Of a stretch of 64,000 bases of DNA, positions 1 to 64,000 are shown piece by piece. The DNA is from Kyrpidia tusciae DSM 2912. Lineage in GTDB: Bacteria; Bacillota; Bacilli; Kyrpidiales; Kyrpidiaceae. A program made the translations under genes and the position numbers. The first letter of the stretch is position 1, and the number at the start of each line of letters is the position of its first letter. The notes beneath the pieces are model-generated. The model had not been told where the DNA came from. It did not search any database and saw nothing but the letters and a program-made list of their open reading frames with translations. The stretch is from contig NC_014098.1 in the NCBI RefSeq assembly GCF_000092905.1, positions 2,046,001 through 2,110,000 on the forward strand, written 5' to 3'.

Positions 1-991
1 TCACTCCAGTCGAGATGGCCGGTTGGAGGCGGTACAGTTGTTCCACTTCCTTCCAATGATCGAGTAAAACGCGAACCATCCCGGGATCGAATTGGTGGCC
101 GCTTTTGGCTCGCAGATACCCCTGGACTTTGGAAGCAGCCCAAGGAACTTTATAGGGACGATGCGAAAACAGAGCATCGGTCACGTCAGCCAGGGCGACG
201 ATTCGGGCGCTTTCGGGAATTTCATCGCCCTGTAATCCCTGGGGATACCCGCTGCCATCCACGTGTTCATGATGACACTGAGCAATCTCCCGCGCCATGA
301 ATAAAGCCTCGTTATACCCGTAGATTCTCGCCATATTCTCGCTGAATCGGGTCAGCAGTTCGGCGCCCCGGGTGGTGTGGGTTTCTACCAGCTGCCGCTC
401 CGCCGGGGTCAAAGGGCCCGGCTTAAACAAGATTTCCCGAGGAATGTACAACTTTCCAACATCGTGCATCACTGCGGCCATCCCCAACCACCTCGCCCGC
501 CCCTCCGGCCATCCCAACCACCCCGCGAGAGACCGGGAGAGCCGGCTCACCCGATCCAAATGGTGCGCCACCGACGGGTCATCGGCTTCGGCCATCTGGG
601 CGATCAGCCAAAAAAGTTGTTCGTGGGATTCGGCAATCGTTTGATAGGACACGTCCTCCACATCCCGACAAACCCCCAGGTAGTACACCTGACCAAAAGT
701 ACGAACCGGCGTCACCGTTAGGGAGAAATTCCACACGCCCCCGTCTGCCCGTGCACTGCTCACGATCCCTTTCCACCCCTGTCCGCGTTCCAAATGTTCG
801 CAGACGGATGCGGAAGTGCCGGGGAACAACCCCTTGGGTTTCGCATAAACCGCATCTTGCCCCACCAACTCTTCGCACCTGAAGCCGCTCGCCCGCTCAT
901 AAGCCGGGTTGACGGCCAACAACCTGTGCCGGGCGTCGGCCACCATCACCGGATCATCGAGAAGCATATACGGGGCATACCAGTTTTCCAT
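1..991 (-). CDS. PAS/HD-GYP domain protein, probable c-di-GMP phosphodiesterase (3' end off the window)
   Basis: The frame is open from an ATG at 991 to the left edge, giving 330 visible codons without a stop. The start is supported by GGAGGT at 1001-1006, nine bases upstream. The first ~110 residues read as a PAS sensor domain (DPVMVADARHRLLAVNPAY). The rest is an HD-GYP domain: MHDVGKLYIP supplies the HD metal pair, HHEHVDGSGYPQGL is the GYP signature, and ALADVTDALFSHRPYK is the conserved downstream block. HD-GYP enzymes hydrolyse cyclic di-GMP. No membrane segment is visible, so a cytoplasmic sensor enzyme is likely. The PAS ligand is unknown and the C-terminus is not in the window. Confidence 0.88.
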   Translation of the reverse strand, partial: MENWYAPYMLLDDPVMVADARHRLLAVNPAYERASGFRCEELVGQDAVYAKPKGLFPGTSASVCEHLERGQGWKGIVSSARADGGVWNFSLTVTPVRTFGQVYYLGVCRDVEDVSYQTIAESHEQLFWLIAQMAEADDPSVAHHLDRVSRLSRSLAGWLGWPEGRARWLGMAAVMHDVGKLYIPREILFKPGPLTPAERQLVETHTTRGAELLTRFSENMARIYGYNEALFMAREIAQCHHEHVDGSGYPQGLQGDEIPESARIVALADVTDALFSHRPYKVPWAASKVQGYLRAKSGHQFDPGMVRVLLDHWKEVEQLYRLQPAISTGV

Positions 992-1006
992 CTGTTGCTG
1001 ACCTCC

Positions 1007-1895
1007 AGTATTCAGGACTTTCCCAACTGTTCAGGCGCGCCGCTCCCCTTGAATCATCTTCACCACATCCTTCACCACCCCTACCCGTTCTTTCGTCCGA
1101 GCAGAGCAACTTCCGTGGCCAAAGCGAATACCCGGTTAACCATCGCCTCGGCTGGTTTGACCCCCTTGGACGCTTTGCCCCCGGTCTCCCACGATCCACA
1201 GCGAGCACGATCGTATTGCCAGCGGATTGAAATTCGCTCGTGCAGGCGCTGGTTACAAAGACCCGGTCCCAAGGCACACAATGCTGGAGGCTGGCACCGA
1301 TAAAAGCTGTGGGAAGGATCGCGCGCCAGAAGGATGACCGCAAGTTTGATGCGAAAACTCGAAAGGGCAGCGATCGCACCTCAGGGTCATGAGACGTATT
1401 AAATTTTTGCGTGTTGAGTGGAAATCTCCGTGAGTAAGTGACGAAACCGGGGAATTTGAGCGGCATGTGGCGGAGAGCGGTTGAAATGGTTTCGAATATC
1501 TTTAATTCCATATATTGTAATTAATGGGCAATTAACCCCCCCCCCCCCCCCCCGTTTTACATATATTACCATATTCAGCGACTTCGGAGAGTGCACAGAG
1601 ACTTCTCGGAAAATGAGGTCAGCAGTGGCCCCCATGAAAATCCCCCCACGCCTAATCCTATTTTGTTCTAGTTTCGACACCGCGGATAATATTTCCTGCA
1701 ATCGTTCTGTTTCTCCATCTCACCTGACCGGCATTACCGGCCCACTCGTAAACATCCGCCTCCGAACGCCGGGCGGCGGCCCGAGCGCCCAGAGTTTTCG
1801 AATGAGCGTCGGGCCGACCCCGTCGTCGCGACGGAGCAAGTTCCCGCAGCCGATCATCAATGTCGACACATCAACACAGCCTATCCCCTTCGAGA
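1007..1895. other. Gene-poor interval downstream of hupL
   Basis: About 890 bases lie between the HD-GYP start and the hupL stop. Short open frames exist on both strands, but none has a good ribosome binding site or a family motif that I recognise. The AT-rich part around 1490-1700 contains an 18-base C run. No hydrogenase maturation protease, which might be expected next to hupL, is readable here. Confidence 0.5.
1536..1553. repeat. Homopolymer tract of 18 C (plus strand)
   Basis: Eighteen consecutive C residues lie between AT-rich flanks in the gene-poor stretch downstream of the hydrogenase operon. Such tracts slip during replication and during sequencing, so the exact length is uncertain. 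Confidence 0.95.
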
Positions 1896-3524
1896 TTAGA
1901 ACTTGGTCACTTCGTACATCGCGAGCTCTTTCTTCGTCTTCGCGTCATAGGCGTGGACCGTGCAGACGAGGCACGAATCGTAGCTCTGCGCCACGTGCGC
2001 CAATTCGACCGGATCGTTCGGATTTTTTAGCGTCGCGCCGATCATCGCCGTCTCGATCGGTCCACGATTGCCGTGGCGATCCCTCGGGCCGATATTCCAT
2101 GCCGTCGGTGTGATGACCTGGTAGTTTTCAATTTTGCCGTCCTTGATCTCAATCCAGTCGGCCAGAGCTCCGCGAGCCGCCTCTGTGGCACCAAATCCTC
2201 TTCCCTCCGGAAGTTCTCGAGGCTTGACATAAAATTTCTCGTTCAGATCAATTTGCCCCAGCCACTTCTTCACATTCAAATAGTACTTCGCCGCTTCATG
2301 CAAACGCGCCAGCACGCGAACCATCACACTCGGTCCGATGGACTGGATAATATTTAAAAAGAGGGGGGAGCTATCCTGCCAATCTTCGGCACCCGGACGG
2401 CCGGCCATCACCTGACGGGCCAACGGACCGGCTTCCAGCGAAATTTCCTCGTCATGGAGTTGATAACGAGGGGCTTTTGCCCACGTGTACTTCCCCTCTT
2501 TTTGGCCCTCTTCCGGATCGATGGGGTCGGTTTTCCCATCAAACGGATGAAGGGATTCGCTGCCGCGATAGAAAGAATATGTATGGTCTTCTCGCACCCG
2601 CTCTTGATCAAAATCGTGAAAGTTTTGGCCGTCATAGATGCCTGCGCGAAAAATTAACCCTTCGTTGCGTTTGTTGATGACCGGATGCGTGTATTTCTCC
2701 GGATGAAAGAAACTCCCTGCCGTGATATACCGTCCCGGACCGGCACCGTATTGATTCAGGCCAATTTCCATCGAGTAGCGAATGAACAGCCCCAGGTCGG
2801 AATTGTAGTGTTCCGGCTTCTCGTCCAGCCACTTGAGAACGTCGTCCCATGTTTGATTCTCCAGCCACCGCTCAACGGAGCAGCCGAGGAGAACTTTTTC
2901 TAACCAGTTTTCCTTATAGTACTCGAGAATGGACGTCGAGCGCGTAATATCGGAAAGCGTCGGGGCGCACATCACCCCGCCCGGTACCATAAAGCTGGAA
3001 TGCGGCCATTGTCCACCGAAGATGGCATAGATCTCCACCGGTTTGCCGGAAACAGCCACGCCGATTTCAAAGTGCTCGCCGGCAAAAGGATCCCAACGGC
3101 GAACCACTTCATCATACAGCGAAGCGGATTTGTAGTTATTGTTCGTCAAGCGGGGGGCAAACAGCGCATAAAACCAGCGTGGGATGCTCTGCAGCGTTTC
3201 CGCCGCCTGGGCGATATTTCTGATTAGTGTTGCGTTGGGGGGCACTTCCGTATGCCAAGCTGTATCCAGGGCATAAGCGGCCTTATACAAATGACTGCCT
3301 CCGCAAATTCCACAAATGCGCGGAGTCACGATGAGGCCCGCCTGAGGATCTTTGCCCTTTAGAATAATTTCAAATCCACGGAACATCGTCGATTCGGTCC
3401 AGGCGTTGACCACCGTATTGCCCTCAATCTCCACCTTGACGTTGAGGTCTCCCTCAACACTTCCGAGAGAGTGAACTCTCATGGTCCTCTTCTTGTCGGC
3501 AGATACTTGGTTATCGCTCACCAT
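1896..3524 (-). CDS. hupL: Uptake [NiFe] hydrogenase large subunit, group 2a-like
   Basis: This 542-residue catalytic subunit binds the Ni-Fe(CN)2CO centre and oxidises H2. The N-terminal ligand motif is RICGICGGSH (Cys71, Cys74, His78). The C-terminal one is DSCLVCTVH (Cys518, Cys521, His524), in which Ser replaces the usual Pro of DPCxxC. An 18-residue tail follows His524, the length expected for the peptide removed by a maturation endopeptidase; no such protease gene is in the window. The start at 3524 follows AAAGGACGGTGAGGG. It lies 27 bases after hupS, in the same operon. Group 2a placement rests on the LVCTVH motif and on similarity of the partner subunit to cyanobacterial-type HupS as I remember it; group 1h is the main alternative. 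Confidence 0.93.
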   Translation of the reverse strand: MVSDNQVSADKKRTMRVHSLGSVEGDLNVKVEIEGNTVVNAWTESTMFRGFEIILKGKDPQAGLIVTPRICGICGGSHLYKAAYALDTAWHTEVPPNATLIRNIAQAAETLQSIPRWFYALFAPRLTNNNYKSASLYDEVVRRWDPFAGEHFEIGVAVSGKPVEIYAIFGGQWPHSSFMVPGGVMCAPTLSDITRSTSILEYYKENWLEKVLLGCSVERWLENQTWDDVLKWLDEKPEHYNSDLGLFIRYSMEIGLNQYGAGPGRYITAGSFFHPEKYTHPVINKRNEGLIFRAGIYDGQNFHDFDQERVREDHTYSFYRGSESLHPFDGKTDPIDPEEGQKEGKYTWAKAPRYQLHDEEISLEAGPLARQVMAGRPGAEDWQDSSPLFLNIIQSIGPSVMVRVLARLHEAAKYYLNVKKWLGQIDLNEKFYVKPRELPEGRGFGATEAARGALADWIEIKDGKIENYQVITPTAWNIGPRDRHGNRGPIETAMIGATLKNPNDPVELAHVAQSYDSCLVCTVHAYDAKTKKELAMYEVTKF

Positions 3525-3551
3525 CCCTCACCGTCCTTTCAAATGTTCGCT

Positions 3552-4523
3552 TTAGGGCACAAACATATCTTTTTTTGCCCATTTCGGAGCAGTGGCACGA
3601 GCGACTCCGGCCTGAACGGAATAACTTACAGCATCCAGGCCTTCCGGAACTTCTTTGGGAATGGAACCGAATACCTTTTGTGTCTTAAATACAGTTCCCG
3701 GCACTAAATCGAAGAAGGGCCACTCAGGCTCCGTACAACCGATACACGGCATCCCGGAACGGGTTTTTGACGACTGGCGGTTCCACAAGATGCGATTGCA
3801 CGGGGAGTGTGTCATCGGACCGCGGCAACCTTGCTCATAGAACAGACAGCCTTTGCGCGTTCCTTGCCCAAATTCCTCTGCCGGCTCCTTCCACTCAAAG
3901 TATTGCGCGCGCGTGCACCCTGTCTGGGTAAATGTCGTAAAGAACGTTTTCGGGCGGTGTACATCATCCAGATGAACATCTTCGGCGCGCCCGGTGGCGA
4001 TCGCAACGAGCACTTGCGTGATCCAATCCGAGTGAGCGGGACAGCCGGGTATGTTAATGACAGGCAACCCCGCTTTCGAACGGAAATCCGCGCCGAGAAA
4101 GCCACCTTCCTCTTTTCGTAAATACTGAAGGCCGATCGATTCGGTCGGATTCGGATGGATCGCCACAATCCCGCCCCAACACGCGCAGTCGCCTACAGCG
4201 ACAACATACCGGGCTTTGTGGGCAAGATCCCAAATCCAGTCTTTTGTTGGCCGGTCCATCATGGTGTTGTAGCGTCCCGTTCCGTTCGGCCCCAGAATCA
4301 CGGTCCCCTCGACGACGAGAATGTCGAGATCGATCGTGCCATCCAGAATCTGTTGGAATATCTTGTGCACATAGTCGCCAAAGTCCTTCGTCAATGCATG
4401 GTGATGAAGGATGTTGATCCCGAAATCGGTGACCAGATCGACCACGGTTGGCTCTTCGGCATTGAACAGCGAATGCGAATTACCATTGCAAGCCCCTCCG
4501 TCCAGCCACAAAAGATTCGCCAT
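3552..4523 (-). CDS. hupS: Uptake [NiFe] hydrogenase small subunit, no Tat signal
   Basis: This 323-residue iron-sulfur subunit relays electrons from the Ni-Fe site. It starts directly with MANLLWLDGGACNGN, with no twin-arginine leader, so the enzyme should be cytoplasmic, as in group 2a hydrogenases. Cys12 is present, but the second Cys of the usual CxxC is Asn15. This is typical of the 2a and 1h types, where other residues complete the proximal cluster. Later cluster ligands are visible in GDCACWGG, NIPGCPAHSDW, QTGCTR, KGCLFYEQGCRGP, HSPCNR and MPCIGCTEPE. The ATG at 4523 begins the conserved block; upstream in-frame ATGs would only add unrelated sequence. It lies 44 bases after hypB. Confidence 0.93.
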   Translation of the reverse strand: MANLLWLDGGACNGNSHSLFNAEEPTVVDLVTDFGINILHHHALTKDFGDYVHKIFQQILDGTIDLDILVVEGTVILGPNGTGRYNTMMDRPTKDWIWDLAHKARYVVAVGDCACWGGIVAIHPNPTESIGLQYLRKEEGGFLGADFRSKAGLPVINIPGCPAHSDWITQVLVAIATGRAEDVHLDDVHRPKTFFTTFTQTGCTRAQYFEWKEPAEEFGQGTRKGCLFYEQGCRGPMTHSPCNRILWNRQSSKTRSGMPCIGCTEPEWPFFDLVPGTVFKTQKVFGSIPKEVPEGLDAVSYSVQAGVARATAPKWAKKDMFVP

Positions 4524-4567
4524 TCTCCCCACCCTTTCCCGTTGATCAGCGCTCTGATGGCCGTGGT

Positions 4568-5254
4568 TTAAGCGGAATTGACCGCTTTCCGAGTGGCCTC
4601 CAGGTGAGTGATCCACGCGTCCATCCCGTCACCGGTACGCGCCGACACTTCGAACACGGCAATCCCCGGCCGGACTGCGTTCAACGCTTCGTGGAAACGC
4701 CCCCGCTGAAACTCGACTGCCTCCGCCAGGTCGATCTTTGTAATGAGGGCCACATCTGCACTGTTGACGATCGTCGGGTATTTGGACGGTTTGTCTTCCC
4801 CCTCTGTGACGGAGAAGAGAACCACCCGTTCGTTTTCGCCCAAATCGTAGCTGGCGGGACAGACGAGATTGCCGACGTTTTCAATGAAGAGATAGTCGAA
4901 GTCTGTCAAACGCCAGTCTTCCAAAGCGTTCGCGATCATCTCTGCCTCCAGATGGCAAACCGTCCCCGTCGTGATTTGTCGGACGCTCACCGCAGCCTCA
5001 CGTAGGCGTTCAGCATCATTGTCCGTCGCCAGGTCGCCCACGAGAGTCGCGACGCGATGCCCTCTTTGGTCGAGCCTTGCCAGCGTCTCTTTCAACAGGG
5101 TTGTTTTTCCCGCTCCCGGGCTGGAGACCAAATTGACAACGTAGACACCGGACGCTTGGAACCGATCGCGCAGCATCCGGGCAAGGTGATCATTTTTCTT
5201 CAGGACATTTTGCCGAATCTCAACGATGCGCGGACTTGCTATCGTGTCAGCCAT
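4568..5254 (-). CDS. hypB: Hydrogenase nickel incorporation GTPase HypB
   Basis: This 228-residue SIMIBI GTPase, with HypA, delivers Ni2+ to the hydrogenase large-subunit precursor. It shows the P-loop SSPGAGKTTLL, switch residues around VGDLATDNDA, the metal and dimer region with ENVGNLVCPASYDLGE, and the guanine-binding ALITKIDLAEA (TKID). There is no N-terminal CxxCGC motif and no His-rich tract, so it lacks the high-affinity nickel storage site of some HypBs. The chosen ATG (5254) has AAGGAGTGA upstream; a longer in-frame start would overlap the end of hypA. It follows hypA by seven bases. Confidence 0.95.
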   Translation of the reverse strand: MADTIASPRIVEIRQNVLKKNDHLARMLRDRFQASGVYVVNLVSSPGAGKTTLLKETLARLDQRGHRVATLVGDLATDNDAERLREAAVSVRQITTGTVCHLEAEMIANALEDWRLTDFDYLFIENVGNLVCPASYDLGENERVVLFSVTEGEDKPSKYPTIVNSADVALITKIDLAEAVEFQRGRFHEALNAVRPGIAVFEVSARTGDGMDAWITHLEATRKAVNSA

Positions 5255-5261
5255 TTCGTCG

Positions 5262-5606
5262 TCACTCCTTTTCCAGCGCATAGAGCTCCATTTCACGCCC
5301 CTCCAGCACATTGCCGGTTTTCGCCCCGCACAAAGGGCAGCGCATGGGAAGCGGCTGGCTTAAAGTGCTCGCCTCCTGGCATTCCGGACAAAAGACTTTG
5401 ACCGGAACATCCTCAATCACCAGTCGTACGCCCTCAAGGGGTGTCCCCTGAATGGCCACATCGAACGCAAACTGCAACGCTTCTTTCACAACGCCGGATA
5501 AAACGCCCAGTTTCATGTGGAGGACGTCCACCCGTTTCATCCCTGATTCTTCTGCTGCTTCAGCAGCCAGTTCGACCATGTGATACGCAATCGACAGTTC
5601 ATGCAT
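5262..5606 (-). CDS. hypA: Hydrogenase maturation nickel metallochaperone HypA
   Basis: This is a 114-residue protein of normal family length. It begins with MHELSIA, the conserved Met-His-Glu that forms the nickel site. Two Cys pairs, CPEC and CPLC, make the structural zinc site near the C-terminus. HypA transfers nickel to HypB and the hydrogenase precursor. Its start overlaps the end of the DUF1641 gene by eight bases, so the two are probably translationally coupled. hypC, hypD, hypE and hypF are not in the window and must be elsewhere. Confidence 0.96.
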   Translation of the reverse strand: MHELSIAYHMVELAAEAAEESGMKRVDVLHMKLGVLSGVVKEALQFAFDVAIQGTPLEGVRLVIEDVPVKVFCPECQEASTLSQPLPMRCPLCGAKTGNVLEGREMELYALEKE

Positions 5607-6186
5607 GCTGAATCTCCTTGGAAAACTGCCGTGCGAAGTTAACGAGAAAGTGGATGGTCGGCTGAATTTCCGGATCGGCGACCAAGCGCATAAGACCGAT
5701 TACCCCAATTTTGTTCGTCTCAGTTTGAGCCGTTGCTTTCGACGCTTGAACGAGCGAACGCGCCGCTTTTCCGATGATTCGTATCACGCGAAGATCAAGC
5801 ACGTCGCATTGAAACAACTCCTGAACTTGTGGAGAATCAATCATCTCATGTATGCGGTGCAAGGCGTGGGAGGCGTTATGCAACATCTCCACATACTCGG
5901 ATTTCTTCAGGTCTTGCCGCAGGAATATAATCAGGTCGTTGATCGAGTCGGCAATTTCCGGTCCGCGGCGCAGAAAATTTTCGATCATATCGATCATATC
6001 GATGAAAGACGATACGCTCGCCAATTTGTCGAGCAGATGAACCAATTGCTCGGTGGTTTGCTCATCCAAAAGCTTTTCTTCCAAGGGTCGGTGGATCGTT
6101 TCCACGACTGCTCCTCCCCCCGTTTGTGCCAAGGCAGCTCCTCCTTTCGCAGCAAACACATCAGCAAACGCGTTTTTTGTCGCCAT
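5599..6186 (-). CDS. DUF1641 family protein, first gene of the hydrogenase operon
   Basis: This 195-residue, mostly helical protein has the DUF1641 pattern: a leucine-rich N-terminal helix ([20 protein letters not shown]), a second helical block ([16 protein letters not shown]) and a C-terminal [15 protein letters not shown] segment. DUF1641 proteins are often found beside formate dehydrogenases and hydrogenases, but the biochemical role is unknown to me. The ATG at 6186 is preferred because GAGGGAG lies just upstream; an in-frame ATG at 6243 is possible. It is the promoter-proximal gene of the DUF1641-hypA-hypB-hupS-hupL operon, which suggests an assembly or membrane-docking role. Confidence 0.75.
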
Positions 6187-6595
6187 ATATGTTGCTCCCT
6201 CACCACCTTCAATCGGTAGTATGACCAAACCCGCAAAGGACATTCCAATCGAAACCCGCGATGACCCGTGCCGAGTTTTCCGGGACTCTTCTCATTCAAT
6301 CGCACGATCCGGCATTGGATCATTCCGTAAAAATTTCTTCACAAGATCGCCTTTAAATATTGATCGATGTGAAGGGCGATATCCGTTGATCGACCAACAT
6401 TTTCACGGTAGAGTAAACGTGAAACTGGATCTGTGGGCGAATGTTATACATCCTGTCTGGTTTGGAGGCAATGAAAAACTGTCTGGAATTGGGCGCTTGG
6501 ACAGTTGGGAGCCAGTAGCGCAACCGGCCAATGTCTCGGGGAGATATTGGCCGTTTTTTGTGGTCCCAAACACCTCAATTGGAGGGATCCCACCG
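6187..6595. promoter_or_regulatory. Divergent intergenic region between the hydrogenase operon and the chemoreceptor
   Basis: About 410 bases separate two outward-facing transcription units and should hold both promoters. I could not fix convincing -35/-10 boxes. The chemoreceptor side contains a strong hairpin with a U-run (listed separately), and its ribosome binding site is GGAGGG at 6581-6586. Confidence 0.6.
6525..6559 (+). terminator. Terminator-like hairpin in the chemoreceptor leader (candidate attenuator)
   Basis: An 8-bp perfect stem (CGGCCAAT / ATTGGCCG) with a 13-base loop is followed at once by six T residues. It lies 22 bases before the ribosome binding site of the globin-coupled receptor. 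No gene on the plus strand ends upstream, so it is better explained as a conditional leader terminator than as the end of another transcript. A nearby ATTGGG at 6488-6493 could pair with the 5' arm as an antiterminator. Confidence 0.6.
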
Positions 6596-8350
6596 ATGCC
6601 GGAACTCTTGGGTTTGAAAAAAGGAAACAAAGAAATGGTTCTGGAGCCGATTGTAGAGACGGACATCGAATCCACACCGCGCATGAAGGACAAGTTGACA
6701 TTTCTGCAGTTGTTCAAGCGGGATCTGGAAACGATGCGGCAAATCAAAGACGACATGGACCAGATCATCGAAAACGTTTCCGTGCGCCACTACGACATGA
6801 TTGAGCGGTTCCCCGGTTTGCAAGGCATCGTGGATCGGCACAGCAATCGCCAACGGTTGACACAAACATTCATCCATTATTTTCAGACGCTGTGCGCCAT
6901 TGAGGATGTGGACGCGGAATTTATTCACAGCCGCGTGAAAATTGGACAGATACATAGTCGCATTCACCTGACGCCCGAATGGTACCTGGGCTCTTATGTA
7001 AGGGTGTACGAATATCTTATCCCTTGCCTTGTTCGGAAATATGCAAAGCACCCCGAGAAGTTGGGGAACATTCTGTTGTCGTTCCTGAAAGTCATTACCT
7101 TGGATATGCAGCTCATCATCGAGGCGTATCAGGAAGAGAACGATTTCAAACTGATCGACAACATCTCGGGAATTATGGAATCCATCCTGGGCATGGACGG
7201 CACCAAGGAAATCCTCGAAGCGGCGTCAACGGCAGCCGACCACGCCGAAGGGATCAGCGCCGCTGCCCAACAGCTCACCGCTTCGGTCAAAGAAGTGGCC
7301 CATCAGGCCGTCCGGGTCGCCGAACATTCCGATCGCGCCGTCCAGGATGTGGAGACGGGCCGACAGGTGATCGAAGACTCCCTGCAGGGGATATTGTCCC
7401 TCGGAGACTCCTTTGAAAGCATGCAGACAAAAGCCGATTCCCTGTCCTCAGCCATCGAGGACATTTCGCACGTGACCGATTTCATCCGCAACATCGCCGA
7501 CCAGACAAACCTGCTGGCGCTCAACGCCGCCATTGAAGCGGCGCGGGCCGGCGAGCACGGTCGGGGGTTCGCCGTCGTCGCCTCCGAGGTCCGTTCCCTG
7601 GCGGACCAAACCAAACAATCCGTTCATCAGATTGCCGCCACCATGGAGCAGGTGCAGCAAGAAGCCCGGTCGATGCGGGATCTGACCGTCCGGGTGGTGG
7701 AGGAGCTCCATGTTCGAGTCGAGCAGTCTCAAGAGGCCATCCAAACGCTCGGGGGAATGGTCGAACAAGTGACACGGATGGGGGAACTGACCGCCGGGAT
7801 CGCCGCGACCACAGAGCAGCAGTCGGCGGCCACCGAAGAAATCACCACCCGCATCGGTCACGTGTTAAGCGACACCCAGCGGACAAAGGAACGGGTGAAC
7901 GCGATGGGGGCCCAGATCCACCAAACCAGCGTCCAGGCCAATCGCCTCCGCCTGGCGCTCATTGAAAATCTCAGCCACCTGCAGGATAAGCAGGTGGTGC
8001 GCGTGGCCAAAACCGAGCATCTGTTGTGGAAGTGGCGGCTGCACAACATGATACTCGGTTTTGACGTCGTCGATGAGAAGGAGTTGGTCGATCACCGGCA
8101 ATGCCGCTTGGGGCAGTGGTACGAGCAGGGTCGGGGGCGAGCCTCCCTCGCTTCCAGGGATTCTTTTCAGGCGATTGAGGAACCGCACCGGCGGCTTCAC
8201 CATCTGGCGAAGCAAATCTACCGGCTGCTTCTCGCAGGGGAGCGAACGGAAGCGGAAAAGCGCTTGATGGAGCTCGAACAAGCGTCTCATCAGGTTGTGG
8301 AAAATCTGGATCGCCTGTTGTCGGATTTGGAACAGGGGCCCCGGGCGTGA
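6596..8350 (+). CDS. Soluble globin-coupled methyl-accepting receptor with C-terminal CZB domain
   Basis: This 584-residue protein has no transmembrane segments. Residues ~35-190 form a protoglobin domain. The block [19 protein letters not shown] carries the probable proximal haem ligand (His120), as in HemAT. Residues ~210-475 are a methyl-accepting signalling domain with the conserved hairpin tip ([20 protein letters not shown]). Residues ~480-580 are a chemoreceptor zinc-binding (CZB) domain: [22 protein letters not shown] and later paired His residues. The family role is sensing O2 through haem and signalling to CheA; the CZB domain binds zinc. The start has GGAGGG ten bases upstream. It stands divergent to the hydrogenase operon, which suggests positioning an H2 oxidiser in an O2 gradient (inference). 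Confidence 0.92.
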
Positions 8351-9019
8351 AAGACAGCTGGAACGGCAATGTTTCATGTGTCGATACATCTACGGGCAGT
8401 CCTACCGACAGACTCGGTACCGACTGAACCTGGAAAACGTCAAGACGGTCGATAACGCGCCCGCTCGGGCAACAAAAAACCGGCGAGTCGCAAGTCTTGG
8501 AGCTTTCGAAAAACCCTGCAGGACGGGGTGCGGGAAGGTGAATGCGATTAAAAAAACCCACCCCGACACCGCCAGCCCTCCGGTTTTCTTGTGACGCCCT
8601 CGCAGAAACGGCACAACACCTCGCAAGGACACGCGCACTTGAGGTTGGGAGGGGAAAAGAATGGAAGCTTGAGTCCAGAAGGAGGATCATCGGCCGGGCA
8701 GCAACTTCACGCCATTGAGAGGCGAAAACATTGAAGCGCGGCGGGAGCAGTTGGAGAAGGCCAAAGGGCGGTCGGACCGGGGGAGGGGGAATAAACCCGC
8801 GTCCGGCTCGACCGCCTGTGTTCCGTGAAAACGGAGACTGGAACAAGGACACGGGATGGAGACCGCCGCTTTCGAGTCGGATCGGTGAAGATGCGAGAAC
8901 GGTCGCCACGGCGGGAGAAGGTCGTCAGGAGGCGACAACGGACATTTTGGCCGGCGCGGCTCTGCCGGTATGATGGACCTGTACACGATGTGGAGACGAA
9001 TGTTCCGAGGAGGGTGGAT
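8351..9019. other. Non-coding interval before the S-layer protein gene
   Basis: About 670 bases have no supportable gene. Short frames on both strands lack ribosome binding sites and family motifs. Several GC-rich inverted segments are present (for example around 8510-8580), but no U-run clearly marks a terminator, and I do not recognise a riboswitch. The promoter of the downstream gene is presumably here. Confidence 0.45.
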
Positions 9020-11305
9020 ATGGGTTACGGTCCGGCGAATAGGCGGTGGATCCTTCCCCTTTGCTTGGTTATGATCGCCGGTGTGCCCGTTGTGCCGGCC
9101 GGTGCGGCCGGTGCGGCTGGTGCGACGGATGCGAGGGCGTCCGGCGGAGGGATGCCGTCCGTCCCCAAAAATGCGGCGGTCGCGGTGGACGCGGCGAAAA
9201 AAGCGGTGATGGATGCGTTCGGGGTTCAGGAAGGGCACGGCGTCACGTTCACCTCTTCCTTGGGTGTGGATGAGGTCTCCGGGCGCCGGGCGTGGAACCT
9301 CAAGTGGCAGATCCCCCTGAACGGCCGGGGAGTGGAAGAAGTCAACGCTTCGGTCGATGCGGAGACGGGGGATGTTCTGTCTTTTCACCGGTGGCAAAAC
9401 GACGGGGTCCCGTTTCCGCCCGCGGTCGACCGGGAGCAGGCCCGACGAACGGCCCGGGCCCTCGTAGAAAAGCTCCAACCGGAGAAGGCCAAGAAGACGG
9501 TGGAGTGGCCCAGCCAGGATTTCTACGCGCCGACGTTGGTCCACTATGCCTTTACTTTCGTCCGGGTCGAGAACGGCGTCCCGTATCCCGCGGACGGGTT
9601 TCACGTGACGGTGGGGGCGGACGGTCGCATCGCTTCTTACCAATACATTTGGTCGGACGTGTCGTTTCCCGCGCCGGCGCCGGCAATCGGGGCCCCGGAA
9701 GCCGAGGCCAAATTGGCCGGGGATTTGGCGGTGACCGCCCATTACATGCCGGATCCCGGTTTAAGGAGCGGATACCCCCCGACGCGGCTGGTGTACACGG
9801 CGAACGTGCCGGTGCCGAATCTCACACCGGGGAATCTCTATCTCGTCACCGGCCAGTATGTCCTCGACGCGGCCACGGGCCGGTGGATCGACGGGTTCAG
9901 CCGTCCGGCGTCCCTGCCCCGTCCTGCGGAGGCGGATCCTTTGGAACCGGGAGGTCCGCAGGTGCCAGCGTTGCGCGACAAGCCGCTCGACCTGGAGGAG
10001 GCCGAACAGGTCGCCCGGTCCGCCCTGGATCTCGGCGCGGACGCGGCGGTGATCAACAAGAGTTTCCACGACGCCGGGGCGGGACAGCACGCCGGGTGGA
10101 ACTTTGATTTCGTCTTGCCGGACCATTCGGCGGCCCATGCCGGCGTGGACGCCCTGACTGGGGAAGTGCTCGCCTTCGACCGGGGCGTCGCGACACCCTC
10201 GGCGGAAGATGCCGGGAAAGGGGCCGGGCTCAGTCCGGAGCAGGCCCGGCAGGCGGCCGTCGATTTTATCAAAAAGGTGTTGCCGAACCGGCTCGGCGCT
10301 TTGGGGATCGCGCCCGACCAGCCGGAGAATCCGAAGACCGTCCAGGGCAAGACATCGCCGGCCGGAGCGGGCGATACGCCGCCGGTCCGCCGGATGTATG
10401 CCGTCAAGTTCCTGCATTTGCACAAAGGGTTTGTCGACGACCTGTCCCGGGTCACCGTTACGGTGGACGGGCAAACGGGGCGGATTCTCAATTATTACGC
10501 GTATTTTGCCGATGATCCGGAGATGCCGGGCAGCCCGGTGTATCCGGAAGGGCAGGTGAAACCGGCCGATCAGGCGAAACGGGCCTATCTCCACGGGATC
10601 CGCATGACCCTGGCCTACGTCCGGATGCAGGAAAATCCCGACGAGCCTCGACCCGGGCCGGTGCGGCTGGTCTATCTGCCGGTCAGTCCCGCGCCGCGCA
10701 TCGCCTGGGACGCCCTGTCGGGCACCTGGGTCCGGGTTCAGGGGGCTCCTCAGGAGGTGAACTTGGATGAGATCCGCGGGCATTGGGCGGAAAAAGAACT
10801 GGCGACCGTCCTGCAGATGGGGGCGCTCCAGCCTGTGGCCGGCCGAGTCCTGCCGGACCAGCCGGTGACCCGGGGGGATTTTGTGGCGGCTCTCATGAGG
10901 ATGGTCGAGCCCTCCGGGGGCCTCTTCCCCGACAAACCCAGTTTTGCGGACGTCCCCCCGGACCATCCGGATTATCCCTATATCGAGGAAGCGGTGCGGT
11001 GGGGATTGATTGACAGGCAGGCGGAATTCCATCCGGATGCGCCGTTGACCCGGATGGAGATGGCCGACATCATCGTTCGGGAACTGGGATATGGAAATTT
11101 GACGAAAGGGGAAGGGATCTTTCAGGTGTCCTATTCGGATATGGCCGGGCGGTCCGCTCGGGATGTGGTCGAGGCTGGGGTGGTTTCGGGTCTGGGCATC
11201 ATGCGGGGTTCGGACGGCCGTTTCCGGCCCGACGATCCGGCCACCCGGGCGGAGGCGGCCGTGGCTCTCTATCATCTGTTGACCGCGCCCCGGCCGCGGC
11301 CGTGA
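9020..11305 (+). CDS. Secreted YcdB/PepSY-repeat protein with C-terminal S-layer homology domains
   Basis: This 761-residue exported protein begins with a signal peptide (MGYGPANRRWILPLCLVMIAG region, cleavage near the Ala-rich segment at ~35). The body contains repeats of the YcdB/YcdC or PepSY type, each pairing a helix (for example PEQARQAAVDFIKKV) with a strand motif such as VNASVDAETGDVLSF, VTVDGQTGRILNY and GVDALTGEVLAF. The last ~180 residues carry about three SLH modules (EIRGHWAEKELATVLQMG, EAVRWGLIDRQAEFHPD, VVSGLGIMRGSDGRFRPDDP), which anchor proteins to pyruvylated secondary wall polymer. The start is set by GAGGAGGGTGGAT. Such proteins may hold proteases in check, but its target is unknown. 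Confidence 0.85.
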   Translation: MGYGPANRRWILPLCLVMIAGVPVVPAGAAGAAGATDARASGGGMPSVPKNAAVAVDAAKKAVMDAFGVQEGHGVTFTSSLGVDEVSGRRAWNLKWQIPLNGRGVEEVNASVDAETGDVLSFHRWQNDGVPFPPAVDREQARRTARALVEKLQPEKAKKTVEWPSQDFYAPTLVHYAFTFVRVENGVPYPADGFHVTVGADGRIASYQYIWSDVSFPAPAPAIGAPEAEAKLAGDLAVTAHYMPDPGLRSGYPPTRLVYTANVPVPNLTPGNLYLVTGQYVLDAATGRWIDGFSRPASLPRPAEADPLEPGGPQVPALRDKPLDLEEAEQVARSALDLGADAAVINKSFHDAGAGQHAGWNFDFVLPDHSAAHAGVDALTGEVLAFDRGVATPSAEDAGKGAGLSPEQARQAAVDFIKKVLPNRLGALGIAPDQPENPKTVQGKTSPAGAGDTPPVRRMYAVKFLHLHKGFVDDLSRVTVTVDGQTGRILNYYAYFADDPEMPGSPVYPEGQVKPADQAKRAYLHGIRMTLAYVRMQENPDEPRPGPVRLVYLPVSPAPRIAWDALSGTWVRVQGAPQEVNLDEIRGHWAEKELATVLQMGALQPVAGRVLPDQPVTRGDFVAALMRMVEPSGGLFPDKPSFADVPPDHPDYPYIEEAVRWGLIDRQAEFHPDAPLTRMEMADIIVRELGYGNLTKGEGIFQVSYSDMAGRSARDVVEAGVVSGLGIMRGSDGRFRPDDPATRAEAAVALYHLLTAPRPRP

Positions 11306-11548
11306 GCAAGTGAGGCGGATTTCCAGCGGGGTCCACATCTTCGGCCGGTTTTGTTGTTAGTGGCATGGCCCGTGACGCTGGTGCTTCGACTGGAAGAACT
11401 GCGACACGATCGCAAGGATTGGGATTGACCGGGCCGCGCAGGCGGCCCTTCTTTGCAAGCTGTTAATGCCTTTTGTAGAGACATTTCCCCGTCCGCCGTA
11501 TTTCCTCGCCCAACATCTCGGTCTCGAAGTCCTCGCGGCTGACATCCT

Positions 11549-11567
11549 CCCACCCCTGAAGGGTGGG
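11549..11567. repeat. IS605-type subterminal hairpin, right end
   Basis: The palindrome CCCACCC...GGGTGGG lies about 45 bases beyond the tnpB stop. Its sequence matches the left-end hairpin at 12975-12994, as expected for TnpA recognition sites. Confidence 0.75.
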
Positions 11568-11610
11568 GTTCCCCTTTAGGGACGGTCGGTTTACGGATGC
11601 CCAAACCGGC

Positions 11611-12516
11611 TTAAACAGCCTGTTTGAACGTCCCCTGTTCACGGCCTTTCGGTGTGGTTTTTCGCCACACGAACCGGTTGACCGCCGGGCGTGCCAGTGC
11701 GCCCACTACTCCCGACGGGTCCGGCCAAGCCCGACCCGCCTCACGGAGATACCTTTGCAGAATGTTGTACGCGCCCACCAGATCCGCGTTGAATGCTTGT
11801 CCGCAATGGAGAAACAACCCCCGCTGGATGCGGGCTGTTTTTACCCTCTTGTTGCAGAGGGGACATGTCGTGCTGGTGTTTTTCTCCGACACCTGGATGA
11901 CCCGGATGCCGGCTTCACGGTACTCAATCGGCACCCTATGGGCGATGTGCACATACCAGTCCCCGCTCGTGGGGTCGCAGGTCAACTTGACCTGCTGGAC
12001 TTTGCCCAGGGTGGTATCGGGAGGAAGATGGTATTCCAGCACCATTTCCCGGCGGGCGTAGGTCTTGGGCAACCTCAGCTTGACCCGGTTGCCCGGCAGG
12101 ATTTCAAAAGCCTTCTGTTTGAATGTTACGGTGCTTAATGTTTCCTTCTTCCGGAATCCCGGTGGACGTGCGCTTGGGTCGCCGTTTTTCCGGTGCGAAA
12201 ACCAGGAACGATACGAATCATCCAGTTCGCTCAGGATTTCCTGAGAACTCTGGGACGGGAGCAGCTTGTACCAGCGGTTCGTTTTCAACTCCCGGCACTG
12301 TTGCACAAAGTCTGGTATTTTGCCGGTCGCGCCCCAAACCGAACGCCGATGATGGTTGGCCACATTCCAGAGCTTGGTGGCGGCAAAACCCAGCAGGCCC
12401 AAAAGCAAGGCATCTTGGTCGGAAAGATCGACAACTTTCGCCTTTGCGGTGAGGGTCTGTATCGGCACGTCGTTGCCCGATTTTTTCGTTCGTGCCGGAC
12501 GAGCCAAACCGATCAC
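11611..12516 (-). CDS. tnpB: TnpB with most of the RuvC domain deleted (probably nuclease-dead)
   Basis: TnpB is the RNA-guided nuclease of IS605 elements, normally ~370-420 residues; this copy has 301. The N-terminal helical and WED-like part is intact up to TSGDWYVHIAHRVPIEY. The next residues are REAGIRVIQVSEKNTSTTCPLC, which normally follow ~130 residues later. The GxDxG segment (RuvC-I) and the E-containing RuvC-II segment are therefore absent. The zinc finger is altered (CPLC...HCG) and RuvC-III reads NADLVGAYNI. The frame stays open across the deletion. Start GTG at 12516 overlaps the tnpA stop. DNA cleavage should be lost; RNA or DNA binding might remain. Confidence 0.88.
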   Translation of the reverse strand: MIGLARPARTKKSGNDVPIQTLTAKAKVVDLSDQDALLLGLLGFAATKLWNVANHHRRSVWGATGKIPDFVQQCRELKTNRWYKLLPSQSSQEILSELDDSYRSWFSHRKNGDPSARPPGFRKKETLSTVTFKQKAFEILPGNRVKLRLPKTYARREMVLEYHLPPDTTLGKVQQVKLTCDPTSGDWYVHIAHRVPIEYREAGIRVIQVSEKNTSTTCPLCNKRVKTARIQRGLFLHCGQAFNADLVGAYNILQRYLREAGRAWPDPSGVVGALARPAVNRFVWRKTTPKGREQGTFKQAV

Positions 12517-12917
12517 CCCCGTTTCTTTTGCATTTCGATGTACTTGCGGATGGTATCGGAAGAAACGTTGCCAGCGGTGGAAACAAAATAGCTTCGCGTC
12601 CACATGGACGGCATACGGGCAATATGGTCAAACTCCCGACGAAGATGATGCGAGGATACCCCCTTTAACCGTGCCACAATATCGTGTGGTGCCAGTGTCG
12701 GCGGAGCGTTGACAAACAAATGGAGATGGTCCGGCATGATTTCGAGAGCAAGGATTTCCAAATCCAGTTTTTTAGCCACCTCCTGGATCAACTCTCTCAG
12801 CCTTGTTTCCACCGCCCCGACCAGGACCTTGCGCCGATAGCGAGGGCACCAAACGAAATGATAGTTCACCAACGATACAGACGTGTGTTTGTGTCTATAT
12901 TGATTATCCATAGACAC
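12513..12917 (-). CDS. tnpA: IS200-type Y1 transposase TnpA
   Basis: This 134-residue protein is of normal length for a Y1 HUH transposase. PDHLHLFV contains the HUH metal motif (His-hydrophobic-His), and SDTIRKYIEMQ supplies the catalytic Tyr near the C-terminus. YHFVWCPRYRRKVL is the conserved N-terminal strand-helix. It cuts and rejoins single-stranded element ends at the hairpins. The gene looks complete, and its stop overlaps the GTG of tnpB. Confidence 0.95.
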   Translation of the reverse strand: MSMDNQYRHKHTSVSLVNYHFVWCPRYRRKVLVGAVETRLRELIQEVAKKLDLEILALEIMPDHLHLFVNAPPTLAPHDIVARLKGVSSHHLRREFDHIARMPSMWTRSYFVSTAGNVSSDTIRKYIEMQKKRG

Positions 12918-12974
12918 ATTCTAGCAGAAACAGGACATTATAACAAGCATTGCCCGAAAACACCGCGCTTTCAT

Positions 12975-12994
12975 CCCACCCCTAAAGGGGTGGG
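12975..12994. repeat. IS605-type subterminal hairpin, left end
   Basis: A perfect 20-bp palindrome (9-bp arms, 2-base loop) lies about 58 bases upstream of the tnpA start, the usual position of the TnpA recognition hairpin. Confidence 0.85.
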
Positions 12995-13024
12995 CTTTCC
13001 CGTGCGGGTTTTGTAATTGCGTCC

Positions 13025-13037
13025 GGGATTCGAACCC
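13025..13037 (-). other. tRNA T-arm-like remnant beside the IS605 left end
   Basis: On the minus strand the bases read GGGTTCGAATCCC followed by GGACGCA, which looks like a T arm and 3' acceptor strand. The matching 5' acceptor, D arm and anticodon arm are absent: the Fic gene ends only 18 bases away. It could be a tRNA fragment or attachment-site remnant, or chance. Confidence 0.3.
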
Positions 13038-13054
13038 AAATCGGCGGGTTGCGA

Positions 13055-14161
13055 TCAAACCCTGTACATGTTCATGAAATCTACGTTGGCCCTCAGTTTC
13101 TTGTCGGATTCGACGATCAGTTGCGCATTCAGCAACCGTTTCAGATCCCTCTGGGCCGTCTTTGCCGTGACGGATTCATACAGATGCGCTATGAACGGGT
13201 GCTTTTTGTGCCGGTATTCGTCAACGTACAGCTCACCCCCATTCAGAAGAAATTGCACCACGGAAAACATCCGGTTGTTAATGGCCTTTCGGCCGAGTTG
13301 CTCCAATAGGTAATTTTTGAACATGATCTCTTTGACATAGCCCAAGATCGTTTCTTGAACGCTTTGCAATTCCTCCAAAAACGCCCTGATACAGTATTTC
13401 ACGAAATTATTCAAATTTCCCTGGTCCATAAATCGGGCCTTGTTCAACTGGACGATATACTGGTCGCGATGACGGTAATGGTAGTTTGCAAGCGAATAGA
13501 ATCCTCTCACGTTATACCCACCCGTGTACAGGATAAAGGCCTCCAAGGCTCTGGACGTACGGCCGTTGCCATCCCCAAACGGGTGTATCGTGATCAAATA
13601 AAAATGAGCGATAATCGCACGAATCAAGGGGGCCAGACGATGCACCACATCGCCTGAGTTGATGAACTCCACAAATTTCTTCATCAGCGCGGGAATCTCG
13701 GTATAATCCGGAGGGGTGTAATCCCCGGCATGGACGTTGACCTGGCGGTACTGTCCTGGCACGTTATGATAATTGGACAAGCCTTCGGTGTTGATATAAT
13801 GTAACTTTTTGATGAAATCCTCGGAAATGTAGAGACTGCTGCTCCCGTGTTGTTCGTGATACTGACGGATAAAGAGTTGGACCTTGTGTGCGTTTACGGC
13901 TTCCTTCTCCGCCTCGCGGCCCGCTTTTCCGGACTCGATGACCTTTTTGATCTCCGCCTCGGTAAGAGCGTTCCCCTCCAATCCCGTCGTTCCCTTGATC
14001 TGCCGAATCATGTTCAGGCTGTCGAGTTCGCGTTGGACTGCGGGAGGCATCGGGATCTTCATGATGGACAGCCTGTACGCTTCTACCTGCACCAATAAAG
14101 ACAGCAGTTCCCGGTCGTCTGTGTCGATCTGATGGTTGAAATGCACCTGCCACCTCGCCAT
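13055..14161 (-). CDS. Fic family protein (AMPylase-type) with C-terminal winged helix
   Basis: This 368-residue protein has the core motif HPFGDGNGRTSR, the full Fic active site (HPFx[D/E]GNGR). A class II inhibitory helix precedes it: TTGLEGNALTEAEI has the (S/T)xxxE(G/N) pattern that blocks productive ATP binding, so activity is probably autoinhibited. The C-terminal ~70 residues (QFLLNGGELYVDEYRHK and TAKTAQRDLKRLLNAQLI) look like a winged-helix DNA-binding module. Such Fic proteins transfer AMP to Ser, Thr or Tyr of targets, often themselves or a topoisomerase. ATG 14161 has GGGGTGA upstream; an in-frame ATG at 14185 is the alternative. No FicA-type antitoxin is visible. Confidence 0.93.
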   Translation of the reverse strand: MARWQVHFNHQIDTDDRELLSLLVQVEAYRLSIMKIPMPPAVQRELDSLNMIRQIKGTTGLEGNALTEAEIKKVIESGKAGREAEKEAVNAHKVQLFIRQYHEQHGSSSLYISEDFIKKLHYINTEGLSNYHNVPGQYRQVNVHAGDYTPPDYTEIPALMKKFVEFINSGDVVHRLAPLIRAIIAHFYLITIHPFGDGNGRTSRALEAFILYTGGYNVRGFYSLANYHYRHRDQYIVQLNKARFMDQGNLNNFVKYCIRAFLEELQSVQETILGYVKEIMFKNYLLEQLGRKAINNRMFSVVQFLLNGGELYVDEYRHKKHPFIAHLYESVTAKTAQRDLKRLLNAQLIVESDKKLRANVDFMNMYRV

Positions 14162-14344
14162 AAACGTGTCACCCCGATGTCTCATGAATGTCCTGGGTAT
14201 TCATTAGTATTACGCTAAAAACCAAAGAAGGCAACACATAACTTGTCCAAAAAATTTCCGAAGTATGGCGGACTGGTTGCTAGAGGGCTGGAACTTAAAG
14301 AGAATTCTCCCGCTGCCCGCATAGGGTGAAAGGAGCTGGTACCC

Positions 14345-14926
14345 ATGAACACGCAGGAAATCGATCAGAAAGCCGAATTCCTCCGCCAGCAGCTCGGCGG
14401 CCTGATCGTCGCCTTCCCGACCGACGAGGCGGACCCATACTCGAAGTTCGCGGTCGTAGTCTATACGGGCGACGGGTTCCGGGCGTTCCCCAAACCGCTG
14501 GACGTGTCGGAGGCCGCGGCGGGGATCGCCTCCATGGTCGAGGGCCTGGATGAGAACGGCCACCGAGTGGATTTCGACAGGGAGGTCAGGTTTCTGGTTG
14601 GCGCAACACAGTTTAACGGGCCGAACGTGCTCATGAGGCGGCTGCGGGAGGATTCCCGGAACTATGATTCCCGCCGGATGGAGGACTTGGGCAGCGAGAC
14701 GGCTTTTACGCCGAGAGGGTTTGTGAATCCTCCCCCACTGAAGTGGGAGGCATCCATCCATAGGCACGGCAGAAGCTTCGGCACCCGGCAGCGGGGCTGC
14801 CACCCAAGCTTTCCTGACCCCTTAGGCTGGACGGGGTCCTGGATTCCCGGACACCTGCCGGGAACGTCGTCCCGGCGGCGACCACTCCCTTTCGGGAGTT
14901 GCAGGCTTTCGCAATATTATAGTTAA
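14345..14926 (+). CDS. Small repeated protein of unknown family, run-on into IS605-end sequence
   Basis: The first ~72 residues define a family seen three times in this window. The shared core is AEFLRQQLGGLI-x-AF-x2-DE-x-DPYSKFAVVVYTGDGFR-x-FP-x-PLD. The ATG follows AAAGGAG with good spacing. After about residue 75 the frame continues into sequence resembling the C-terminal tail of IS605 TnpBs and then through the GC-rich hairpin at 14729-14750. The true protein was therefore probably about 80-100 residues, and its 3' end was replaced by an IS remnant. I do not recognise the fold; the conserved Tyr/Gly/Asp-rich strand block suggests a small alpha-beta domain. Confidence 0.5.
   Translation: MNTQEIDQKAEFLRQQLGGLIVAFPTDEADPYSKFAVVVYTGDGFRAFPKPLDVSEAAAGIASMVEGLDENGHRVDFDREVRFLVGATQFNGPNVLMRRLREDSRNYDSRRMEDLGSETAFTPRGFVNPPPLKWEASIHRHGRSFGTRQRGCHPSFPDPLGWTGSWIPGHLPGTSSRRRPLPFGSCRLSQYYS
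14729..14750. repeat. IS605-type end hairpin (remnant)
   Basis: CCTCCCCCACT...AGTGGGAGG forms a hairpin like those at IS200/IS605 ends. No tnpA or tnpB gene is attached, so this is a solo end or decayed copy. Confidence 0.6.
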
Positions 14927-15318
14927 GCGGTTTATCGTGATATTCCTATGGACGTTCGCGTCTCAAACAGCTATCGGGACCGCCGGCAACCTCAATGACC
15001 GATCCACCTCCGATACCGACCCGGGGCGCTGTCATCGTCATTGTACCAGATTGCATGGTCATGTTCAGTTCACCCTTTGAGAAACGGCCACCCCTAGATG
15101 AGCTCCTGGGGGTCCGTATATCTATAAAAATCGGATCCACCGATACATAGGGTCTTCCGGGCCGCTGACGGGATAATCCCCGGTTCTGCAGACGCCCCGG
15201 GTTTCCCGCATTCCTGTCATCCTATGAGACTACCGTTTTGCGAAGTACCGGCTTCGCGGCATACGCCGTAGAATAAGGTGAGGACGTGCCCTTGGGAAGA
15301 GCAGAAAGGAGCAGTCAC
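14927..15318. other. Non-coding interval upstream of the RiPP cluster
   Basis: GC-rich inverted segments continue out of the IS remnant (for example around 14870-14900). A 64-codon minus-strand frame at 14946-15140 begins with GTG, lacks a clear ribosome binding site and matches nothing I know. The promoter for the M50 protease gene should lie before 15311, where its ribosome binding site begins. Confidence 0.4.
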
Positions 15319-16587
15319 ATGGCGGGCGGAAAGAAAGAGGACAAGCCGGACGGCATACGGCCGGGCGGCCCGCCTGAACGGGAGACAGGGAGGCCGCCCG
15401 GCGCGTCGGCGCCTCGGTGGGGCCCTCTCGGGCGAGACCGGTTTTGGCTGGAGTTGACCGACGGGCGAATGTTCGCCATCGATGAAGAGACCCGGCGGGT
15501 GGTCGAGGATTTGCTTCGCGGTCTTTCTCCTGGGCAAATCGCCCGGGAGCGGGAAGTGGAGGAGGAAGATGTTCGGGCGGTGGCGCAGCTGTTGTCGGAT
15601 TCGATCCCGGCGGGAGAGACGGCGGGGGAAACCGCGGGCATAGAGCCGGCGGAAGAGGCCACCCCATCGGCCCCGGTCTCCCGGCCGTCGCCCGAACGTC
15701 GACACGTGGCGTCAAACGAAGCCCGGAATGTCGTTGACGCGCCGGGCGGGGCATTTGACCGCCTCCCGGCGAGGGCGGTGCCGATGGTTCTTTTCATCGC
15801 GGCAGTCTTGGCCGCATCCGCTGTGATCCAAATCCGTTTTGTCGCCGCGGTTCCGCCGGTCTGGGTGGCGGGACTCGCGGATCAATGGCTGGTCGCCGGT
15901 GCGCTGACGGTGGGGTTGATCCTCCATGAGACCGGGCATTGGCTGATCACCCCCCGGGAAATCCCCGGCCGGGTTCGCCTGGTCTGGTTCGGACCGATTC
16001 CCCTGTTGAGTTTGATCAATACCGAATTGTGGAAATGGCCCCGGTGGCGGCGGATCGCCGTCGACGCCGCCGGGGCGGGCATGGATCTGGCGGTGGGCGG
16101 GGTCGCGGCGGCACTCGGCCTCTTGCGGCCGGAACTCGGCCCTTTTGTGTGGTCGTTCTTATTCGTGCACTGGATCCGAATGTGCCTCGCCCTGATCCCG
16201 TTGTTTCAGGGAGACGGATATTTCTTGCTGGTCGATTGGCTCGGACGGCCGAATCTGTGGGGGGATGCGATCCGTTCGCTGAAGGCACGGCGCCTTCACT
16301 GGCTCAGTTTGTACGCGCTGCTGCGCGTGGCCTTGCAAGGGCTGAGTTGGGTATGGTTCTGGGCGTGGGTGGTTCAGGCGGCGCACATGTGGCGGCGGCT
16401 CCTCGTCGAAGGTGCGGGATGGTCGTTGTTGGTGCATCCGGCGGTGATCTTTGTTTGCCTCAGCGTTGCCGCGCAGGCTTTCGGCTGGGTGCGGTGGATC
16501 GCCTTTCGGGCGAGCCTGGCGCGGCGAATGCGAAACGGGGTTGCGGTAGAGCCGCCTGCACCTTCGTCCTGGGAACGTGAAGGATAA
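15319..16587 (+). CDS. Membrane M50-type metalloprotease with N-terminal PqqD-like domain (RiPP cluster)
   Basis: This 422-residue protein has three parts. Residues ~40-95 (FWLELTDGRMFAIDEETRRVV... then an acidic helix) resemble a PqqD-like peptide-binding domain, a RiPP recognition element candidate. Residues ~96-150 are a flexible linker. From ~153 on there are about six hydrophobic segments, with the zinc motif HETGH (203-207) inside one. The second motif is FQGDGYFLLVDWLGRPNLW (Asp299), matching the NPxxDGY-type motif of peptide zinc metalloproteases such as YydH. The start has AAAGGAG at the right distance. It lies 161 bases before an ATP-grasp ligase gene. It is likely to cleave, or cleave and export, the modified peptide. 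Confidence 0.82.
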   Translation: MAGGKKEDKPDGIRPGGPPERETGRPPGASAPRWGPLGRDRFWLELTDGRMFAIDEETRRVVEDLLRGLSPGQIAREREVEEEDVRAVAQLLSDSIPAGETAGETAGIEPAEEATPSAPVSRPSPERRHVASNEARNVVDAPGGAFDRLPARAVPMVLFIAAVLAASAVIQIRFVAAVPPVWVAGLADQWLVAGALTVGLILHETGHWLITPREIPGRVRLVWFGPIPLLSLINTELWKWPRWRRIAVDAAGAGMDLAVGGVAAALGLLRPELGPFVWSFLFVHWIRMCLALIPLFQGDGYFLLVDWLGRPNLWGDAIRSLKARRLHWLSLYALLRVALQGLSWVWFWAWVVQAAHMWRRLLVEGAGWSLLVHPAVIFVCLSVAAQAFGWVRWIAFRASLARRMRNGVAVEPPAPSSWEREG

Positions 16588-16748
16588 CCCGTTGCCGGGG
16601 AGTCGTCGGCCCGGCCGAACCAACCGCGGCGGGGCGGGGCTGCGACATCCCGGCAGGGTCGCAAGCCGCGGGACGGCCGGACGTCGGCGGACGGCCGGAC
16701 ACCGTCCGAGGATCGAACATGGTACACGGAGGAGGGGAGGGGCGGCAT

Positions 16749-17735
16749 ATGGCGAAAAAGCGCGTCGGCATCATCGGCTCGCCGTTGGAGCGCCACTGCA
16801 TCTATTTAGCCCGGGAAATCGAAAACCAGGGCGCCCAGGCGGTGGTGCTGAACACGGCTCCGAATATTCCCTTTCCGTTGACCTTGGAGGCGGGCTTGGA
16901 GGAGGTCGGCCCGGATCCCGGTTCCGGGGAAAGAGGACGGATGGTTCCTCAAAGTCGGGAGGAGTACGCGGGAATCGACCTGTGGGAGATCGGCGCTTTC
17001 TTTTTGCGGGTATTTTTCTTGCCGACGCCGGCGTTCGATCCGGACGTCGAAGCGTTAAAAGAGGGCGGCTATGTCGAATACGTGGCTCAGCGGGAGCGCT
17101 ATGCCGCTTGGTTGTCTTGGTTAAAATGGCTCTCTGAAACCGACCGGGTGCTGGTCAACCCAGTGGACACGTTGTTGATCCATTTTGCCAAGCCGTTCCA
17201 GATCGAGCGGCTCCGCCGGGCGGGAATCCCCGTGCCCCGGACGTTGGTGACGGGTGACGGGGAAACGGTCCGCGCCTTTGCGGCTGAACGCGAGGTGGTC
17301 TATAAACCGGTGGCCGGGGGTGCGCTTTGTCGGCGGCTGACCCGGGAGGATTTGAAGCCGGAGCGGCTGGAGCGGTTGGCCGGGGCCCCGGTGCTGTTTC
17401 AAGAATACATACCGGGCGAAGACATCCGGGTTTTTGTCCTCGGGGATCGCGTGATCGGGGCGTTCCGGATCGAGGGGGAAGGGCTGGATTACCGCGGCGG
17501 TGCGCACCGGGTCGAGGCGGTGGACATCGATAAAGACATCGCCCGGGCGAGCACGGCCGCCTGCCGGGCCCTGGGCCTTTTGTTCAGCGGGGTGGACGTG
17601 AAACGCCGGCCGGACGGCTCCTGGGTGATCCTCGAGTGTAACCCCGCTCCGATGTTTGAAGGGTTCGACACCGTGGCTTCGCCCACCATCGTCTCTCAAG
17701 TCGCCCGGTATCTGATCGAGGCTGCCCGGGGATAA
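16749..17735 (+). CDS. ATP-grasp peptide ligase of a graspetide-like RiPP cluster
   Basis: This 328-residue RimK-like ATP-grasp enzyme shows the Lys of the nucleotide pocket in VVYKPVAGG (Lys186), the loop FQEYIPGEDIRVFV (Glu219 and Asp225 region), and the metal-binding block GVDVKRRPDGSWVILECNPAP (Asp283, Arg286, Glu296, Asn298), as in microviridin-type ligases. These enzymes activate Asp or Glu side-chain carboxylates as acyl phosphates and join them to Ser/Thr hydroxyls or Lys amines of a precursor. The ATG at 16749 follows a G-rich ribosome binding site. The precursor gene with Glu-Glu and Thr/Ser repeats begins 91 bases downstream. A RimK or glutathione-synthase-like role elsewhere is less likely in this context. 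Confidence 0.85.
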   Translation: MAKKRVGIIGSPLERHCIYLAREIENQGAQAVVLNTAPNIPFPLTLEAGLEEVGPDPGSGERGRMVPQSREEYAGIDLWEIGAFFLRVFFLPTPAFDPDVEALKEGGYVEYVAQRERYAAWLSWLKWLSETDRVLVNPVDTLLIHFAKPFQIERLRRAGIPVPRTLVTGDGETVRAFAAEREVVYKPVAGGALCRRLTREDLKPERLERLAGAPVLFQEYIPGEDIRVFVLGDRVIGAFRIEGEGLDYRGGAHRVEAVDIDKDIARASTAACRALGLLFSGVDVKRRPDGSWVILECNPAPMFEGFDTVASPTIVSQVARYLIEAARG

Positions 17736-17826
17736 GGGCCGCCGGCGATCAGGGACGGACGGATGTGCCCGGGGCCGGCGCCGGTGACGGCACCGGGAGC
17801 AACCCTCTCGAAAGGAGGTGACAAGT

Positions 17827-18084
17827 ATGGCGAAAAAGCGTCTTTTTATCGAGCAGTTGGAGGAGCGTCAGTCGACCTCGCCCCTGTTCGTCACCCCTGT
17901 GGATCCTTCGCTGATCATGACCACCATGATGGTCGGTGAAGAAGGCGGTCCGATTCATCCGCCGATCACCACCCAGGCCATCGGGGAAGAGGGGGGGATC
18001 ACGATGGCGTTCGGTGAAGAGGGCATGCACTTCACTTCGATGTTGTACGGCGAGGAAGGGGGGCATTTTATCCCCTTGGGGTGA
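17827..18084 (+). CDS. Candidate graspetide precursor peptide with four GEEG repeats
   Basis: This 85-residue peptide has a charged leader (MAKKRLFIEQLEERQ; helix-forming) and a core of four repeats: TTMMVGEEGG (32-41), TTQAIGEEGG (48-57), ITMAFGEEGM (58-67) and TSMLYGEEGG (70-79). Each puts one or two Thr/Ser hydroxyls three to four residues before a Gly-Glu-Glu-Gly acceptor, the donor-acceptor pairing used by ATP-grasp ligases for omega-ester links. There are no Lys residues in the core, so esters rather than amides are expected. The ribosome binding site AAAGGAGG is near-perfect, and the gene is closed by a strong terminator, consistent with high expression. A GTG at 17818 is an unlikely alternative start. 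Confidence 0.82.
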   Translation: MAKKRLFIEQLEERQSTSPLFVTPVDPSLIMTTMMVGEEGGPIHPPITTQAIGEEGGITMAFGEEGMHFTSMLYGEEGGHFIPLG

Positions 18085-18101
18085 TCCGCTGTCTCTCGCG
18101 A

Positions 18102-18154
18102 GGCTGTCCCAAAAGGGGCGTGAAACGGCCCGATGGGGACAGCCCCGATTTTTT
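18102..18154 (+). terminator. Intrinsic terminator after the RiPP precursor gene
   Basis: GGCTGTCCC at 18102-18110 pairs with GGGACAGCC at 18136-18144, followed by TTTTTT at 18149-18154. It lies 18 bases after the precursor stop codon. Confidence 0.8.
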
Positions 18155-18435
18155 GACGGTCGTCCATGAAGTGATGATTGTCTTGTAAACCTGAATCCGT
18201 GATATTTTGGCAGCGGGGATAGCGCCCTGCCGGCGGTCGCAAACCCGATCCTTGTCGCGCATAGCCAAGGCTTTGCGCGAGAAACGCTTTCGGAGAACGA
18301 ACGATCCGATGATTTTACTCGTTGATGGAGAGCATCGAGAAGACATGCTGGTTCAAAGCTCACGGTCGAATGAGGGGATTCAAGGGATGCCATACCCGCG
18401 GCCCTCCCCAGCAGGGCCGAAAGACGTCCCGCATC

Positions 18436-19137
18436 TTACTCAGAGGGCTCCAAGATGGCATCCGTTCCGTCATGGCTGTCCAATTGACTCGCGAAGCTCC
18501 CGATCCGGCGAATGTAGCTGGCAAAAGCTCTCTCCTTTTGCCTGCGCATCAGTCGCTCCAGTTCCTCGGCATCCCGTTTGCGCAGAGCTTGGACCATGGC
18601 CCGGTGTTCTTCCTGGGATGTGGGCATGGAATCCGGGGTTTGCACAAAGATCCAACGTGAACGGGCCGAACGTTCCCAGACGGTGATCACGATGCGAAAA
18701 AGCTCTTTCCAAGGCGAAAGCTCGTATAGGGAACGGTGAAATTCGTAGTTGAGGCGGCTGTACTGGGCCGTATTGTTCTGTTCGATACATTGATCCATTT
18801 CATCCACCAGCCGTTGAAGTCGCTCAACGTCTTCCTCCGTCACCCCCCTCACCGCTGTACGCGCCAAAATCGGTTCCAATGCCAGGCGAATGGTGAACAA
18901 CTCCTCCAACTCTTCCACCCGCACCGGCGCGACCCGGGCACCGACAAAAGGCGTGTTTTCCACCCAACCTTCAGCCTCCAACCGCCGTACGGCCTCTCGC
19001 ACAGGTATCGGACTGGTGCCGAGTTCACGGGCGAGCTGGTCGACCACCAGGCGCTCTCCCGGGGCCATCTCTCCCGACAGGATGACTTCTTTCAGTTTTT
19101 CATAGACCCACTCGGAACGCGTAACTGGCATCCGCAC
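18436..19137 (-). CDS. GntR-family (FadR-type) transcriptional regulator
   Basis: This 233-residue protein has an N-terminal winged helix-turn-helix (ARELGTSPIPVREAVRRLEAEGWVE, the GntR signature). It is followed by an all-helical FCD effector domain with the metal-binding pattern of that family (IRLALEPILARTAV, NYEFHRSLYELS, EEHRAMVQALRKRD). FadR-type regulators usually repress catabolic operons until an acid metabolite binds. The GTG at 19137 has GAGAGG nine bases upstream; ATG 19131 is also possible. It is the last gene on the aromatic degradation side, so it is the obvious candidate to control that island. Confidence 0.9.
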   Translation of the reverse strand: MRMPVTRSEWVYEKLKEVILSGEMAPGERLVVDQLARELGTSPIPVREAVRRLEAEGWVENTPFVGARVAPVRVEELEELFTIRLALEPILARTAVRGVTEEDVERLQRLVDEMDQCIEQNNTAQYSRLNYEFHRSLYELSPWKELFRIVITVWERSARSRWIFVQTPDSMPTSQEEHRAMVQALRKRDAEELERLMRRQKERAFASYIRRIGSFASQLDSHDGTDAILEPSE

Positions 19138-19322
19138 TAGATATAACCTCTCTTTTGGACCGGTTTGGCCACTGGGCTTACGCTGTTCGCAGCCGTCCAT
19201 ATCATGCTTTCGTCTTGTTGACTCCCAAAACCTTCTTTTTCTATTTTGCAATGAAACCGGCAAGAACGCAATCATCCGACAAACCTCTCGGCGAAAGACC
19301 ATCGATCGTGGCCGGCGCAGGA

Positions 19323-20099
19323 TCACCGTTGGATGACGACAGTACCCAGCCATCCGAAATCGCCCCCGACCCGGCTTCCCGGATTCAGCACCAACGGCGC
19401 CGTCATCCCGCCGGTGAGAACCACCGATCCGGTCGGCACAGACCGCCCGAACCGGGCCAATTCCGCCGCCAGCCAGGAGACCGCCGCCAGCGGGCTTCCC
19501 ATCACGGCCGTGCTCACGCCGGTGAACTCCTGACTGCCGTCACTCAATGTCACCCTCAGGCTCTCGAAGGAGACACCGGCGGGGTCCTGCCACTCGCCCA
19601 GCACGACTCCGGCCGCCGACGAGTTATCGGCCGTATTATCGAGAAACGTGAATCGAAAGTCTCGGTACCGGGAATCGACGATTTCCAGTGCGGGCGCCAC
19701 CCCTGTGACCGCAGCAGCCACCTGATCTCGACTCAACTCGGCGCCTGACAACTCGCGTCCGAGACGCAGGGCAATCTCCGGCTCCACCCGCGGGTGAATC
19801 CACTCATCCCGTCCTTTTGCGGGTGAAACCTGCACCATGCTCGCCGTCAGAATGCCGTAATTGGGATACCCGATACCCATGGCACGGCGCATCTCCTCGC
19901 TGGTGAACCCCAGTTTAAACCCGATGGGACGGTCTCCGGCAGCGAGGTGGAACTCGATCAGTTGATCCTGGATGGCATACGCATCATTCACCGTCATTTC
20001 CGGCCACTCCGTCGTCAGCGGCGAAATCGTCCGCCGCTGACAGCGCGCCTCCCACAGCCGCCGCGCCATCTCCCGATGTCGTGGCCCCAAAGCCCCCAC
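19323..20099 (-). CDS. 2-oxopent-4-enoate hydratase / 4-oxalocrotonate decarboxylase family
   Basis: This protein of ~258 residues belongs to the MhpD/DmpH/XylJ fold. Conserved blocks visible are GFKLGFTSEEMRRAMGI, HPRVEPEIALRLGREL (Glu metal ligands), APALEIVDSRYRDF, DNTADNSSAAGVVLGE and LTGGMTAPLVLNPG. The hydratase adds water to 2-hydroxypenta-2,4-dienoate in the meta-cleavage pathway; the decarboxylase subgroup has almost the same sequence, and I cannot separate them here. GTG 20099 is preceded by several GGAGG-like stretches; an in-frame ATG at 20120 is possible. It lies between the regulator gene and a decayed transporter. Confidence 0.82.
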   Translation of the reverse strand: MGALGPRHREMARRLWEARCQRRTISPLTTEWPEMTVNDAYAIQDQLIEFHLAAGDRPIGFKLGFTSEEMRRAMGIGYPNYGILTASMVQVSPAKGRDEWIHPRVEPEIALRLGRELSGAELSRDQVAAAVTGVAPALEIVDSRYRDFRFTFLDNTADNSSAAGVVLGEWQDPAGVSFESLRVTLSDGSQEFTGVSTAVMGSPLAAVSWLAAELARFGRSVPTGSVVLTGGMTAPLVLNPGSRVGGDFGWLGTVVIQR

Positions 20100-20260
20100 G
20101 TTCCTCCGCCCCCTCCTCATTGCATGAATAGGATTTCTCCACCATCCACCATGGAGATGAAGCCGCGCGGGCCGCAAAGCCCACGGGTCCTCTCTCCTGC
20201 CAAAACGGGTACCGTCCGTGCGGTTTGGCACCGATACGGTGCGATGCGCCTCACACTTTT

Positions 20261-20840
20261 CTGATGGATAACGCAATCATCAACACCGCACCGATCACGC
20301 CCAGCCCAACAAGAAAGAACAACCCCCCGTTATACGAACCGCCGCTCAACTGGATGAAATATCCGATGATCGTTGGGACGAAGGCCGAAAAAATCTGTGA
20401 GACGCCGTTCATCACTCCGGCGGCCGCGCCGACGTCACCCCGGGGTCAACCGTTGCAAAATCGCCCAGAAAGACGAGATGCCGATCCCGATGCTCCCGAC
20501 GCCCAGTGCGAGAAAATACGCACTCATCCGATGGTCCGTGACACTCGCGGCGGGCCAGATCGACACGGACGCCAGGATGAGCGCGACCGCCACAAACGGT
20601 GCACGATGTTTGGCGCGATCGGACACGGAACCGAACACCAGGACAAAAACGCTGCCGACAAGATAAGGCAAGGAAGCGAAAACACCAAAATCCGAAAATG
20701 AAAAGTGCCGGATGTCTTGAAGATATTCTGGCAACCATGCGATCATGCCGAACGTTTTTGGCGCCCATCCTTTCGCCGGCGCGCCCCAAAAGGAGATTCG
20801 CGATTCCATATGCGAGTAAAAACGCCGTATTTAACAATCC
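20261..20840 (-). pseudogene. Decayed MFS transporter
   Basis: Reading leftwards, an N-terminal piece (LNTAFLLAYGIANLLLGRAGERMGAKN) is followed, in another frame, by the second half of an MFS permease (PKTFGMIAWLPEYLQD, FASLPYLVGSVFVLVFGSVSDR). The frame breaks again at a CCCCGGGGT stretch near 20440-20450 and resumes as DVGAAAGVMNGVSQIFSAF to a final SIRKV stop near 20261. About half of the ~430 residues expected are missing. It probably once imported an aromatic acid or a pathway intermediate. Confidence 0.8.
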
Positions 20841-20845
20841 GGATT

Positions 20846-21964
20846 CTAACTGAATTCAAGAGCTCGGCGCGCCTCATTGCAGACCAAGGGCTCCGGATCC
20901 CTCAACAGCCGTTCGGCTTCCTGCCGTCCTCCCACGCGAACCGCCGCCCAGGAGGCGGTCGCACGGACCAGAGGGCTCGGATCCTCACATCCCATCCGAA
21001 TGAGGGGGAGATAAGCCGAATCACGTGTATTGCCCAGCACAATGAGCGCATTGCGTGCCATTCGGGGCCGACCCGCCCGTTCAAAGGCACTTTGGGCATA
21101 TTTTTGCGCAAACATGTGAATGGGCAGCGTAAGAAAATCCGACAAATCAGGATGGGCGAGTTCCGGTTCGGGCTCGTACCCTTCCCAAAACCGTTCGGCT
21201 TCCGGCGTCCACGGGCACACCTCCTGACATTCGTCGCACCCGAACAACCAACTGCCGAGCCCGTCCCACACCTCCGGGGGAATGAGATCCAAATGCTGAG
21301 TCGTCCAATACGAGATGCACCGGTTGGCATCCAGAGTGCCGTCTCCCAGCAGGGCCCCCGTGGGACAGCGATCGAGACAGCGACGGCATCGGCCGCACCG
21401 GAACGGATGCTCCGGTGCGGCCTCCACCTCAAAGTCGGTGAGCAACACGGCCAACGTCATGTACGATCCCCACTCGGGATGAAGGAGCATCCCGTTCCGG
21501 CCGATCCAGCCCAAACCCGCCCCTGCGCCGTAACTCCGGAAAGAGAGCGGCCCCTGCTCCACATAATCGCGGCAACGCCCACCCAAACGGTGGCAGATTT
21601 CCTTCAATTCGTCCAGGTGCGGCTGCACCCGCCGCTGAATGTAATCCTGTTCACGCATCCAAAAAATGCGGCCCACGCGGCCGATGCGGACTCCCCCGGG
21701 GGGCGGCCCCGGATCCGGAAACCTATGGGGGGCCGCCAAAACGAGGACACTGCGGGCCCATGCCAGGCGCGACCGAGGGGCAAGGCGCACCTCCACGTTT
21801 CGCGCGAGTTGGCCCATTCCGGCCTGCCGCCTGTCCGCAATCCAGGCGCGATATCTGTCCACGACGGATGGAGGCAAGTCGACCGGGGCCCATGCCGCCA
21901 GAAATCCCCGCGCCTCGGCGTCCTGTTGCAAAGTTACGGCAGCCGACTCCACTGGGCCAAACAC
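20846..21964 (-). CDS. QueG-like cobalamin/4Fe-4S epoxyqueuosine reductase family protein
   Basis: This 372-residue protein has two ferredoxin-type cluster motifs, CGRCRRCLDRCP and CDECQEVCP, after an N-terminal cobalamin-binding reductase domain (SYGAGAGLGWIGRNGMLLHPEWGS is the conserved core). The C-terminal ~70 residues look like a HEAT/PBS-lyase repeat (GNTRDSAYLPLIRMGCEDPSPLVR). QueG reduces epoxyqueuosine in tRNA and is related to reductive dehalogenases. Its place inside a catabolic island is unusual, so it could be the housekeeping enzyme by chance or a paralogue with another substrate. Confidence 0.85.
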   Translation of the reverse strand: MFGPVESAAVTLQQDAEARGFLAAWAPVDLPPSVVDRYRAWIADRRQAGMGQLARNVEVRLAPRSRLAWARSVLVLAAPHRFPDPGPPPGGVRIGRVGRIFWMREQDYIQRRVQPHLDELKEICHRLGGRCRDYVEQGPLSFRSYGAGAGLGWIGRNGMLLHPEWGSYMTLAVLLTDFEVEAAPEHPFRCGRCRRCLDRCPTGALLGDGTLDANRCISYWTTQHLDLIPPEVWDGLGSWLFGCDECQEVCPWTPEAERFWEGYEPEPELAHPDLSDFLTLPIHMFAQKYAQSAFERAGRPRMARNALIVLGNTRDSAYLPLIRMGCEDPSPLVRATASWAAVRVGGRQEAERLLRDPEPLVCNEARRALEFS

Positions 21965-21975
21965 GCCAATCCCCC

Positions 21976-23040
21976 CTAAGGTTGAATCAAGACCTTCATC
22001 GCGCCGTCCAACTTGTCGGCAAACACCCGGTAGGCCTCGCCCACCTCATCCAGTGAAAAACGATGGTGAAACAATGGCCTCGGGTCGATCACCCCTTCCA
22101 GCAACAAACGATGAGCCTCCCACAGATACGGCTGCACGTTGGCAAAACCGTTCATATGCAGCGTGAGATCTCGAAGAAAGACATCGGCGAGATTCAGGTT
22201 GAATCGGTCGCTGGTGAACACGCCGATCGCTGCGACGGTGCCGCCCGGCCGGACCAAATCGAGCGAAAGCTGCAGACTTTCCGGTTCGCCCACGATCTCA
22301 ATGACCTTATCGACGCCCCGCCCTCCCGTGGCCTGGCGAACATGTTCCAGTGCCCCGGGATCGCCTGGGTCGAGAACGTCGACTCCGAATCGTTCTTTCA
22401 CATACTCTCGGCGGTGAAGGACCGGGTCAAAGGCAAACACCCGTCCCGGACCGCGATGAAGGGCCAGTTCCAGGGTCAGAAATCCCGTCGGTCCGAGGCC
22501 GACCACGGCCAGGGATTCGCCGAGCTGGACATCGGCCAAACGATTGCCGATGATGGCCGACGGCAGATTGCATGAGAGCGTCAGGACCTGCTCGTCGGCC
22601 AACCCCCCGTCCACTTTGATCGCATGGGCATCGGCGTACGGGATCACGAGGTATTCGGCCTGGGTCCCGTTCAAATCGCCAAACGCCGTACCAAATCCGT
22701 ACACCGCCTTGCCGGTGGTGGTGCAATGGGCCGTTTGGCCGACTCGGCACATGTAGCACTCCCCGCAGGAAGCCGAATACGCCATGGTCACCCGATCGCC
22801 GGGCTTAAAATTGCCCACCGCCTTGCCGACCTCGACCACTTCCCCGGACAATTCGTGGCCCAGGCGGGACTTGCCCCTTTCCAATATGCCATCCAGGGTT
22901 CCGCGATACAGATGCAGATCCGAGCCGCAAATGGATGTGGCGCGCACTTTCACGAGCATCTCATGCTCCGCTCGGATGCCCGGACTCGCAACTTCAACAA
23001 TCCGCACGTCACGGGGACCGTAATACACCGCCGCCTTCAT
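21976..23040 (-). CDS. Zinc-dependent alcohol dehydrogenase (threonine dehydrogenase-like)
   Basis: This 354-residue medium-chain dehydrogenase carries the catalytic zinc ligands in SICGSDLHLY and GHELSGEVVEVG. The structural zinc site is partly kept, with three Cys visible (CGECYMCRVGQTAHC). The Rossmann motif is VVGLGPTGFLTLELAL. It oxidises alcohols to aldehydes with NAD(P)+; in this island a benzyl-alcohol or side-chain alcohol substrate is plausible but unproven. The ATG at 23040 overlaps the end of the DUF5519 gene by four bases, so it is in the monooxygenase operon. Confidence 0.88.
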   Translation of the reverse strand: MKAAVYYGPRDVRIVEVASPGIRAEHEMLVKVRATSICGSDLHLYRGTLDGILERGKSRLGHELSGEVVEVGKAVGNFKPGDRVTMAYSASCGECYMCRVGQTAHCTTTGKAVYGFGTAFGDLNGTQAEYLVIPYADAHAIKVDGGLADEQVLTLSCNLPSAIIGNRLADVQLGESLAVVGLGPTGFLTLELALHRGPGRVFAFDPVLHRREYVKERFGVDVLDPGDPGALEHVRQATGGRGVDKVIEIVGEPESLQLSLDLVRPGGTVAAIGVFTSDRFNLNLADVFLRDLTLHMNGFANVQPYLWEAHRLLLEGVIDPRPLFHHRFSLDEVGEAYRVFADKLDGAMKVLIQP

Positions 23041-23582
23041 GGATGTCCTCCTTCCTGGTCTGGCTCGACAATCCATCCGCGGGCATAACAATAGCCCGCC
23101 TGGACAATGTTCCACACCGTCTCCAGTTCCCGTTCATCCCGCGGCGCATAGGCGATGAGATTCTGAGGAGGCAAAACCCCGGCCATATAGCGCACCAGCG
23201 GGTGAATACACGCCCAACCCTTTTGCAGAACCGGCTCGCCCCACTCCGGCATCAGGGGCACGTGGACACTCCCGTCCGTTCGAATCAGCGCAAATTCCCG
23301 GCCCCGGATAAACGCTTCCGGTTGCCCCTCCGCCAACGATTCGTCCAACACCAGGGCCATGGCCGGAACTGACAGCTCCGTCGGCCGGATTTCCACACCG
23401 GTCAACCCGGCCGCTCTCCGCAGCAGCTCTTCCCGCAGGTTCGGCGGAGACACGTCCTCCTGCTGCAGACATGGATACCGCACGTCAATGCGGGGAGGCC
23501 GCCCCGGGCGCGGCGGCAACTCCCTGAGCATCGGCGGCAAATCCTTCGAGATCCGCACCCGTTTTTCAGCCAAAGCTATCAT
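23037..23582 (-). CDS. DUF5519 (luciferase-domain) family protein
   Basis: This 181-residue protein has the DUF5519 pattern as I remember it: PPRPGRPP near the N-terminus, LREELLRRAAGL, EAFIRGREFALI, GSVHVPLM, KGWACIHPL and YAPRDERELETVWNIVQAGY. The name comes from weak similarity to luciferase-related domains; no enzymatic role is established to my knowledge. It starts inside the end of the reductase gene (17-base overlap) and overlaps the dehydrogenase gene, so it is clearly co-translated with the monooxygenase genes. Confidence 0.72.
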   Translation of the reverse strand: MIALAEKRVRISKDLPPMLRELPPRPGRPPRIDVRYPCLQQEDVSPPNLREELLRRAAGLTGVEIRPTELSVPAMALVLDESLAEGQPEAFIRGREFALIRTDGSVHVPLMPEWGEPVLQKGWACIHPLVRYMAGVLPPQNLIAYAPRDERELETVWNIVQAGYCYARGWIVEPDQEGGHP

Positions 23583-24567
23583 AGTGCACCCGGGTGATGG
23601 GCACCCCCCGCTCCTCCAGCAACGCAAGCACCGCCTGCACCATCACGGGCGGCCCGGCCATATAAAATTCATGCTCGTCCCACGGCTCCTTCAACCGGCG
23701 CACCAAGGCATCGGTCACCAACCCCACCTCACCCTCCCACCCGGCATCGCCTTCATTGACGGCGGGGATCACCTGCGCCTGGGAAAACGAACGCGTCAGC
23801 TCCCGCAACTCATCCAGGCAGACCAGATCCCCGGGCGTCCGCGCACCGTAGAAGATCATCAGGCCGTTCCCCCTTCGATCACCCCGGGACGTCCACTCCC
23901 GGGTGAGGCCGAGGATCGGGGCAATGCCCGTCCCGCCCGCCACAAACACCAGCGGTCGGGACGTCTCCCGGAGATAGGCCGCTCCGTAGGGCAACTCCAG
24001 GGTTAACTCCGCCCCGGGAGACAAAGCGAATAACGTCTGACTCCCCGGTCCGTTCGGATACCGGCGGGCAATCAACTCCATCTCCCGGGTGCCCGGCAGA
24101 TTGGCCATCGAATACGCCCGCCGCAGTCCATCGCCGAGATGGAGGATGGCGTACTGCCCCGGCCGGTAATCGGCCGGGCGATCGAGCTGAAAACGAAAAC
24201 GCGCCACTTCGGGAGCCAGAGTTTCCACATCGGCCAATACCGCATGATACTCGGATGTATTTAAATTTTCCGGAGGTCCGTCCAGCACCCGCGCCTCCAG
24301 CACCACATCGCTCTCGGGCACGCTCTGACAGAGAATCACGCGCCGGCGCCGCCGGTCCCGCTCCGAGAGAGCGGGCGCTTCCGGAAACAGGCACCGCACC
24401 TGGCCTTCCGCCAGCGTCGCTTTACACGTGCCGCAACTGCCCCATCCGCATTCAAAGGGAAGCCAAATGCCCGCCCGCCGGGCGGCGGCAAGGATCGTCT
24501 CGCCGCCTTTCACCGTGAAGCTATGACCCGAAGGCTTGAGGGTCACTTCGCGCGCCCCCATGATCAT
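23566..24567 (-). CDS. tmoF: Toluene/benzene monooxygenase NADH reductase (TmoF-like)
   Basis: This 333-residue electron-transfer flavoprotein has an N-terminal plant-type [2Fe-2S] domain (CGWGSCGTCKATL plus a distant Cys in VILCQS). An FAD-binding barrel follows (RAYSMANLPG), then an NAD-binding domain (FVAGGTGIAPILGLTREW and FYMAGPPVMV). It takes electrons from NADH and passes them to the Rieske ferredoxin of the monooxygenase. Its ATG overlaps the TmoE stop. Length and domain order match the family. Confidence 0.94.
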   Translation of the reverse strand: MIMGAREVTLKPSGHSFTVKGGETILAAARRAGIWLPFECGWGSCGTCKATLAEGQVRCLFPEAPALSERDRRRRRVILCQSVPESDVVLEARVLDGPPENLNTSEYHAVLADVETLAPEVARFRFQLDRPADYRPGQYAILHLGDGLRRAYSMANLPGTREMELIARRYPNGPGSQTLFALSPGAELTLELPYGAAYLRETSRPLVFVAGGTGIAPILGLTREWTSRGDRRGNGLMIFYGARTPGDLVCLDELRELTRSFSQAQVIPAVNEGDAGWEGEVGLVTDALVRRLKEPWDEHEFYMAGPPVMVQAVLALLEERGVPITRVHYDSFG

Positions 24568-25574
24568 TCGAGGCCGATCTGCACCAAGAAGTCCTTGTGG
24601 CTGGTGCGGACCGCCTCAACCACCTCCCCGGGTTGCGCCGGCCGGGGCCCCTCTGCAAACAAGGGAGCGAGCCCCTCCACGGCCCGGTATGCCAGAGGCG
24701 TCCACTTCTCCACCCAACCCTTGAGCAGCGACCGGTGGTCCGGCTGCCGTTCCACGGCATAGCTGACCAGAGCCGCCGTCCAGCGCCCGCAGCGCCGGCT
24801 GTCAAGGTCAAAGTCATCGTGCATCAGCGCCAGCAGATCATCTCCGGTGCGCCGGGCCATGTCGGCAAACTGCTGATTGAACAGGGCATCGTACACCGGC
24901 TTGACGACCAGGTTGAGAGCGGCAAAAGACTCGCCCCAGTCATAGGCGACCAGTAGCTTTTCCAGCAACTCTCTCAGCGGCTGCCAGTGCGGATCATCTT
25001 CCCAGATCGCCCGGGTCCGCCCGGAGTCCGCCAGGTGTTCCCCATGATCCAGCGACAGGGCTTTGGCGAGGTACGCGCAGCGCTGCACCCGCCGCATTTC
25101 ATCGGCACCTTGAAAGTACCCCGCGTTCGTAATATAAGCGGACGGCGCCATCTGTGCCATGTACAGAGCCACCATTTGGAGGACATGGCCCGAAAAGCGG
25201 CTCGGGATGTACAACCGCTCGAGCACATCCACCCAACGTCGCGAGAGGCGGGAGTAATACTCTTGTCGTTCGAACTCGTCGATCAGATTGTCCAAGTAAC
25301 TCTCCCGCTCTTTTTGCAGTTGGACATAATCCCGATACGTCAAACGGTCCGGATCCCGGAACGCCTCCCAATCGTCCACTTGAAACGGTGACTCTTCCCG
25401 GTACTGTCGGTACCACCGATTGATCGGAGCTTCCGGATCCAGCTCAAAAGGAGCGGGGGAGCGGCGAAAATGGTAATGCAGGCGGTGGCTGACCGCTTCA
25501 TACTCACTGGGGACCCGTCGTTCCGTCCATAAGCTCCACGCCTTTGTACGGCGCCGTTCGCGCACTTGAGCCAT
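24564..25574 (-). CDS. tmoE: Toluene/benzene monooxygenase hydroxylase beta subunit (TmoE-like)
   Basis: This 336-residue helical subunit is a paralogue of the alpha subunit without di-iron ligands. Recognisable segments are YRQYREESPFQVDDWEAFRDP, LTYRDYVQLQ, and the helical bundle around MAQMAPSAYITNAGYFQGADEMRR. It packs against TmoA in the (alpha-beta-gamma)2 hydroxylase. The ATG at 25574 begins two bases after the TmoD stop, and the coding sequence overlaps tmoF, so the set is tightly coupled. Confidence 0.93.
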   Translation of the reverse strand: MAQVRERRRTKAWSLWTERRVPSEYEAVSHRLHYHFRRSPAPFELDPEAPINRWYRQYREESPFQVDDWEAFRDPDRLTYRDYVQLQKERESYLDNLIDEFERQEYYSRLSRRWVDVLERLYIPSRFSGHVLQMVALYMAQMAPSAYITNAGYFQGADEMRRVQRCAYLAKALSLDHGEHLADSGRTRAIWEDDPHWQPLRELLEKLLVAYDWGESFAALNLVVKPVYDALFNQQFADMARRTGDDLLALMHDDFDLDSRRCGRWTAALVSYAVERQPDHRSLLKGWVEKWTPLAYRAVEGLAPLFAEGPRPAQPGEVVEAVRTSHKDFLVQIGLE

Positions 25575-25575
25575 C

Positions 25576-25875
25576 TTAATCCTCCCTTTCCAAATAGAAC
25601 AAAACTTCGTCGTCGCCGATATATCGTATCCGACCCGCAAATGACACGAGCTCAGGTTCAATTCGGGAGAGGGTGATAGGACGTCCCAACGCCTCCTGCA
25701 GACTCTTGCGAGTAATTCGGCATCGCTGAGGAGTGTGAATACGGATGTATCCGCCGCGGTCGTCCACAAAAACCTCCACTCCGGGATTGTCCGCCTCAAT
25801 GGCGGCGACCAGCGCTTCGGCCAGCTCCGGGTCCCGGACCACGGGCCCCACCAATTTCACGCGTTCATTGGCCAT
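25576..25875 (-). CDS. tmoD: Monooxygenase coupling/effector protein (TmoD/MmoB-like)
   Basis: This is a 99-residue cofactor-free effector. The family pattern VGPVVRDPELAEALVAAIEADNPG, followed by VFVDDRGGYIRIHTP, is plain. It docks on the hydroxylase and tunes O2 activation and electron transfer. Good ribosome binding site (GGAGGT) before the ATG at 25875. It sits between the Rieske and beta-subunit genes, as in tmoABCDEF. Confidence 0.93.
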   Translation of the reverse strand: MANERVKLVGPVVRDPELAEALVAAIEADNPGVEVFVDDRGGYIRIHTPQRCRITRKSLQEALGRPITLSRIEPELVSFAGRIRYIGDDEVLFYLERED

Positions 25876-25912
25876 ACCCCCGACCTCCTTTGCCGTCCAT
25901 ACGGCTCGATTT

Positions 25913-26281
25913 CTACTGGGCCGTGCACCGATTGTAGCGCCGCCCTTCTCCTTCGGGAAACCCCACGTACACCTGATCGTCCTCCACCTTCACCTCGTAA
26001 GTGTACAGGCGACAGTTCTTCGGATTCACGCCGTTTCCCGTCGCGGCGTCGAACTGCCAACGATGAGCCATACAGGTGAGCGTTCCGTTTTTTAATTCCC
26101 CGTCGGCCAAAGGGATCTCTTGGTGCGGGCAGATCCCCTGATACGCCACGATCTTCCCCCCGGGCAGGTGGATCACCAGCACCCGCTCCCCCTCGACGTC
26201 CACATCCAACATTTCGCCTTCCCACAGTTCATCCAGGCTGAAAACGGGAAACCAGCGGATCGCCCGCACCTCATTCATCAT
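25913..26281 (-). CDS. tmoC: Rieske-type [2Fe-2S] ferredoxin of the monooxygenase (TmoC-like)
   Basis: This 122-residue ferredoxin carries one Rieske centre: CPHQEIPL and CMAHRWQFDA give the Cys-x-His and Cys-x2-His ligand pairs. It shuttles electrons from the TmoF reductase to the hydroxylase. The start ATG-ATG overlaps the tmoB stop by several bases, indicating translational coupling. The second ATG (26278) is equally possible. Confidence 0.94.
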   Translation of the reverse strand: MMNEVRAIRWFPVFSLDELWEGEMLDVDVEGERVLVIHLPGGKIVAYQGICPHQEIPLADGELKNGTLTCMAHRWQFDAATGNGVNPKNCRLYTYEVKVEDDQVYVGFPEGEGRRYNRCTAQ

Positions 26282-26525
26282 AGAACACCTCGACAAAATC
26301 CATCGGCCCAAGGCCAACCTGAGCAACCGTTACGTGGTCCGGCTGCACCTGCCCCTTGCACCGCACCCGCAGGGGAACCGGGCGCGGCGCCACCCGCACG
26401 CCAACCGTGTGGACGGCCACCTTTTCCGCCACCTGCGCCATGGTATCCGTCTCCTCGACCGGGACCAACAGCACGACAAAATCTTCGCGATGTGCAGCTG
26501 TGAGCGGCACCACTGCCACCGTCAT
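26271..26525 (-). CDS. tmoB: Toluene/benzene monooxygenase hydroxylase gamma subunit (TmoB-like)
   Basis: This 84-residue protein is the exact length of known TmoB subunits, which have a ubiquitin-like fold. The segments FVVLLVPVEETDTMAQVAEKV and GLGPMDFVEVFYDE match the family pattern. It completes the hydroxylase. GAAAGGAGAGGATG gives a strong ribosome binding site. It follows tmoA by about 70 bases. Confidence 0.9.
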   Translation of the reverse strand: MTVAVVPLTAAHREDFVVLLVPVEETDTMAQVAEKVAVHTVGVRVAPRPVPLRVRCKGQVQPDHVTVAQVGLGPMDFVEVFYDE

Positions 26526-26596
26526 CCTCTCCTTTCCCGGATTTCCGTGCCGGGCGCCCGACCGGGCGCCCGCACCGCATCGTCGATTGCCCGCAT

Positions 26597-28102
26597 TCAG
26601 ATGGCGGCCGCTTTCTTCCCGCCGGCCTCTTTGAGTGCCCAGGCGTAATTGTCGGCATCCTGGCCCCAGATGTCCGGCGTCAGACCCATGTAAGCCAAGG
26701 CGCCTTCAACCGTTGCGGGCTGGATGAGTCCGGCCAAAAACCGGTCCACAATGTTCAGGTGACCCGCATACCGCTCCGGCGCGATATCGAAAACCCACTT
26801 ACAGGGCTCCGAGCAGAAGTGATACCGCCGGCCCTTGTATTCGGACACATACGGGGCGATGTGCCGCTGGTGCGGGTCGGACGGGGTGACGATGGGAATC
26901 TGGCACATGTTGCACACCATGGGAAGGGTTTGCGGCAACGTCTTTTCGGCTTGACCCTTGCGGATGTTGTCCGTGACCACGTCCCAATACCGCCCGAATG
27001 TCCGGTTCCAGCCCGGGTACTTGGCTTCCAGCCATTCCCGTTCTTCGGGCGAAACGCCGCCGTCCGGATTCCACCACACGGTCGGCCGCCAGAACCAAAC
27101 CCCCATGTGCAGAGCATGATTGTACCAATTCAGTTCATCCAGAAAGATGTCCCAGTACCAGGGGCGCTCCATGCCGAAGTCCCGGAACTGATCGAGGAAC
27201 TGCTTGATGATCCATTCCTCCATGAACTCCTTGAACGACATGGAGCGGTGCTCCAGGGGCGTATAGTAGTCCATGGAGAGCCCCGTCAAGAGGGCGAAAA
27301 TCCGCCACGAACGCCAGAACATGACGTCGACCATCCGCTGGGCCTCTTCTTTTTTTCCGTGGCGAAGCAAAACCCGAAGAGTGGGCTCTCCCTGCTGGGC
27401 GTGGCGCGACTCATCCGTCTGAATGCTGGAGATGAGCGACCCGAACTCCACATCCCCCACGTCAAGGGCATCCGCGGCCATGCCCAGGAACTGAAGGTTC
27501 GTGAACCCGGTTTCAAAGGTGAACGTGAGTTGGATCGCGGTGCCCAGCGCATCATTGGCCGTAAACATGTCATCAAACAGGCTCCGGGCGGCGATGGCTC
27601 CCCATTCATTGGTGTGATACGCTTTATGGGCCCAGTCGAACTGCGGATGTTTGTTCAACAGGCCGTATGGAAAATACAACTGAAACTGACCGTGGCGCTG
27701 TTCGTCCAGAGTGCCGAAAGTGGCCATGTTCCGCCAGGCTGCGGCCTTGCCAAAACGGGCCATGCGCGCTTCTCCGATGGAAGCCAGATACTCACCCATC
27801 GCGATGGCACCGTAATGGGCGGTGATGGCCGACTTCCACCCCGGATCCACTTGGTCGAAGAGCTTGGAACGGGCGATGGCCGCCTTGACGGAGAATGTCG
27901 AGAGGTCCTTGTCCGATTGGTTGTACATGTACTCTCTATATGTCACTTTGTACGGCTCATCCCAGTCCCACCATCCTTCCGCCGGCACCCCGCGGTCGCG
28001 GATCTGTTCCTCGGGAAAGGCTTCCTTCTCGGAAACATAGCGCAACCGCCAGTTCATATCCCGAGTGAGGTCGTAGTACGCACTCCGATCGAGCTTTGGC
28101 AT
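26597..28102 (-). CDS. tmoA: Toluene/benzene monooxygenase di-iron hydroxylase alpha subunit (TmoA-like)
   Basis: This 501-residue catalytic subunit of a bacterial multicomponent monooxygenase has carboxylate-bridged di-iron ligands in two ExxH-type helices, LDEQRHGQFQLYF and QTDESRHAQQGEP. The other two Glu ligands are in upstream helices (MGEYLASIGEARMARF and FETGFTNLQFLG). A C-terminal Cys-rich segment (CNMCQIPI... FCSEPCKWVF) is the YHS-like region seen in TmoA. It hydroxylates benzene or toluene to phenols and possibly on to catechols; regiospecificity cannot be read. ATG 28102 follows GGGAGGCGAAGG. Confidence 0.95.
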   Translation of the reverse strand: MPKLDRSAYYDLTRDMNWRLRYVSEKEAFPEEQIRDRGVPAEGWWDWDEPYKVTYREYMYNQSDKDLSTFSVKAAIARSKLFDQVDPGWKSAITAHYGAIAMGEYLASIGEARMARFGKAAAWRNMATFGTLDEQRHGQFQLYFPYGLLNKHPQFDWAHKAYHTNEWGAIAARSLFDDMFTANDALGTAIQLTFTFETGFTNLQFLGMAADALDVGDVEFGSLISSIQTDESRHAQQGEPTLRVLLRHGKKEEAQRMVDVMFWRSWRIFALLTGLSMDYYTPLEHRSMSFKEFMEEWIIKQFLDQFRDFGMERPWYWDIFLDELNWYNHALHMGVWFWRPTVWWNPDGGVSPEEREWLEAKYPGWNRTFGRYWDVVTDNIRKGQAEKTLPQTLPMVCNMCQIPIVTPSDPHQRHIAPYVSEYKGRRYHFCSEPCKWVFDIAPERYAGHLNIVDRFLAGLIQPATVEGALAYMGLTPDIWGQDADNYAWALKEAGGKKAAAI

Positions 28103-28271
28103 AACCTTCGCCTCCCATGGAATGGTTTCGTCAAACTTGAATTCACCAAGCACATGAAACATTCCGAACAACAATGGCACGCAGCCCCCCAGGGGCCGCG
28201 ACCACGACCCCTGGGGCCCGGACGGAATCAGAAAGGCCTTCAAACCCCCTTCTTGCCGGCGGATTCGATCA

Positions 28272-29198
28272 TCAGGTCGTCACACCCGTAAACGCCTCGA
28301 TCCATTCCTGACGGTGATTGAAATAGAAGATCCCTCGCGTCAACTGGTCCACCGTCCACTTCACCACCGGCATGTCGGGGTAGGCGATGTACCCGCCCGT
28401 GAACACCTCGTTCCGGTTCCCCGACGGATCGAAATAGTAAATGGTCTGCCCCCGGGTGATTCCGTGGCGCTCGATCCCGACGTCGATGGACACGTCATGC
28501 TTCGAGAACACATCCCCGGCCTTGCGCAGATCATTGAACTCATCCAACCAAAAGGCGAAATGGTGCAGGCCCTCGTCCTTCCCCGGAATGATCGCAATGT
28601 CGTGCGGCGTGTTGCTCCGGAACAGCCAGGCCGAAATGGGCGTCTCCGACCGCTCGTTCTCCACCACTTTCTCGCTCATATAGAAATTCAGAGCTTTCAT
28701 CAAAAAATCAACGGTTTCGTGGGGTTTGTCCGCCGTGATCAGCAGGTGGTCAATCCGAGGAGCCCCCACCCCCACCAGCCCCTCCGGCCAGGGCGCCGGA
28801 TTCACTTGCGGCAATGCTTTCCCTTTATATTCCATATCCACAAACAATTCCATCGTGTGGCCCGAGGGCAGCTTAAACCGCACCCCTTCCCCCACTTTGA
28901 AATTCTCGCCGTTGGAAACGCGGGTCACCGACGCCCCATACTGTCGAAGCTGGTTCTCCAACCTCTCCAGGTCTTCGTAGGTGTGCACCTTGAACGCCAT
29001 CTTCACCAGTCCGGCCCGGTCCGACTGGCGCAGCACGATCGAATGATGATCGTACTCGTCCCAGCCCTTGAGATACAGCGCATCTCCCGTCCGCGCCGTC
29101 TCCTGCATCCCCATGACTTCCACATAGTGCTTGCGGGCCGCCTCCAAATCCGTCACCCGCACATCGACGAACCCTAACCGCAAAATACCCTCACCCAT
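28272..29198 (-). CDS. xylE: Catechol 2,3-dioxygenase (extradiol)
   Basis: This 308-residue two-domain vicinal-oxygen-chelate enzyme is almost exactly the length of XylE. Iron ligands are visible in RIDHLLI (His), GLHHFAFWL (His) and NRNEVFTGG (Glu); FDPSGNRNEVF is the extradiol signature. It opens catechol to 2-hydroxymuconic semialdehyde. It lies between the ferredoxin gene and tmoA. XylE is used as the best-known symbol; DmpB-type naming would be equally valid. Confidence 0.95.
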   Translation of the reverse strand: MGEGILRLGFVDVRVTDLEAARKHYVEVMGMQETARTGDALYLKGWDEYDHHSIVLRQSDRAGLVKMAFKVHTYEDLERLENQLRQYGASVTRVSNGENFKVGEGVRFKLPSGHTMELFVDMEYKGKALPQVNPAPWPEGLVGVGAPRIDHLLITADKPHETVDFLMKALNFYMSEKVVENERSETPISAWLFRSNTPHDIAIIPGKDEGLHHFAFWLDEFNDLRKAGDVFSKHDVSIDVGIERHGITRGQTIYYFDPSGNRNEVFTGGYIAYPDMPVVKWTVDQLTRGIFYFNHRQEWIEAFTGVTT

Positions 29199-29237
29199 TG
29201 CCCTTGCCTCCTTTACGCAAGTCAGATCATGTGTGGA

Positions 29238-29651
29238 TCATTGCCGATCGACGCGCGCCCGCCGAAAACGGGCCAACGGGTCTTCACGTTTCGGGATTCG
29301 GACGGCAATGTCAGAACATAGAAAAGATTGGCAGGCCAAGATGTATCTCTTCGCCCGTTCCTCGTCGGTCAGTGCGGCGCGGGAATAGGTCTCGTTGTGG
29401 TTCACCTCTCCGGACAACAACTCCATCTTGCAGGACGCGCAGCCGCCCCGCCGACAGCCAAAGAATGCCGGCCGACCCTCACGACCGTAGAACTGCCTCG
29501 TGAGCGCCTGCAGCAGTGTCTCCCCCCCTTGGCCTGTCACCTCCTTTCGGTGCGGTTCAATGCGGATGACAAAGGTCTCATTCACCGCAGACACCCACTC
29601 CGTGCCCGATCGGCGTCCGGTTCGACCGGGATTACTTCCGGAGGTGAACAT
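29238..29651 (-). CDS. Plant-type [2Fe-2S] ferredoxin, XylT-like
   Basis: This 137-residue protein has a chloroplast-type cluster site ([21 protein letters not shown] and a final Cys in ILACQSF). XylT-like ferredoxins reduce the oxidised Fe(III) of catechol 2,3-dioxygenase and so rescue it from inactivation, which fits its place directly before the dioxygenase gene. The first ~20 residues are not conserved and the ATG lies inside the end of the phenol hydroxylase gene; a later start near Val20 is possible. Confidence 0.85.
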
Positions 29652-31176
29652 TGACGTCGTCGGGGTTGATCAGATCATTCGCTTTCCAGCCGTCCAGGTC
29701 ATATTCACTCATCATCTTCTCGGCCAAGCCGACGAAGGCGTCCACATCGCCGATCGCCTGAGCCGTGAGAAGCGTTTCAATGCGAATGTTCTCGTAGTTG
29801 CCGGCATAGTTCCGCTCGTAGAGTTCGTGACGTCCGCCGAACTCACTCCCGACGGCGTCCCACAGCGCCTTCATCACCTTCATCTTTTCCACCGCATCGT
29901 ATCCGTTGGAACCTCGCAAATACTTGTCCAGATACGGCCGGATCTCGGGCACCTTGAAATCCATGGCGTTCGAGTTCATGTAAATCAGGGCGCTGGCCAC
30001 GTCGGTCTCAATAATCTCCTTGATTCGGGGGTACGCCATGGGAGCAAAGACGCGATACGCCATGGCGTGGCGGACATCCGGAATGACGTGGTCTCCCACC
30101 CAGGGCACCGGAGCATGGGCCATGGCCTGGGTGATCGTGTAGAAGAGATCGCGCCAAGCGATGACCTCGCCCAAGCGGGCCTGGACCCCCCGGAAGTCCT
30201 TGGCGCCCGTCGATTCCAGGGCTTTGATAAGCAGGCCGGCGATGAATTCCAGTTTCACCACGAAACGCGTACAACCGTGAAAGGTAAAGCGCTCGGTGAA
30301 ACCGGAGACCGGGAAGAAGTTGTTTACCTTTTCCAGATCGCGATAGACGAAGACGTTTTCCCAGGGAACAAAAACGTTGTCAAAAACGAGCACCGCGTCG
30401 TTCTCATCCAGCCGGCTGGACAACGGATAGTCAAAGGGACTTCCCACGACTGCAGCTGTGTATTCATAAGACGGACGGCAGATCAACTTGACTCCGGGAG
30501 CATCCATCGGAATGACCAGAATAATCGCGAATTCTTCTTTCTTGATCGGCAACGGCCCGTAATGCGCCAGAAAGTTCGCGTGGGTCAAGGCGGAGCCGGT
30601 CGCCACGACTTTTGCGCCACTGACATACACGCCGCCATCCGTCTCTTTGGTGACATGCATATACACGTCGGCCACTTCGTGCGGCGGCTTGTTCCGGTCC
30701 ACAGGCGGATTGACGATGGCGTGATTCAGGAAAAGGACCTGTTCCTGGGCTTTCTTGTACCAATTCCTTGCATTTTCATCAAATGGTTTATAAAATTCCG
30801 CATTCGCGCCCAGCGTGCCGAGGAAGCTCGCTTTGTAGTCCGGGCTGCGACCCAACCATCCGTAGGCGATCCGCTGCCACGCCATGATCGCATCCCGGGC
30901 CGCGACCAAATCTTGTGCACTCTTGGGCGCTTTGTAGAACGGGTGTGTTTTCCCGCCGTTTCCCGTATCCGTGTCGGTCAGGAGAACATCCTGCTGGCTG
31001 GGGTCGTGAAGGGCATCGTACATGCGCGCGATCATGCGGGCAGAGTTGCGAAACGCCGGATGGGCGGTGACATCCTTCACCCGTTCTCCGTAAATCCACA
31101 CTTCCCGGCCATCCCGCAGACTCTCCAGATACTCTTCCCCCGTCATCGGTCGATTCAAGGTCTGATTCACTGCCAT
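29632..31176 (-). CDS. FADH2-dependent phenol 2-hydroxylase, HpaB/PheA family
   Basis: This 514-residue protein is an oxygenase of the two-component 4-hydroxyphenylacetate/phenol monooxygenase family. Typical blocks are [23 protein letters not shown] at the N-terminus, the FAD-contact region ([16 protein letters not shown]), [16 protein letters not shown], and [14 protein letters not shown]. With the flavin reductase encoded at 31903-32379 it would hydroxylate phenol to catechol, as the Geobacillus PheA1/PheA2 pair does. GGAG lies 12 bases before the ATG at 31176. 4-Hydroxyphenylacetate is the main alternative substrate. Confidence 0.9.
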
Positions 31177-31378
31177 CGATTCGTACATCTCCTTTCTCTC
31201 CATGGATCGCGATTCACAAACCATCATCGTGGTTCACCATCGGCATATTTGACAGAGACATGAATCCAACCGTCGGCCCATCTTCGGCTGGAGATGTTTT
31301 GTTGTGCAATAGCCCGACCAATCACCTCCCCACAGACTTCCCTCGCGGTTCGTTCCGGAGACGCGGTTTCCCGTCCGA

Positions 31379-31630
31379 CTACTGCGCCCGGGGAACCGCT
31401 TCCACTCGATCTTCCGGACGGTTCGTGCCGGAGGTTCCCCCCTCCCGGATCAGGCTGACGGGCACCCCGGCGATCCCCCAGTTATCCGGTTCAAGCTCCA
31501 CAATGAACACGCGAACCGTCTGAGGATCCACCCCGAGAGTGACGGCCACATGATCCGTCAGTTCACGCAACAATCGATGCTTCAGTTCGGCACTGCGGCC
31601 GCGCAGAAGGTGAACGCGCACAATAATCAT
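31379..31630 (-). CDS. Tautomerase-superfamily protein lacking the catalytic Pro-1
   Basis: This 83-residue protein has the 4-oxalocrotonate tautomerase fold pattern: an N-terminal strand (IIVRVHLLRGRS), a helix (ELKHRLLRELTDHVAVTLG) and a second strand (VRVFIVELEPDNWGIAGVPVS). In active members the residue after the initiator Met is Pro, which becomes the catalytic base; here it is Ile. No other start codon gives Pro. It therefore probably lacks tautomerase activity alone, or acts as a partner subunit to the Pro-1 protein encoded at 32533-32790. Its ATG overlaps the stop of a 21-codon frame upstream. Confidence 0.78.
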   Translation of the reverse strand: MIIVRVHLLRGRSAELKHRLLRELTDHVAVTLGVDPQTVRVFIVELEPDNWGIAGVPVSLIREGGTSGTNRPEDRVEAVPRAQ

Positions 31631-31692
31631 GACGCCACCCTGCCTTGAGAAGCGGCGGTCTCCGACATTCGCACTCCATCTTCAATGCCCAT
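31627..31692 (-). CDS. Possible 21-residue leader peptide coupled to the tautomerase-like gene
   Basis: An ATG preceded by AAAGGAGAGGGAACC opens a 21-codon frame (MGIEDGVRMSETAASQGRVAS) whose TGA overlaps the ATG of the next gene. The ribosome binding site is the best one available for that gene, which itself has none close by. The frame may serve only to deliver ribosomes by coupling, or may be a remnant of a larger gene. Confidence 0.45.
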   Translation of the reverse strand: MGIEDGVRMSETAASQGRVAS

Positions 31693-31902
31693 GGTTCCCT
31701 CTCCTTTTGTTGTCCACTCCGACCCTTTGGATCGCCGACCGCGCCGGGCACGCCGCAAGAAGACGAGGAGCGGCAGTCCCTGCGCCGCCGCGTCACATGC
31801 GGCGGTCCTCGAAAGTCCAACCCGGTCACCCATCGATCATCATTCCCCCGGGGAATACCATGCGAATCGAACGCACGGCGGCAGAGTCACCGGAGAACGG
31901 CC

Positions 31903-32379
31903 TCATGCGGAGCCCTCGATCAGCAAGGGCTGACTGGTGAACTTTCCCCCATAGAAAATCAACGGATCACCGTCGCGATAATGGAAATTTTTGATCTCTC
32001 CGAGATACAGGACGTGATCACCGCCGTCGTACGACTTCCACGGCAGACACTCGATCCACGCCAGGACACCTCCCAACCTGGACGCCACTTCACCTTCCTC
32101 CCACTTCACATCCAGCCCATCTTGGGTGCGTCCGGCAAAGTGCATGGCCAGATCCCGTTGGTCGGCCGCAAGAATATTCACGGCAAACGGCTTCCCCTCG
32201 AGCTTGCCGCAGGCCTTGGCCCGCCGATCAATCGACACCAACAGCAGGGGCGGATCCAGCGACACCGAGGTGAATGAGTTGACCGTGATCCCATACCGTT
32301 CCCCTTCCGCGGAATAGGTCACCACCGTGACCCCGGTCGCGAACCGACCGAAACAGGAACGCAATTCCCGACTATCCAT
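31903..32379 (-). CDS. Flavin reductase component (HpaC/PheA2 family)
   Basis: This 158-residue flavin reductase-like domain protein is of normal length. Family blocks are RFATGVTVVTYSAEGERYGITVNSFTSVSLDPPLLLVSI, FAVNILAADQRDLAMHFAG and HVLYLGEIKNFHYRDGDPLIFYGGKF. It makes FADH2 from NADH for the phenol hydroxylase. The two genes are separated by about 0.7 kb that includes the tautomerase-like gene. Start ATG 32379 is the natural family start. Confidence 0.9.
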   Translation of the reverse strand: MDSRELRSCFGRFATGVTVVTYSAEGERYGITVNSFTSVSLDPPLLLVSIDRRAKACGKLEGKPFAVNILAADQRDLAMHFAGRTQDGLDVKWEEGEVASRLGGVLAWIECLPWKSYDGGDHVLYLGEIKNFHYRDGDPLIFYGGKFTSQPLLIEGSA

Positions 32380-32532
32380 TTCCGGGCCCCCAGTTCAACC
32401 GTTGTAAAATCAAACATCAGATCGGAATTTCATCATTTAAATGTAAAATTCAATCAAAATATCCCCTCTTCTCGGCTGTGAACCCGTCTTTCTCCTCAAC
32501 CACTTTCCGCCGTCTTCCCTTTCCGGGGCAGT

Positions 32533-32790
32533 TCAATCCACAGCCGAGGAATCTTCCCGCTCATCAACCGGGATAATTCCGCCCTCCTGCCGTTGATCCA
32601 CCGACTGTTCCGAAACAACTGCCGAACCGTCAAATAGGTTTTCTTCTGGGACCTCGTGCAGCACGATCCGGACCTGTTCCACCCTGGAATGGAGGACCCG
32701 ATCCATGATCCCGACCATGCCTTCCACCAGCGTCCGTTTCGCATCCTTTGAAAATTTTCCGGCTTCCATGATCACCTCAATGAACGGCAT
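32533..32790 (-). CDS. 4-Oxalocrotonate tautomerase-like protein with Pro-1
   Basis: This 85-residue protein begins MPFIEVIMEAGKFSKDAKRTLVEGM, so Pro is exposed as residue 1 after Met removal, as required for catalysis. VRIVLHEVPEENLFDG is the second conserved strand. It would convert 2-hydroxymuconate to the oxo form in the meta pathway. The C-terminal ~25 residues are acidic and not typical. An in-frame ATG at 32808 is possible, but would bury Pro-1. It is the first gene of the island from its right side. Confidence 0.82.
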   Translation of the reverse strand: MPFIEVIMEAGKFSKDAKRTLVEGMVGIMDRVLHSRVEQVRIVLHEVPEENLFDGSAVVSEQSVDQRQEGGIIPVDEREDSSAVD

Positions 32791-32803
32791 CACACCCACT
32801 CCG

Positions 32804-32822
32804 ATCATATATCTTATATGAT
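32804..32822. promoter_or_regulatory. Perfect inverted repeat upstream of the aromatic island (candidate operator)
   Basis: ATCATATA-TCT-TATATGAT is an 8-bp perfect inverted repeat centred about 23 bases before the first tautomerase start. It lies in AT-rich promoter-like DNA. The GntR regulator at the other end of the island is the natural candidate to bind it, but that is inference. Confidence 0.4.
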
Positions 32823-33468
32823 ATCTGATGCTAGATAGTCCCTATTGTTTGGCACGCATCGATAAAAGTCACGTTCCAGATTCCGGCGTAACATTCGATT
32901 ATCTTTGATATTTACATTGTTACAAAGTCTTTTTTTCTTTATCTCACGTTTTCGATTCCCGAGTCCGACAGTTTTCAGGCACACACCGAAACGTGAATCC
33001 CAGAACAACGGGGGCTTTTGAACTCTCAAACAATCGCTGGACCTGCGCCGGTGTATCACCGCCGTTCGCGGCGGATTCGGAGTCTGGCGCTTGTGTTGAT
33101 CCTGGCTGCGGAGCAACGGATCGAGGAGTGAAGCCTCTCCCGCCTTCGCTTTCGCTTAATGCCGGACTTTCGTCCGGACCGCCCATTCACCACCCGCCTA
33201 AAGAGGCGGGAGTCCTCTGGGCGGATTTTGATAGAATGGACCCAAGAGACCGGACAACGAGAAGGGAGTCCTCCACCAGAATGATCGAGGGATGATCGAG
33301 AAATGGAAAATACATCCTAATCTCATAACTATATTCAGGCAGCCCAACACACTTAGGGCTAAAAAATGTCTTGACAATGAGGTCTATCTCAATATTTGGG
33401 GGAATTCATGTCGTTTTTTTGGAAAATCACAAATCGGTGTTATTGGGGATGTTATCGCCGATGATGAC
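32823..33468. other. Intergenic region with an IS605-type end remnant
   Basis: The left part (to ~32990) is AT-rich and probably carries the promoter of the aromatic island. From ~33000 to 33215 the sequence resembles the tail of an IS605-type element, ending in a hairpin (33193-33210). The rest to 33468 holds no gene I can support. Confidence 0.45.
33193..33210. repeat. IS605-type end hairpin (solo)
   Basis: CCCGCCT-AAAG-AGGCGGG is a 7-bp perfect stem of the kind found at IS200/IS605 ends. No transposase gene is attached. Confidence 0.55.
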
Positions 33469-33721
33469 ATTGTCCATCCAGCCGTTTTCCGGTTGCGGAT
33501 GGTACCCGAAAAGTCGGCCCGATCGATTGCCGGCAACGTACCGCCGCACCCACGGGGTGAGGCACTTGTTTGCGGCTCTGGATCTGAAAGCGGATAAACT
33601 GTATGGGCACGTCTCGTCCAGCAAGAAGACTGAATGGGCTGCAGAAAACGATGTAGAACTGGTTTTTACACCGACCCAGGTCTCATGGTTGAACCGCATC
33701 GAATGCCACTTTGCGCCCTTA
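33469..33721 (+). mobile_element. Truncated IS630 transposase fragment
   Basis: The stretch encodes QPFSGCGWYPKSRPDRL and following residues, almost identical at DNA level to part of the intact IS630 at 61501-62652. An internal deletion of ~105 bases joins HVSSSKK directly to TEWAAEN, and homology stops at HFAPL, where the next fragment begins. No inverted repeats remain. Confidence 0.88.
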
Positions 33722-34030
33722 CTGCAACGCCTCCCGCCGAATCGCCTCAACCTCTTCCTCCGGCATTCCCGTAAGCTTCACGATGTCCGTTACCGAGACG
33801 CCCCGTCTCAGCATCTGCTCAACCAGTTCCCGTTTTCCTTCCTGTCGCCCCTGCTGAAGACCCTTCTGCAGACCCTCTTGCAAACCCTTCTGCAACCCCT
33901 CCTGTAAACCCTTCTGCAAACCTTCTTGCATCCCTTCTTCTCTGACAGCTTTCCACAAATCCGTCATGCTCAACACCCCCTTTAGGCGCTCCGTCTGTTT
34001 CCATATTGTGTTCGAATTTGCCGCTCCGGG
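33719..34030 (-). pseudogene. C-terminal fragment of an Rpn/PD-(D/E)XK nuclease-type transposase
   Basis: The readable part is LKGVLSMTDLWKAVREEGMQ, then tandem 4-residue-period repeats (EGLQKGLQ), and KRELVEQMLRRGVSVTDIVKLTGMPEEEVEAIRR. This tail is typical of Rpn-family recombination-promoting nucleases. The nuclease domain (~200 residues) is missing. The DNA repeat unit of about 12 bases (CTTCTGCAAACC on plus) runs from ~33845 to 33935. The stop abuts the IS630 fragment exactly. Confidence 0.75.
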
Positions 34031-34261
34031 CGATAGCATGTGAATCATGGAGCAAAGCCCACCGCCTATCACTCGTAAGCAGCCTGACCGTTCCCGTGGA
34101 AATCACGTGTTCGCGGGTGCTGGCGACAGACATCATAATCCGGCAACTGTTGATACCACCGCTCCCCCTCCTGACCCTGAATTCCCCCCGGCGAGGAAGC
34201 CGCTCTGGCCGTGCTACCTCCGCAACCCGCGACCGCCACGGCCAGGGAGAACGAACTGATA

Positions 34262-34519
34262 CCGACCGGGTACACCGTGGACAGTTTGCGGTGTGCCGTA
34301 TGGGCATTTTTGGAGGCCGAAAACTTCGAAGACGCGGTGGTCAGGGCGGTGAACCTCGGCGGAGATGCGGACACCATCGGGGCGATCGCCGGCGGACTGG
34401 CCGGAATCTTTTGGGGGGTTGAAGCGATCCCCCGGCGTTGGCTGGAGAAGCTCAGCCGTGAGCAGCGCATCAGACTGGACCGGGCAGCGGATGGGCTGTT
34501 GAAAGTGGCTCAACGATGA
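34262..34519 (+). pseudogene. C-terminal fragment of an ADP-ribosylglycohydrolase (DraG family)
   Basis: TGYTVDSLRCAVWAFLEAEN and AVNLGGDADTIGAIAGGLAG are the C-terminal metal-binding motifs of DraG-type ADP-ribosylglycohydrolases; GGDADT supplies Asp ligands. The N-terminal two-thirds are missing, and the preceding sequence is unrelated and lacks a ribosome binding site, so the fragment is unlikely to be functional. Confidence 0.8.
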
Positions 34520-34539
34520 CGGCTTCGGCGGCCCTGGAT

Positions 34540-35007
34540 CTACAGGTCCAGGGCCATGTACACGGCGCCTTCGATCGGATTGTAACGGTATGGCTCAATC
34601 CTTTTGAACCCCAGCCCCCGGTACAGACGAATCGCCCGTTCCATCGAGGGGACCGTATCCAGCAACATCCGGGAATAGCCGATTTTTCGCGCCTCTTCGA
34701 GGAGGGCGAGGACCAGGGTTATCCCGATGCCCCGGCCGCGGAACTCCGGGCGCACGTACAACCGTTTCATCTCACAGTCGCGACCGGCAAACTTTCGCAG
34801 CGCCGCGCACCCCGCCGGTCTTCCGTCTGCACAAGCCAGGAGAAGGCGGCCGTCGGGCGGCGAGTATTGCCCGGGGAGACCGGCAAGTTCGCGTTCGAAA
34901 TTCTGAAAATGCAGGTCGAACTCCAGAGACGCGGCGTATTCCACAAAGAGTTGCCGGAGCTGTTCGATGTGCTCTTCCGACTCCACCCACACCAAGCCCG
35001 CCGTCAT
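34540..35007 (-). CDS. GNAT-family N-acetyltransferase
   Basis: This 155-residue protein has a complete GNAT fold. MKRLYVRPEFRGRGIGITLVLALLEEARKIGY is the acetyl-CoA-binding motif A (R-G-R-G-I-G), and AIRLYRGLGFKRIEPYRYNP is motif B. It transfers an acetyl group from acetyl-CoA to an unknown amine. GAGGTGACGG lies upstream of the ATG. It is convergent with the ADP-ribosylglycohydrolase fragment and appears to be one of the few intact genes in this decayed region. Confidence 0.92.
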   Translation of the reverse strand: MTAGLVWVESEEHIEQLRQLFVEYAASLEFDLHFQNFERELAGLPGQYSPPDGRLLLACADGRPAGCAALRKFAGRDCEMKRLYVRPEFRGRGIGITLVLALLEEARKIGYSRMLLDTVPSMERAIRLYRGLGFKRIEPYRYNPIEGAVYMALDL

Positions 35008-35104
35008 ACCGTCACCTCCCGTACGCCGTCCTCGATGAGGGACCGCCGGTTCCCGCCACCGTCCATTTTATCACTTCGGACGGCTTGACCGGAGCAAAGA
35101 AAAA

Positions 35105-35650
35105 ATGATGTATACAGAACAATCTGTACGATCGGGATCAAAAGTGAGCCAGGGGGAAATCATTTTCGTTTTGCGGGGTTCAAGTGAAGACCTGCACAGG
35201 GTCTGGAAAGTTGGAGCGAATCTTTTCGAATATTATTCGGGAGTCGCCACGAGAACTTATGAGCTTGTAGCAAAGGCAAAAGCGGTCAACCCGAACCTGG
35301 AGATCCTGGCGACGAGAAAACAGATCCCGGGAACGAAGGCTCTGGCTGTCAAGGCGGTGAGGGCCGGGGGCGGTTGGCCCCACCGGTTGGGACTTTCCGA
35401 AACGGTTCTCATTTTTCAAGAACATCGACTTTTTCTCTCGAAAGAGGAGGTGCAGAAAAAAATCAAGGAACTCAAGGCCGCTGCCGTGGAAAAGAAAATT
35501 TTTCTCGAAGTGACCACCCTGGTGGAAGCGCGCGCTTTTCTTGGTTCAGGTGCCCATGGGGTGCAATTCGATAAGATACGGCCGGAGGTTCTGAAAGAAT
35601 ACGTTGGCCAAAGGAACGTGAAGGGACAACAAAAGCCCCCAGGAACTTCT
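35105..35650 (+). pseudogene. ModD/NadC-type phosphoribosyltransferase, truncated at both ends
   Basis: VWKVGANLFEYYSGVATRTYELV, EILATRKQIPGTKALAVKAV and GGGWPHRLGLSETVLIFQEH are the core of the ModD (molybdenum transport-linked, quinolinate phosphoribosyltransferase-like) family. The first ~60 residues with the substrate-entry domain are missing, as are the last ~60 after GAHGVQFDKIRPEVL. The frame runs on into the terminator of the convergent permease gene. It cannot form the full barrel. Confidence 0.8.
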
Positions 35651-35659
35651 CCCGGGGGC
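35631..35659 (-). terminator. Intrinsic terminator of the APC permease gene
   Basis: On the minus strand a stem GCCCCCGGG / CCTGGGGGC is followed by TTTTGTT. It lies about 20 bases beyond the permease stop codon. Confidence 0.8.
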
Positions 35660-35680
35660 CCGCCCGGCGCCAGAATCGGA

Positions 35681-37147
35681 TCAACCGCGCTTGACAGTTT
35701 CAGCGGCAACTGTAGCTTCCTTCGTGCCGGACCATTCTTCGGCATCCGGTTCAAACACATGGCCCTCAAAATACGGACTGTGGTATTTGAATTTGGCCAC
35801 CAACAAAGGAATGATTCCGACGAGGATCAGCCCCAGCCCGATGGCCGTCTCTTGGAACGAGAGCGTAAATACGTTCATGACGAAAATGGCAAGCAACACC
35901 AACCCGCCCACCAAAGGCCAGACCAGCCGGAAGATCCCGGCGGCGAAAGATTCGGTAAAAGATTTTCGGTAATGCCAAGCACAGCTGATACCGGTGAGCC
36001 CGTAGTAAAAGGCGATCTGAAGCCCGATGGCGCTGATCGCGCTGGTCATAAGATCGCTCACGCTGGCAGACAGGTTAGAAACCACGAATAGAATGATGCC
36101 GAGAACGCCGATGACGATGTTGCTGAGCACCGGTGTCTGCCAATTCGCGTGAAGCACGGCAAACCGAGGATGGACCGTCTTGTCCCGGCCCATGGCGAAC
36201 AAAGTCCGGGTCGCCTGGATGAGCGTGGTCTCCAGGGTGGCCACAGTACTGATCATGACCGCAATCAGGGCGATGTACGACCAGGGCTTGGGAAGAATCG
36301 TCTCCCCGAGAAGAGGAATAATATTCGCCGCTTCATCCGCCAAAGGCTTGTCTCCGAGGTTGAGCTGGATGACCACCTGCAACAGGATAAACAGGGCGAC
36401 GATGATCAATGTCCCGAGCACCCCACCGAGGCCGGGAGCCACTCGCTTTGCCCGTGTTTCCTCCGTCAGGTTCAAGCTCACGTCCCATCCCCAAAAATAA
36501 AAGCAGGTGATTAACAGTCCCCCCAAAAACGTCGAGAGATTTCCGTAGCCGCCGAGGGAAAACCAGCTCCAGGAGAAGGGGTGGGCCACCTGATGGGAAG
36601 CGTGGATCAGCCCTCCCACGGCCAGGACGATGAGGCCGATCACTTCAATACTGGTCAGAATCCGCTGAACCACGTTGGTAATGTGAATTCCTACCATGAC
36701 CAAGGCGTTCATCACCAGAAACCAGAACGCCGAAACCACGGTCACCCAGACCACGCTGTCTGTTTTATCCGGGCTTAACAACTCTAGAGTTGCCGTCCCC
36801 GCCGGAATCGCCCCGGCCATCATGAACAAGACCGCGCTGACCAACAAGCTCCATCCGCTCAGGAACCCGAGCCACGGGTGGAGAATGCGTCCCACCCACA
36901 CGTAACTGGCCCCGGAGTTGGGCATCGCTTGGTTGAGGTACAAAAACGCCAGGGCGATCCCAAACATTGGGATTGCGCCGTACAGAATGGCGCCGGGTGC
37001 CAGCAATCCCACCGCCGCCACCAAAGCCACTGTCGACGCCGACAAACTGTAGGCGGGCGCCGACCCCGCCACGGCAATTAATACGGAATCGAATCGATTC
37101 AGGACATTGTGTTTGAGTTGTCCAGGTTCCAAATGTTCTTCAGGCAT
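35681..37147 (-). CDS. APC-superfamily amino acid permease
   Basis: This 488-residue membrane protein has ~12-13 hydrophobic helices. The N-terminal helix pair (VLIAVAGSAPAYSLSASTVALV) carries the small-residue substrate loop, and FLYLNQAMPNSGASYVWVGR is the APC family motif. GWDVSLNLTEETRAKRVAPG is the conserved cytoplasmic segment after TM6. The last ~25 residues are hydrophilic. It probably imports an amino acid or amine by proton symport; the substrate cannot be read. It is transcribed alone and ends at a terminator. Confidence 0.9.
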   Translation of the reverse strand: MPEEHLEPGQLKHNVLNRFDSVLIAVAGSAPAYSLSASTVALVAAVGLLAPGAILYGAIPMFGIALAFLYLNQAMPNSGASYVWVGRILHPWLGFLSGWSLLVSAVLFMMAGAIPAGTATLELLSPDKTDSVVWVTVVSAFWFLVMNALVMVGIHITNVVQRILTSIEVIGLIVLAVGGLIHASHQVAHPFSWSWFSLGGYGNLSTFLGGLLITCFYFWGWDVSLNLTEETRAKRVAPGLGGVLGTLIIVALFILLQVVIQLNLGDKPLADEAANIIPLLGETILPKPWSYIALIAVMISTVATLETTLIQATRTLFAMGRDKTVHPRFAVLHANWQTPVLSNIVIGVLGIILFVVSNLSASVSDLMTSAISAIGLQIAFYYGLTGISCAWHYRKSFTESFAAGIFRLVWPLVGGLVLLAIFVMNVFTLSFQETAIGLGLILVGIIPLLVAKFKYHSPYFEGHVFEPDAEEWSGTKEATVAAETVKRG

Positions 37148-37471
37148 TCATCTATCCCGCCCTTTCCCCCGCACATGTTGCTTCGCTGATGTCGAAATCC
37201 CTAGTTTTCGAGTCAGTTTTTATCACAGAAGACGTCGCTCTCCCCTCCCGATATGATAGATTTTCTGACTATATCATGACGCACCGCAAAAGGAATAAGC
37301 AAAAATGATGCCAATAACACCCGGGCCAGAACCGGGCGCTTTCCGTCCTTCCGGCCGCGGGTGTCATGCATTTGAACATGAGTTATGCATCAATGAATAA
37401 GCCCTCGATATTCTGGGCCGAGGGCAGAGTGCACCCGGGATGGCCGGTTGGGCTCCACCGGGCAAGAGGCC
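37148..37471. other. Intergenic region upstream of the APC permease
   Basis: About 320 bases with no gene. The part near 37200-37310 is AT-rich and should contain the permease promoter; a loose inverted repeat (GATATGATAG ... CTATATCATG, 37250-37278) is visible. No riboswitch is recognised. Confidence 0.4.
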
Positions 37472-37508
37472 AAAAAATAGCCGGGGCCCGTGAAACCCGG
37501 ACCCCGGC
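37472..37508 (-). terminator. Intrinsic terminator of acsA
   Basis: On the minus strand GCCGGGGTCCG pairs with CGGGCCCCGGC, followed by TATTTTTTGG. It lies about 18 bases after the acsA stop. Confidence 0.88.
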
Positions 37509-37525
37509 TTGTGCATCAGAAAGCC

Positions 37526-39241
37526 TTAATCCTCCATCGTGGACAAATCCCCGGTCGGCAGACCCAGTTCCCACGCCTTCAAAACCCGACGCATGATTTT
37601 GCCACTGCGAGTTTTGGGCAATTTGTCCCGGAATTCGATCTCCCGGGGCATGGCGTGGGCCGCCAGGCCATTGCGCACGAACTGCTGGATCTCTTCTTTG
37701 AGTTCCTCCGTGGGCGCGTAGCCCTGCCGCAAGGAAATAAAGGCTTTGATGATCTCCCCTCGGACCGGATCGGGTTTGCCGATCACCCCGGCCTCAGCTA
37801 CGGCCGGGTGCTCCACCAATTTGCTTTCCACTTCAAAGGGGCCAACCCGCTCCCCGGAGGTGTTGATGACATCGTCCACCCGACCCTGGAACCAGAAGTA
37901 TCCGTCTTCGTCCCGATAGGCGGAATCCCCACTGATGTACCAACCCTCAAACGGAAAATATTGCTTGTACTTCTCTTCATTATTCCAGATGGCTCGCATC
38001 ATCCCCGGCCACCCGGCGCGAATGGCCAAGTTCCCCAACTGGTTTGGACCGAGAACACGGCCTTGATCGTTCAAAATGGCCGCCTCAATTCCCGGCAGGG
38101 GCCGGCCCATGGAACCGGGCTTGATCGGCAGAGCGGGGTAGTTCGTGATCATCGTGCAACCCGTCTCCGTCATCCACCAGTTGTCGTGGATGCGATTTCC
38201 CAGGGCCCGTAATCCCCAGCGAAATACTTCGGGATTCAACGGCTCCCCGGCACTGAGGACGTGCCGGAGCGATGACAAGTTATAGCGTTTTGGCAACTCA
38301 TCGCCGGCGGCCATCAACATGCGGAATGCCGTGGGGGCACTGAACCAGACCGTGACGCCGAATTTTTCGACAGTCTCGTACCAACCCTCCTGTTGGAATC
38401 GCCCGCCCCGAATGACCACCGGAACGCCGTGAAGCCAAGGTGCGAACAGACCGGCCGACGTTCCGGTGATCCATCCCGGATCCGCGGTACACCAATAAAT
38501 ATCGCCGGGGCGCAGATCCAAAACCCACCGCCCAACCCGGTACTGGTGGATCATCAGGTTGTGCACATGGACGACCCCTTTGGGTTTACCGGTGGATCCA
38601 GAGGTATAATGAAGAAGCATGGGCGCCTCCCGATCCACCCATTCTACAGGCGAGTCGGTAAAGGCTTCCTTCATGAGTTCGGTATAGGACCATTCTCCCG
38701 CCTCAGCATCCGACGCCTCCGCCCCCACCAAGATCACGTGGCGCAGCTCGGGAAGTCGTTCCCTGGGGATGCGGGGGCGCAAGGCCGGCGTCGTCACCAC
38801 CGCAGCGGCACCGCTGTCTGCCAACCGGTCCTGCACCGCTGTCTCCATGAACGCTTCGAACAGCGGCCCGGCCACCGCTCCGATGCGGATAATTCCGAGT
38901 AGTGCAACAGCCAGTTCTGGACCCTTGGGCATGAACAAAAACACCCGGTCTCCGCGACCGATCCCAAGTCGCCGCAGTGCATCCCCGAATCGGGCCGCAT
39001 CGTCCCGCAACCGGCGAAAACTCCAGGTTTCATCCCGGACCCCGTCGTAATATAAAATCGCCGGCGCATCGCCGCGTCCCTGTTCCACGTGCCGGTCCAC
39101 CGCCTCAAACGCGGCATTGACCCGGCCGGTCTTCCACCAGGTGAACTGTTTCGCTTCTTCCTCCCACGACACCCGCCGGGCGGCCTCGTAATCCTGGAGC
39201 TGCCCGTCCGGTCGCCCGGGTACTGCATTCGTCAAATCCAT
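37526..39241 (-). CDS. acsA: Acetyl-CoA synthetase, AMP-forming (AcsA)
   Basis: This 571-residue adenylate-forming enzyme is the same length as Bacillus AcsA, with an almost identical C-terminus (ELGLPTGDLSTMED). Adenylation motifs are LLHYTSGSTGKPKGVVH (P-loop-like), WWMTETG and GWYISGDSAYRDEDGYFWFQGRVDD, and the catalytic/acetylatable Lys is in LPKTRSGKIMRRVLKAWE. It activates acetate to acetyl-CoA through acetyl-AMP. The ATG at 39241 has GAGGGTCGG upstream. It is a single-gene unit with its own terminator. Acetylation of the PxxxxGK Lys by an AcuA-type enzyme would be the usual control; no acu genes are in the window. Confidence 0.96.
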   Translation of the reverse strand: MDLTNAVPGRPDGQLQDYEAARRVSWEEEAKQFTWWKTGRVNAAFEAVDRHVEQGRGDAPAILYYDGVRDETWSFRRLRDDAARFGDALRRLGIGRGDRVFLFMPKGPELAVALLGIIRIGAVAGPLFEAFMETAVQDRLADSGAAAVVTTPALRPRIPRERLPELRHVILVGAEASDAEAGEWSYTELMKEAFTDSPVEWVDREAPMLLHYTSGSTGKPKGVVHVHNLMIHQYRVGRWVLDLRPGDIYWCTADPGWITGTSAGLFAPWLHGVPVVIRGGRFQQEGWYETVEKFGVTVWFSAPTAFRMLMAAGDELPKRYNLSSLRHVLSAGEPLNPEVFRWGLRALGNRIHDNWWMTETGCTMITNYPALPIKPGSMGRPLPGIEAAILNDQGRVLGPNQLGNLAIRAGWPGMMRAIWNNEEKYKQYFPFEGWYISGDSAYRDEDGYFWFQGRVDDVINTSGERVGPFEVESKLVEHPAVAEAGVIGKPDPVRGEIIKAFISLRQGYAPTEELKEEIQQFVRNGLAAHAMPREIEFRDKLPKTRSGKIMRRVLKAWELGLPTGDLSTMED

Positions 39242-39772
39242 CTGCCGACCCTCATTTCTGTATATTTTGACCCCTATAGAAAATAGCTCCATCACCAAAC
39301 ATTTTACGACGCCGCCTGAAAAAATCCTTCCAAAACCCCTGTTCGCTTGGCAACAAAAGTGTTCCAGAACGGTGCCCGCCCGCTTTGTTTTTCCACCCCC
39401 AGTCTCCTTCAGGGGTTTCCGATCCCGGGCCATAGGCCCGGTCTCCTTCCACGCAAAAAGCCAGGCGCCCGGCCTCCCACACCCTATCGTAACGATTCCG
39501 GAACACAGAATTCCCCAAGTTCCCCCGACACCTCCCGCCCTATATTTCCGCACCGAAATTTTTTCTCCCCGTTCCATGAACACCGGGGTCTGTGATAGGA
39601 TGGACATGACAAGAGCGATGAACAGCCGATCGACCATGCCCTCCTCGACTTCGCGCAGATGCTCCGGAACCCATGATCCGGCGGTTCACTGAATCTCCGC
39701 GCACGGCTGTGCCGAAGCTCTCCGGAGACACAACAACGCGGAATTCTTCCGGATCGAGGGAGTGACAAAGAG
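39242..39772. other. Divergent intergenic region between acsA and the lipase-like gene
   Basis: About 530 bases without a supportable gene. It must hold the acsA promoter (AT-rich around 39255-39290) and the promoter of the rightward hydrolase gene. Short open frames across it have no ribosome binding site or family motif. Confidence 0.45.
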
Positions 39773-40948
39773 TTGGACACCCGTAAACAGCTTCGCCAGA
39801 TCCTGAGCGTGACCGTCGCTTTTGCCGCCATGGGGATGAGCCAGGCGTTCGCCTATTCCTATACCCATCCGGCGATCACCGATGGGGAACCCTTGGCCGC
39901 TGAGAACCCCGGCGTCCCGATTACCGTCGGGGGCGAGGTCGGCTCTTTGACACCAAAGGTCACACACCACATTCGGTTGGTCGATGCGAGTCCCGACCAA
40001 TTCACGGTGGACGCGGTCCGCCGGAATCCCGTCGGAACTGTATTTTACCACATCCACGATGAGAAACGTCCACTTCTCCTGTTTATCAACGGGATCTATG
40101 AAGATGCGTCGGTATTTACAGACGTATACCGCGAAGCCTATGCGGCCGGTTATAACGTGGCCACGGTGAAGTTGGACCCGGACGCCGATTTCATTGCCAA
40201 CGGCCATCTGCTGGCGGGCCAACTCAGCGTCCTTCGCCAACAAGTCCCGGGTATCGACGGCCGCTTGGTCCTCATCGGCCACAGCATGGGGGGCCTCGAT
40301 GCCTACGTGGCCTTGGGCGAGTACCGGCCCCTGAACGCCGCGGCCCTGATCAGCCTCGGTACCCCCTGGGGCGGGAGCCCGTTGGCAAACCTTTTGAACC
40401 GCGTGGTCCAGTTGCCCCAGGATTCGCCGATTCCCGCTACCTGGTTCGGCGCGGCGGCGGATCGCAGCCTTACTCCGGCAAAGGTGCGGCAGGAAGTGAC
40501 CGATTTACATAGCGAGAACCCCGCCCTTCGCGCTCTCCGGGTGGTGTCTGTGGTGGGGAGCATCCCATCAGCCGATACGATCAGCAGCCCTTTTCTCCGG
40601 GCGGGCTATGCCGCCCTGTCAGCCTTGGGATACCCCGCCAATGACGGCGCCGTGCCCACCCCGGCCCAACAATATCCCTTCGGCGGGACCACCGTTCAGG
40701 TCAGCGCCGACCACAACGGCTATGTCCGTTGGAACCGCCTCCAGCCGATTCTGACAGATATCCTGCATTTGCCGGCCCCGGCAGGCCCTGGCGACACGGT
40801 CCTGCCTCGGGGTACCCTGACGAGCATCGCCGCCCGGGAGGCTTTCCACTCGAACGAGTCACCCCTGCGGCCCGCGGCCGATCCTTTGCAGGATTTGTTG
40901 AACCGCCTGGCGATTTTTGAATATGACAACTCCGCCCTGGGGCGCTGA
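39773..40948 (+). CDS. Secreted alpha/beta hydrolase, lipase-like
   Basis: This 391-residue protein starts at TTG, preceded by GGAGTGACAAAGAG. A signal peptide (KQLRQILSVTVAFAAMGMSQAFA, cleavage near residue 27) directs export. The nucleophile elbow is LVLIGHSMGGLDAYVAL (Gly-His-Ser-Met-Gly), and LLLFINGIYED is the oxyanion-loop region. Asp and His candidates of the triad are in GYPANDGAVP and VSADHNGYVRW. The final motif order matches triacylglycerol lipase/PGAP1-type hydrolases. Substrate unknown; a lipid ester is likely. Confidence 0.85.
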   Translation: MDTRKQLRQILSVTVAFAAMGMSQAFAYSYTHPAITDGEPLAAENPGVPITVGGEVGSLTPKVTHHIRLVDASPDQFTVDAVRRNPVGTVFYHIHDEKRPLLLFINGIYEDASVFTDVYREAYAAGYNVATVKLDPDADFIANGHLLAGQLSVLRQQVPGIDGRLVLIGHSMGGLDAYVALGEYRPLNAAALISLGTPWGGSPLANLLNRVVQLPQDSPIPATWFGAAADRSLTPAKVRQEVTDLHSENPALRALRVVSVVGSIPSADTISSPFLRAGYAALSALGYPANDGAVPTPAQQYPFGGTTVQVSADHNGYVRWNRLQPILTDILHLPAPAGPGDTVLPRGTLTSIAAREAFHSNESPLRPAADPLQDLLNRLAIFEYDNSALGR

Positions 40949-40954
40949 ACGCTC

Positions 40955-40983
40955 TCGACAAAAAGATCGTTCCATGATATGGT
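40955..40983 (+). promoter_or_regulatory. Probable sigma-A promoter for the SAM-riboswitch transcript
   Basis: TCGACA (40955-40960) and TATGGT (40978-40983) are separated by 17 bases. They lie 25 bases before the first riboswitch stem, the right place for a leader start. Confidence 0.5.
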
Positions 40984-41007
40984 GTATTCAACAATCGAAT
41001 CGGTGAA

Positions 41008-41119
41008 CTCTTATCCAGAGTGGCGGAGGGACTGGCCCGATGAAGCCCGGCAACCACCGGAATGCCCGGAGAGGTGCCAATTCCTGCAGGCTGCGTGAGC
41101 GGCCTGAGAGATGAGAGGA
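41008..41119 (+). promoter_or_regulatory. SAM-I (S-box) riboswitch
   Basis: The conserved S-box core is plain: CTTATCCAGAGTGGCGGAGG, then GACTGGCCCGATGAAGCCCGGCAACC, and the closing GAGAGATGAGAGG. It binds S-adenosylmethionine and is followed by an intrinsic terminator and then the gamma-synthase gene, so high SAM should stop transcription early. Confidence 0.96.
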
Positions 41120-41146
41120 GTGCCGGAGAATCGACGTTTGTTGACG

Positions 41147-41174
41147 ACCCACTCCCCTCAAGAGTGGGTTTTTC
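41147..41174 (+). terminator. Riboswitch expression-platform terminator
   Basis: CCCACTC pairs with GAGTGGG, followed by TTTTT at 41169-41173. It lies directly downstream of the S-box aptamer and ~45 bases before the coding sequence, so it is the conditional terminator. Confidence 0.9.
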
Positions 41175-41217
41175 CATTCTGGAACGGGTTTCCACCGGAG
41201 TCACAGGAGGGTTAGGC

Positions 41218-42399
41218 ATGCGCATTGACACGCGATGTTCCCAGGCGGGAAACCGCCGTGATCCCACCACCGGAGCGATTTCTTTACCCATCCACCACGC
41301 CACCACATACGCTCATCCAGGCCTCGGTTCTTCCACCGGTTTCGATTACACCCGAACCTCGAACCCGACCCGCCTGGCCTTGGAAGAAACGATCGCCGCC
41401 TTGCACGGGGGGTGCCGGGGGTTTGCCTTCGCTTCCGGCATGGCGGCCATCGACGCCATCGCCCGCCTGTTCCGCCCGGGAGATCATCTCGTGCTCTCGG
41501 ACGATCTTTACGGCGGCACCTACCGTTTATTCGAACGGTTCTTTCGCCCGCTGGGCCTGGAAACCACCTATGTGGACACCTCCGACCTGCAGGCCGTGGC
41601 CAAGCAAATCCGCCCCCGCACCCGGGCGCTGTTCGTGGAAACCCCGACCAATCCCACTCTCAAAATCGCCGACCTTAAGGGATTGTCACAAGTGGCCCAC
41701 GAGCGCGGGCTTTGGCTCATCGTGGACAACACCTTCATGACTCCGTACCTGCAACGGCCCCTGGAACTGGGCGCAGACATCGTGGTCGAGTCGGCCACCA
41801 AGTATCTCGGCGGACACAACGATGTCTTGGCCGGTACAGTAGTCGTAAAGTCGGAAGCGTTGGCGAATTCCCTGGCTTTTATTCAAAATTCCATCGGCGC
41901 GGTGTTAGGTCCTCAGGACGCGTGGCTGCTGTTGCGGGGGATAAAGACTCTCCACGTGCGCATGGACCGGCATGAGGGCAATGCCCGGACCCTGGCCGAG
42001 TGGCTGAGGGCACATCCTCGGGTATCCCGGGTGTATTACCCCGGACTGCCGGACCATCCCGGCCACGCCGTGCATCGGGCACAGGCCAGCGGGTGGGGTG
42101 GGATGATTGCCTTTGAAGTGCCGAACAACCGGTGGGTGCCTCCGATCCTCGCGCACCTGCGGGTGATCACTTTCGCGGAAAGTCTCGGCGGCACCGAATC
42201 CCTGATCACCTACCCGGCGGTCCAGACCCACGCGGACGTTCCCCCAGATGTACGACAGCGCCTCGGCGTCACGGACTCTCTTCTGAGGTTGTCTGTAGGC
42301 CTTGAACACGTCGACGACCTGATCCAGGATTTGGACCAGGCCCTCGCCCTTGCGGCCAACGCCCGGGCGGAGGAAAGTGCGCCCAAGGTGACGTGCTGA
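41218..42399 (+). CDS. Cystathionine gamma-synthase / beta-lyase family PLP enzyme
   Basis: This 393-residue enzyme is of the Cys/Met metabolism PLP family. The pyridoxal Lys is in VVESATKYLGGHNDVLAG; the phosphate-binding region is CRGFAFASGMAAIDAI; and YTRTSNPTRLALEETIAALHGG is the conserved N-terminal block. SLGGTESLITYP and LRLSVGLEHVDDLIQDL are the C-terminal signatures. Gamma-synthase (MetI), beta-lyase (MetC) and O-acetylhomoserine sulfhydrylase cannot be separated by eye. The SAM riboswitch places it in methionine synthesis. GGAGGG precedes the ATG. Confidence 0.92.
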   Translation: MRIDTRCSQAGNRRDPTTGAISLPIHHATTYAHPGLGSSTGFDYTRTSNPTRLALEETIAALHGGCRGFAFASGMAAIDAIARLFRPGDHLVLSDDLYGGTYRLFERFFRPLGLETTYVDTSDLQAVAKQIRPRTRALFVETPTNPTLKIADLKGLSQVAHERGLWLIVDNTFMTPYLQRPLELGADIVVESATKYLGGHNDVLAGTVVVKSEALANSLAFIQNSIGAVLGPQDAWLLLRGIKTLHVRMDRHEGNARTLAEWLRAHPRVSRVYYPGLPDHPGHAVHRAQASGWGGMIAFEVPNNRWVPPILAHLRVITFAESLGGTESLITYPAVQTHADVPPDVRQRLGVTDSLLRLSVGLEHVDDLIQDLDQALALAANARAEESAPKVTC

Positions 42400-42436
42400 C
42401 GCTTCGCCTGCGGAGAAATCCTGCGGACCTTCCGGG

Positions 42437-43129
42437 CTACTCAGGCGAATCGACACCGACCCATCGCTCCCTTCGTTCCGCCAAACCAGCCGCAAGGGCA
42501 ACGCACACCACTCCGATCCCCGCCCAGGCCAACCGATTGGCGAGAAGCGGAGCATTTTGCGGCAAATATGCCGTGAACAAACTCGCATTTCCCAGGCCGG
42601 GTCCTTCTAGACTTTGCCACAACCAGAGGCCAAAGCCGATCAAAAGCCCGATGTGAGTCCGCTTGGCCGCCACCATCGACACCAGGGCAATCCCGATGAC
42701 TGCCAAATATCCCGGCACCGCCAGGATTAACAGATCAATCTCCGTCACCGGCGCCCCGGGCTGGGTGCCCGACCAAGGAATGGGGATGGACGACACCATC
42801 CCCGGAAATTTCCAAAGATACACCCGGGTCCATATGAGGCAAAACACCAGGACGGTCCCCAAGGCCCAAGCCGCCTTGCGCACCACCATACCCGCCAAGG
42901 ATGTCGGATAAGTGGCAAACAACTCCATTTGGCTGCCGGACAACTCTCGTTGGAACAGTGTCCCACTCGCCATGATCGCCAGGAGAACCGCTCCCATTTC
43001 ATTGTAATAAAACACGTTCAGCGGCCTGTCCGCCAGGATCAACGGCACAAGCACGGCCATCACATACCCCGCCATGGCCGCGGCCATGGCTGACCGCAAA
43101 GACCGCCACTCCTTTAGCCACAGGGTCAT
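42437..43129 (-). CDS. ABC transporter permease, small ABC-2-like subunit
   Basis: This 230-residue membrane protein has about six hydrophobic helices (AMAAAMAGYVMAVLVPLIL, MGAVLLAIMASGTLF, AAWALGTVLVFCLIW, LLILAVPGYLAVIGIALVSMVAA, IGLLIGFGLWLW, LAWAGIGVVCVALAAGLA). LFQRELSGSQMELFATYP resembles the coupling region of ABC-2 permeases. Its ATG overlaps the stop of the upstream large permease (ATGA), so it is the third gene of an ABC exporter operon. Cargo unknown. Confidence 0.8.
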   Translation of the reverse strand: MTLWLKEWRSLRSAMAAAMAGYVMAVLVPLILADRPLNVFYYNEMGAVLLAIMASGTLFQRELSGSQMELFATYPTSLAGMVVRKAAWALGTVLVFCLIWTRVYLWKFPGMVSSIPIPWSGTQPGAPVTEIDLLILAVPGYLAVIGIALVSMVAAKRTHIGLLIGFGLWLWQSLEGPGLGNASLFTAYLPQNAPLLANRLAWAGIGVVCVALAAGLAERRERWVGVDSPE

Positions 43130-45258
43130 GGCGTTCCCCTCCAGGCTTCCTGCCACTGTTGCGCCGGAATCACCGGCAAATTCGCGTCTCGTCCGGTCAC
43201 CCCTCTGAGCGTCCGATCATAAAACCCTTTCAACACCCGGCGCACCTTCTCGGCCTGCCCGGCGTCCAGGGCATCATCGATGGGACGGCGGACGACATCC
43301 TTCATACCCCCCACGGCGGCCAGCGCCTGCTCCGGAGACATTCCAACCCCTTCCCGCAAAACAACGTACACCAGCGCCCGGCCGATGTCCTCGGTCAGAG
43401 AGTCCCGCCCGGGCCCTTCTCCCCGCGAATCGCTCAAAAATCCATGCTGGACATCCGGAATACCGTACAGCCAGGCCGACACCACCTCCGCCATCCTGTA
43501 TTCGTCCAGATTGTGATACTGGGTTTCCCCGGCAAGAAAACTATCCCCGCTCATCACTGCCGGCCACAGGGGATAATCCCCCACCGCCCCCAAAGGCCGG
43601 ACCGGAAGATAGATCACCCGGCGAGCCCGGCCTTCCGGCGGGTTCAACCAGGGCCGGACATAATTTCTCGCCCGATCCAATCCCGCCGCAAAGCGACGGG
43701 CCTCCACGGCGTTAGAAGGACTGCAGATGACCGGCATGCCGCCCTGGGACGCCCGCACTTCGATGATCGTGCCACCGAACAGCGACACGCCGTCCAGTTG
43801 ATCTCCGGCGAATACCATCTCCCCCGCGGGACCCCGGTGCCCAGCAACGCTGGCGAATACCGGCGCCTCAAAGCCCCTAAGCACCACCCGGAAGTCTGCG
43901 GGCTGCAACTCCAGATCGTTCGGGGAAGCCAGTTGGACATAGCTCGGTTCCCGGATTTTCAGCGTCTCCTTCCCCGGAAGCGGATACCACCCCTGGGTGT
44001 AAGGCAGATAGACGTCGTTCCCCCGCACGAACGCCGCAAACCGCTCCCCCGGCGAGGTGAGCCAATCGTAGACCTTGCCGCTGTAGCGCACCCGCACCGT
44101 CACCGGCCCCGGCCCCTGGCCGAAGGCGGCGCGCGGCAGGCTGAAATGATCAACATCTCGGCTCACGGCCACCTCTTGGCCGTCAACCGTCACCCGGTCG
44201 ATCTGAAATAAACGGTTGAGGGTGAAGGTCACCGTTTGTCCTGGTTCCAGGTTCTGCGGCCGAAGGGTCATGTCGGCAACGACAGTCAATCGGTCATCCA
44301 CTGCCCGATCCGCCGATATCGAGTAGGACTGCACGGGAAAGGAAGTGTGAACTGGCGTTGCCCCATGCTCCTGCGGGGTCCACTGTTGGATCGTCCCTCG
44401 AGTGTCGTATCGGTCTTTCCACCACAAGCCATAGGGGACGTAAGCCACCCCCGACACCCCAAACAACGCCGCAGCCGCCGCCAGCCCCATTTTTCGCCGG
44501 GTGGAGGGCCAGCGGTGGGCCAGCCATGCCATTGCGGACACCACCAGCCAGAGCGCGAACACCGCCACAAACACCTGGGACAGGGCGATTTCCCGGGAAA
44601 TCAGTGGATATCCCCAGGCCTCGTAACCGACGATGTAGTCGTAGCCAAACCACTGGTTGAGATGAAAGGTCTTGAGAAAATACCAATCTTTCATCCCTAT
44701 AACAATTTTATCCAAGAAAAATGTCCCGAACACCCAGGCGCAAAATCCGATCAGGTACACCAGCCGCCCCGGAATGGCCACTGCCAGGAACATCGCCAGG
44801 GCCAAGGTCACCATGTACGACCACTCGTCCCGGACTGCGAAAAAACCGAGGTGACGCGACAAAATGTCCCAGGGCAACTCCCGCACCCGGCCGAAATAGG
44901 CGAACACCACGACAACCAAGGCGGTGAACAAGCTCAGATACAAGAAACCCGCCAGATATTTGGCCCCGATCAGGCCGACCCGGGATACGGGCAAGGCCCC
45001 GAGCCACTCATAACTCGGCCGCATCACATCCCGCCGCATGAGCCAGATGCCGAGCCACATCGCCAATCCCAGACTGAGGGTTTGCCATATTTCGTGAAAC
45101 CCGTACACCGCCCGGTAAATGTCCTCGGAGGAGGGAGGGCCCAACCGGGAGAGGATGACGGCCAACCAGAGGCCATAGCCCAAGGCGATCAAGAGCAGAA
45201 ACGGGTTTGTCCACAAGAACCGGCTTTCGATTCTCCACGTGCTCAGCCAGGCCTTCAC
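43126..45258 (-). CDS. ABC-2-type permease fused to an M1-aminopeptidase-like extracellular domain
   Basis: This 710-residue protein starts at GTG 45258, overlapping the ATPase stop (GTGA). Residues ~1-300 contain about seven hydrophobic helices of ABC-2 type. Residues ~330-710 are hydrophilic and look like the N-domain plus degenerate catalytic domain of an M1 peptidase: VTFTLNRLFQIDRVTVDGQEV, DVYLPYTQGWYPL, and a helix MAEVVSAWLYGIPDV at the place where M1 enzymes have HExxH. The zinc motif is absent, so it probably binds rather than cleaves its ligand. The final block (LYVV-type helices, VLREGVGMSPEQAL) completes the domain. Confidence 0.72.
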   Translation of the reverse strand: MKAWLSTWRIESRFLWTNPFLLLIALGYGLWLAVILSRLGPPSSEDIYRAVYGFHEIWQTLSLGLAMWLGIWLMRRDVMRPSYEWLGALPVSRVGLIGAKYLAGFLYLSLFTALVVVVFAYFGRVRELPWDILSRHLGFFAVRDEWSYMVTLALAMFLAVAIPGRLVYLIGFCAWVFGTFFLDKIVIGMKDWYFLKTFHLNQWFGYDYIVGYEAWGYPLISREIALSQVFVAVFALWLVVSAMAWLAHRWPSTRRKMGLAAAAALFGVSGVAYVPYGLWWKDRYDTRGTIQQWTPQEHGATPVHTSFPVQSYSISADRAVDDRLTVVADMTLRPQNLEPGQTVTFTLNRLFQIDRVTVDGQEVAVSRDVDHFSLPRAAFGQGPGPVTVRVRYSGKVYDWLTSPGERFAAFVRGNDVYLPYTQGWYPLPGKETLKIREPSYVQLASPNDLELQPADFRVVLRGFEAPVFASVAGHRGPAGEMVFAGDQLDGVSLFGGTIIEVRASQGGMPVICSPSNAVEARRFAAGLDRARNYVRPWLNPPEGRARRVIYLPVRPLGAVGDYPLWPAVMSGDSFLAGETQYHNLDEYRMAEVVSAWLYGIPDVQHGFLSDSRGEGPGRDSLTEDIGRALVYVVLREGVGMSPEQALAAVGGMKDVVRRPIDDALDAGQAEKVRRVLKGFYDRTLRGVTGRDANLPVIPAQQWQEAWRGTP

Positions 45259-46145
45259 CGGCGATCCCCTCCCTTGCGGCTGAGAAGAGCCAAGTACCCG
45301 TCTTCCAAGGTGGGCTCCACCGTCCTCGCTCCAGAGAGCGGAGGCTCGTCGGCAATCACCCGGCACACCACCTCATCGCCCTCCTGGCGGGTGGAGATCA
45401 GCTGCCACCGGGCCAACTCCGGCAGCCGCTCTTCCCCCACCCGGACCTCCCAGACCTTCCCCTCGGCAAAAGCCTGTAGGTCCCCAAGACCGCCGGCCAA
45501 CACCAACCTCCCCTGATCGAGCACGCCCACCCGGCGGCAGGAACTTTCGATGTCGCCGACAATGTGGGTGGACACGATCACCGTCTTGTGCAGCGCCAAG
45601 GTGGCCAGCAGATTCCGGAACCGCACCCGCTCTTCGGGATCCAGCCCCGCCGTGGGTTCGTCCACAATCAACGCTTGGGGATCGCCGAGGAGAGCCTGGG
45701 CAATGCCCAGCCTCTGGCGCATCCCGCCGGAGTAGGTCTTCACTTTGTCCGACACCCGATCGGCGAGGTGAACCTGCTCCACAACTTCCATCACCTGTTC
45801 CCGGCGCTTGCGGGCGTCTGTCCACCCTTTCAGGACCGCGACGTAATCTAGGAATTCCCAGGCCGTCATTTGCGGGTAGATCTGAAAAAACTGAGGAAGA
45901 TAGCCGATTCGTTTCCGGATTTCGTCCGGATTTTGTCGTAGCGCAATCCCGTCAATCCGCACTTCTCCGGACGTGGGCCAAAGCAGGGTCGCCAGGATGC
46001 GCATCAGCGTGGTCTTGCCGGCACCGTTTGGGCCGAGCAACCCGAACATGCCGGTCTCCACGGTTAACTCCAAATCCCGGAGCGCCCAGTGGCGTCGGTA
46101 GCGTTTGCACAGCCCTTCAATCTCGATCACGGGGATCTCCTCCAT
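45255..46145 (-). CDS. ABC transporter ATP-binding protein (exporter type)
   Basis: This 296-residue protein has a standard nucleotide-binding domain: Walker A LLGPNGAGKTTLM, Q-loop YLPQFFQIYPQM, signature TYSGGMRQRLGIAQAL, Walker B ALIVDEPTAGLDP and switch His in VIVSTHIVGDIE. A C-terminal ~80-residue extension (VWEVRVGEERLPELARWQLI) is of the kind found in ABC-2 drug or lipid exporters. It is the first gene of a three-gene operon with the two permeases. Start ATG 46145 follows GGAGATCCCC. Confidence 0.95.
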   Translation of the reverse strand: MEEIPVIEIEGLCKRYRRHWALRDLELTVETGMFGLLGPNGAGKTTLMRILATLLWPTSGEVRIDGIALRQNPDEIRKRIGYLPQFFQIYPQMTAWEFLDYVAVLKGWTDARKRREQVMEVVEQVHLADRVSDKVKTYSGGMRQRLGIAQALLGDPQALIVDEPTAGLDPEERVRFRNLLATLALHKTVIVSTHIVGDIESSCRRVGVLDQGRLVLAGGLGDLQAFAEGKVWEVRVGEERLPELARWQLISTRQEGDEVVCRVIADEPPLSGARTVEPTLEDGYLALLSRKGGDRR

Positions 46146-46256
46146 CTGTCGTTTGGCGGGCCCGCCAACCCTATGACGAAGCTGAGGGACAGATGGTTAT
46201 CTGGCCCTCATGAGGTGGATGATCGCCCGCGACGGGCACCGAAGGCGATGGGCGTT

Positions 46257-46288
46257 AAAAAGGCCCTCGACGACGCTCGTCGAGGGCC
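46257..46288 (-). terminator. Intrinsic terminator downstream of the FxLYD protein gene
   Basis: A near-perfect hairpin GGCCCTCGACGA / TCGTCGAGGGCC is followed on the minus strand by TTTTTAACG. It lies ~160 bases after the FxLYD gene stop and before the ABC operon. Confidence 0.8.
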
Positions 46289-46445
46289 CGGGCAGAGTGG
46301 GCTGGCCCGTATCTCAGCCTCACTCGCTCACCTTTACAGTCTTTCGCCGCACCTTCCGGCCTCACATGGAGGCCCGCTTTTTCTGCCGGGCGGCCACATT
46401 CACAGGGATCTCTCCTTCGTGATCAGTTTTCGCTCCCGAGATCGA

Positions 46446-47006
46446 TCAAAAACCGGTGATATCCACGACTTTGAATTGCTTAACATTGTCCTCGAAGACG
46501 GGCGCACGGAACTTCCATGTGGCCCCGGGCTCCAGGTTGTTGGCGTTCGCCAAGGTGCTGCCCACCTGATTGCCGTCTCCGTCGTAAAGGTTGATTTCCA
46601 CTTGTACATACCCGTATTTGCGACTGGAGTTGTTCTTGACAGTGCCGGCAGCGTATTGGACGTACCCATCTCCTTCCTGATGCACCTCCACAACCTCCAG
46701 GGGCGATTTGGGCTTCTCCGGCTTCGGCGCCGGGGCCGGCGGCTTCGCCGGAGCAGGCGCAGAGTTTGACGCCGGAGCGGGCGCGGGATTTGGCGCCGGG
46801 GCCGGCGAACCCGAAGGGGCTGGAGTACCCCCGGTTGGCGCCGTCGACGATCCGCCCCCGAAAGCGGCACCGACGACGATCGCCAAAAGGGAGGCTCCCG
46901 CCGTCCATCCCACAGTTTTCCATCCCACCAGCTTGAACACGGCGACGATGGCCAGAACAATGGCTACAACAAGACCGATGAGACCCATGATGACGAGAAA
47001 GGCCAT
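46446..47006 (-). CDS. Membrane-anchored FxLYD-domain protein with Pro/Ala-rich stalk
   Basis: This 186-residue protein has two N-terminal membrane helices (AFLVIMGLIGLVVAIVLAIVAV and VGWTAGASLLAIVVGAAFGG). A ~50-residue Pro-Ala stalk (repeated PAPAP) follows, then a C-terminal FxLYD domain (YAAGTVKNNSSRKYGYVQVEINLYDGDGNQVG, LEPGATWKFRAPV). FxLYD domains are extracellular beta-sandwiches of uncertain function. Ribosome binding site AAAAGGGGGA before the ATG. It is transcribed alone. Confidence 0.85.
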   Translation of the reverse strand: MAFLVIMGLIGLVVAIVLAIVAVFKLVGWKTVGWTAGASLLAIVVGAAFGGGSSTAPTGGTPAPSGSPAPAPNPAPAPASNSAPAPAKPPAPAPKPEKPKSPLEVVEVHQEGDGYVQYAAGTVKNNSSRKYGYVQVEINLYDGDGNQVGSTLANANNLEPGATWKFRAPVFEDNVKQFKVVDITGF

Positions 47007-47247
47007 GCTTCCATCCCCCTTTTAGGTTTTGGATTCTCCTGCTTTAAGAATAAAGGGGGATAGTGACAGAATGGCTGTCATCGAACATGTGATTTTGTAC
47101 AGGAAATTTTTCAGGAATGGTTCGAGAGAAAGCAATGACACAATAAAGACGAGCGGCGCAACCGTCTGAGACGGAAGACACTGCCAAAGAAAAGGAGCAA
47201 TACAAAACGTGCGGCCGGCCGAGATCACCGGTCCGTCATACGACCCG

Positions 47248-47622
47248 TCACCGATGTTCCGATGCCTCTGCCTCCCTTTCACCCGGCAAGTCAACCACAG
47301 GGGCAATCGCCTCAGCGAGAATCCGCTGAATATCGTCCATGACTACGGATAATCTCGACTCCACCTCCAAATACGCCCGAACGGCCGGATGCAACATGGC
47401 CACCTCCTGGAGCTTGCGCAATTGCTCCTGCTCTTCGGTGGGTACCGTTTGCCCGCCCATCGCCTTGAGTTGAAGTTCTACCGTACGGCGGCGGATATCC
47501 TGGGCCATCCGCCAAGCTTCCGGATCAGCCTCCAGTCGTTCCTTGGCCTCTTTGAGGTTCCGATACCATTCACTCTCCCGCAGCGCCCTCGCAAGCCCAT
47601 GTGCGTAATCGTACGGATTCAT
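47248..47622 (-). CDS. YlbF family protein
   Basis: This 124-residue helical protein has the YlbF/YmcA (DUF964) pattern: LARALRESEWYRNLKEAKERLEADPEAWRMAQDIRRRTVELQ and HPAVRAYLEVESRLSVVMDDIQRILAEAI. In Bacillus YlbF forms part of the RicAFT complex that matures mRNAs with RNase Y and affects competence and sporulation. No partner gene is beside it here, and paralogues exist, so the exact role is unknown. GGGAGGTACCTG before the ATG. Confidence 0.88.
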   Translation of the reverse strand: MNPYDYAHGLARALRESEWYRNLKEAKERLEADPEAWRMAQDIRRRTVELQLKAMGGQTVPTEEQEQLRKLQEVAMLHPAVRAYLEVESRLSVVMDDIQRILAEAIAPVVDLPGEREAEASEHR

Positions 47623-47853
47623 GAACAGGTACCTCCCTTGCAGTCAGCTCAAAACGGCCTAGTTGAGCGTTCCCACTTGATGATACAATGAAACACCACG
47701 GCACTGAACCCTCTCCTGGCTGAGCCTTCGCGCAGATCCAAAGCCTCAAGAAGTTGTTTCGCCATCGCGCAATCCTTTCGCCCCGAGATTTCTACCCGGC
47801 GATACACGATTCGCACTGATATGTTTGCGCCGTCTAATCGTGATAAAACTCCT

Positions 47854-50082
47854 TCAACTTCGGGGTCGCACCCGCAACAGGCGCAGGGCGTTGGCGGTGA
47901 CCAGGAGGGTGGCGCCCATGTCGCCGACGATGGCGAGCCACAAGGTGAGCCAGCCGGGGAATGCCAGCAGTAAGGCCGCCGTCTTCATGAAAAGGGCGAT
48001 AAAAATATTTTGTTGGATGATCCGCAAGGTGGCTCGACCCAAGCGGACGGCGAAGGGAACTTTCGACAGATCATCGTTCATCAAAGCGACATCTGCGGCC
48101 TCCAGTGCGAGATCGGTCCCCGAAGTCCCCATGGCGATTCCGGTGGTGGCTGCGGCCAGGGCCGGGGCGTCATTCACCCCGTCGCCCACCATCCCCACCC
48201 GACCGTACCGCTGCCTTAGTTCGGAAACGGCTCGGACCTTGTCCTCGGGGAGCAACCCGGCCCGCACCTCGTCCACACCCACGGTCCGGCCGATCGCCCG
48301 GGCGGTTGCCGGATTGTCGCCGGTCAACAGAACCGTGGGCCCGATCCCGGCCATTTTGAGGTTCGCGACCACCTCCCGGGCCGAAGGCCGCACCCGGTCG
48401 GCCACGGCAATCAAGGCGGTCACGGTGTCCCTTCGCCCGAGAAGCACCAGCGTTTTCCCCTCCTCCTGAAAACCGCCAATTCGGTTGTTCACAGACTCCA
48501 GATTCACCCCGCGCTCCCTGAACCAACGGGGACTTCCGATCCAGTACTCTGTGCCGCCCACGGTGCCCCGGGCCCCCCGTCCGGGAAAGCTCTCAAAATC
48601 CTCCACTTCCCCGGGAGTGAGGCCGCGGTCTGCGGCTGCCCGCAGGATCGCCCCGGCCAACGGATGCTCCGAATAACGCTCGATGCCCGCCGCCACCCGG
48701 AGGATGTCTTCTTCAGTCATAGTTTGGAACCCGATCACGTCCGTGACCACCGGCTCCCCCGAGGTGAGCGTGCCGGTTTTGTCAAAAGCGATCGCCCGAA
48801 GACGGCCGATATTTTCCAAATGAATCCCACCCTTGATCAGCACGCCACTGCGGGCCGCAACGCCCATCGCCGTCACCACCGCCACCGGGGTCGAAACCAC
48901 CAGGGCACAGGGGCAGGCCACCATGAGCAGCGCCAATGCTTCATAGATTGACGGGAGCCAAGCGGCGCCCCAGACGAGAGGCGGAATGAGGGCCATGCCC
49001 ACCGCCAAAACCGTAACCGCCGGTGTGTAGATTCTGGCGAAGCGGTTGACAAACTCCTGGGTCGGGGCCCGCTCGGCCTCGGCCCTTTCCACCAGGGCGA
49101 TGACCCTGGCCAGGGTGCTGTCCCCGGCCCGGCTGGTCACTTCGACCTCGATGGCGCCCGAATGGTTCAGCGACCCGGCAAAGACCGCATCGCCCGCTTC
49201 TTTGGCCACGGGGAGCGACTCGCCGGTAATGGCCGCTTGGTTCACCTCGGTGCGCCCCCGGATCACCCTTCCGTCCAGGGCAATTTTTTCCCCTGGCCGC
49301 ACGATCATCACGTCGCCGACCCGGATGGCCTCGACGGGCACAATCATTTCCTTTCCCTCCCGGCGAACCATCGCCCGGGTGGGGGCCATCTCCGCCAGGG
49401 AGCGGATCGAGCGGCGGGCCCGGTCCATGGCGTGGTTCTCCAACGCTTCACTGACCCCGAACAGGAAAGCAACGGTGGCGGCCTCACTCCAGTACCCGAT
49501 GGCCATGGCGCCGGCCACGGACACGGTCATCAGGGCATTCATGTGAAAATCCAGCCGGAAAATGCCCGGAATCCCTTTTTTGAAGGTCCCCCAGCCTCCC
49601 AGGAGAACCGCCGCGGCGTAAGCAGTCGTCGCGATAACGGGTGCCGCCCCGCTCCCCTGCAGGACATGGGCGGCTGCGATAAGGAGCAAGGCCATCGCCG
49701 CCCGCCCCACCCGGGGTTCGGCCCACCAAGGAGACCGTTCTGCACTGAGGACGCCCCGCCCGGCCAGCTCCGGAGCGGCGGCGTCTGCCCCGGCGACCAC
49801 CTTGATGTTGTCAAAGGCCCCCAGGCGCTCCAGTTCATCCACACTCAGTGGTTGCCCGACCACGATCAATTGGGAGGATCCAAAAAGCACCCGGGCATCC
49901 ACTACCCCGGACGCCCGTTTGACTTTGTCTTCAAATTTCGCGGCACAATCGGCGCAGCTTAAATTCGCCAGTCGATACACATGTTCCTGGGGCCGGACCG
50001 GATCCGGGCGATTTGCGGGTTGGCCAGGTTTCTCCGCAATCCCGGGGTTCCGATCCAGCAAGCGGTCATTCGGCACAGCCAT
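47854..50082 (-). CDS. cadA: Heavy-metal P1B-type ATPase (Cd/Zn/Pb exporter)
   Basis: This ~742-residue pump has an N-terminal heavy-metal-associated domain (LSCADCAAKFEDKVKR, CxxC). Membrane helices follow with the metal-path motif VACPCALVVSTPVA (CPC). Phosphorylation site is FDKTGTLTSGE, actuator loop AITGESLPV, hinge MVGDGVNDAPALAAA and the HP motif SEHPLAGAIL. The CPC motif with a CadC-like regulator upstream points to Cd2+/Zn2+/Pb2+. It overlaps the cadC stop by 17 bases. An in-frame ATG at 50100 is possible. Confidence 0.93.
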   Translation of the reverse strand: MAVPNDRLLDRNPGIAEKPGQPANRPDPVRPQEHVYRLANLSCADCAAKFEDKVKRASGVVDARVLFGSSQLIVVGQPLSVDELERLGAFDNIKVVAGADAAAPELAGRGVLSAERSPWWAEPRVGRAAMALLLIAAAHVLQGSGAAPVIATTAYAAAVLLGGWGTFKKGIPGIFRLDFHMNALMTVSVAGAMAIGYWSEAATVAFLFGVSEALENHAMDRARRSIRSLAEMAPTRAMVRREGKEMIVPVEAIRVGDVMIVRPGEKIALDGRVIRGRTEVNQAAITGESLPVAKEAGDAVFAGSLNHSGAIEVEVTSRAGDSTLARVIALVERAEAERAPTQEFVNRFARIYTPAVTVLAVGMALIPPLVWGAAWLPSIYEALALLMVACPCALVVSTPVAVVTAMGVAARSGVLIKGGIHLENIGRLRAIAFDKTGTLTSGEPVVTDVIGFQTMTEEDILRVAAGIERYSEHPLAGAILRAAADRGLTPGEVEDFESFPGRGARGTVGGTEYWIGSPRWFRERGVNLESVNNRIGGFQEEGKTLVLLGRRDTVTALIAVADRVRPSAREVVANLKMAGIGPTVLLTGDNPATARAIGRTVGVDEVRAGLLPEDKVRAVSELRQRYGRVGMVGDGVNDAPALAAATTGIAMGTSGTDLALEAADVALMNDDLSKVPFAVRLGRATLRIIQQNIFIALFMKTAALLLAFPGWLTLWLAIVGDMGATLLVTANALRLLRVRPRS

Positions 50083-50503
50083 CCGACTCCCCCCTTCCAT
50101 ACAGCCTCAGCACTTCCTGGAGAAGATGGCGGACATGGGGACTTTGCAGGCGGTAAAAGACCATTTTGCCCTCCCGGCGACTGGCTGCAAGGCCCATATG
50201 TGAGAGCAACCGCAGGTGATGGGACGCATTGGCGTTGGTGATTCCCAGGATGGTGGCGACGTCGCACACGCACAACTCATCCTCCCGACAGAGCGCGTAA
50301 ACGATTTTTAAGCGGGTGTCGTCCGCCAACACTTTGAACAGATCGGCCATGCCTTCGGTCACGTGGAGTTCTCGCCGGCGCCGGTGCACCTTTTCCGGGT
50401 CAAAACCGAACACCTCGCAACTTCCCCGGCCTGCCGCCGGGCGCCACGACGGAAGATCGTCCCGCAACGCGACACCCCTTGCCCCAGTCCTTCGGTCTAC
50501 CAC
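50066..50503 (-). CDS. cadC: ArsR/SmtB-family metal repressor, CadC-like
   Basis: This 145-residue repressor starts at GTG 50503 with CGGAGGGGAG upstream. CEVFGFD near the N-terminus and DELCVCDVATILG in helix 4 provide the Cys residues of the CadC alpha3N metal site (Cys-x-Cys plus N-terminal Cys). The helix-turn-helix is ITNANASHHLRLLSHMGLA, and the wing is REGKMVFYRL. Metal binding releases DNA and derepresses the efflux pump encoded downstream. Confidence 0.93.
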   Translation of the reverse strand: MVDRRTGARGVALRDDLPSWRPAAGRGSCEVFGFDPEKVHRRRRELHVTEGMADLFKVLADDTRLKIVYALCREDELCVCDVATILGITNANASHHLRLLSHMGLAASRREGKMVFYRLQSPHVRHLLQEVLRLYGRGESDGCAE

Positions 50504-50811
50504 CGCGCTCCCCTCCGTTCCGATATCATATTCAAGCATACATTTAACTGTTAGTGTATCCACAGCCAGCACGATGTCAAGGGTGGAAAGATATAAATTT
50601 TACACAAAATCGACCGAAACGTTACCTGCGGGTCACGGGGGATTCATATTTGCGTGTCATGATAGCAACTGAAAAGACCATGGGACAAGCGGACGGCTTG
50701 CAGGCGGAGTCGAGGAGAAAGCCTGGCACAAGACAACCACCCGCGAAAGGGATTGTCGTGTGCCCATTTTTGTTTCGAGGGGGCGGGAGGATGCCGGGAG
50801 AGGGGGCGATC
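50504..50811. promoter_or_regulatory. Divergent promoter region between cadC and glpP
   Basis: About 308 bases separate the two starts. The cadC side holds an imperfect inverted repeat (listed separately). The glpP side is AT-rich around 50590-50660, where its promoter should lie. No terminator-antiterminator structure of a GlpP-controlled leader is obvious. Confidence 0.5.
50538..50559. promoter_or_regulatory. Imperfect inverted repeat, candidate CadC operator
   Basis: ATACATTTAAC...GTTAGTGTAT (about 8 of 11 positions symmetric) lies 35 bases upstream of the cadC GTG. Its size and place resemble the 12-2-12-type operators of ArsR-family repressors. Confidence 0.4.
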
Positions 50812-51429
50812 ATGCACAAGCAGTCGGTGGAACGGCTTCGGTTCCGGGGCTCGATCATTCTCTCGGTACACGAAGAGTCCTTGATTGAGACGGCTTTGGC
50901 CACGCCGGTGGAAGACGTGTTCCTGCTGATCGGGGATGTGTGCACCCTGCCGGGGTATATGGAACAGCTGCGCCGGCACGGGAAACGGGTTTTTCTGCAC
51001 ATGGACATGGCCAAGGGCCTGTCGCCGGACAAAGCGGCACTGCGATACGTGGCGGAAACGCTTCGCCCGGAAGGGATCGTCTCGACAAAAAGTCAGGTGG
51101 TTCGGGCGGCGAAGAACCTGGGTCTCGCGGCGGTGCAGCGGCTGTTTCTCATCGATCGGCCGGCCCTGGAGTTGGGACTGCGCACCCTGGCGGAGAATCG
51201 CCCGGACGCCGTGGAGATCATGCCCGGCCTGATGCCCCGGGTCATCCGAGAAGTGGTGGATCGGGTGTCCATTCCGGTGATCGCCGGAGGGCTGATCCAG
51301 GCACCGGATGAGGTGGGACAGGCTCTGGCGGCGGGAGCCCGTGCGGTTTCCCTGGGGCGGCCGGAGCTGTGGCGGTGGACGGAAGACCAGGTGCGGACAA
51401 TCCAACAAAAAGGAGAGGATCCGGAATGA
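50812..51429 (+). CDS. glpP: Glycerol-3-phosphate responsive antiterminator GlpP
   Basis: This 205-residue protein has the GlpP TIM-barrel-like pattern: FRGSIILSVHEESLIETAL, VFLLIGDVCTLPGYMEQLR, HMDMAKGLSPDKAALRYV, GIVSTKSQVVRAAK, RLFLIDRPALELGL, PDAVEIMPGLMPRVI and IPVIAGGLIQAPDEV. Bacillus GlpP binds leader mRNA of glp genes when G3P is present and prevents termination. It leads the operon, and its TGA overlaps the ATG of the binding-protein gene. ATG 50812 has GGGAGAGGGGG upstream. Confidence 0.93.
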   Translation: MHKQSVERLRFRGSIILSVHEESLIETALATPVEDVFLLIGDVCTLPGYMEQLRRHGKRVFLHMDMAKGLSPDKAALRYVAETLRPEGIVSTKSQVVRAAKNLGLAAVQRLFLIDRPALELGLRTLAENRPDAVEIMPGLMPRVIREVVDRVSIPVIAGGLIQAPDEVGQALAAGARAVSLGRPELWRWTEDQVRTIQQKGEDPE

Positions 51430-52703
51430 AGCGGATGGGGATCGCGGCGGCGGTTTTGGCGGCGGCCACCGCCCTGGCGGGCTGCGGAGGTACTCCATCA
51501 GCTCCGGCGGGCGGCGGTCAGCCCGTGACCATCGAATATTATCACGTGAATTCCGATACCTTTGGCGGACCGGCGGTGCGGGAGCTGGTCCAGAAGTTCA
51601 ACCAAACGCACAAAGACGTCCAGGTGGTGGATCGTTTTCAACCCGACATGTACGCCGGGCTCATGCAAAACCTCCAATCGGCCATCGCGGCGGGCAAACC
51701 CCCGGCGGTGTCCCAGATCAGCTACAGCCATTTGGACTATGCGGCGAACAATTTTCCTCACATCGCCATCGCGGACCTGTTCAAAGACGATCCGACGTTT
51801 TTGAGCGATTTTCCCAGCAATATTCTCGATTTGGGCAAGGTCAAAGGCAGAGTCGAGGGCATTCCCTACTCGATCAGCAATCCGGTAATCTATTACAACG
51901 CCGACCTGTTCAAAAAGGCCGGGCTCGACCCCGCCAATCCCCCGAAAACCTGGGATGAAGTCCGGGCCATGGGGAAGACGATCAAAGACAAGACCGGAGC
52001 CTGGGCGGTCTTTATCCGCAATGAGGATAACTGGTCGACCCAAGCGCTGATCGAATCCAACGGCGGTCACATCGTGAATCCGGACGGCACCCTGGGGCTC
52101 ACCGATCCCCCGGCGGTTCAGGCGATTCAGATGTGGGGCGATATGGTCAATAAAGACAAGATCATGCCCAATGTGACCTATCAAGAAGCCCAGCAGGCGT
52201 TTCTGTCGGGAAAATTGGCCATGTACATCGCCACGGTGGCGGAGTTGGCCAGCCTGAAGAAGCAGGCCACCTTTGATCTGCGCACGGCTCTCTACCCGAC
52301 CTTCGGGGACAAACCCCGGAGAGTGCCGGCGGGCGGAAATGTGCTCATGGTGTTCGCCAAAGATCCCGCCCAGCAAAAGGCGGCCATGGAGTTTATCCAA
52401 TTCCTCGAGTCTCCGGACAACCTGAAAACGTGGTCCCTGGGCACGGGCTACCTGCCCTCCCGGTTGGCGGCCGGGGGCCAGGACGTCACCCAGGCCCTGC
52501 TTCAAGCCCAGCCGCTGATGAAGCCGGCGGTGGAACAGCTCAAAGAGGCGGTGCCATGGAAAAATATCCCTGGTCCCAACAGTCTGCAGGGAGAAAAGAT
52601 CCTTTTGGACGCCCGGATGAGTGTGTTGGCCGGCAAAAATGACGCACAAGCGGCGTTGCAGTCGGCGAAAGACCGAATCACCCCGCTTCTGCCAAAGCCG
52701 TGA
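51426..52703 (+). CDS. Extracellular solute-binding lipoprotein of a CUT1-type ABC transporter
   Basis: This 425-residue lipoprotein has a signal peptide with lipobox LAGCGG (Cys20), then a Pro/Gly linker. The family-1 binding-protein fold shows YYHVNSDTFGGPAVRELVQKFNQTH, a hinge (YSISNPVIYYNADLFKKAGLDP) and the C-terminal SPDNLKTWSLGTGYLPSR. Such proteins bind sugars or glycerol phosphates. The glpP gene suggests glycerol-3-phosphate or a glycerophosphodiester (UgpB-like), but specificity cannot be read from the sequence. Confidence 0.88.
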   Translation: MKRMGIAAAVLAAATALAGCGGTPSAPAGGGQPVTIEYYHVNSDTFGGPAVRELVQKFNQTHKDVQVVDRFQPDMYAGLMQNLQSAIAAGKPPAVSQISYSHLDYAANNFPHIAIADLFKDDPTFLSDFPSNILDLGKVKGRVEGIPYSISNPVIYYNADLFKKAGLDPANPPKTWDEVRAMGKTIKDKTGAWAVFIRNEDNWSTQALIESNGGHIVNPDGTLGLTDPPAVQAIQMWGDMVNKDKIMPNVTYQEAQQAFLSGKLAMYIATVAELASLKKQATFDLRTALYPTFGDKPRRVPAGGNVLMVFAKDPAQQKAAMEFIQFLESPDNLKTWSLGTGYLPSRLAAGGQDVTQALLQAQPLMKPAVEQLKEAVPWKNIPGPNSLQGEKILLDARMSVLAGKNDAQAALQSAKDRITPLLPKP

Positions 52704-52725
52704 GGGGGGTTCAGAGGTGAATGAG

Positions 52726-53577
52726 ATGCAGGAACGACGAGAAGAAAACGGGAGAACCGACGAGCGGAGACAGTGGTTCGTCTCCGCCCTGCCCTTGCTG
52801 GGACAAGGGCTGACGGAGATTCTCCAGACCGCCCGGGAGTGGGAGTGGCCGGGGGTGGAGCTTGTTATGGACGGCGAGGTGTGGCAATACCCCGGCGGGG
52901 CGATTCAGCATATTCGTAAGAGCCTGCCCGGAGAGAACCTGCCCATCACCCTCCACGCGCCGGTGTTCGAGATCAATTTGGCAAACCCCCTTTATCCTGA
53001 ACAACGGCTCCTGGCCGAGCGCCAGTACGTGGGCGCCCTGGTCACGGCGGCGGAAGTCGGCGCCGGCCACGTGGTGATTCATCCCGGGTACGGCTCCCGC
53101 ACCTACGATCGGGAACTGGCCCAGTCCTTTGCCCGGGAGCACTTGGCCCGGCTGTGCAAAATGGCCGAGCGCCTCGGCGTGCTCATGGTGGTGGAGAACG
53201 CCGGGGTGGGGCCGGCCGCTTTGTTCAACCAGAACGAGTTCGCGGCGTTGATCGAAGAATTTTCTTCCCCCTATTGCGGAGCCATCGTCGACATCGGCCA
53301 CGCCTTCGCCAACGGGTGGGATCTCCCCGGGTTGTTCGCCGCCCTGGGGAACCGGGTCCGGGCGGTGCACATCCACGATAACGGCGGATCGGCGGACGAG
53401 CACCTGCCCCTGGGCCATGGGCGCCTGCCCTGGGCGGAGGTGGACCGGGCGATGCGAGCCTTGCCCGGTCCCGTTCATCAAGTGATCGAATATCGGGAGG
53501 ACACGGACCTTGAGGTGATCCGCTCCCACGTGGCTCAGCTCACGGGTAGGGAGCGGGAGAAGGCCGGGGGGATCTGA
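52726..53577 (+). CDS. Sugar phosphate isomerase/epimerase-like TIM-barrel protein
   Basis: This 283-residue protein is of the xylose isomerase-like (AP endonuclease 2) family. Typical strands and metal ligands are ITLHAPVFEINLAN (His), VVIHPGYGSRTYD (His), VVENAGVGPAALF (Glu), AIVDIGHAFANG (Asp, His), RAVHIHDNGG (His-x-His) and VIEYRED (Glu). Members isomerise sugars or cleave phosphate esters with divalent metals. It lies between the binding protein and permease genes, so it probably acts on the imported compound. GTG 52717 is an alternative start. Confidence 0.85.
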   Translation: MQERREENGRTDERRQWFVSALPLLGQGLTEILQTAREWEWPGVELVMDGEVWQYPGGAIQHIRKSLPGENLPITLHAPVFEINLANPLYPEQRLLAERQYVGALVTAAEVGAGHVVIHPGYGSRTYDRELAQSFAREHLARLCKMAERLGVLMVVENAGVGPAALFNQNEFAALIEEFSSPYCGAIVDIGHAFANGWDLPGLFAALGNRVRAVHIHDNGGSADEHLPLGHGRLPWAEVDRAMRALPGPVHQVIEYREDTDLEVIRSHVAQLTGREREKAGGI

Positions 53578-53578
53578 C

Positions 53579-54520
53579 ATGGAGCGGGTGTTGGCGGGTA
53601 CCTCCATCGCATCGGAGGCCGGAAAGGAGGCGGGAGGTCGCCGGCGCGGCCTCTCCCGCCTCGGGCCTTACGCCTATTTATTGCCGGTGCTGGCGATTCT
53701 CGGCGTATTCGTCTACTGGCCCCTGGTCCAAACGGCCATTCTCTCCTTATACGAATGGAATCGGGTCAGCCCGGTCAAAACCTACATCGGCGGCCGCAAC
53801 TACGCGGAACTTTTCGGAAGTCGGGATTTTCGCCTGGCCGCGTGGAACACCCTGCAGTACATGTTTTGGATTCTCCTCGGCAAAGGGGCCCTGCCCCTGA
53901 TTGCCGCCTGGGCCGTGGCGGAAATCACCGGGCCCTGGCACCGGATTTACCGGGGCGTGCTGTTCGTGCCGGCGGTGGTGTCGGCGGCGGTGGCCTCGCT
54001 GTTGTGGCTGTGGATCCTCAACCCCATCGGCGGAGTGTTGAACGGCCTCCTGCAGGTGTTTGGCATCCAGGGACCCATGTGGTTGTCGGATCCCCACTGG
54101 GTGGTGGTCGCCCTGTCGGCGGTGGGGGCCTGGAAAGGCTTTGGCCTGAGCTTCATCCTCTATTTGGCGGGGCTTGTAAATATCCCCCAGGAGTACGTGG
54201 AGGCAGCCCGGGTGGACGGCGCGGGGCGCTGGCAGATTTTCTGGCGGATCACCTGGCCCCTGCTCATGCCGACGACAGTCTTCGTGGCCCTGACCTCGGC
54301 CCTGGAGGCGGTGCAGGACGTGTTTGTTCCCATTCAAATGTTGACCCAGGGTGGGCCCAACCAAGCCAGCACCAACCTGGTGTACCTGATTTGGGAGCAG
54401 GGGTTCCAATTCTTCCGCACCGGGCTGGCCTCGGCCACCAGTGTGGTGGTGTTCGCCGTTTTCTTGGTGCTGGCGGTCTGGCAAATCCGGGTCATCGACA
54501 GGAGGATGAGGGAGGAATGA
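53579..54520 (+). CDS. CUT1-type ABC permease, first subunit (UgpA/MalF-like)
   Basis: This 313-residue membrane protein has about six helices. The EAA-type coupling loop is EYVEAARVDGAGRWQIFWRITWPLLMP, which contacts the ATPase. FIPIQMLTQGGPNQASTN-like text near the C-terminus is the family motif (DVFVPIQMLTQGGPN). The N-terminus (~35 residues) is cytoplasmic. Its stop overlaps the ATG of the second permease. Confidence 0.92.
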   Translation: MERVLAGTSIASEAGKEAGGRRRGLSRLGPYAYLLPVLAILGVFVYWPLVQTAILSLYEWNRVSPVKTYIGGRNYAELFGSRDFRLAAWNTLQYMFWILLGKGALPLIAAWAVAEITGPWHRIYRGVLFVPAVVSAAVASLLWLWILNPIGGVLNGLLQVFGIQGPMWLSDPHWVVVALSAVGAWKGFGLSFILYLAGLVNIPQEYVEAARVDGAGRWQIFWRITWPLLMPTTVFVALTSALEAVQDVFVPIQMLTQGGPNQASTNLVYLIWEQGFQFFRTGLASATSVVVFAVFLVLAVWQIRVIDRRMREE

Positions 54521-55326
54521 GCCGGGCGACCTGGTGGATGCACGGGCTGGCGGCGGTGTCCGCCTTGCTGCTGTTGTTCCCACTGCTGTGGATGATTTCG
54601 ACGTCCCTGAAGACGCCGGAACAAGTATTCGGGGGCGGGTGGCTCCCCCATCCGGCGACATGGATGAACTACGTGGAGGCCTTCGCCGGGGCGCCGCTCG
54701 GAATCTATTTCAAAAATACCCTGATTGTGGCGGTTCTGGTGACGGCGGGGCAGGTTGTCACGGCCATCCTGGCGGCGTATGTGTTCGGCCTGTTTCGGTT
54801 CCCGGGGAGAGATTTGCTGTTTTATCTGGTGATCGGGACGATGATGATCCCGATCCAGGTGACCCTGCTTCCGAATTATTTGTTGATCTCGTCCTTGGGC
54901 TGGCTCAATACGTACATCGGGGCAGCGGCCCCCCAGTTGGCCAACGCTTTCGGGGTGTTTTTCCTGCGCCAGCACCTGCTCGGTTTTCCCCGGGAACTGC
55001 TCGAAGCCGCCCGGGTGGACGGTGCGGGCACCTGGCGGACGCTGTGGCAGGTGGTGGTGCCCATCATCCGATCGCCCATTGTGGCGCTGGTGATCCTGGT
55101 GTTTGTGAATACGTGGAACGAATACCTCTGGCCGCTGGTGGTTTTGACCGACCCGCCCATGAAAACCCTGACCGTCGGCCTTCAAGGGTTCGTGAGCATG
55201 GAAGGCGGCAACAATTGGGGGCCGCTCATGGCGGCTGCGACACTGACCACGTTGCCCGCCCTGCTCCTGTATCTGGTGGCCCAGCGCCAGATCATCTCCA
55301 GTTTTATGCAGTCGGGGTTAAAATAG
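54517..55326 (+). CDS. CUT1-type ABC permease, second subunit (UgpE/MalG-like)
   Basis: This 269-residue permease has six helices and the EAA loop PRELLEAARVDGAGTWRTLWQVVVPIIRSPI. FVNTWNEYLWPLVVLTDPPMKTLTVGLQGF is the MalG-type C-terminal motif. It pairs with the upstream permease. No ATP-binding subunit gene follows, so a shared ATPase of the MsmX/UgpC kind from elsewhere must energise this importer. Confidence 0.93.
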   Translation: MSRATWWMHGLAAVSALLLLFPLLWMISTSLKTPEQVFGGGWLPHPATWMNYVEAFAGAPLGIYFKNTLIVAVLVTAGQVVTAILAAYVFGLFRFPGRDLLFYLVIGTMMIPIQVTLLPNYLLISSLGWLNTYIGAAAPQLANAFGVFFLRQHLLGFPRELLEAARVDGAGTWRTLWQVVVPIIRSPIVALVILVFVNTWNEYLWPLVVLTDPPMKTLTVGLQGFVSMEGGNNWGPLMAAATLTTLPALLLYLVAQRQIISSFMQSGLK

Positions 55327-55359
55327 TCTCGCCCGGGGGCATCCCCGTGGTCACCCCTT

Positions 55360-55399
55360 CGCCATCCCGGACGGGACTCACATCCGTCCGGGGATGGCG
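55360..55399 (+). terminator. Hairpin after the ABC importer operon
   Basis: CGCCATCCCGGACGG pairs with CCGTCCGGGGATGGCG. There is no T-run after it, so it may be a Rho-type stabiliser or transcription stop shared with the convergent genes rather than a classical intrinsic terminator. Confidence 0.45.
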
Positions 55400-55533
55400 G
55401 CCCCGGCCGAACCCAAAATTGAACGGTGTTATGGGCAAACGCTCAAGGTGAGTTTGTCCAGGCCGATTTGGTCCGCCAGTTCTCCTGCGGTGCCGGGCAT
55501 CACTATATACCCGTAGGGAAGTGAGCAGGCTCG

Positions 55534-55986
55534 TCATTCCCGTTGACCTTGTGCTTCTTTAACTCTTTTCACAATTTCCGGCGGTTTAAACCATTCGATG
55601 TCGAGGCGCCGGAAATCCCGATCCCACGTGATGATTCGAGGGGTTGTACTGAATTTTGCCTTACGCGCCACGTATGCATCGATAAAATCTACATTATGCT
55701 GTTCATAATCATCTAACGCACGCTCTACAACTTCTTTTTCGTCAAACTCAATTACATTACTCGTCAAGTACCGGCGCAATGCTTTGGCGATTTCCCCAGG
55801 TTTATATTCGTAGACCGATTCCAAGACCCAAACACATTCTGCAACAACCATAGACGAAGCCCTTAATTTGATCTCGCCAAGATCAACTAACGAAACCAGC
55901 TCCAATGTTTCTTTGGTCATTCCTTCTGGATCTTCCGTTATAAGGCGTAATAACAAATTTGTATCAATCCAAAAACACTCGGCCAA
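55534..55986 (-). CDS. PIN-domain toxin, VapC-like
   Basis: This 150-residue protein has PIN-domain acidic residues in FWIDTNLLLRLIT (Asp), VVAECVWVLE (Glu), VDFIDAYVARKAK (Asp) and IITWDRDFRRLD (Asp). It is a Mg2+-dependent ribonuclease fold that cleaves RNA when released from its antitoxin. It starts at TTG 55986, eight bases after GGGAGG and immediately after the antitoxin stop, so the pair is co-translated. Confidence 0.9.
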   Translation of the reverse strand: MAECFWIDTNLLLRLITEDPEGMTKETLELVSLVDLGEIKLRASSMVVAECVWVLESVYEYKPGEIAKALRRYLTSNVIEFDEKEVVERALDDYEQHNVDFIDAYVARKAKFSTTPRIITWDRDFRRLDIEWFKPPEIVKRVKEAQGQRE

Positions 55987-56304
55987 TTATTCATCCTCCC
56001 TTAACGCATGCTTGCGGACAGCCATGATCCTTCGGGCCTTTTTGCGAATAACCTCAAAATCCCCATCAACGCGTTTCTTGGCAGGAAGTATTCCAATCAA
56101 ATCTGATAGTTTTTCCCGCTTTTTTGCTCTCATTACAATCTCCCCAAAATCATTCAAAGAGAAAATCACCTGATCCCCAGGCTCAATGTTTAACAGTCGT
56201 CGAACTTCTACCGGAATAACGACTTGCCCCTTGCTGGAAATTGTCCTAGTAGCCAACACTTTTTTCTCCCTCTCCTTCTGTATAGATTTATTTTCCTCTT
56301 TCAT
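55987..56304 (-). CDS. AbrB/MazE-type antitoxin, VapB-like
   Basis: This 105-residue protein has a swapped-hairpin AbrB DNA-binding domain (TRTISSKGQVVIPVEVRRLLNIEPGDQVIFSL) with a basic N-terminal extension. Its C-terminal half (KREKLSDLIGILPAKKR...) would wrap the toxin. AbrB-type antitoxins repress their own operon. The 8-bp inverted repeat at 56344-56364 is a likely operator. Confidence 0.9.
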   Translation of the reverse strand: MKEENKSIQKEREKKVLATRTISSKGQVVIPVEVRRLLNIEPGDQVIFSLNDFGEIVMRAKKREKLSDLIGILPAKKRVDGDFEVIRKKARRIMAVRKHALREDE

Positions 56305-56343
56305 TTTACATCTTACCTCCCCTCATTGTAAATCATAACTCTC

Positions 56344-56364
56344 ATATCTTACCGTATAAGATAT
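56344..56364. promoter_or_regulatory. Perfect inverted repeat upstream of the antitoxin (candidate operator)
   Basis: ATATCTTA-CCGTA-TAAGATAT is an 8-bp perfect inverted repeat 40 bases upstream of the antitoxin start, in AT-rich promoter DNA. Autorepression by the AbrB-type antitoxin is the usual role. Confidence 0.5.
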
Positions 56365-56564
56365 TCTTACCCATACACAATTATTCCATACGCTCATTCA
56401 TCGGTACCGGATCAAGTGGTGGTTTAATGACAGTACCCTTGATTTAACGCGGTGAACGTCGCGTGCAACGCCTGCCACCGTCTCAATTCACGCACAATGG
56501 CCTCTCCGGTGTACGAGCGCTGGTCAAGTTCCGCCTGTTCCCGATCGCGTTTTTTCTCGTCTAA

Positions 56565-58082
56565 GAAGAACAGGCGGCGCTGTCCGATCTGCACCGGCGC
56601 CGACAGGATCTCGAACAGCGGCGGGACACCCTGCGGGGGCTGCTGGAGGAAATGGGCCTTTTGGATCTGCACGATCAAATCGCCCGGCTGCGGGAAGAGC
56701 GAACGCGCTGGCGGGAAACGGAACGGGCTCTCCAAGAGGAGCTGCGCGAAAGCAGCGAGCGCCGGGGCGCGCTCAAAGCCGAGTGGGAACATCGGAAAGA
56801 GGCGTTGACACAGGCTCAAAGCGCCGTTCGGGAGGCGGCGATGCGGCTCTCCCGGGAATGGGCTCTGCGCCTGGTGGATCTGGAAAGAGAAATCGACGCT
56901 TCCGTGCCGGTGCCCCTCGGTTCGCAGATCCCGGCCAAGGCTCCCGAAGGCCCGCATGACCATGCGGGAACTCCCGAGGATTCCGGGGAACCGGAGGACC
57001 TCACGCCGTGGATCTCCCTCGGACAGGCCCTGGTCAAACGGTACAAGCCTCGATTCGCCGGCTGGCGCATGGACAATTTGACCATGAAGCTTCTGGACGT
57101 ATTTTCCAAAGAGAAAAATGACCTCTTGGAATATGTGCTGGATTGTCACCTGGACGAGGAGCTGGGCCGATACTTTATTGAGTCTGTTCAGGACCGCGCC
57201 CAGCGGCGAACCCCGCGGGCCCTGTGCGAGAAACTGGCGTCGGATCTGGAGCAGCAGCGGCTTTTGATTCAGGAAAAGGAGCGGGAGCTGTATGAACAGG
57301 TCTTGATCCACAGTGTCGGCCGCGCCATTCGGGATAAAATCAACCGCGCCCAAGCGTGGGTGGCGGAGATGAACCGGTTCATGGCCGCCCGCAGGACGTC
57401 CAGCGGCCTGGTGTTGTCCTTGGAATGGCGGCCGCGGCGGGCGGAGACCGAGCAGGAACTGGATGCTGCAGAACTGGTGCAACTGTTGCGCAAGGCGCCG
57501 GAAACGTTGCGGGACCACGAGCTGGAACGGATGGTGGCCCATTTTCGTTCCCGCATTCACTGGGCGAAAGAAGAAGCCGAGCAAGGGGCGAACCTGCGGC
57601 GGATGATGGGGCAGTTGCTCGACTACCGGACGTGGTTCACGTTCACGCTCTATTTTCGCAAAGGAGACACGCCCCGCCGGGAACTCACCGACTCCCAGTT
57701 CAACGTGATGAGCGGGGGCGAGAAAGCCATGTCCATGTACATCCCGCTGCTGGCCGCCGCCGACTCCCGGTACAAAGACTTGAGGCCCGACGCCCCGCGG
57801 ATCATCTCTCTGGACGAAGCGTTCGCCGGAGTGGACAATGAGAATCTGCGCGATATGTTCCAACTGCTCACCGAGATGGATTTTGATTATATGATGACGA
57901 GCCAAGTTCTGTGGGGCTGTTAGGATACGGTGCCGTCCCTGGCGATTTACGAAATCGTGCGGCCGGGCAACGCCCGCCATGTGACCACCATCGCCTATCG
58001 GTGGAACGGGCGCCGCCGGGAGGCCGTGGACGACGAGGGGGCGCTGGAAGCGGCTGTCGCCGCGGACGGGTGGGGCTCGTGA
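56565..58082 (+). pseudogene. 3' remnant of a Wadjet jetC-like (TIGR02680, SMC-like ATPase) gene with an in-frame nonsense codon
   Basis: The frame opens after a stop at 56562 and encodes the distal coiled coil and C-terminal ATPase lobe. LKAEWEHRKEALTQAQSAVREA is coiled coil, FNVMSGGEKAMSMYIPLLAAADSRY is the ABC signature, and RIISLDEAFAGVDNENLRDMF holds Walker B and D-loop. The N-terminal ~800 residues with Walker A are missing. TAG at 57921-57923 interrupts the conserved SQVLWGC/YDTVPSLAIYE joint; the same frame continues to TGA at 58080-58082. A single base change would restore it. The distal end overlaps jetD as TGATG. Confidence 0.82.
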
Positions 58083-59461
58083 TGGGCGATGCGCACCCCG
58101 AAGATCCGCAACAATTGGCCGAGATGCGTGAGCAGTTGCGGAACTATCTCGTTCAGCCGGGGCTTGCCCGCCTGTGGCCCGCCGCCTGGGACAAATTCGA
58201 ACGGTTGGGCCGGGTGGCGGGACGGATTCGCCTGACCGGTCTCGCTTCCGATGAACGGGAGGCGATCGGGGCGCTGCTGGCGGCAAACCTGTACGGCCGG
58301 GAAGAGGTGTCCCTCCGGCTGGCCGATCTCGATCGCGCTTTGCGAGAAACCCGGTTCGGCGTCGATCTGGTCGCCTGTCTGCGGCTTTTGTACGGCGACC
58401 TGCACCTTCGCCCGGCGGAGCGGGCGGCGGACCGCGAGGCGTGGATCCGGTTTTGTGATTGGGTGCGCCGGACCGCCGTCCGACCATGGCTCGAGGGATG
58501 GGTGGACCGGTTGTGCCGGGGCCGGGGACCGGGCTACCGGACCTTTTTGGAATGTTACAAGACGTTTCGCGCCGCGGGGCGGTGCCCGGAATGGGAGTGG
58601 GACGTTCGGGCGTTGTCGCGGGTGCCCCTCGGCAGTCCGGTGAGACTGCCGGTTCTCGCCGCGGAAACCGTCGGCGACCCCCATGGCCTGGATCGGGATC
58701 GCCTGGCCGGGAGAGTGTTTTACTGGGGACTCGTCGCCTGGGCCGAAGACCCGCAGGAAGAAGAACTCGAGTCCGAAGGAGAGCCGGATATCATCGCTCC
58801 CACGGAACGGACGCGCCGCTTGTACGATCGGGCGGGCGTCCGGCTGGACGACATCAGTTCTGTGGTGTGGGTGGCCGGCTGGCCGGGCCTCTCCGACCTT
58901 CCGGCCGCTCTGCCCCTTTTCACCCTGGAACAGGTGAGAAACATACCGCCGGTTTCGGAGGCCCATGTGGTCGAAAACCCTGCCGTCTTCGCCTCGTTGT
59001 ATGAGCGCATTCGGGTGGACGACCGCGTCCCTGCACGGCCCCTGGTTTGTCCCAGCGGCCAACCCTCCGCCGGGGCGTTGAAACTGCTCGACGCAGTGGT
59101 GGACAAAGGGCAAATTTGGTACAGCGGCGACTTCGATCCCCAAGGGCTTCAGATGGCCCTGGCTCTAAAGGAGCGGTACGGATCCCGATTTCGGCCCTGG
59201 CGGTTGGACCGGGAAACCTACTTGTCGGTGGACCATCCGGGGCTGCCGGACATCACCCCGGATGAAGATGCGACTCTGGGGCGTCTCACCATCCCGTGGG
59301 ATCCGGAATTGATCCCGACCATGAGAACACGTCGGCGAAAAGTGTTTCAGGAGCAGCTCCTCGAACGTTTGGCCGCGGACCTCGAGTGCCACTCGCCCGG
59401 GCCGGCGGCGAACCGCCCCACGCCGCCGCAAGCGGGCTTTCACCCGATCTCCGGAGAATAG
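58082..59461 (+). CDS. Wadjet JetD-like protein (TIGR02679, Toprim/DUF2399 type)
   Basis: This 459-residue protein appears complete. The C-terminal third has the DUF2399/Toprim blocks: HVVENPAVFASLYERI, LVCPSGQPSAGALKLLD and WYSGDFDPQGLQMALAL (acidic DFD). The N-terminal two-thirds (RLTGLASDEREAIGALLAANLYG...) is the TIGR02679-specific part. In Wadjet systems JetD is the nuclease that cuts plasmid DNA gripped by the JetABC SMC complex. JetA and JetB are absent here and jetC is broken, so it is probably orphaned. Its ATG overlaps the jetC remnant stop (TGATG). Confidence 0.85.
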   Translation: MGDAHPEDPQQLAEMREQLRNYLVQPGLARLWPAAWDKFERLGRVAGRIRLTGLASDEREAIGALLAANLYGREEVSLRLADLDRALRETRFGVDLVACLRLLYGDLHLRPAERAADREAWIRFCDWVRRTAVRPWLEGWVDRLCRGRGPGYRTFLECYKTFRAAGRCPEWEWDVRALSRVPLGSPVRLPVLAAETVGDPHGLDRDRLAGRVFYWGLVAWAEDPQEEELESEGEPDIIAPTERTRRLYDRAGVRLDDISSVVWVAGWPGLSDLPAALPLFTLEQVRNIPPVSEAHVVENPAVFASLYERIRVDDRVPARPLVCPSGQPSAGALKLLDAVVDKGQIWYSGDFDPQGLQMALALKERYGSRFRPWRLDRETYLSVDHPGLPDITPDEDATLGRLTIPWDPELIPTMRTRRRKVFQEQLLERLAADLECHSPGPAANRPTPPQAGFHPISGE

Positions 59462-59539
59462 ATCGGCCCTCGGCGCCCCGGGGCCGCCGTGGTACCCGAG
59501 GCCGCCCGTGGTTCTCGCCGACCGGGCGGTATCCTCCAG

Positions 59540-59712
59540 ACCCTCGATGATGGATGCAATTCCCTCGGCGACTTCGAAGGCATCCAGCGGCTCAGGGAAC
59601 GCCCGGAACCCGTCGCCCGTATAGACACGGCCGCGAATTTCGAGTAGAGGTCCTCCTCGTCGATTGGGAAAGGGAAGATCAGACCGCCGAGCTGCTAGCG
59701 GAGCAGCTCGGC
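59540..59712 (-). pseudogene. Decayed copy of the small repeated protein family
   Basis: AELLR-stop-QLGGLIFPFPIDEEDLYSKFA is followed, after a frameshift, by VYTGDGFRAFPEPLDAFEVAEGIASIIEGL. The blocks match those of the copies at 14345 and 63416-63649. At least one stop and one frameshift show that it is not functional. Confidence 0.8.
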
Positions 59713-59731
59713 TTGGGGTGATGAACAGAAG

Positions 59732-59986
59732 ATGATCAAATGCCACCTCTCCAAACTCATCGGCAAACACAAGCATTCACTTGCCGATGTCCACCGCTTG
59801 ACTGGGCTTAGTCGAGCAACGTTACATCGCCTGTATCACGAAACCAACGACGCCATTCGGTATGAAACCATCAAGAAGCTTTGCTCACTTTATCGGTGCC
59901 AAGTTGTAGACTTGATCAAATGGATTCCAGACAACAAGGTAAATGATGAAAATGGACAAACCGATTCGGTGCCGGGTATGCCGTAA
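59732..59986 (+). CDS. Small XRE-type DNA-binding protein
   Basis: This 84-residue protein is essentially one Cro/C1-type helix-turn-helix: GKHKHSLADVHRLTGLSRATLHRLYHETNDAIRYETIKKLCSLYRCQVVDLIKW. It resembles YozG-type minimal regulators. The ribosome binding site is weak. It directly precedes a decayed zinc-ribbon/HEPN frame, so it may have been the antitoxin or regulator of that unit. Confidence 0.85.
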   Translation: MIKCHLSKLIGKHKHSLADVHRLTGLSRATLHRLYHETNDAIRYETIKKLCSLYRCQVVDLIKWIPDNKVNDENGQTDSVPGMP

Positions 59987-60364
59987 GCCTTTGCGTTCAA
60001 AAAAAGCATTGACCGTGGTGTAGGTCCTACGTGCGCCAAGCAGATTCCGTACAAGGACATCTCTCAAATTTCCCGAAAAGACGTTCGATATTGGATCCAG
60101 GAAGCGTATGAAGACATTCCCACCGCATATTTCCTAAAACGCGCCGGAAAGCGAAAACTAGAATCCGCTTTCTTTGCCCACTTGACCGTTGAAAAGGCAT
60201 TAAAGTCTCTCGTCGCGCAGAACACCCATAAAGTGCCGCCAAAGATCCACAATCTCGTGGGATTGGCTAAACGTGCACGACTACATACGACTCAAGATCA
60301 GCGAGAATTTCTAGTACATGATGTATATAGTGTACGCATGGTAATTGGGAAACATACGGGGTAG
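59946..60364 (+). pseudogene. Zinc-ribbon plus HEPN-like frame broken at an A7 run
   Basis: ATG 59946 opens MKMDKPIRCRVCRKPLRSKK (CxxC zinc-ribbon half). At seven A residues (59999-60005) a -1 shift continues as SIDRGVGPTCAKQIPYKDIS, which completes a DUF6011-like motif (CxxC ... RGVGPxCA). It then runs into YWIQEAYEDIPTAYFLKRAG, ESAFFAHLTVEKALKSLVAQ and PPKIHNLVGLAKRARL, the pattern of a HEPN RNase domain. Without the shift the first frame stops after 25 codons, and the second has no start codon. It is either a frameshift mutant or a slippage-expressed protein. Confidence 0.62.
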
Positions 60365-60427
60365 GTCGGGAACTGTCTCATTATACGGAGGTGGGCAGGA
60401 GAAAAAAAGAGGAGGGTTGTCCCTTCG

Positions 60428-60598
60428 TCACACCCCCGCCAAAGCCACCGACAGCTCACTCCCGGCTTCCCTCGGAACCAACTCCAGTCGTAAATCGAGC
60501 GCATCCGCAATGCGAATCAGGGTGTCCAGGCGCGGCACCGCGTTCCCAGTCTCCAGCCTGGCGATCGCCGATTGTTTCACCCCTCCAACCGGGAGACA
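60428..60598 (-). pseudogene. C-terminal half of a HigA-type helix-turn-helix antitoxin
   Basis: VKQSAIARLETGNAVPRLDTLIRIADALDLRLELVP is the recognition-helix part of an XRE/HigA protein. The N-terminal helices are replaced by unrelated sequence leading into the dps gene. No HigB toxin is nearby. Confidence 0.75.
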
Positions 60599-60659
60599 CT
60601 GGGTTGGGCTGTACAACAGGCAGCGGAAACCCCTGTCCTGGCTCCGCGCTGCATCGGCA

Positions 60660-61139
60660 TCAAGCAAGGTGCGACTCGATGAACCACAGATCTTTATCCA
60701 ACTGACGCGATACTTCCGTAAATAGGTCCGAAGTGTCCGGATCGGTCTCCGCAGATGCCGAAATCGCCTCACGAACGCTGTTGGCCACCACCGCCCATCG
60801 TTCCGCAAGCAGGCGGATCACCTCCGCATCCCTGCGCTGCTCCACGGGCCATGCCGGGAGCGTGGTGCGCTTCGACACCTCTTGTACCGGTACACCGGCT
60901 GTTCCGCCCAGCGTCACCGCCCTTTCCGCCACCATATCGGTGATTTCCATCAAGCGTCCTCCAAGTTCATCAAACAGTTCGTGGTAGGCAATGAAATGCG
61001 GACCGCGAACATTCCAATGTGCCAGCTTCGTCTGAATGCTAAGATCTGTAAGCAGCACGACATGACGGTTCAGCAGTTCCACCATGTCCCGACGCACGTT
61101 TTCAGGCAGGCTGATCTTCGTGGACTGTAATTTCGTCAT
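60660..61139 (-). CDS. dps: Dps-family ferritin-like protein
   Basis: This 159-residue four-helix protein has the Dps ferroxidase site in LAHWNVRGPHFIAYHELFDELGGRLMEITDMVAERAVTLGG (His, Asp, Glu ligands shared between subunits). It stores iron and consumes peroxide and may bind DNA; the N-terminal tail is short and only weakly basic. The ATG at 61139 follows GGAGGTGCC. It sits directly after a nickel-permease fragment. Confidence 0.94.
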   Translation of the reverse strand: MTKLQSTKISLPENVRRDMVELLNRHVVLLTDLSIQTKLAHWNVRGPHFIAYHELFDELGGRLMEITDMVAERAVTLGGTAGVPVQEVSKRTTLPAWPVEQRRDAEVIRLLAERWAVVANSVREAISASAETDPDTSDLFTEVSRQLDKDLWFIESHLA

Positions 61140-61167
61140 TGTGGGCACCTCCATATTCAATCAAGAC

Positions 61168-61308
61168 ACCTCCAACATCCTTGAAGGCGGGATGCTTCTC
61201 CTGCAGCCAGTTGGCTGCAAATGCCGTGGCCAGCGCTACTGCGAAGACAACCGTTGAGTGGCCCAGGAAAAAATATAATCCGACGCCGGAAGGGCTTTGT
61301 CTCTGCTG
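61168..61308 (-). pseudogene. Internal fragment of a NiCoT nickel/cobalt permease
   Basis: SPSGVGLYFFLGHSTVVFAVALATAFAANWLQEKHPAFKDVGG matches the GHSTVV helix region of HoxN/NixA transporters. Only ~47 of ~340 residues remain; both sides are unrelated. The fragment ends just before dps. It is a dead remnant of a nickel importer, which is relevant because the hydrogenase needs nickel. Confidence 0.78.
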
Positions 61309-61500
61309 CACCAGTTTCCTTGCGAAAAAATTCAGGGATTCATTTTGTTGCCTCAAAAACATATTTTTACAATTTTCCGGAACAAATCGGCGAGTAAAGA
61401 AGTCTAAAGATATAGACCGGACTTTAGGGGGTGAGGACATGCCGACACTCAAACAAAAATCACCCGGTTAATAGGAACATCTTGCCTGACTGGAAACCTA

Positions 61501-62652
61501 GTGCCCTTTCAGGCAATGTAGTTGGATAAATCGGAAGGAATGGCCAGTTGTCTGTCGAATGATCATCCCAGGTGGTGATCATCATGTGCATCTTTGTCCG
61601 AGACCTGACACCTGAAGAGGGCAACAAACTTGTGAAGATTGCTCGCAAAGGATCCAACCCCGTTGAAGTGCGACGGGCTTTGGTCGTATTGGCTTCCGCT
61701 CAAAAGATGAAGGTGTCGGAGATCTCCGAGTTGTATCATCTGTCTCAAGAGCACATTCGTCACGTGATTCATGCCTTCAATCAGCATGGATTCGAGGCCT
61801 TAAAGCCTCGGTACAAGGGCGGACGACCGCGGACCTTTACCGAAGAACAACGAGCCGCGATCATTGAGTTGGCCCAGATCCCGCCAAACACCCTGGGTTT
61901 GCCCTTTACCCATTGGTCACTGTCCAAGCTCAAAGAGGAGGCCGAAAGGCGGGGCATCGTAACCTCCATTAGCATGGAGACTATCCGTGTCATTCTGGAG
62001 GAAGCCGACATCACCTACCAGCACACCAAGACATGGAAAGTCTCGAATGATCCTGAGTTTGAGGTAAAAAAAAACGAATCCAGTCGCTCTACCGGAATCC
62101 GCCCAAAGACGGACGGGTCATCTGCGTTGACGAGTTTGGACCGTTGTCCATTCAGCCGTTTTCCGGTTGCGGATGGTACCCGAAAAGTCGGCCCGATCGA
62201 TTGCCGGCAACGTACCGCCGCACCCACGGGGTGAGGCACTTGTTTGCGGCTCTAGATCTGAAAGCGGATAAGCTGTACGGGCACGTCTCATCCAGCAAGA
62301 AGCACCAGGACATACTGCGTTTTCTCAAGGAGCTCCGCCGGCGGTATCACCGGTCTGAACGGCTGTACGTGGTCTTGGACAATTTTTCACCTCACAAGCA
62401 TCGTACTGTGACTGAGTGGGCTGCAGAAAACAATGTAGAACTGGTTTTTACACCGACCCAGGCGTCATGGTTGAACCGAATCGAATGCCATTTTGCGCCG
62501 TTACGATCGTTTGTGTTGCGTGGGAGTCACTATCCCAATCACGAGGCGTTGGCCACAGCGATTCGGTCGTACCTGCGTTGGCGAAACAAGCACAGCCGCC
62601 ATGCCAGACTTCTACGTGAGCAAAAGAAGATCAAGGTTGTCTGAAAGGGCAC
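61501..62652 (+). mobile_element. IS630-family insertion sequence, complete
   Basis: Terminal inverted repeats GTGCCCTTTCAGGCAA (61501-61516) and TTGTCTGAAAGGGCAC (62637-62652) differ at one position. A TA dinucleotide flanks each end (61499-61500 and 62653-62654), as expected from IS630 target duplication. Length 1152 bp. It inserted 26 bases upstream of the start of a secreted protein gene. Confidence 0.95.
61584..62644 (+). CDS. IS630 transposase expressed across a -1 frameshift at A9
   Basis: The first frame encodes the helix-turn-helix part (KVSEISELYHLSQEHIRHVIHAF, GGRPRTFTEEQRAAII) and stops at 62234. At nine A residues (62066-62074) a -1 shift leads into the catalytic frame ending at 62644: VICVDEFGPLSIQPFSG (first Asp/Glu), YVVLDNFSPHKHRTV (second Asp) and FTPTQASWLNRIECHFAPL (final Glu). 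These form the DDE triad. The zero frame reads GTA-AAA-AAA-AAC, a canonical slippery site. Start ATG 61584 is preceded by AGGTGG. Confidence 0.87.
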
Positions 62653-62678
62653 TAGCTTGAAAAGTGGAGGGATGATTG

Positions 62679-63419
62679 GTGAAACGTTTCTGGAAATTGT
62701 GGTTTGGGGCAACAGCGTTACTGGCGCTCTTGGCCGGCGGGGCAGCTTCGGCGGCAGCCCCCATGTTCCACGGGTTTCAGACGGTACGGGTGGTACTTGA
62801 CGGAAAAGAAATCAATGCAGACGTTCCCGCTGTGATCCTGGAAGAACGCACTCTCCTGCCCGTGCGCGCTCTGGCGGAAGCATTGGGCCTGCAGGTCTCA
62901 TGGGACGCCCAAAACCAGACAGCGCTCCTTAAAAGCAACAAACAAACCTGTGCGCACAGTTTTACAACTCCTGAGGGAATCACTTTCACAATACAAGGGG
63001 TTTTTGCGAACATCGAGGACAAAACCGCCAAACCTGCCGCAACCGCTACAGTTTCTGTTATAAGTACCATCACCAACAACAGCGAGAAACCCTATGACCT
63101 CGGCCAAGCCCGCCTCTGGCTGGGAGACGCCGGTTCCAAGAACTCCGCCGTCCGGCTTGAAGGCAAGATCGTCTCTCAAAAGGGAGAACCTGTTTCAGGT
63201 AGCTTCGCTCCCTCTGAATCCACCAGGGTCTGGATACTGTTTAACGTGCCTGCCGATCAGTCCGGTTCGCCCAACCTGAAACCGGTCTTTGGAACATGGA
63301 CAGGCGGTCATTTCGAACCATATTTGAATACGTGCCCGAACGGCCATTGGGTCGCGACTTATCCGCGGCCTAATGATCCGACTCCCGTATGGGTCTGGGT
63401 CTGTGATTTCATAGACTAA
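62679..63419 (+). CDS. Secreted protein with copper amine oxidase N-terminal (stalk) domain
   Basis: This 246-residue protein begins with a signal peptide (WFGATALLALLAGGAASAAAP). Residues ~35-90 are a Cu_amine_oxidN1 stalk domain (VRVVLDGKEINADVPAVILEERTLLPVRALAEALGLQVSWDAQNQTALL), common in Gram-positive wall proteins. The rest (~100-246) is beta-rich (TVSVISTITNNSEKPYDLGQARLWLG) and resembles a DUF4352-like extracellular sandwich. Start GTG 62679 follows GGAGG. The IS630 end lies 26 bases upstream, so the native promoter has probably been separated from the gene. Confidence 0.8.
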   Translation: MKRFWKLWFGATALLALLAGGAASAAAPMFHGFQTVRVVLDGKEINADVPAVILEERTLLPVRALAEALGLQVSWDAQNQTALLKSNKQTCAHSFTTPEGITFTIQGVFANIEDKTAKPAATATVSVISTITNNSEKPYDLGQARLWLGDAGSKNSAVRLEGKIVSQKGEPVSGSFAPSESTRVWILFNVPADQSGSPNLKPVFGTWTGGHFEPYLNTCPNGHWVATYPRPNDPTPVWVWVCDFID

Positions 63420-63649
63420 CCCTCGCGATCAGACGAGAACAGAGCGGGAGGCACCACCGTCTCCCGCTCTGATTGTATTTTTTGGAGAAAGTCAAGCGGC
63501 TCAGGGAACGTCCGGAACCCGTCGCCCGTGTAGACCACAACCGCGAATTTCGAATAAGGGTCGCCTTCGTCAATCAGGAAGGCGAAAATCAGGCCGCCAA
63601 GCTGCTGGCGGAGGAATTCGGCTTTCTTTTCGATTTCGAGTAGGTTCAT
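63416..63649 (-). CDS. Small repeated protein of unknown family, intact-looking copy
   Basis: This 77-residue protein has the family core AEFLRQQLGGLIFAFLIDEGDPYSKF followed by AVVVYTGDGFRTFPEPLD. The C-terminal 25 residues differ from the copy at 14345. The DNA just before the ATG (TGGTACCGATGAAC) resembles that of the first copy (TGGTACCCATGAAC). It lies about 40 bases after a tnpB 3' end on the same strand and may be co-transcribed with it. Function unknown. Confidence 0.6.
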   Translation of the reverse strand: MNLLEIEKKAEFLRQQLGGLIFAFLIDEGDPYSKFAVVVYTGDGFRTFPEPLDFLQKIQSERETVVPPALFSSDREG

Positions 63650-63686
63650 CGGTACCATCCCGTTACTTGAAACATATACATCTGTT

Positions 63687-64000
63687 TCAAGTACCCGTCC
63701 CTTGCGGGGCAGGGGCGCCGGTCTTACCCAGTTGCCTAGTGCCGGCTTCCCGTTTCATCGAAGACCGCCCGGCCAAGTCGGGTCTTACATCCTCTCCACG
63801 GGCGTTTTTCGTCTCCGGTCCACTCCCGGCGACGGCGACCGCAAGAGCCGCCAGATTCCGCGCCGCATTCTCGTCCCGGTCCATCACCGTCCCGCATACG
63901 TCACATCGGTACACCCGTTCCCAAAGCGGAAGGATTTCCTTGATCGCCCCGCACCTGGAGCAGGTCTTGGAACTGGGATACATCCTGGGGGCCTGGACGA
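63687..64000 (-). CDS. tnpB: 3' end of a TnpB gene (5' part off the window)
   Basis: The frame is open to the right edge. SSKTCSRCGAIK and YRCDVCGTVMDRDENAARNL give the four-Cys zinc finger and the RuvC-III Asp of TnpB. In contrast to the copy at 11611 the finger and RuvC-III are intact here; the rest cannot be judged. The protein ends ...KTGAPAPQGTGT at 63687. It is part of another IS605/IS1341-type element. Confidence 0.92.
   Translation of the reverse strand, partial: VQAPRMYPSSKTCSRCGAIKEILPLWERVYRCDVCGTVMDRDENAARNLAALAVAVAGSGPETKNARGEDVRPDLAGRSSMKREAGTRQLGKTGAPAPQGTGT

Follow-up and report, generated by a model that had tools for sequence, protein, structure and literature searches.

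In the 64,000-nucleotide stretch of the Kyrpidia tusciae DSM 2912 genome analysed here (the window), three adjacent genes probably constitute a plesiocin-type (group 2-like) graspetide pathway in which an RRE-M50 protein serves as the leader-removing, and possibly releasing, partner. Judged from its sequence, the unit very probably makes a ring-stapled peptide of the plesiocin type. The chemistry is of a known kind and the novelty is the RRE-M50 maturation partner; no description of an RRE-M50 protein combined with a graspetide ligase was found in the open-access literature searched. Many graspetides have no known leader protease (PMC8939145, PMC12291112). Here, a candidate for a dedicated leader protease adjoins the synthetase and tracks it through distant genomes, archaea included, so that the question becomes testable with three genes. 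If the reading is true, an intramembrane protease with its own RRE domain would represent a compact maturation module, the leader segment common to M50-associated precursors predicts the place where the RRE binds, and the versions from thermophile relatives and from halophiles may serve as robust tools for stapled-peptide engineering.

The unit lies on the + strand in the order RRE-M50 protease, ATP-grasp ligase, 85-residue precursor, and terminator (M50-B-A, with A for the precursor and B for the ligase). The gene of the putative RRE-M50 intramembrane metalloprotease (15319..16587; 422 aa) is followed by that of a PsnB-like ATP-grasp graspetide synthetase (16749..17735) and by the precursor gene (17827..18084; 85 aa), which has the strong ribosome binding site described in the initial annotation (AAAGGAGGTGA, 17811..17821) 5 nt upstream of its ATG at 17827. 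An intrinsic terminator (hairpin and T run, 18099..18154) closes the unit; a simple scan also finds this site, and the region from 18085 to 18160 folds at -39.2 kcal/mol (z -3.9). The three genes and the terminator are located as originally annotated, with one minor correction: the best ligase start is the ATG at 16749, which is favoured over the longer frame beginning at 16719 because GGAGGAGGGGAGGGG lies just upstream of it. The three genes are neither separated nor immediately flanked by any transporter gene.

The ligase, which is single-copy in its own genome, appears from its sequence to be an ATP-grasp enzyme of the graspetide synthetase type. In a phmmer search of all PDB chains, its best match was 7drm_A (1.4e-46), which we take to be the plesiocin synthetase PsnB, as that entry also names a PsnA2 peptide, followed by the graspetide synthetase 9bou (2.3e-12) and then by RimK-like enzymes, so that among solved structures PsnB is the nearest by about 34 orders of magnitude. 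A six-member ligase profile likewise matched PsnB first (6.9e-76; next 7.4e-21), with other PDB matches including AMdnB (1.6e-18), the ATP-grasp ligase 5ig9 (2.7e-17), and CdnC (4.3e-13). The nearest solved homologue is hence a synthetase with a bound precursor, which, together with the recurrence of the gene set elsewhere, supports the graspetide cluster originally proposed for this unit.

The window precursor matches the peptide in that structure in both leader and core. Chain 7drm_E (PsnA2 14-38) reads LFIEDLGKVTGGKGGPYTTLAIGEE; its leader motif is LFIEDL where the window precursor has LFIEQL, and its plesiocin core TTLAIGEE corresponds to TTMMVGEE (core 1, 17920..17943), TTQAIGEE (core 2, 17968..17991), ITMAFGEE (core 3, 17998..18021), and TSMLYGEE (core 4, 18034..18057) in the window. 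The tandem TTxxxxEE core is thus seen in repeats 1, 2, and 4 (with Ser replacing Thr in the last), while repeat 3 lacks the outer hydroxyl residue and is one donor short. A graspetide ligase is expected to adjoin a precursor in which a leader is joined to a core offering Thr/Ser as donors and Glu/Asp as acceptors, and the window precursor and its homologues have this layout. The repeats do not arise by chance: four [TSI][TS]xxxxEEG motifs occur in the precursor, whereas 200,000 shuffles that kept its composition never gave as many as three; three [TS][TS]xxxxEE motifs occur in one of the 1,183 stop-to-stop segments of the window, and no segment has two. The initial annotation had described four Thr/Ser...GEEG repeats and had suspected a new subgroup: all four repeats are present, but the third has one Thr/Ser fewer, and while the RRE-M50 partner is indeed unusual, the GEEG core is that of plesiocin, and a new core type was therefore rejected on the 7drm_E comparison.

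Homologues of the precursor occur at six other loci. Over the first 31 codons, the Alicyclobacillaceae homologue differs at 16, with 14 synonymous and 2 non-synonymous changes, and the more distant homologue of genome G036 shows 15 synonymous and 5 non-synonymous changes over 22 codons. Because synonymous changes dominate, the reading frame of the precursor is that of a conserved protein, and these codon counts indicate that its leader is under purifying selection. The leader and the conserved segment KKRLFIEQLEERQSTSPLFVxPVDPSLI (17827..17919, mainly synonymous changes) are kept in all M50-associated bacterial precursors, which share, with small variations, SSPLF(V/I)xPxDPxL between leader and core. 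PsnA2 carries TGGKGG where these precursors carry that segment, and we read it as a double-glycine site; the leader of the window precursor has no such site ahead of its first core. Across 31 repeats of nine precursors, GEE is invariant and both donor positions are hydroxyl residues in 30, while loop positions 3-5 vary, most of all 3 and 5 (2.4 and 2.3 bits), a variability that would be expected if these were inhibitors whose specificity loops differ. Most repeats terminate in GEEGG.

The protease has HETGH at residue 203 (15925..15939), GDGY at residue 298, whose GDG (16210..16218) is the probable third zinc ligand, and about six hydrophobic segments. An HExxH and a distal Asp motif, set in a membrane protein with several spans, point to an M50 RiPP maturation protease; six homologues, bacterial and archaeal, all keep the H, E, G, and H of the zinc-binding motif, and GDGY is invariant in all homologues. 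The match to Pfam Peptidase_M50 is weak (0.16 for the window protease, 3e-4 for a homologue). All six bacterial homologues match the NCBIfam model daptide_HExxH (NF041824; best 1e-13, far below the 300-bit family cut-off), and four of the six match the model for YydH/LiaK, the maturation protease of epipeptides (best 5e-8, again under its cut-off). On these scores the protein is related to both families but belongs to neither.

The initial annotation had also given this protease a PqqD-like N-terminal domain, and here the predicted fold, not a sequence family, provides the backing for such a domain at 15409..15612. Residues 31-98 (68 residues), modelled alone, gave a beta3-alpha3 AlphaFold model with a pLDDT of 93.6, for which ranks 1-7 in VIA-align were RRE-bearing RiPP proteins, including TigE (Z 7.3, rmsd 1.8 over 66 residues), a sactipeptide enzyme (7.1), TbiB1 with leader (6.3), and McbB (5.9); MibB and ThcOx ranked lower, again with the RRE at the matched place. 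These RRE matches span Z 5.9-7.3 and rmsd 1.8-3.0 over 61-66 residues, and a Z under 8 can also mean a common arrangement. Foldseek placed TbiB1 first with an E-value that was not significant, Pfam detected no PqqD in the protease, and an RRE sequence profile gave nothing significant against the PDB, with TfuB1, presumably a lasso-peptide RRE, at E 0.1. For the complete protease, AlphaFold gave a poor model (pLDDT 55), which counts against our main reading; its structure-search matches were meaningless and were discarded.

Within 399 genomes of the class Bacilli, the ligase profile matches four, and these four and none besides are matched by the protease profile, although two of the four belong to one family and they are not four fully independent events. 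One check named in the initial annotation was whether the ligase adjoins a repeat peptide in related genomes, which it does: members of the Paenibacillaceae and a plasmid of a haloarchaeon also have the set of ligase, precursor, and M50 gene, in shuffled order, and the complete arrangements with the same partners are three (M50-B-A in the window, A-M50-B, and A-B-M50). The Alicyclobacillaceae MAG Bu37 (L004/L028) has A-M50-B with a five-repeat precursor; A-B-M50 occurs in G036 (L003/L026, three repeats), in G410 (L024, four repeats), in G479 (L025, four repeats, with ligase and protease frameshifted), and on a plasmid of Halocatena salina (L014), where the precursor is the single-repeat peptide HFIEELEERENATPIGVTTMAMGEE, the ligase is 36% identical, and the RRE-M50 protein is annotated as hypothetical. 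In G080 (L012/L027), a B-M50 pair with a frameshifted ligase lies where the contig begins just upstream. A Halorussus salilacus plasmid (L015) carries two ligases and, on the other strand, an RRE-M50 protein; its precursor is not clear, as no TTxxxxEE peptide was found in the locus. A short FIEALGEE reading frame is present there (L015:7075-7200), and its status as a precursor is a guess. Paenibacillus xerothermodurans (L005) has a one-repeat precursor and a ligase with no M50 gene nearby.

Beyond these loci, neither an M50-RRE protein nor a TTxxxxEE peptide was found in the short stretch read around ligases of other classes matching at ~1e-27 (G638, G726, and G752). Two other genomes of the same genus are without the set, and the sister genome G001 has no clean empty site: nearby, the downstream regulator region alone aligns, and gene order has been rearranged. 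That phages or plasmids spread the bacterial form was considered and rejected; the precursor had no plasmid match, the protease had none at E 1e-5, the ligase's phage matches were distant RimK-like proteins alone, and viral contigs gave no match.

For the pathway itself, the gene set, homology, motifs, predicted RRE fold, and co-occurrence are directly supported, and the esters and their number, cleavage, export, and activity are inferred. The ligase would bind the LFIEQL leader, phosphorylate the glutamate side chains in every GEE, and link them as esters to the Thr/Ser pair that belongs to that repeat. As repeat 3 is without its outer donor, up to seven omega-esters are predicted (2+2+1+2, -126 Da), giving four hairpins on one chain; the monoisotopic mass with Met1 would fall from 9232.49 to 9106.41. 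The RRE of the M50 protein would then grip the precursor, probably at the KKRLFIEQLEERQSTSPLFVTPVDP segment, and the protein would cleave it at the membrane so that the leader comes off, and may also let the product out of the cell, thereby standing in for the usual C39/NHLM transporter-peptidase. Plesiocin is a serine-protease inhibitor, and by analogy the product would most likely be a multivalent inhibitor of the same kind. The M50 protease EpeP is thought to both cleave and export its epipeptide (PMC10885120; PMC7614699), and G036, which holds the full set, has no C39 peptidase domain by profile at the threshold used (the same search was positive in 8 of 14 control genomes); by this analogy, an RRE-M50 protein doing both would be the most economical model.

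Two further precursor genes with near-identical leaders lie in the same genome, 0.83 Mb from the unit and on the - strand: an intact one with five repeats (G000:C1:2898598-2898915) and one with four repeats and an in-frame stop (about 2904753-2905088). No ligase is near them. They adjoin a class II lanthipeptide region comprising a lichenicidin-like peptide, LanM, a subtilisin-like protease, and, 10-17 kb away at 2.916 Mb, the genome's one C39 transporter. In Bu37, the graspetide set directly follows lichenicidin-like peptides, which suggests that the set once adjoined a lanthipeptide cluster and that ligase and protease may now act in trans. More tentatively, and with somewhat less than even confidence, we propose a transporter-free graspetide route common to Bacillota and haloarchaea, in which the RRE-fused intramembrane protease would recognise, mature, and possibly secrete plesiocin-like hairpin inhibitors and a single ligase-protease pair would also serve precursors encoded at distant sites of the same chromosome.

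Other explanations fit parts of these data. The unit might be an ordinary plesiocin-type graspetide cluster whose RRE-M50 protein is a membrane scaffold, immunity factor, or exporter, with a general cellular protease or other enzyme trimming the leader. Epipeptide was still produced after deletion of EpeP (PMC10885120), and the Paenibacillus xerothermodurans locus, which shows that the protease is not universal, counts against our main reading here; however, the HExxH and GDG ligands are invariant in all homologues, archaeal included, where a pure scaffold needs none, and the protein is similar to RiPP maturation proteases, so that we consider this alternative unlikely, though not negligible. 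We give distinctly less credence to the C39 transporter of the lanthipeptide cluster maturing and exporting the peptide in trans, cutting after the GG of the GEEGG linkers to yield single hairpins. The presence of this transporter in the genome does weigh against our main reading, and both its proximity to the orphan precursors and the GEEGG ends of most repeats would suit such a role, but in G036, which has the full set, the search at its threshold gave no C39 domain, protease and ligase go together in four of four genomes, and the leader, unlike that of PsnA2 with its TGGKGG, has no double-glycine site before core 1. Very improbable, too, is that the unit is a relic, decaying or silent, that yields nothing: the ligase frameshifts in G479 and G080 (with the protease also frameshifted in the former) count against our main reading, one orphan precursor carries a stop codon, and the set is absent from the two congeneric genomes, yet each of the three genes in the window is intact, the unit has good ribosome binding sites and a terminator, and the leader is, on the codon evidence, under purifying selection. 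That the ligase adds an amino acid or makes amides in the manner of RimK, with no esters within the repeats, is scarcely credible, for although its ATP-grasp domain has the RimK fold (Pfam RimK 1.5e-10), PsnB outscores RimK, LysX, and the microviridin ligases by a wide margin, and the window precursor carries a motif of the type found in PsnB's substrate.

The plesiocin-type pathway with an RRE-M50 partner shares its parts with several known systems. The daptide intramembrane metalloprotease (NF041824) is matched, below cut-off, by all six bacterial protease homologues, but no other daptide gene was seen beside the protease, which is accompanied here by an ATP-grasp ligase and a TTxxxxEE precursor. 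In the pearlin systems, TglG/TmoG are also membrane M50 proteases acting on a RiPP peptide (PMC10885120), but they release one C-terminal modified amino acid, and the modification is unrelated. The epipeptide system EpeXEPAB (YydFGHIJ) likewise has an M50 intramembrane RiPP maturation protease (EpeP/YydH) beside its precursor, with a weak but significant profile match, whereas its modifying enzyme is a radical SAM epimerase instead of an ATP-grasp ligase. Group 2 graspetides frequently, though not as a strict definition, have an NHLM-type transporter as companion (PMC13097080), and the tetravalent plesiocin carries two esters in each repeat (PMC12291112). With the plesiocin pathway (PsnA/PsnB, group 2), the unit has in common a PsnB-like ligase, the LFIE leader motif, and tandem TTxxxxEE hairpin cores. 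It differs in having an RRE-M50 protease and no NHLM/C39 transporter alongside, SSPLFVxPVDPxLI between leader and core in place of the PsnA2 TGGKGG, one single-acceptor repeat, linkers without GDPSAG, and orphan precursors in trans.

Two further graspetide precursor genes lie on the minus strand of the K. tusciae chromosome (G000:C1) outside the window, one at 2898598-2898915 (L060:8599-8916, on a stretch of this genome) with five plesiocin-type hairpin repeats (TTxxxxEE core), and the other at 2904753-2905088 (L060:14754-15089) with four such repeats and an internal stop codon. Both carry a leader almost identical to that of the window precursor, and a ligase is absent from their vicinity. 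A class II lanthipeptide cluster spans L061:356-8106, on another such stretch, and L060:12167-16051 (about 2.90-2.92 Mb), comprising an intact LanM, a C39 transporter, a subtilisin-like protease, and a lichenicidin-like peptide; a truncated second LanM copy sits amid mobile elements in this region.

Within the window, upstream of the graspetide cluster, an IS200/IS605-type element with hairpin ends (11545-12994) carries TnpB-like (11611-12603) and TnpA-like (12513-12917) genes, followed by a minus-strand Fic/DOC family protein (13055-14185) and, immediately upstream of the cluster, a lone DNA hairpin resembling the element's ends (14729-14751). Elsewhere in the window, Rfam cyclic di-GMP-II (6456-6538) and SAM (41008-41117) riboswitches occur on the plus strand and a Transposase-2 RNA (63690-63756) on the minus strand.

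Among bacterial relatives, the ligase is frameshifted in both G479 (L025) and G080 (L027), and the protease also in G479, reflecting either decay or sequencing error. In haloarchaea, two graspetide-like ligases lie in tandem on the Halorussus salilacus plasmid NZ_CP099994.1 (L015:4943-8340), accompanied by an RRE-M50 protein; a precursor could not be recognised at this locus. The Halocatena salina plasmid NZ_CP096022.1 (L014:5542-7529) bears a haloarchaeal form of the cluster, namely an unannotated single-hairpin precursor, a ligase, and an RRE-M50 protein annotated as hypothetical.
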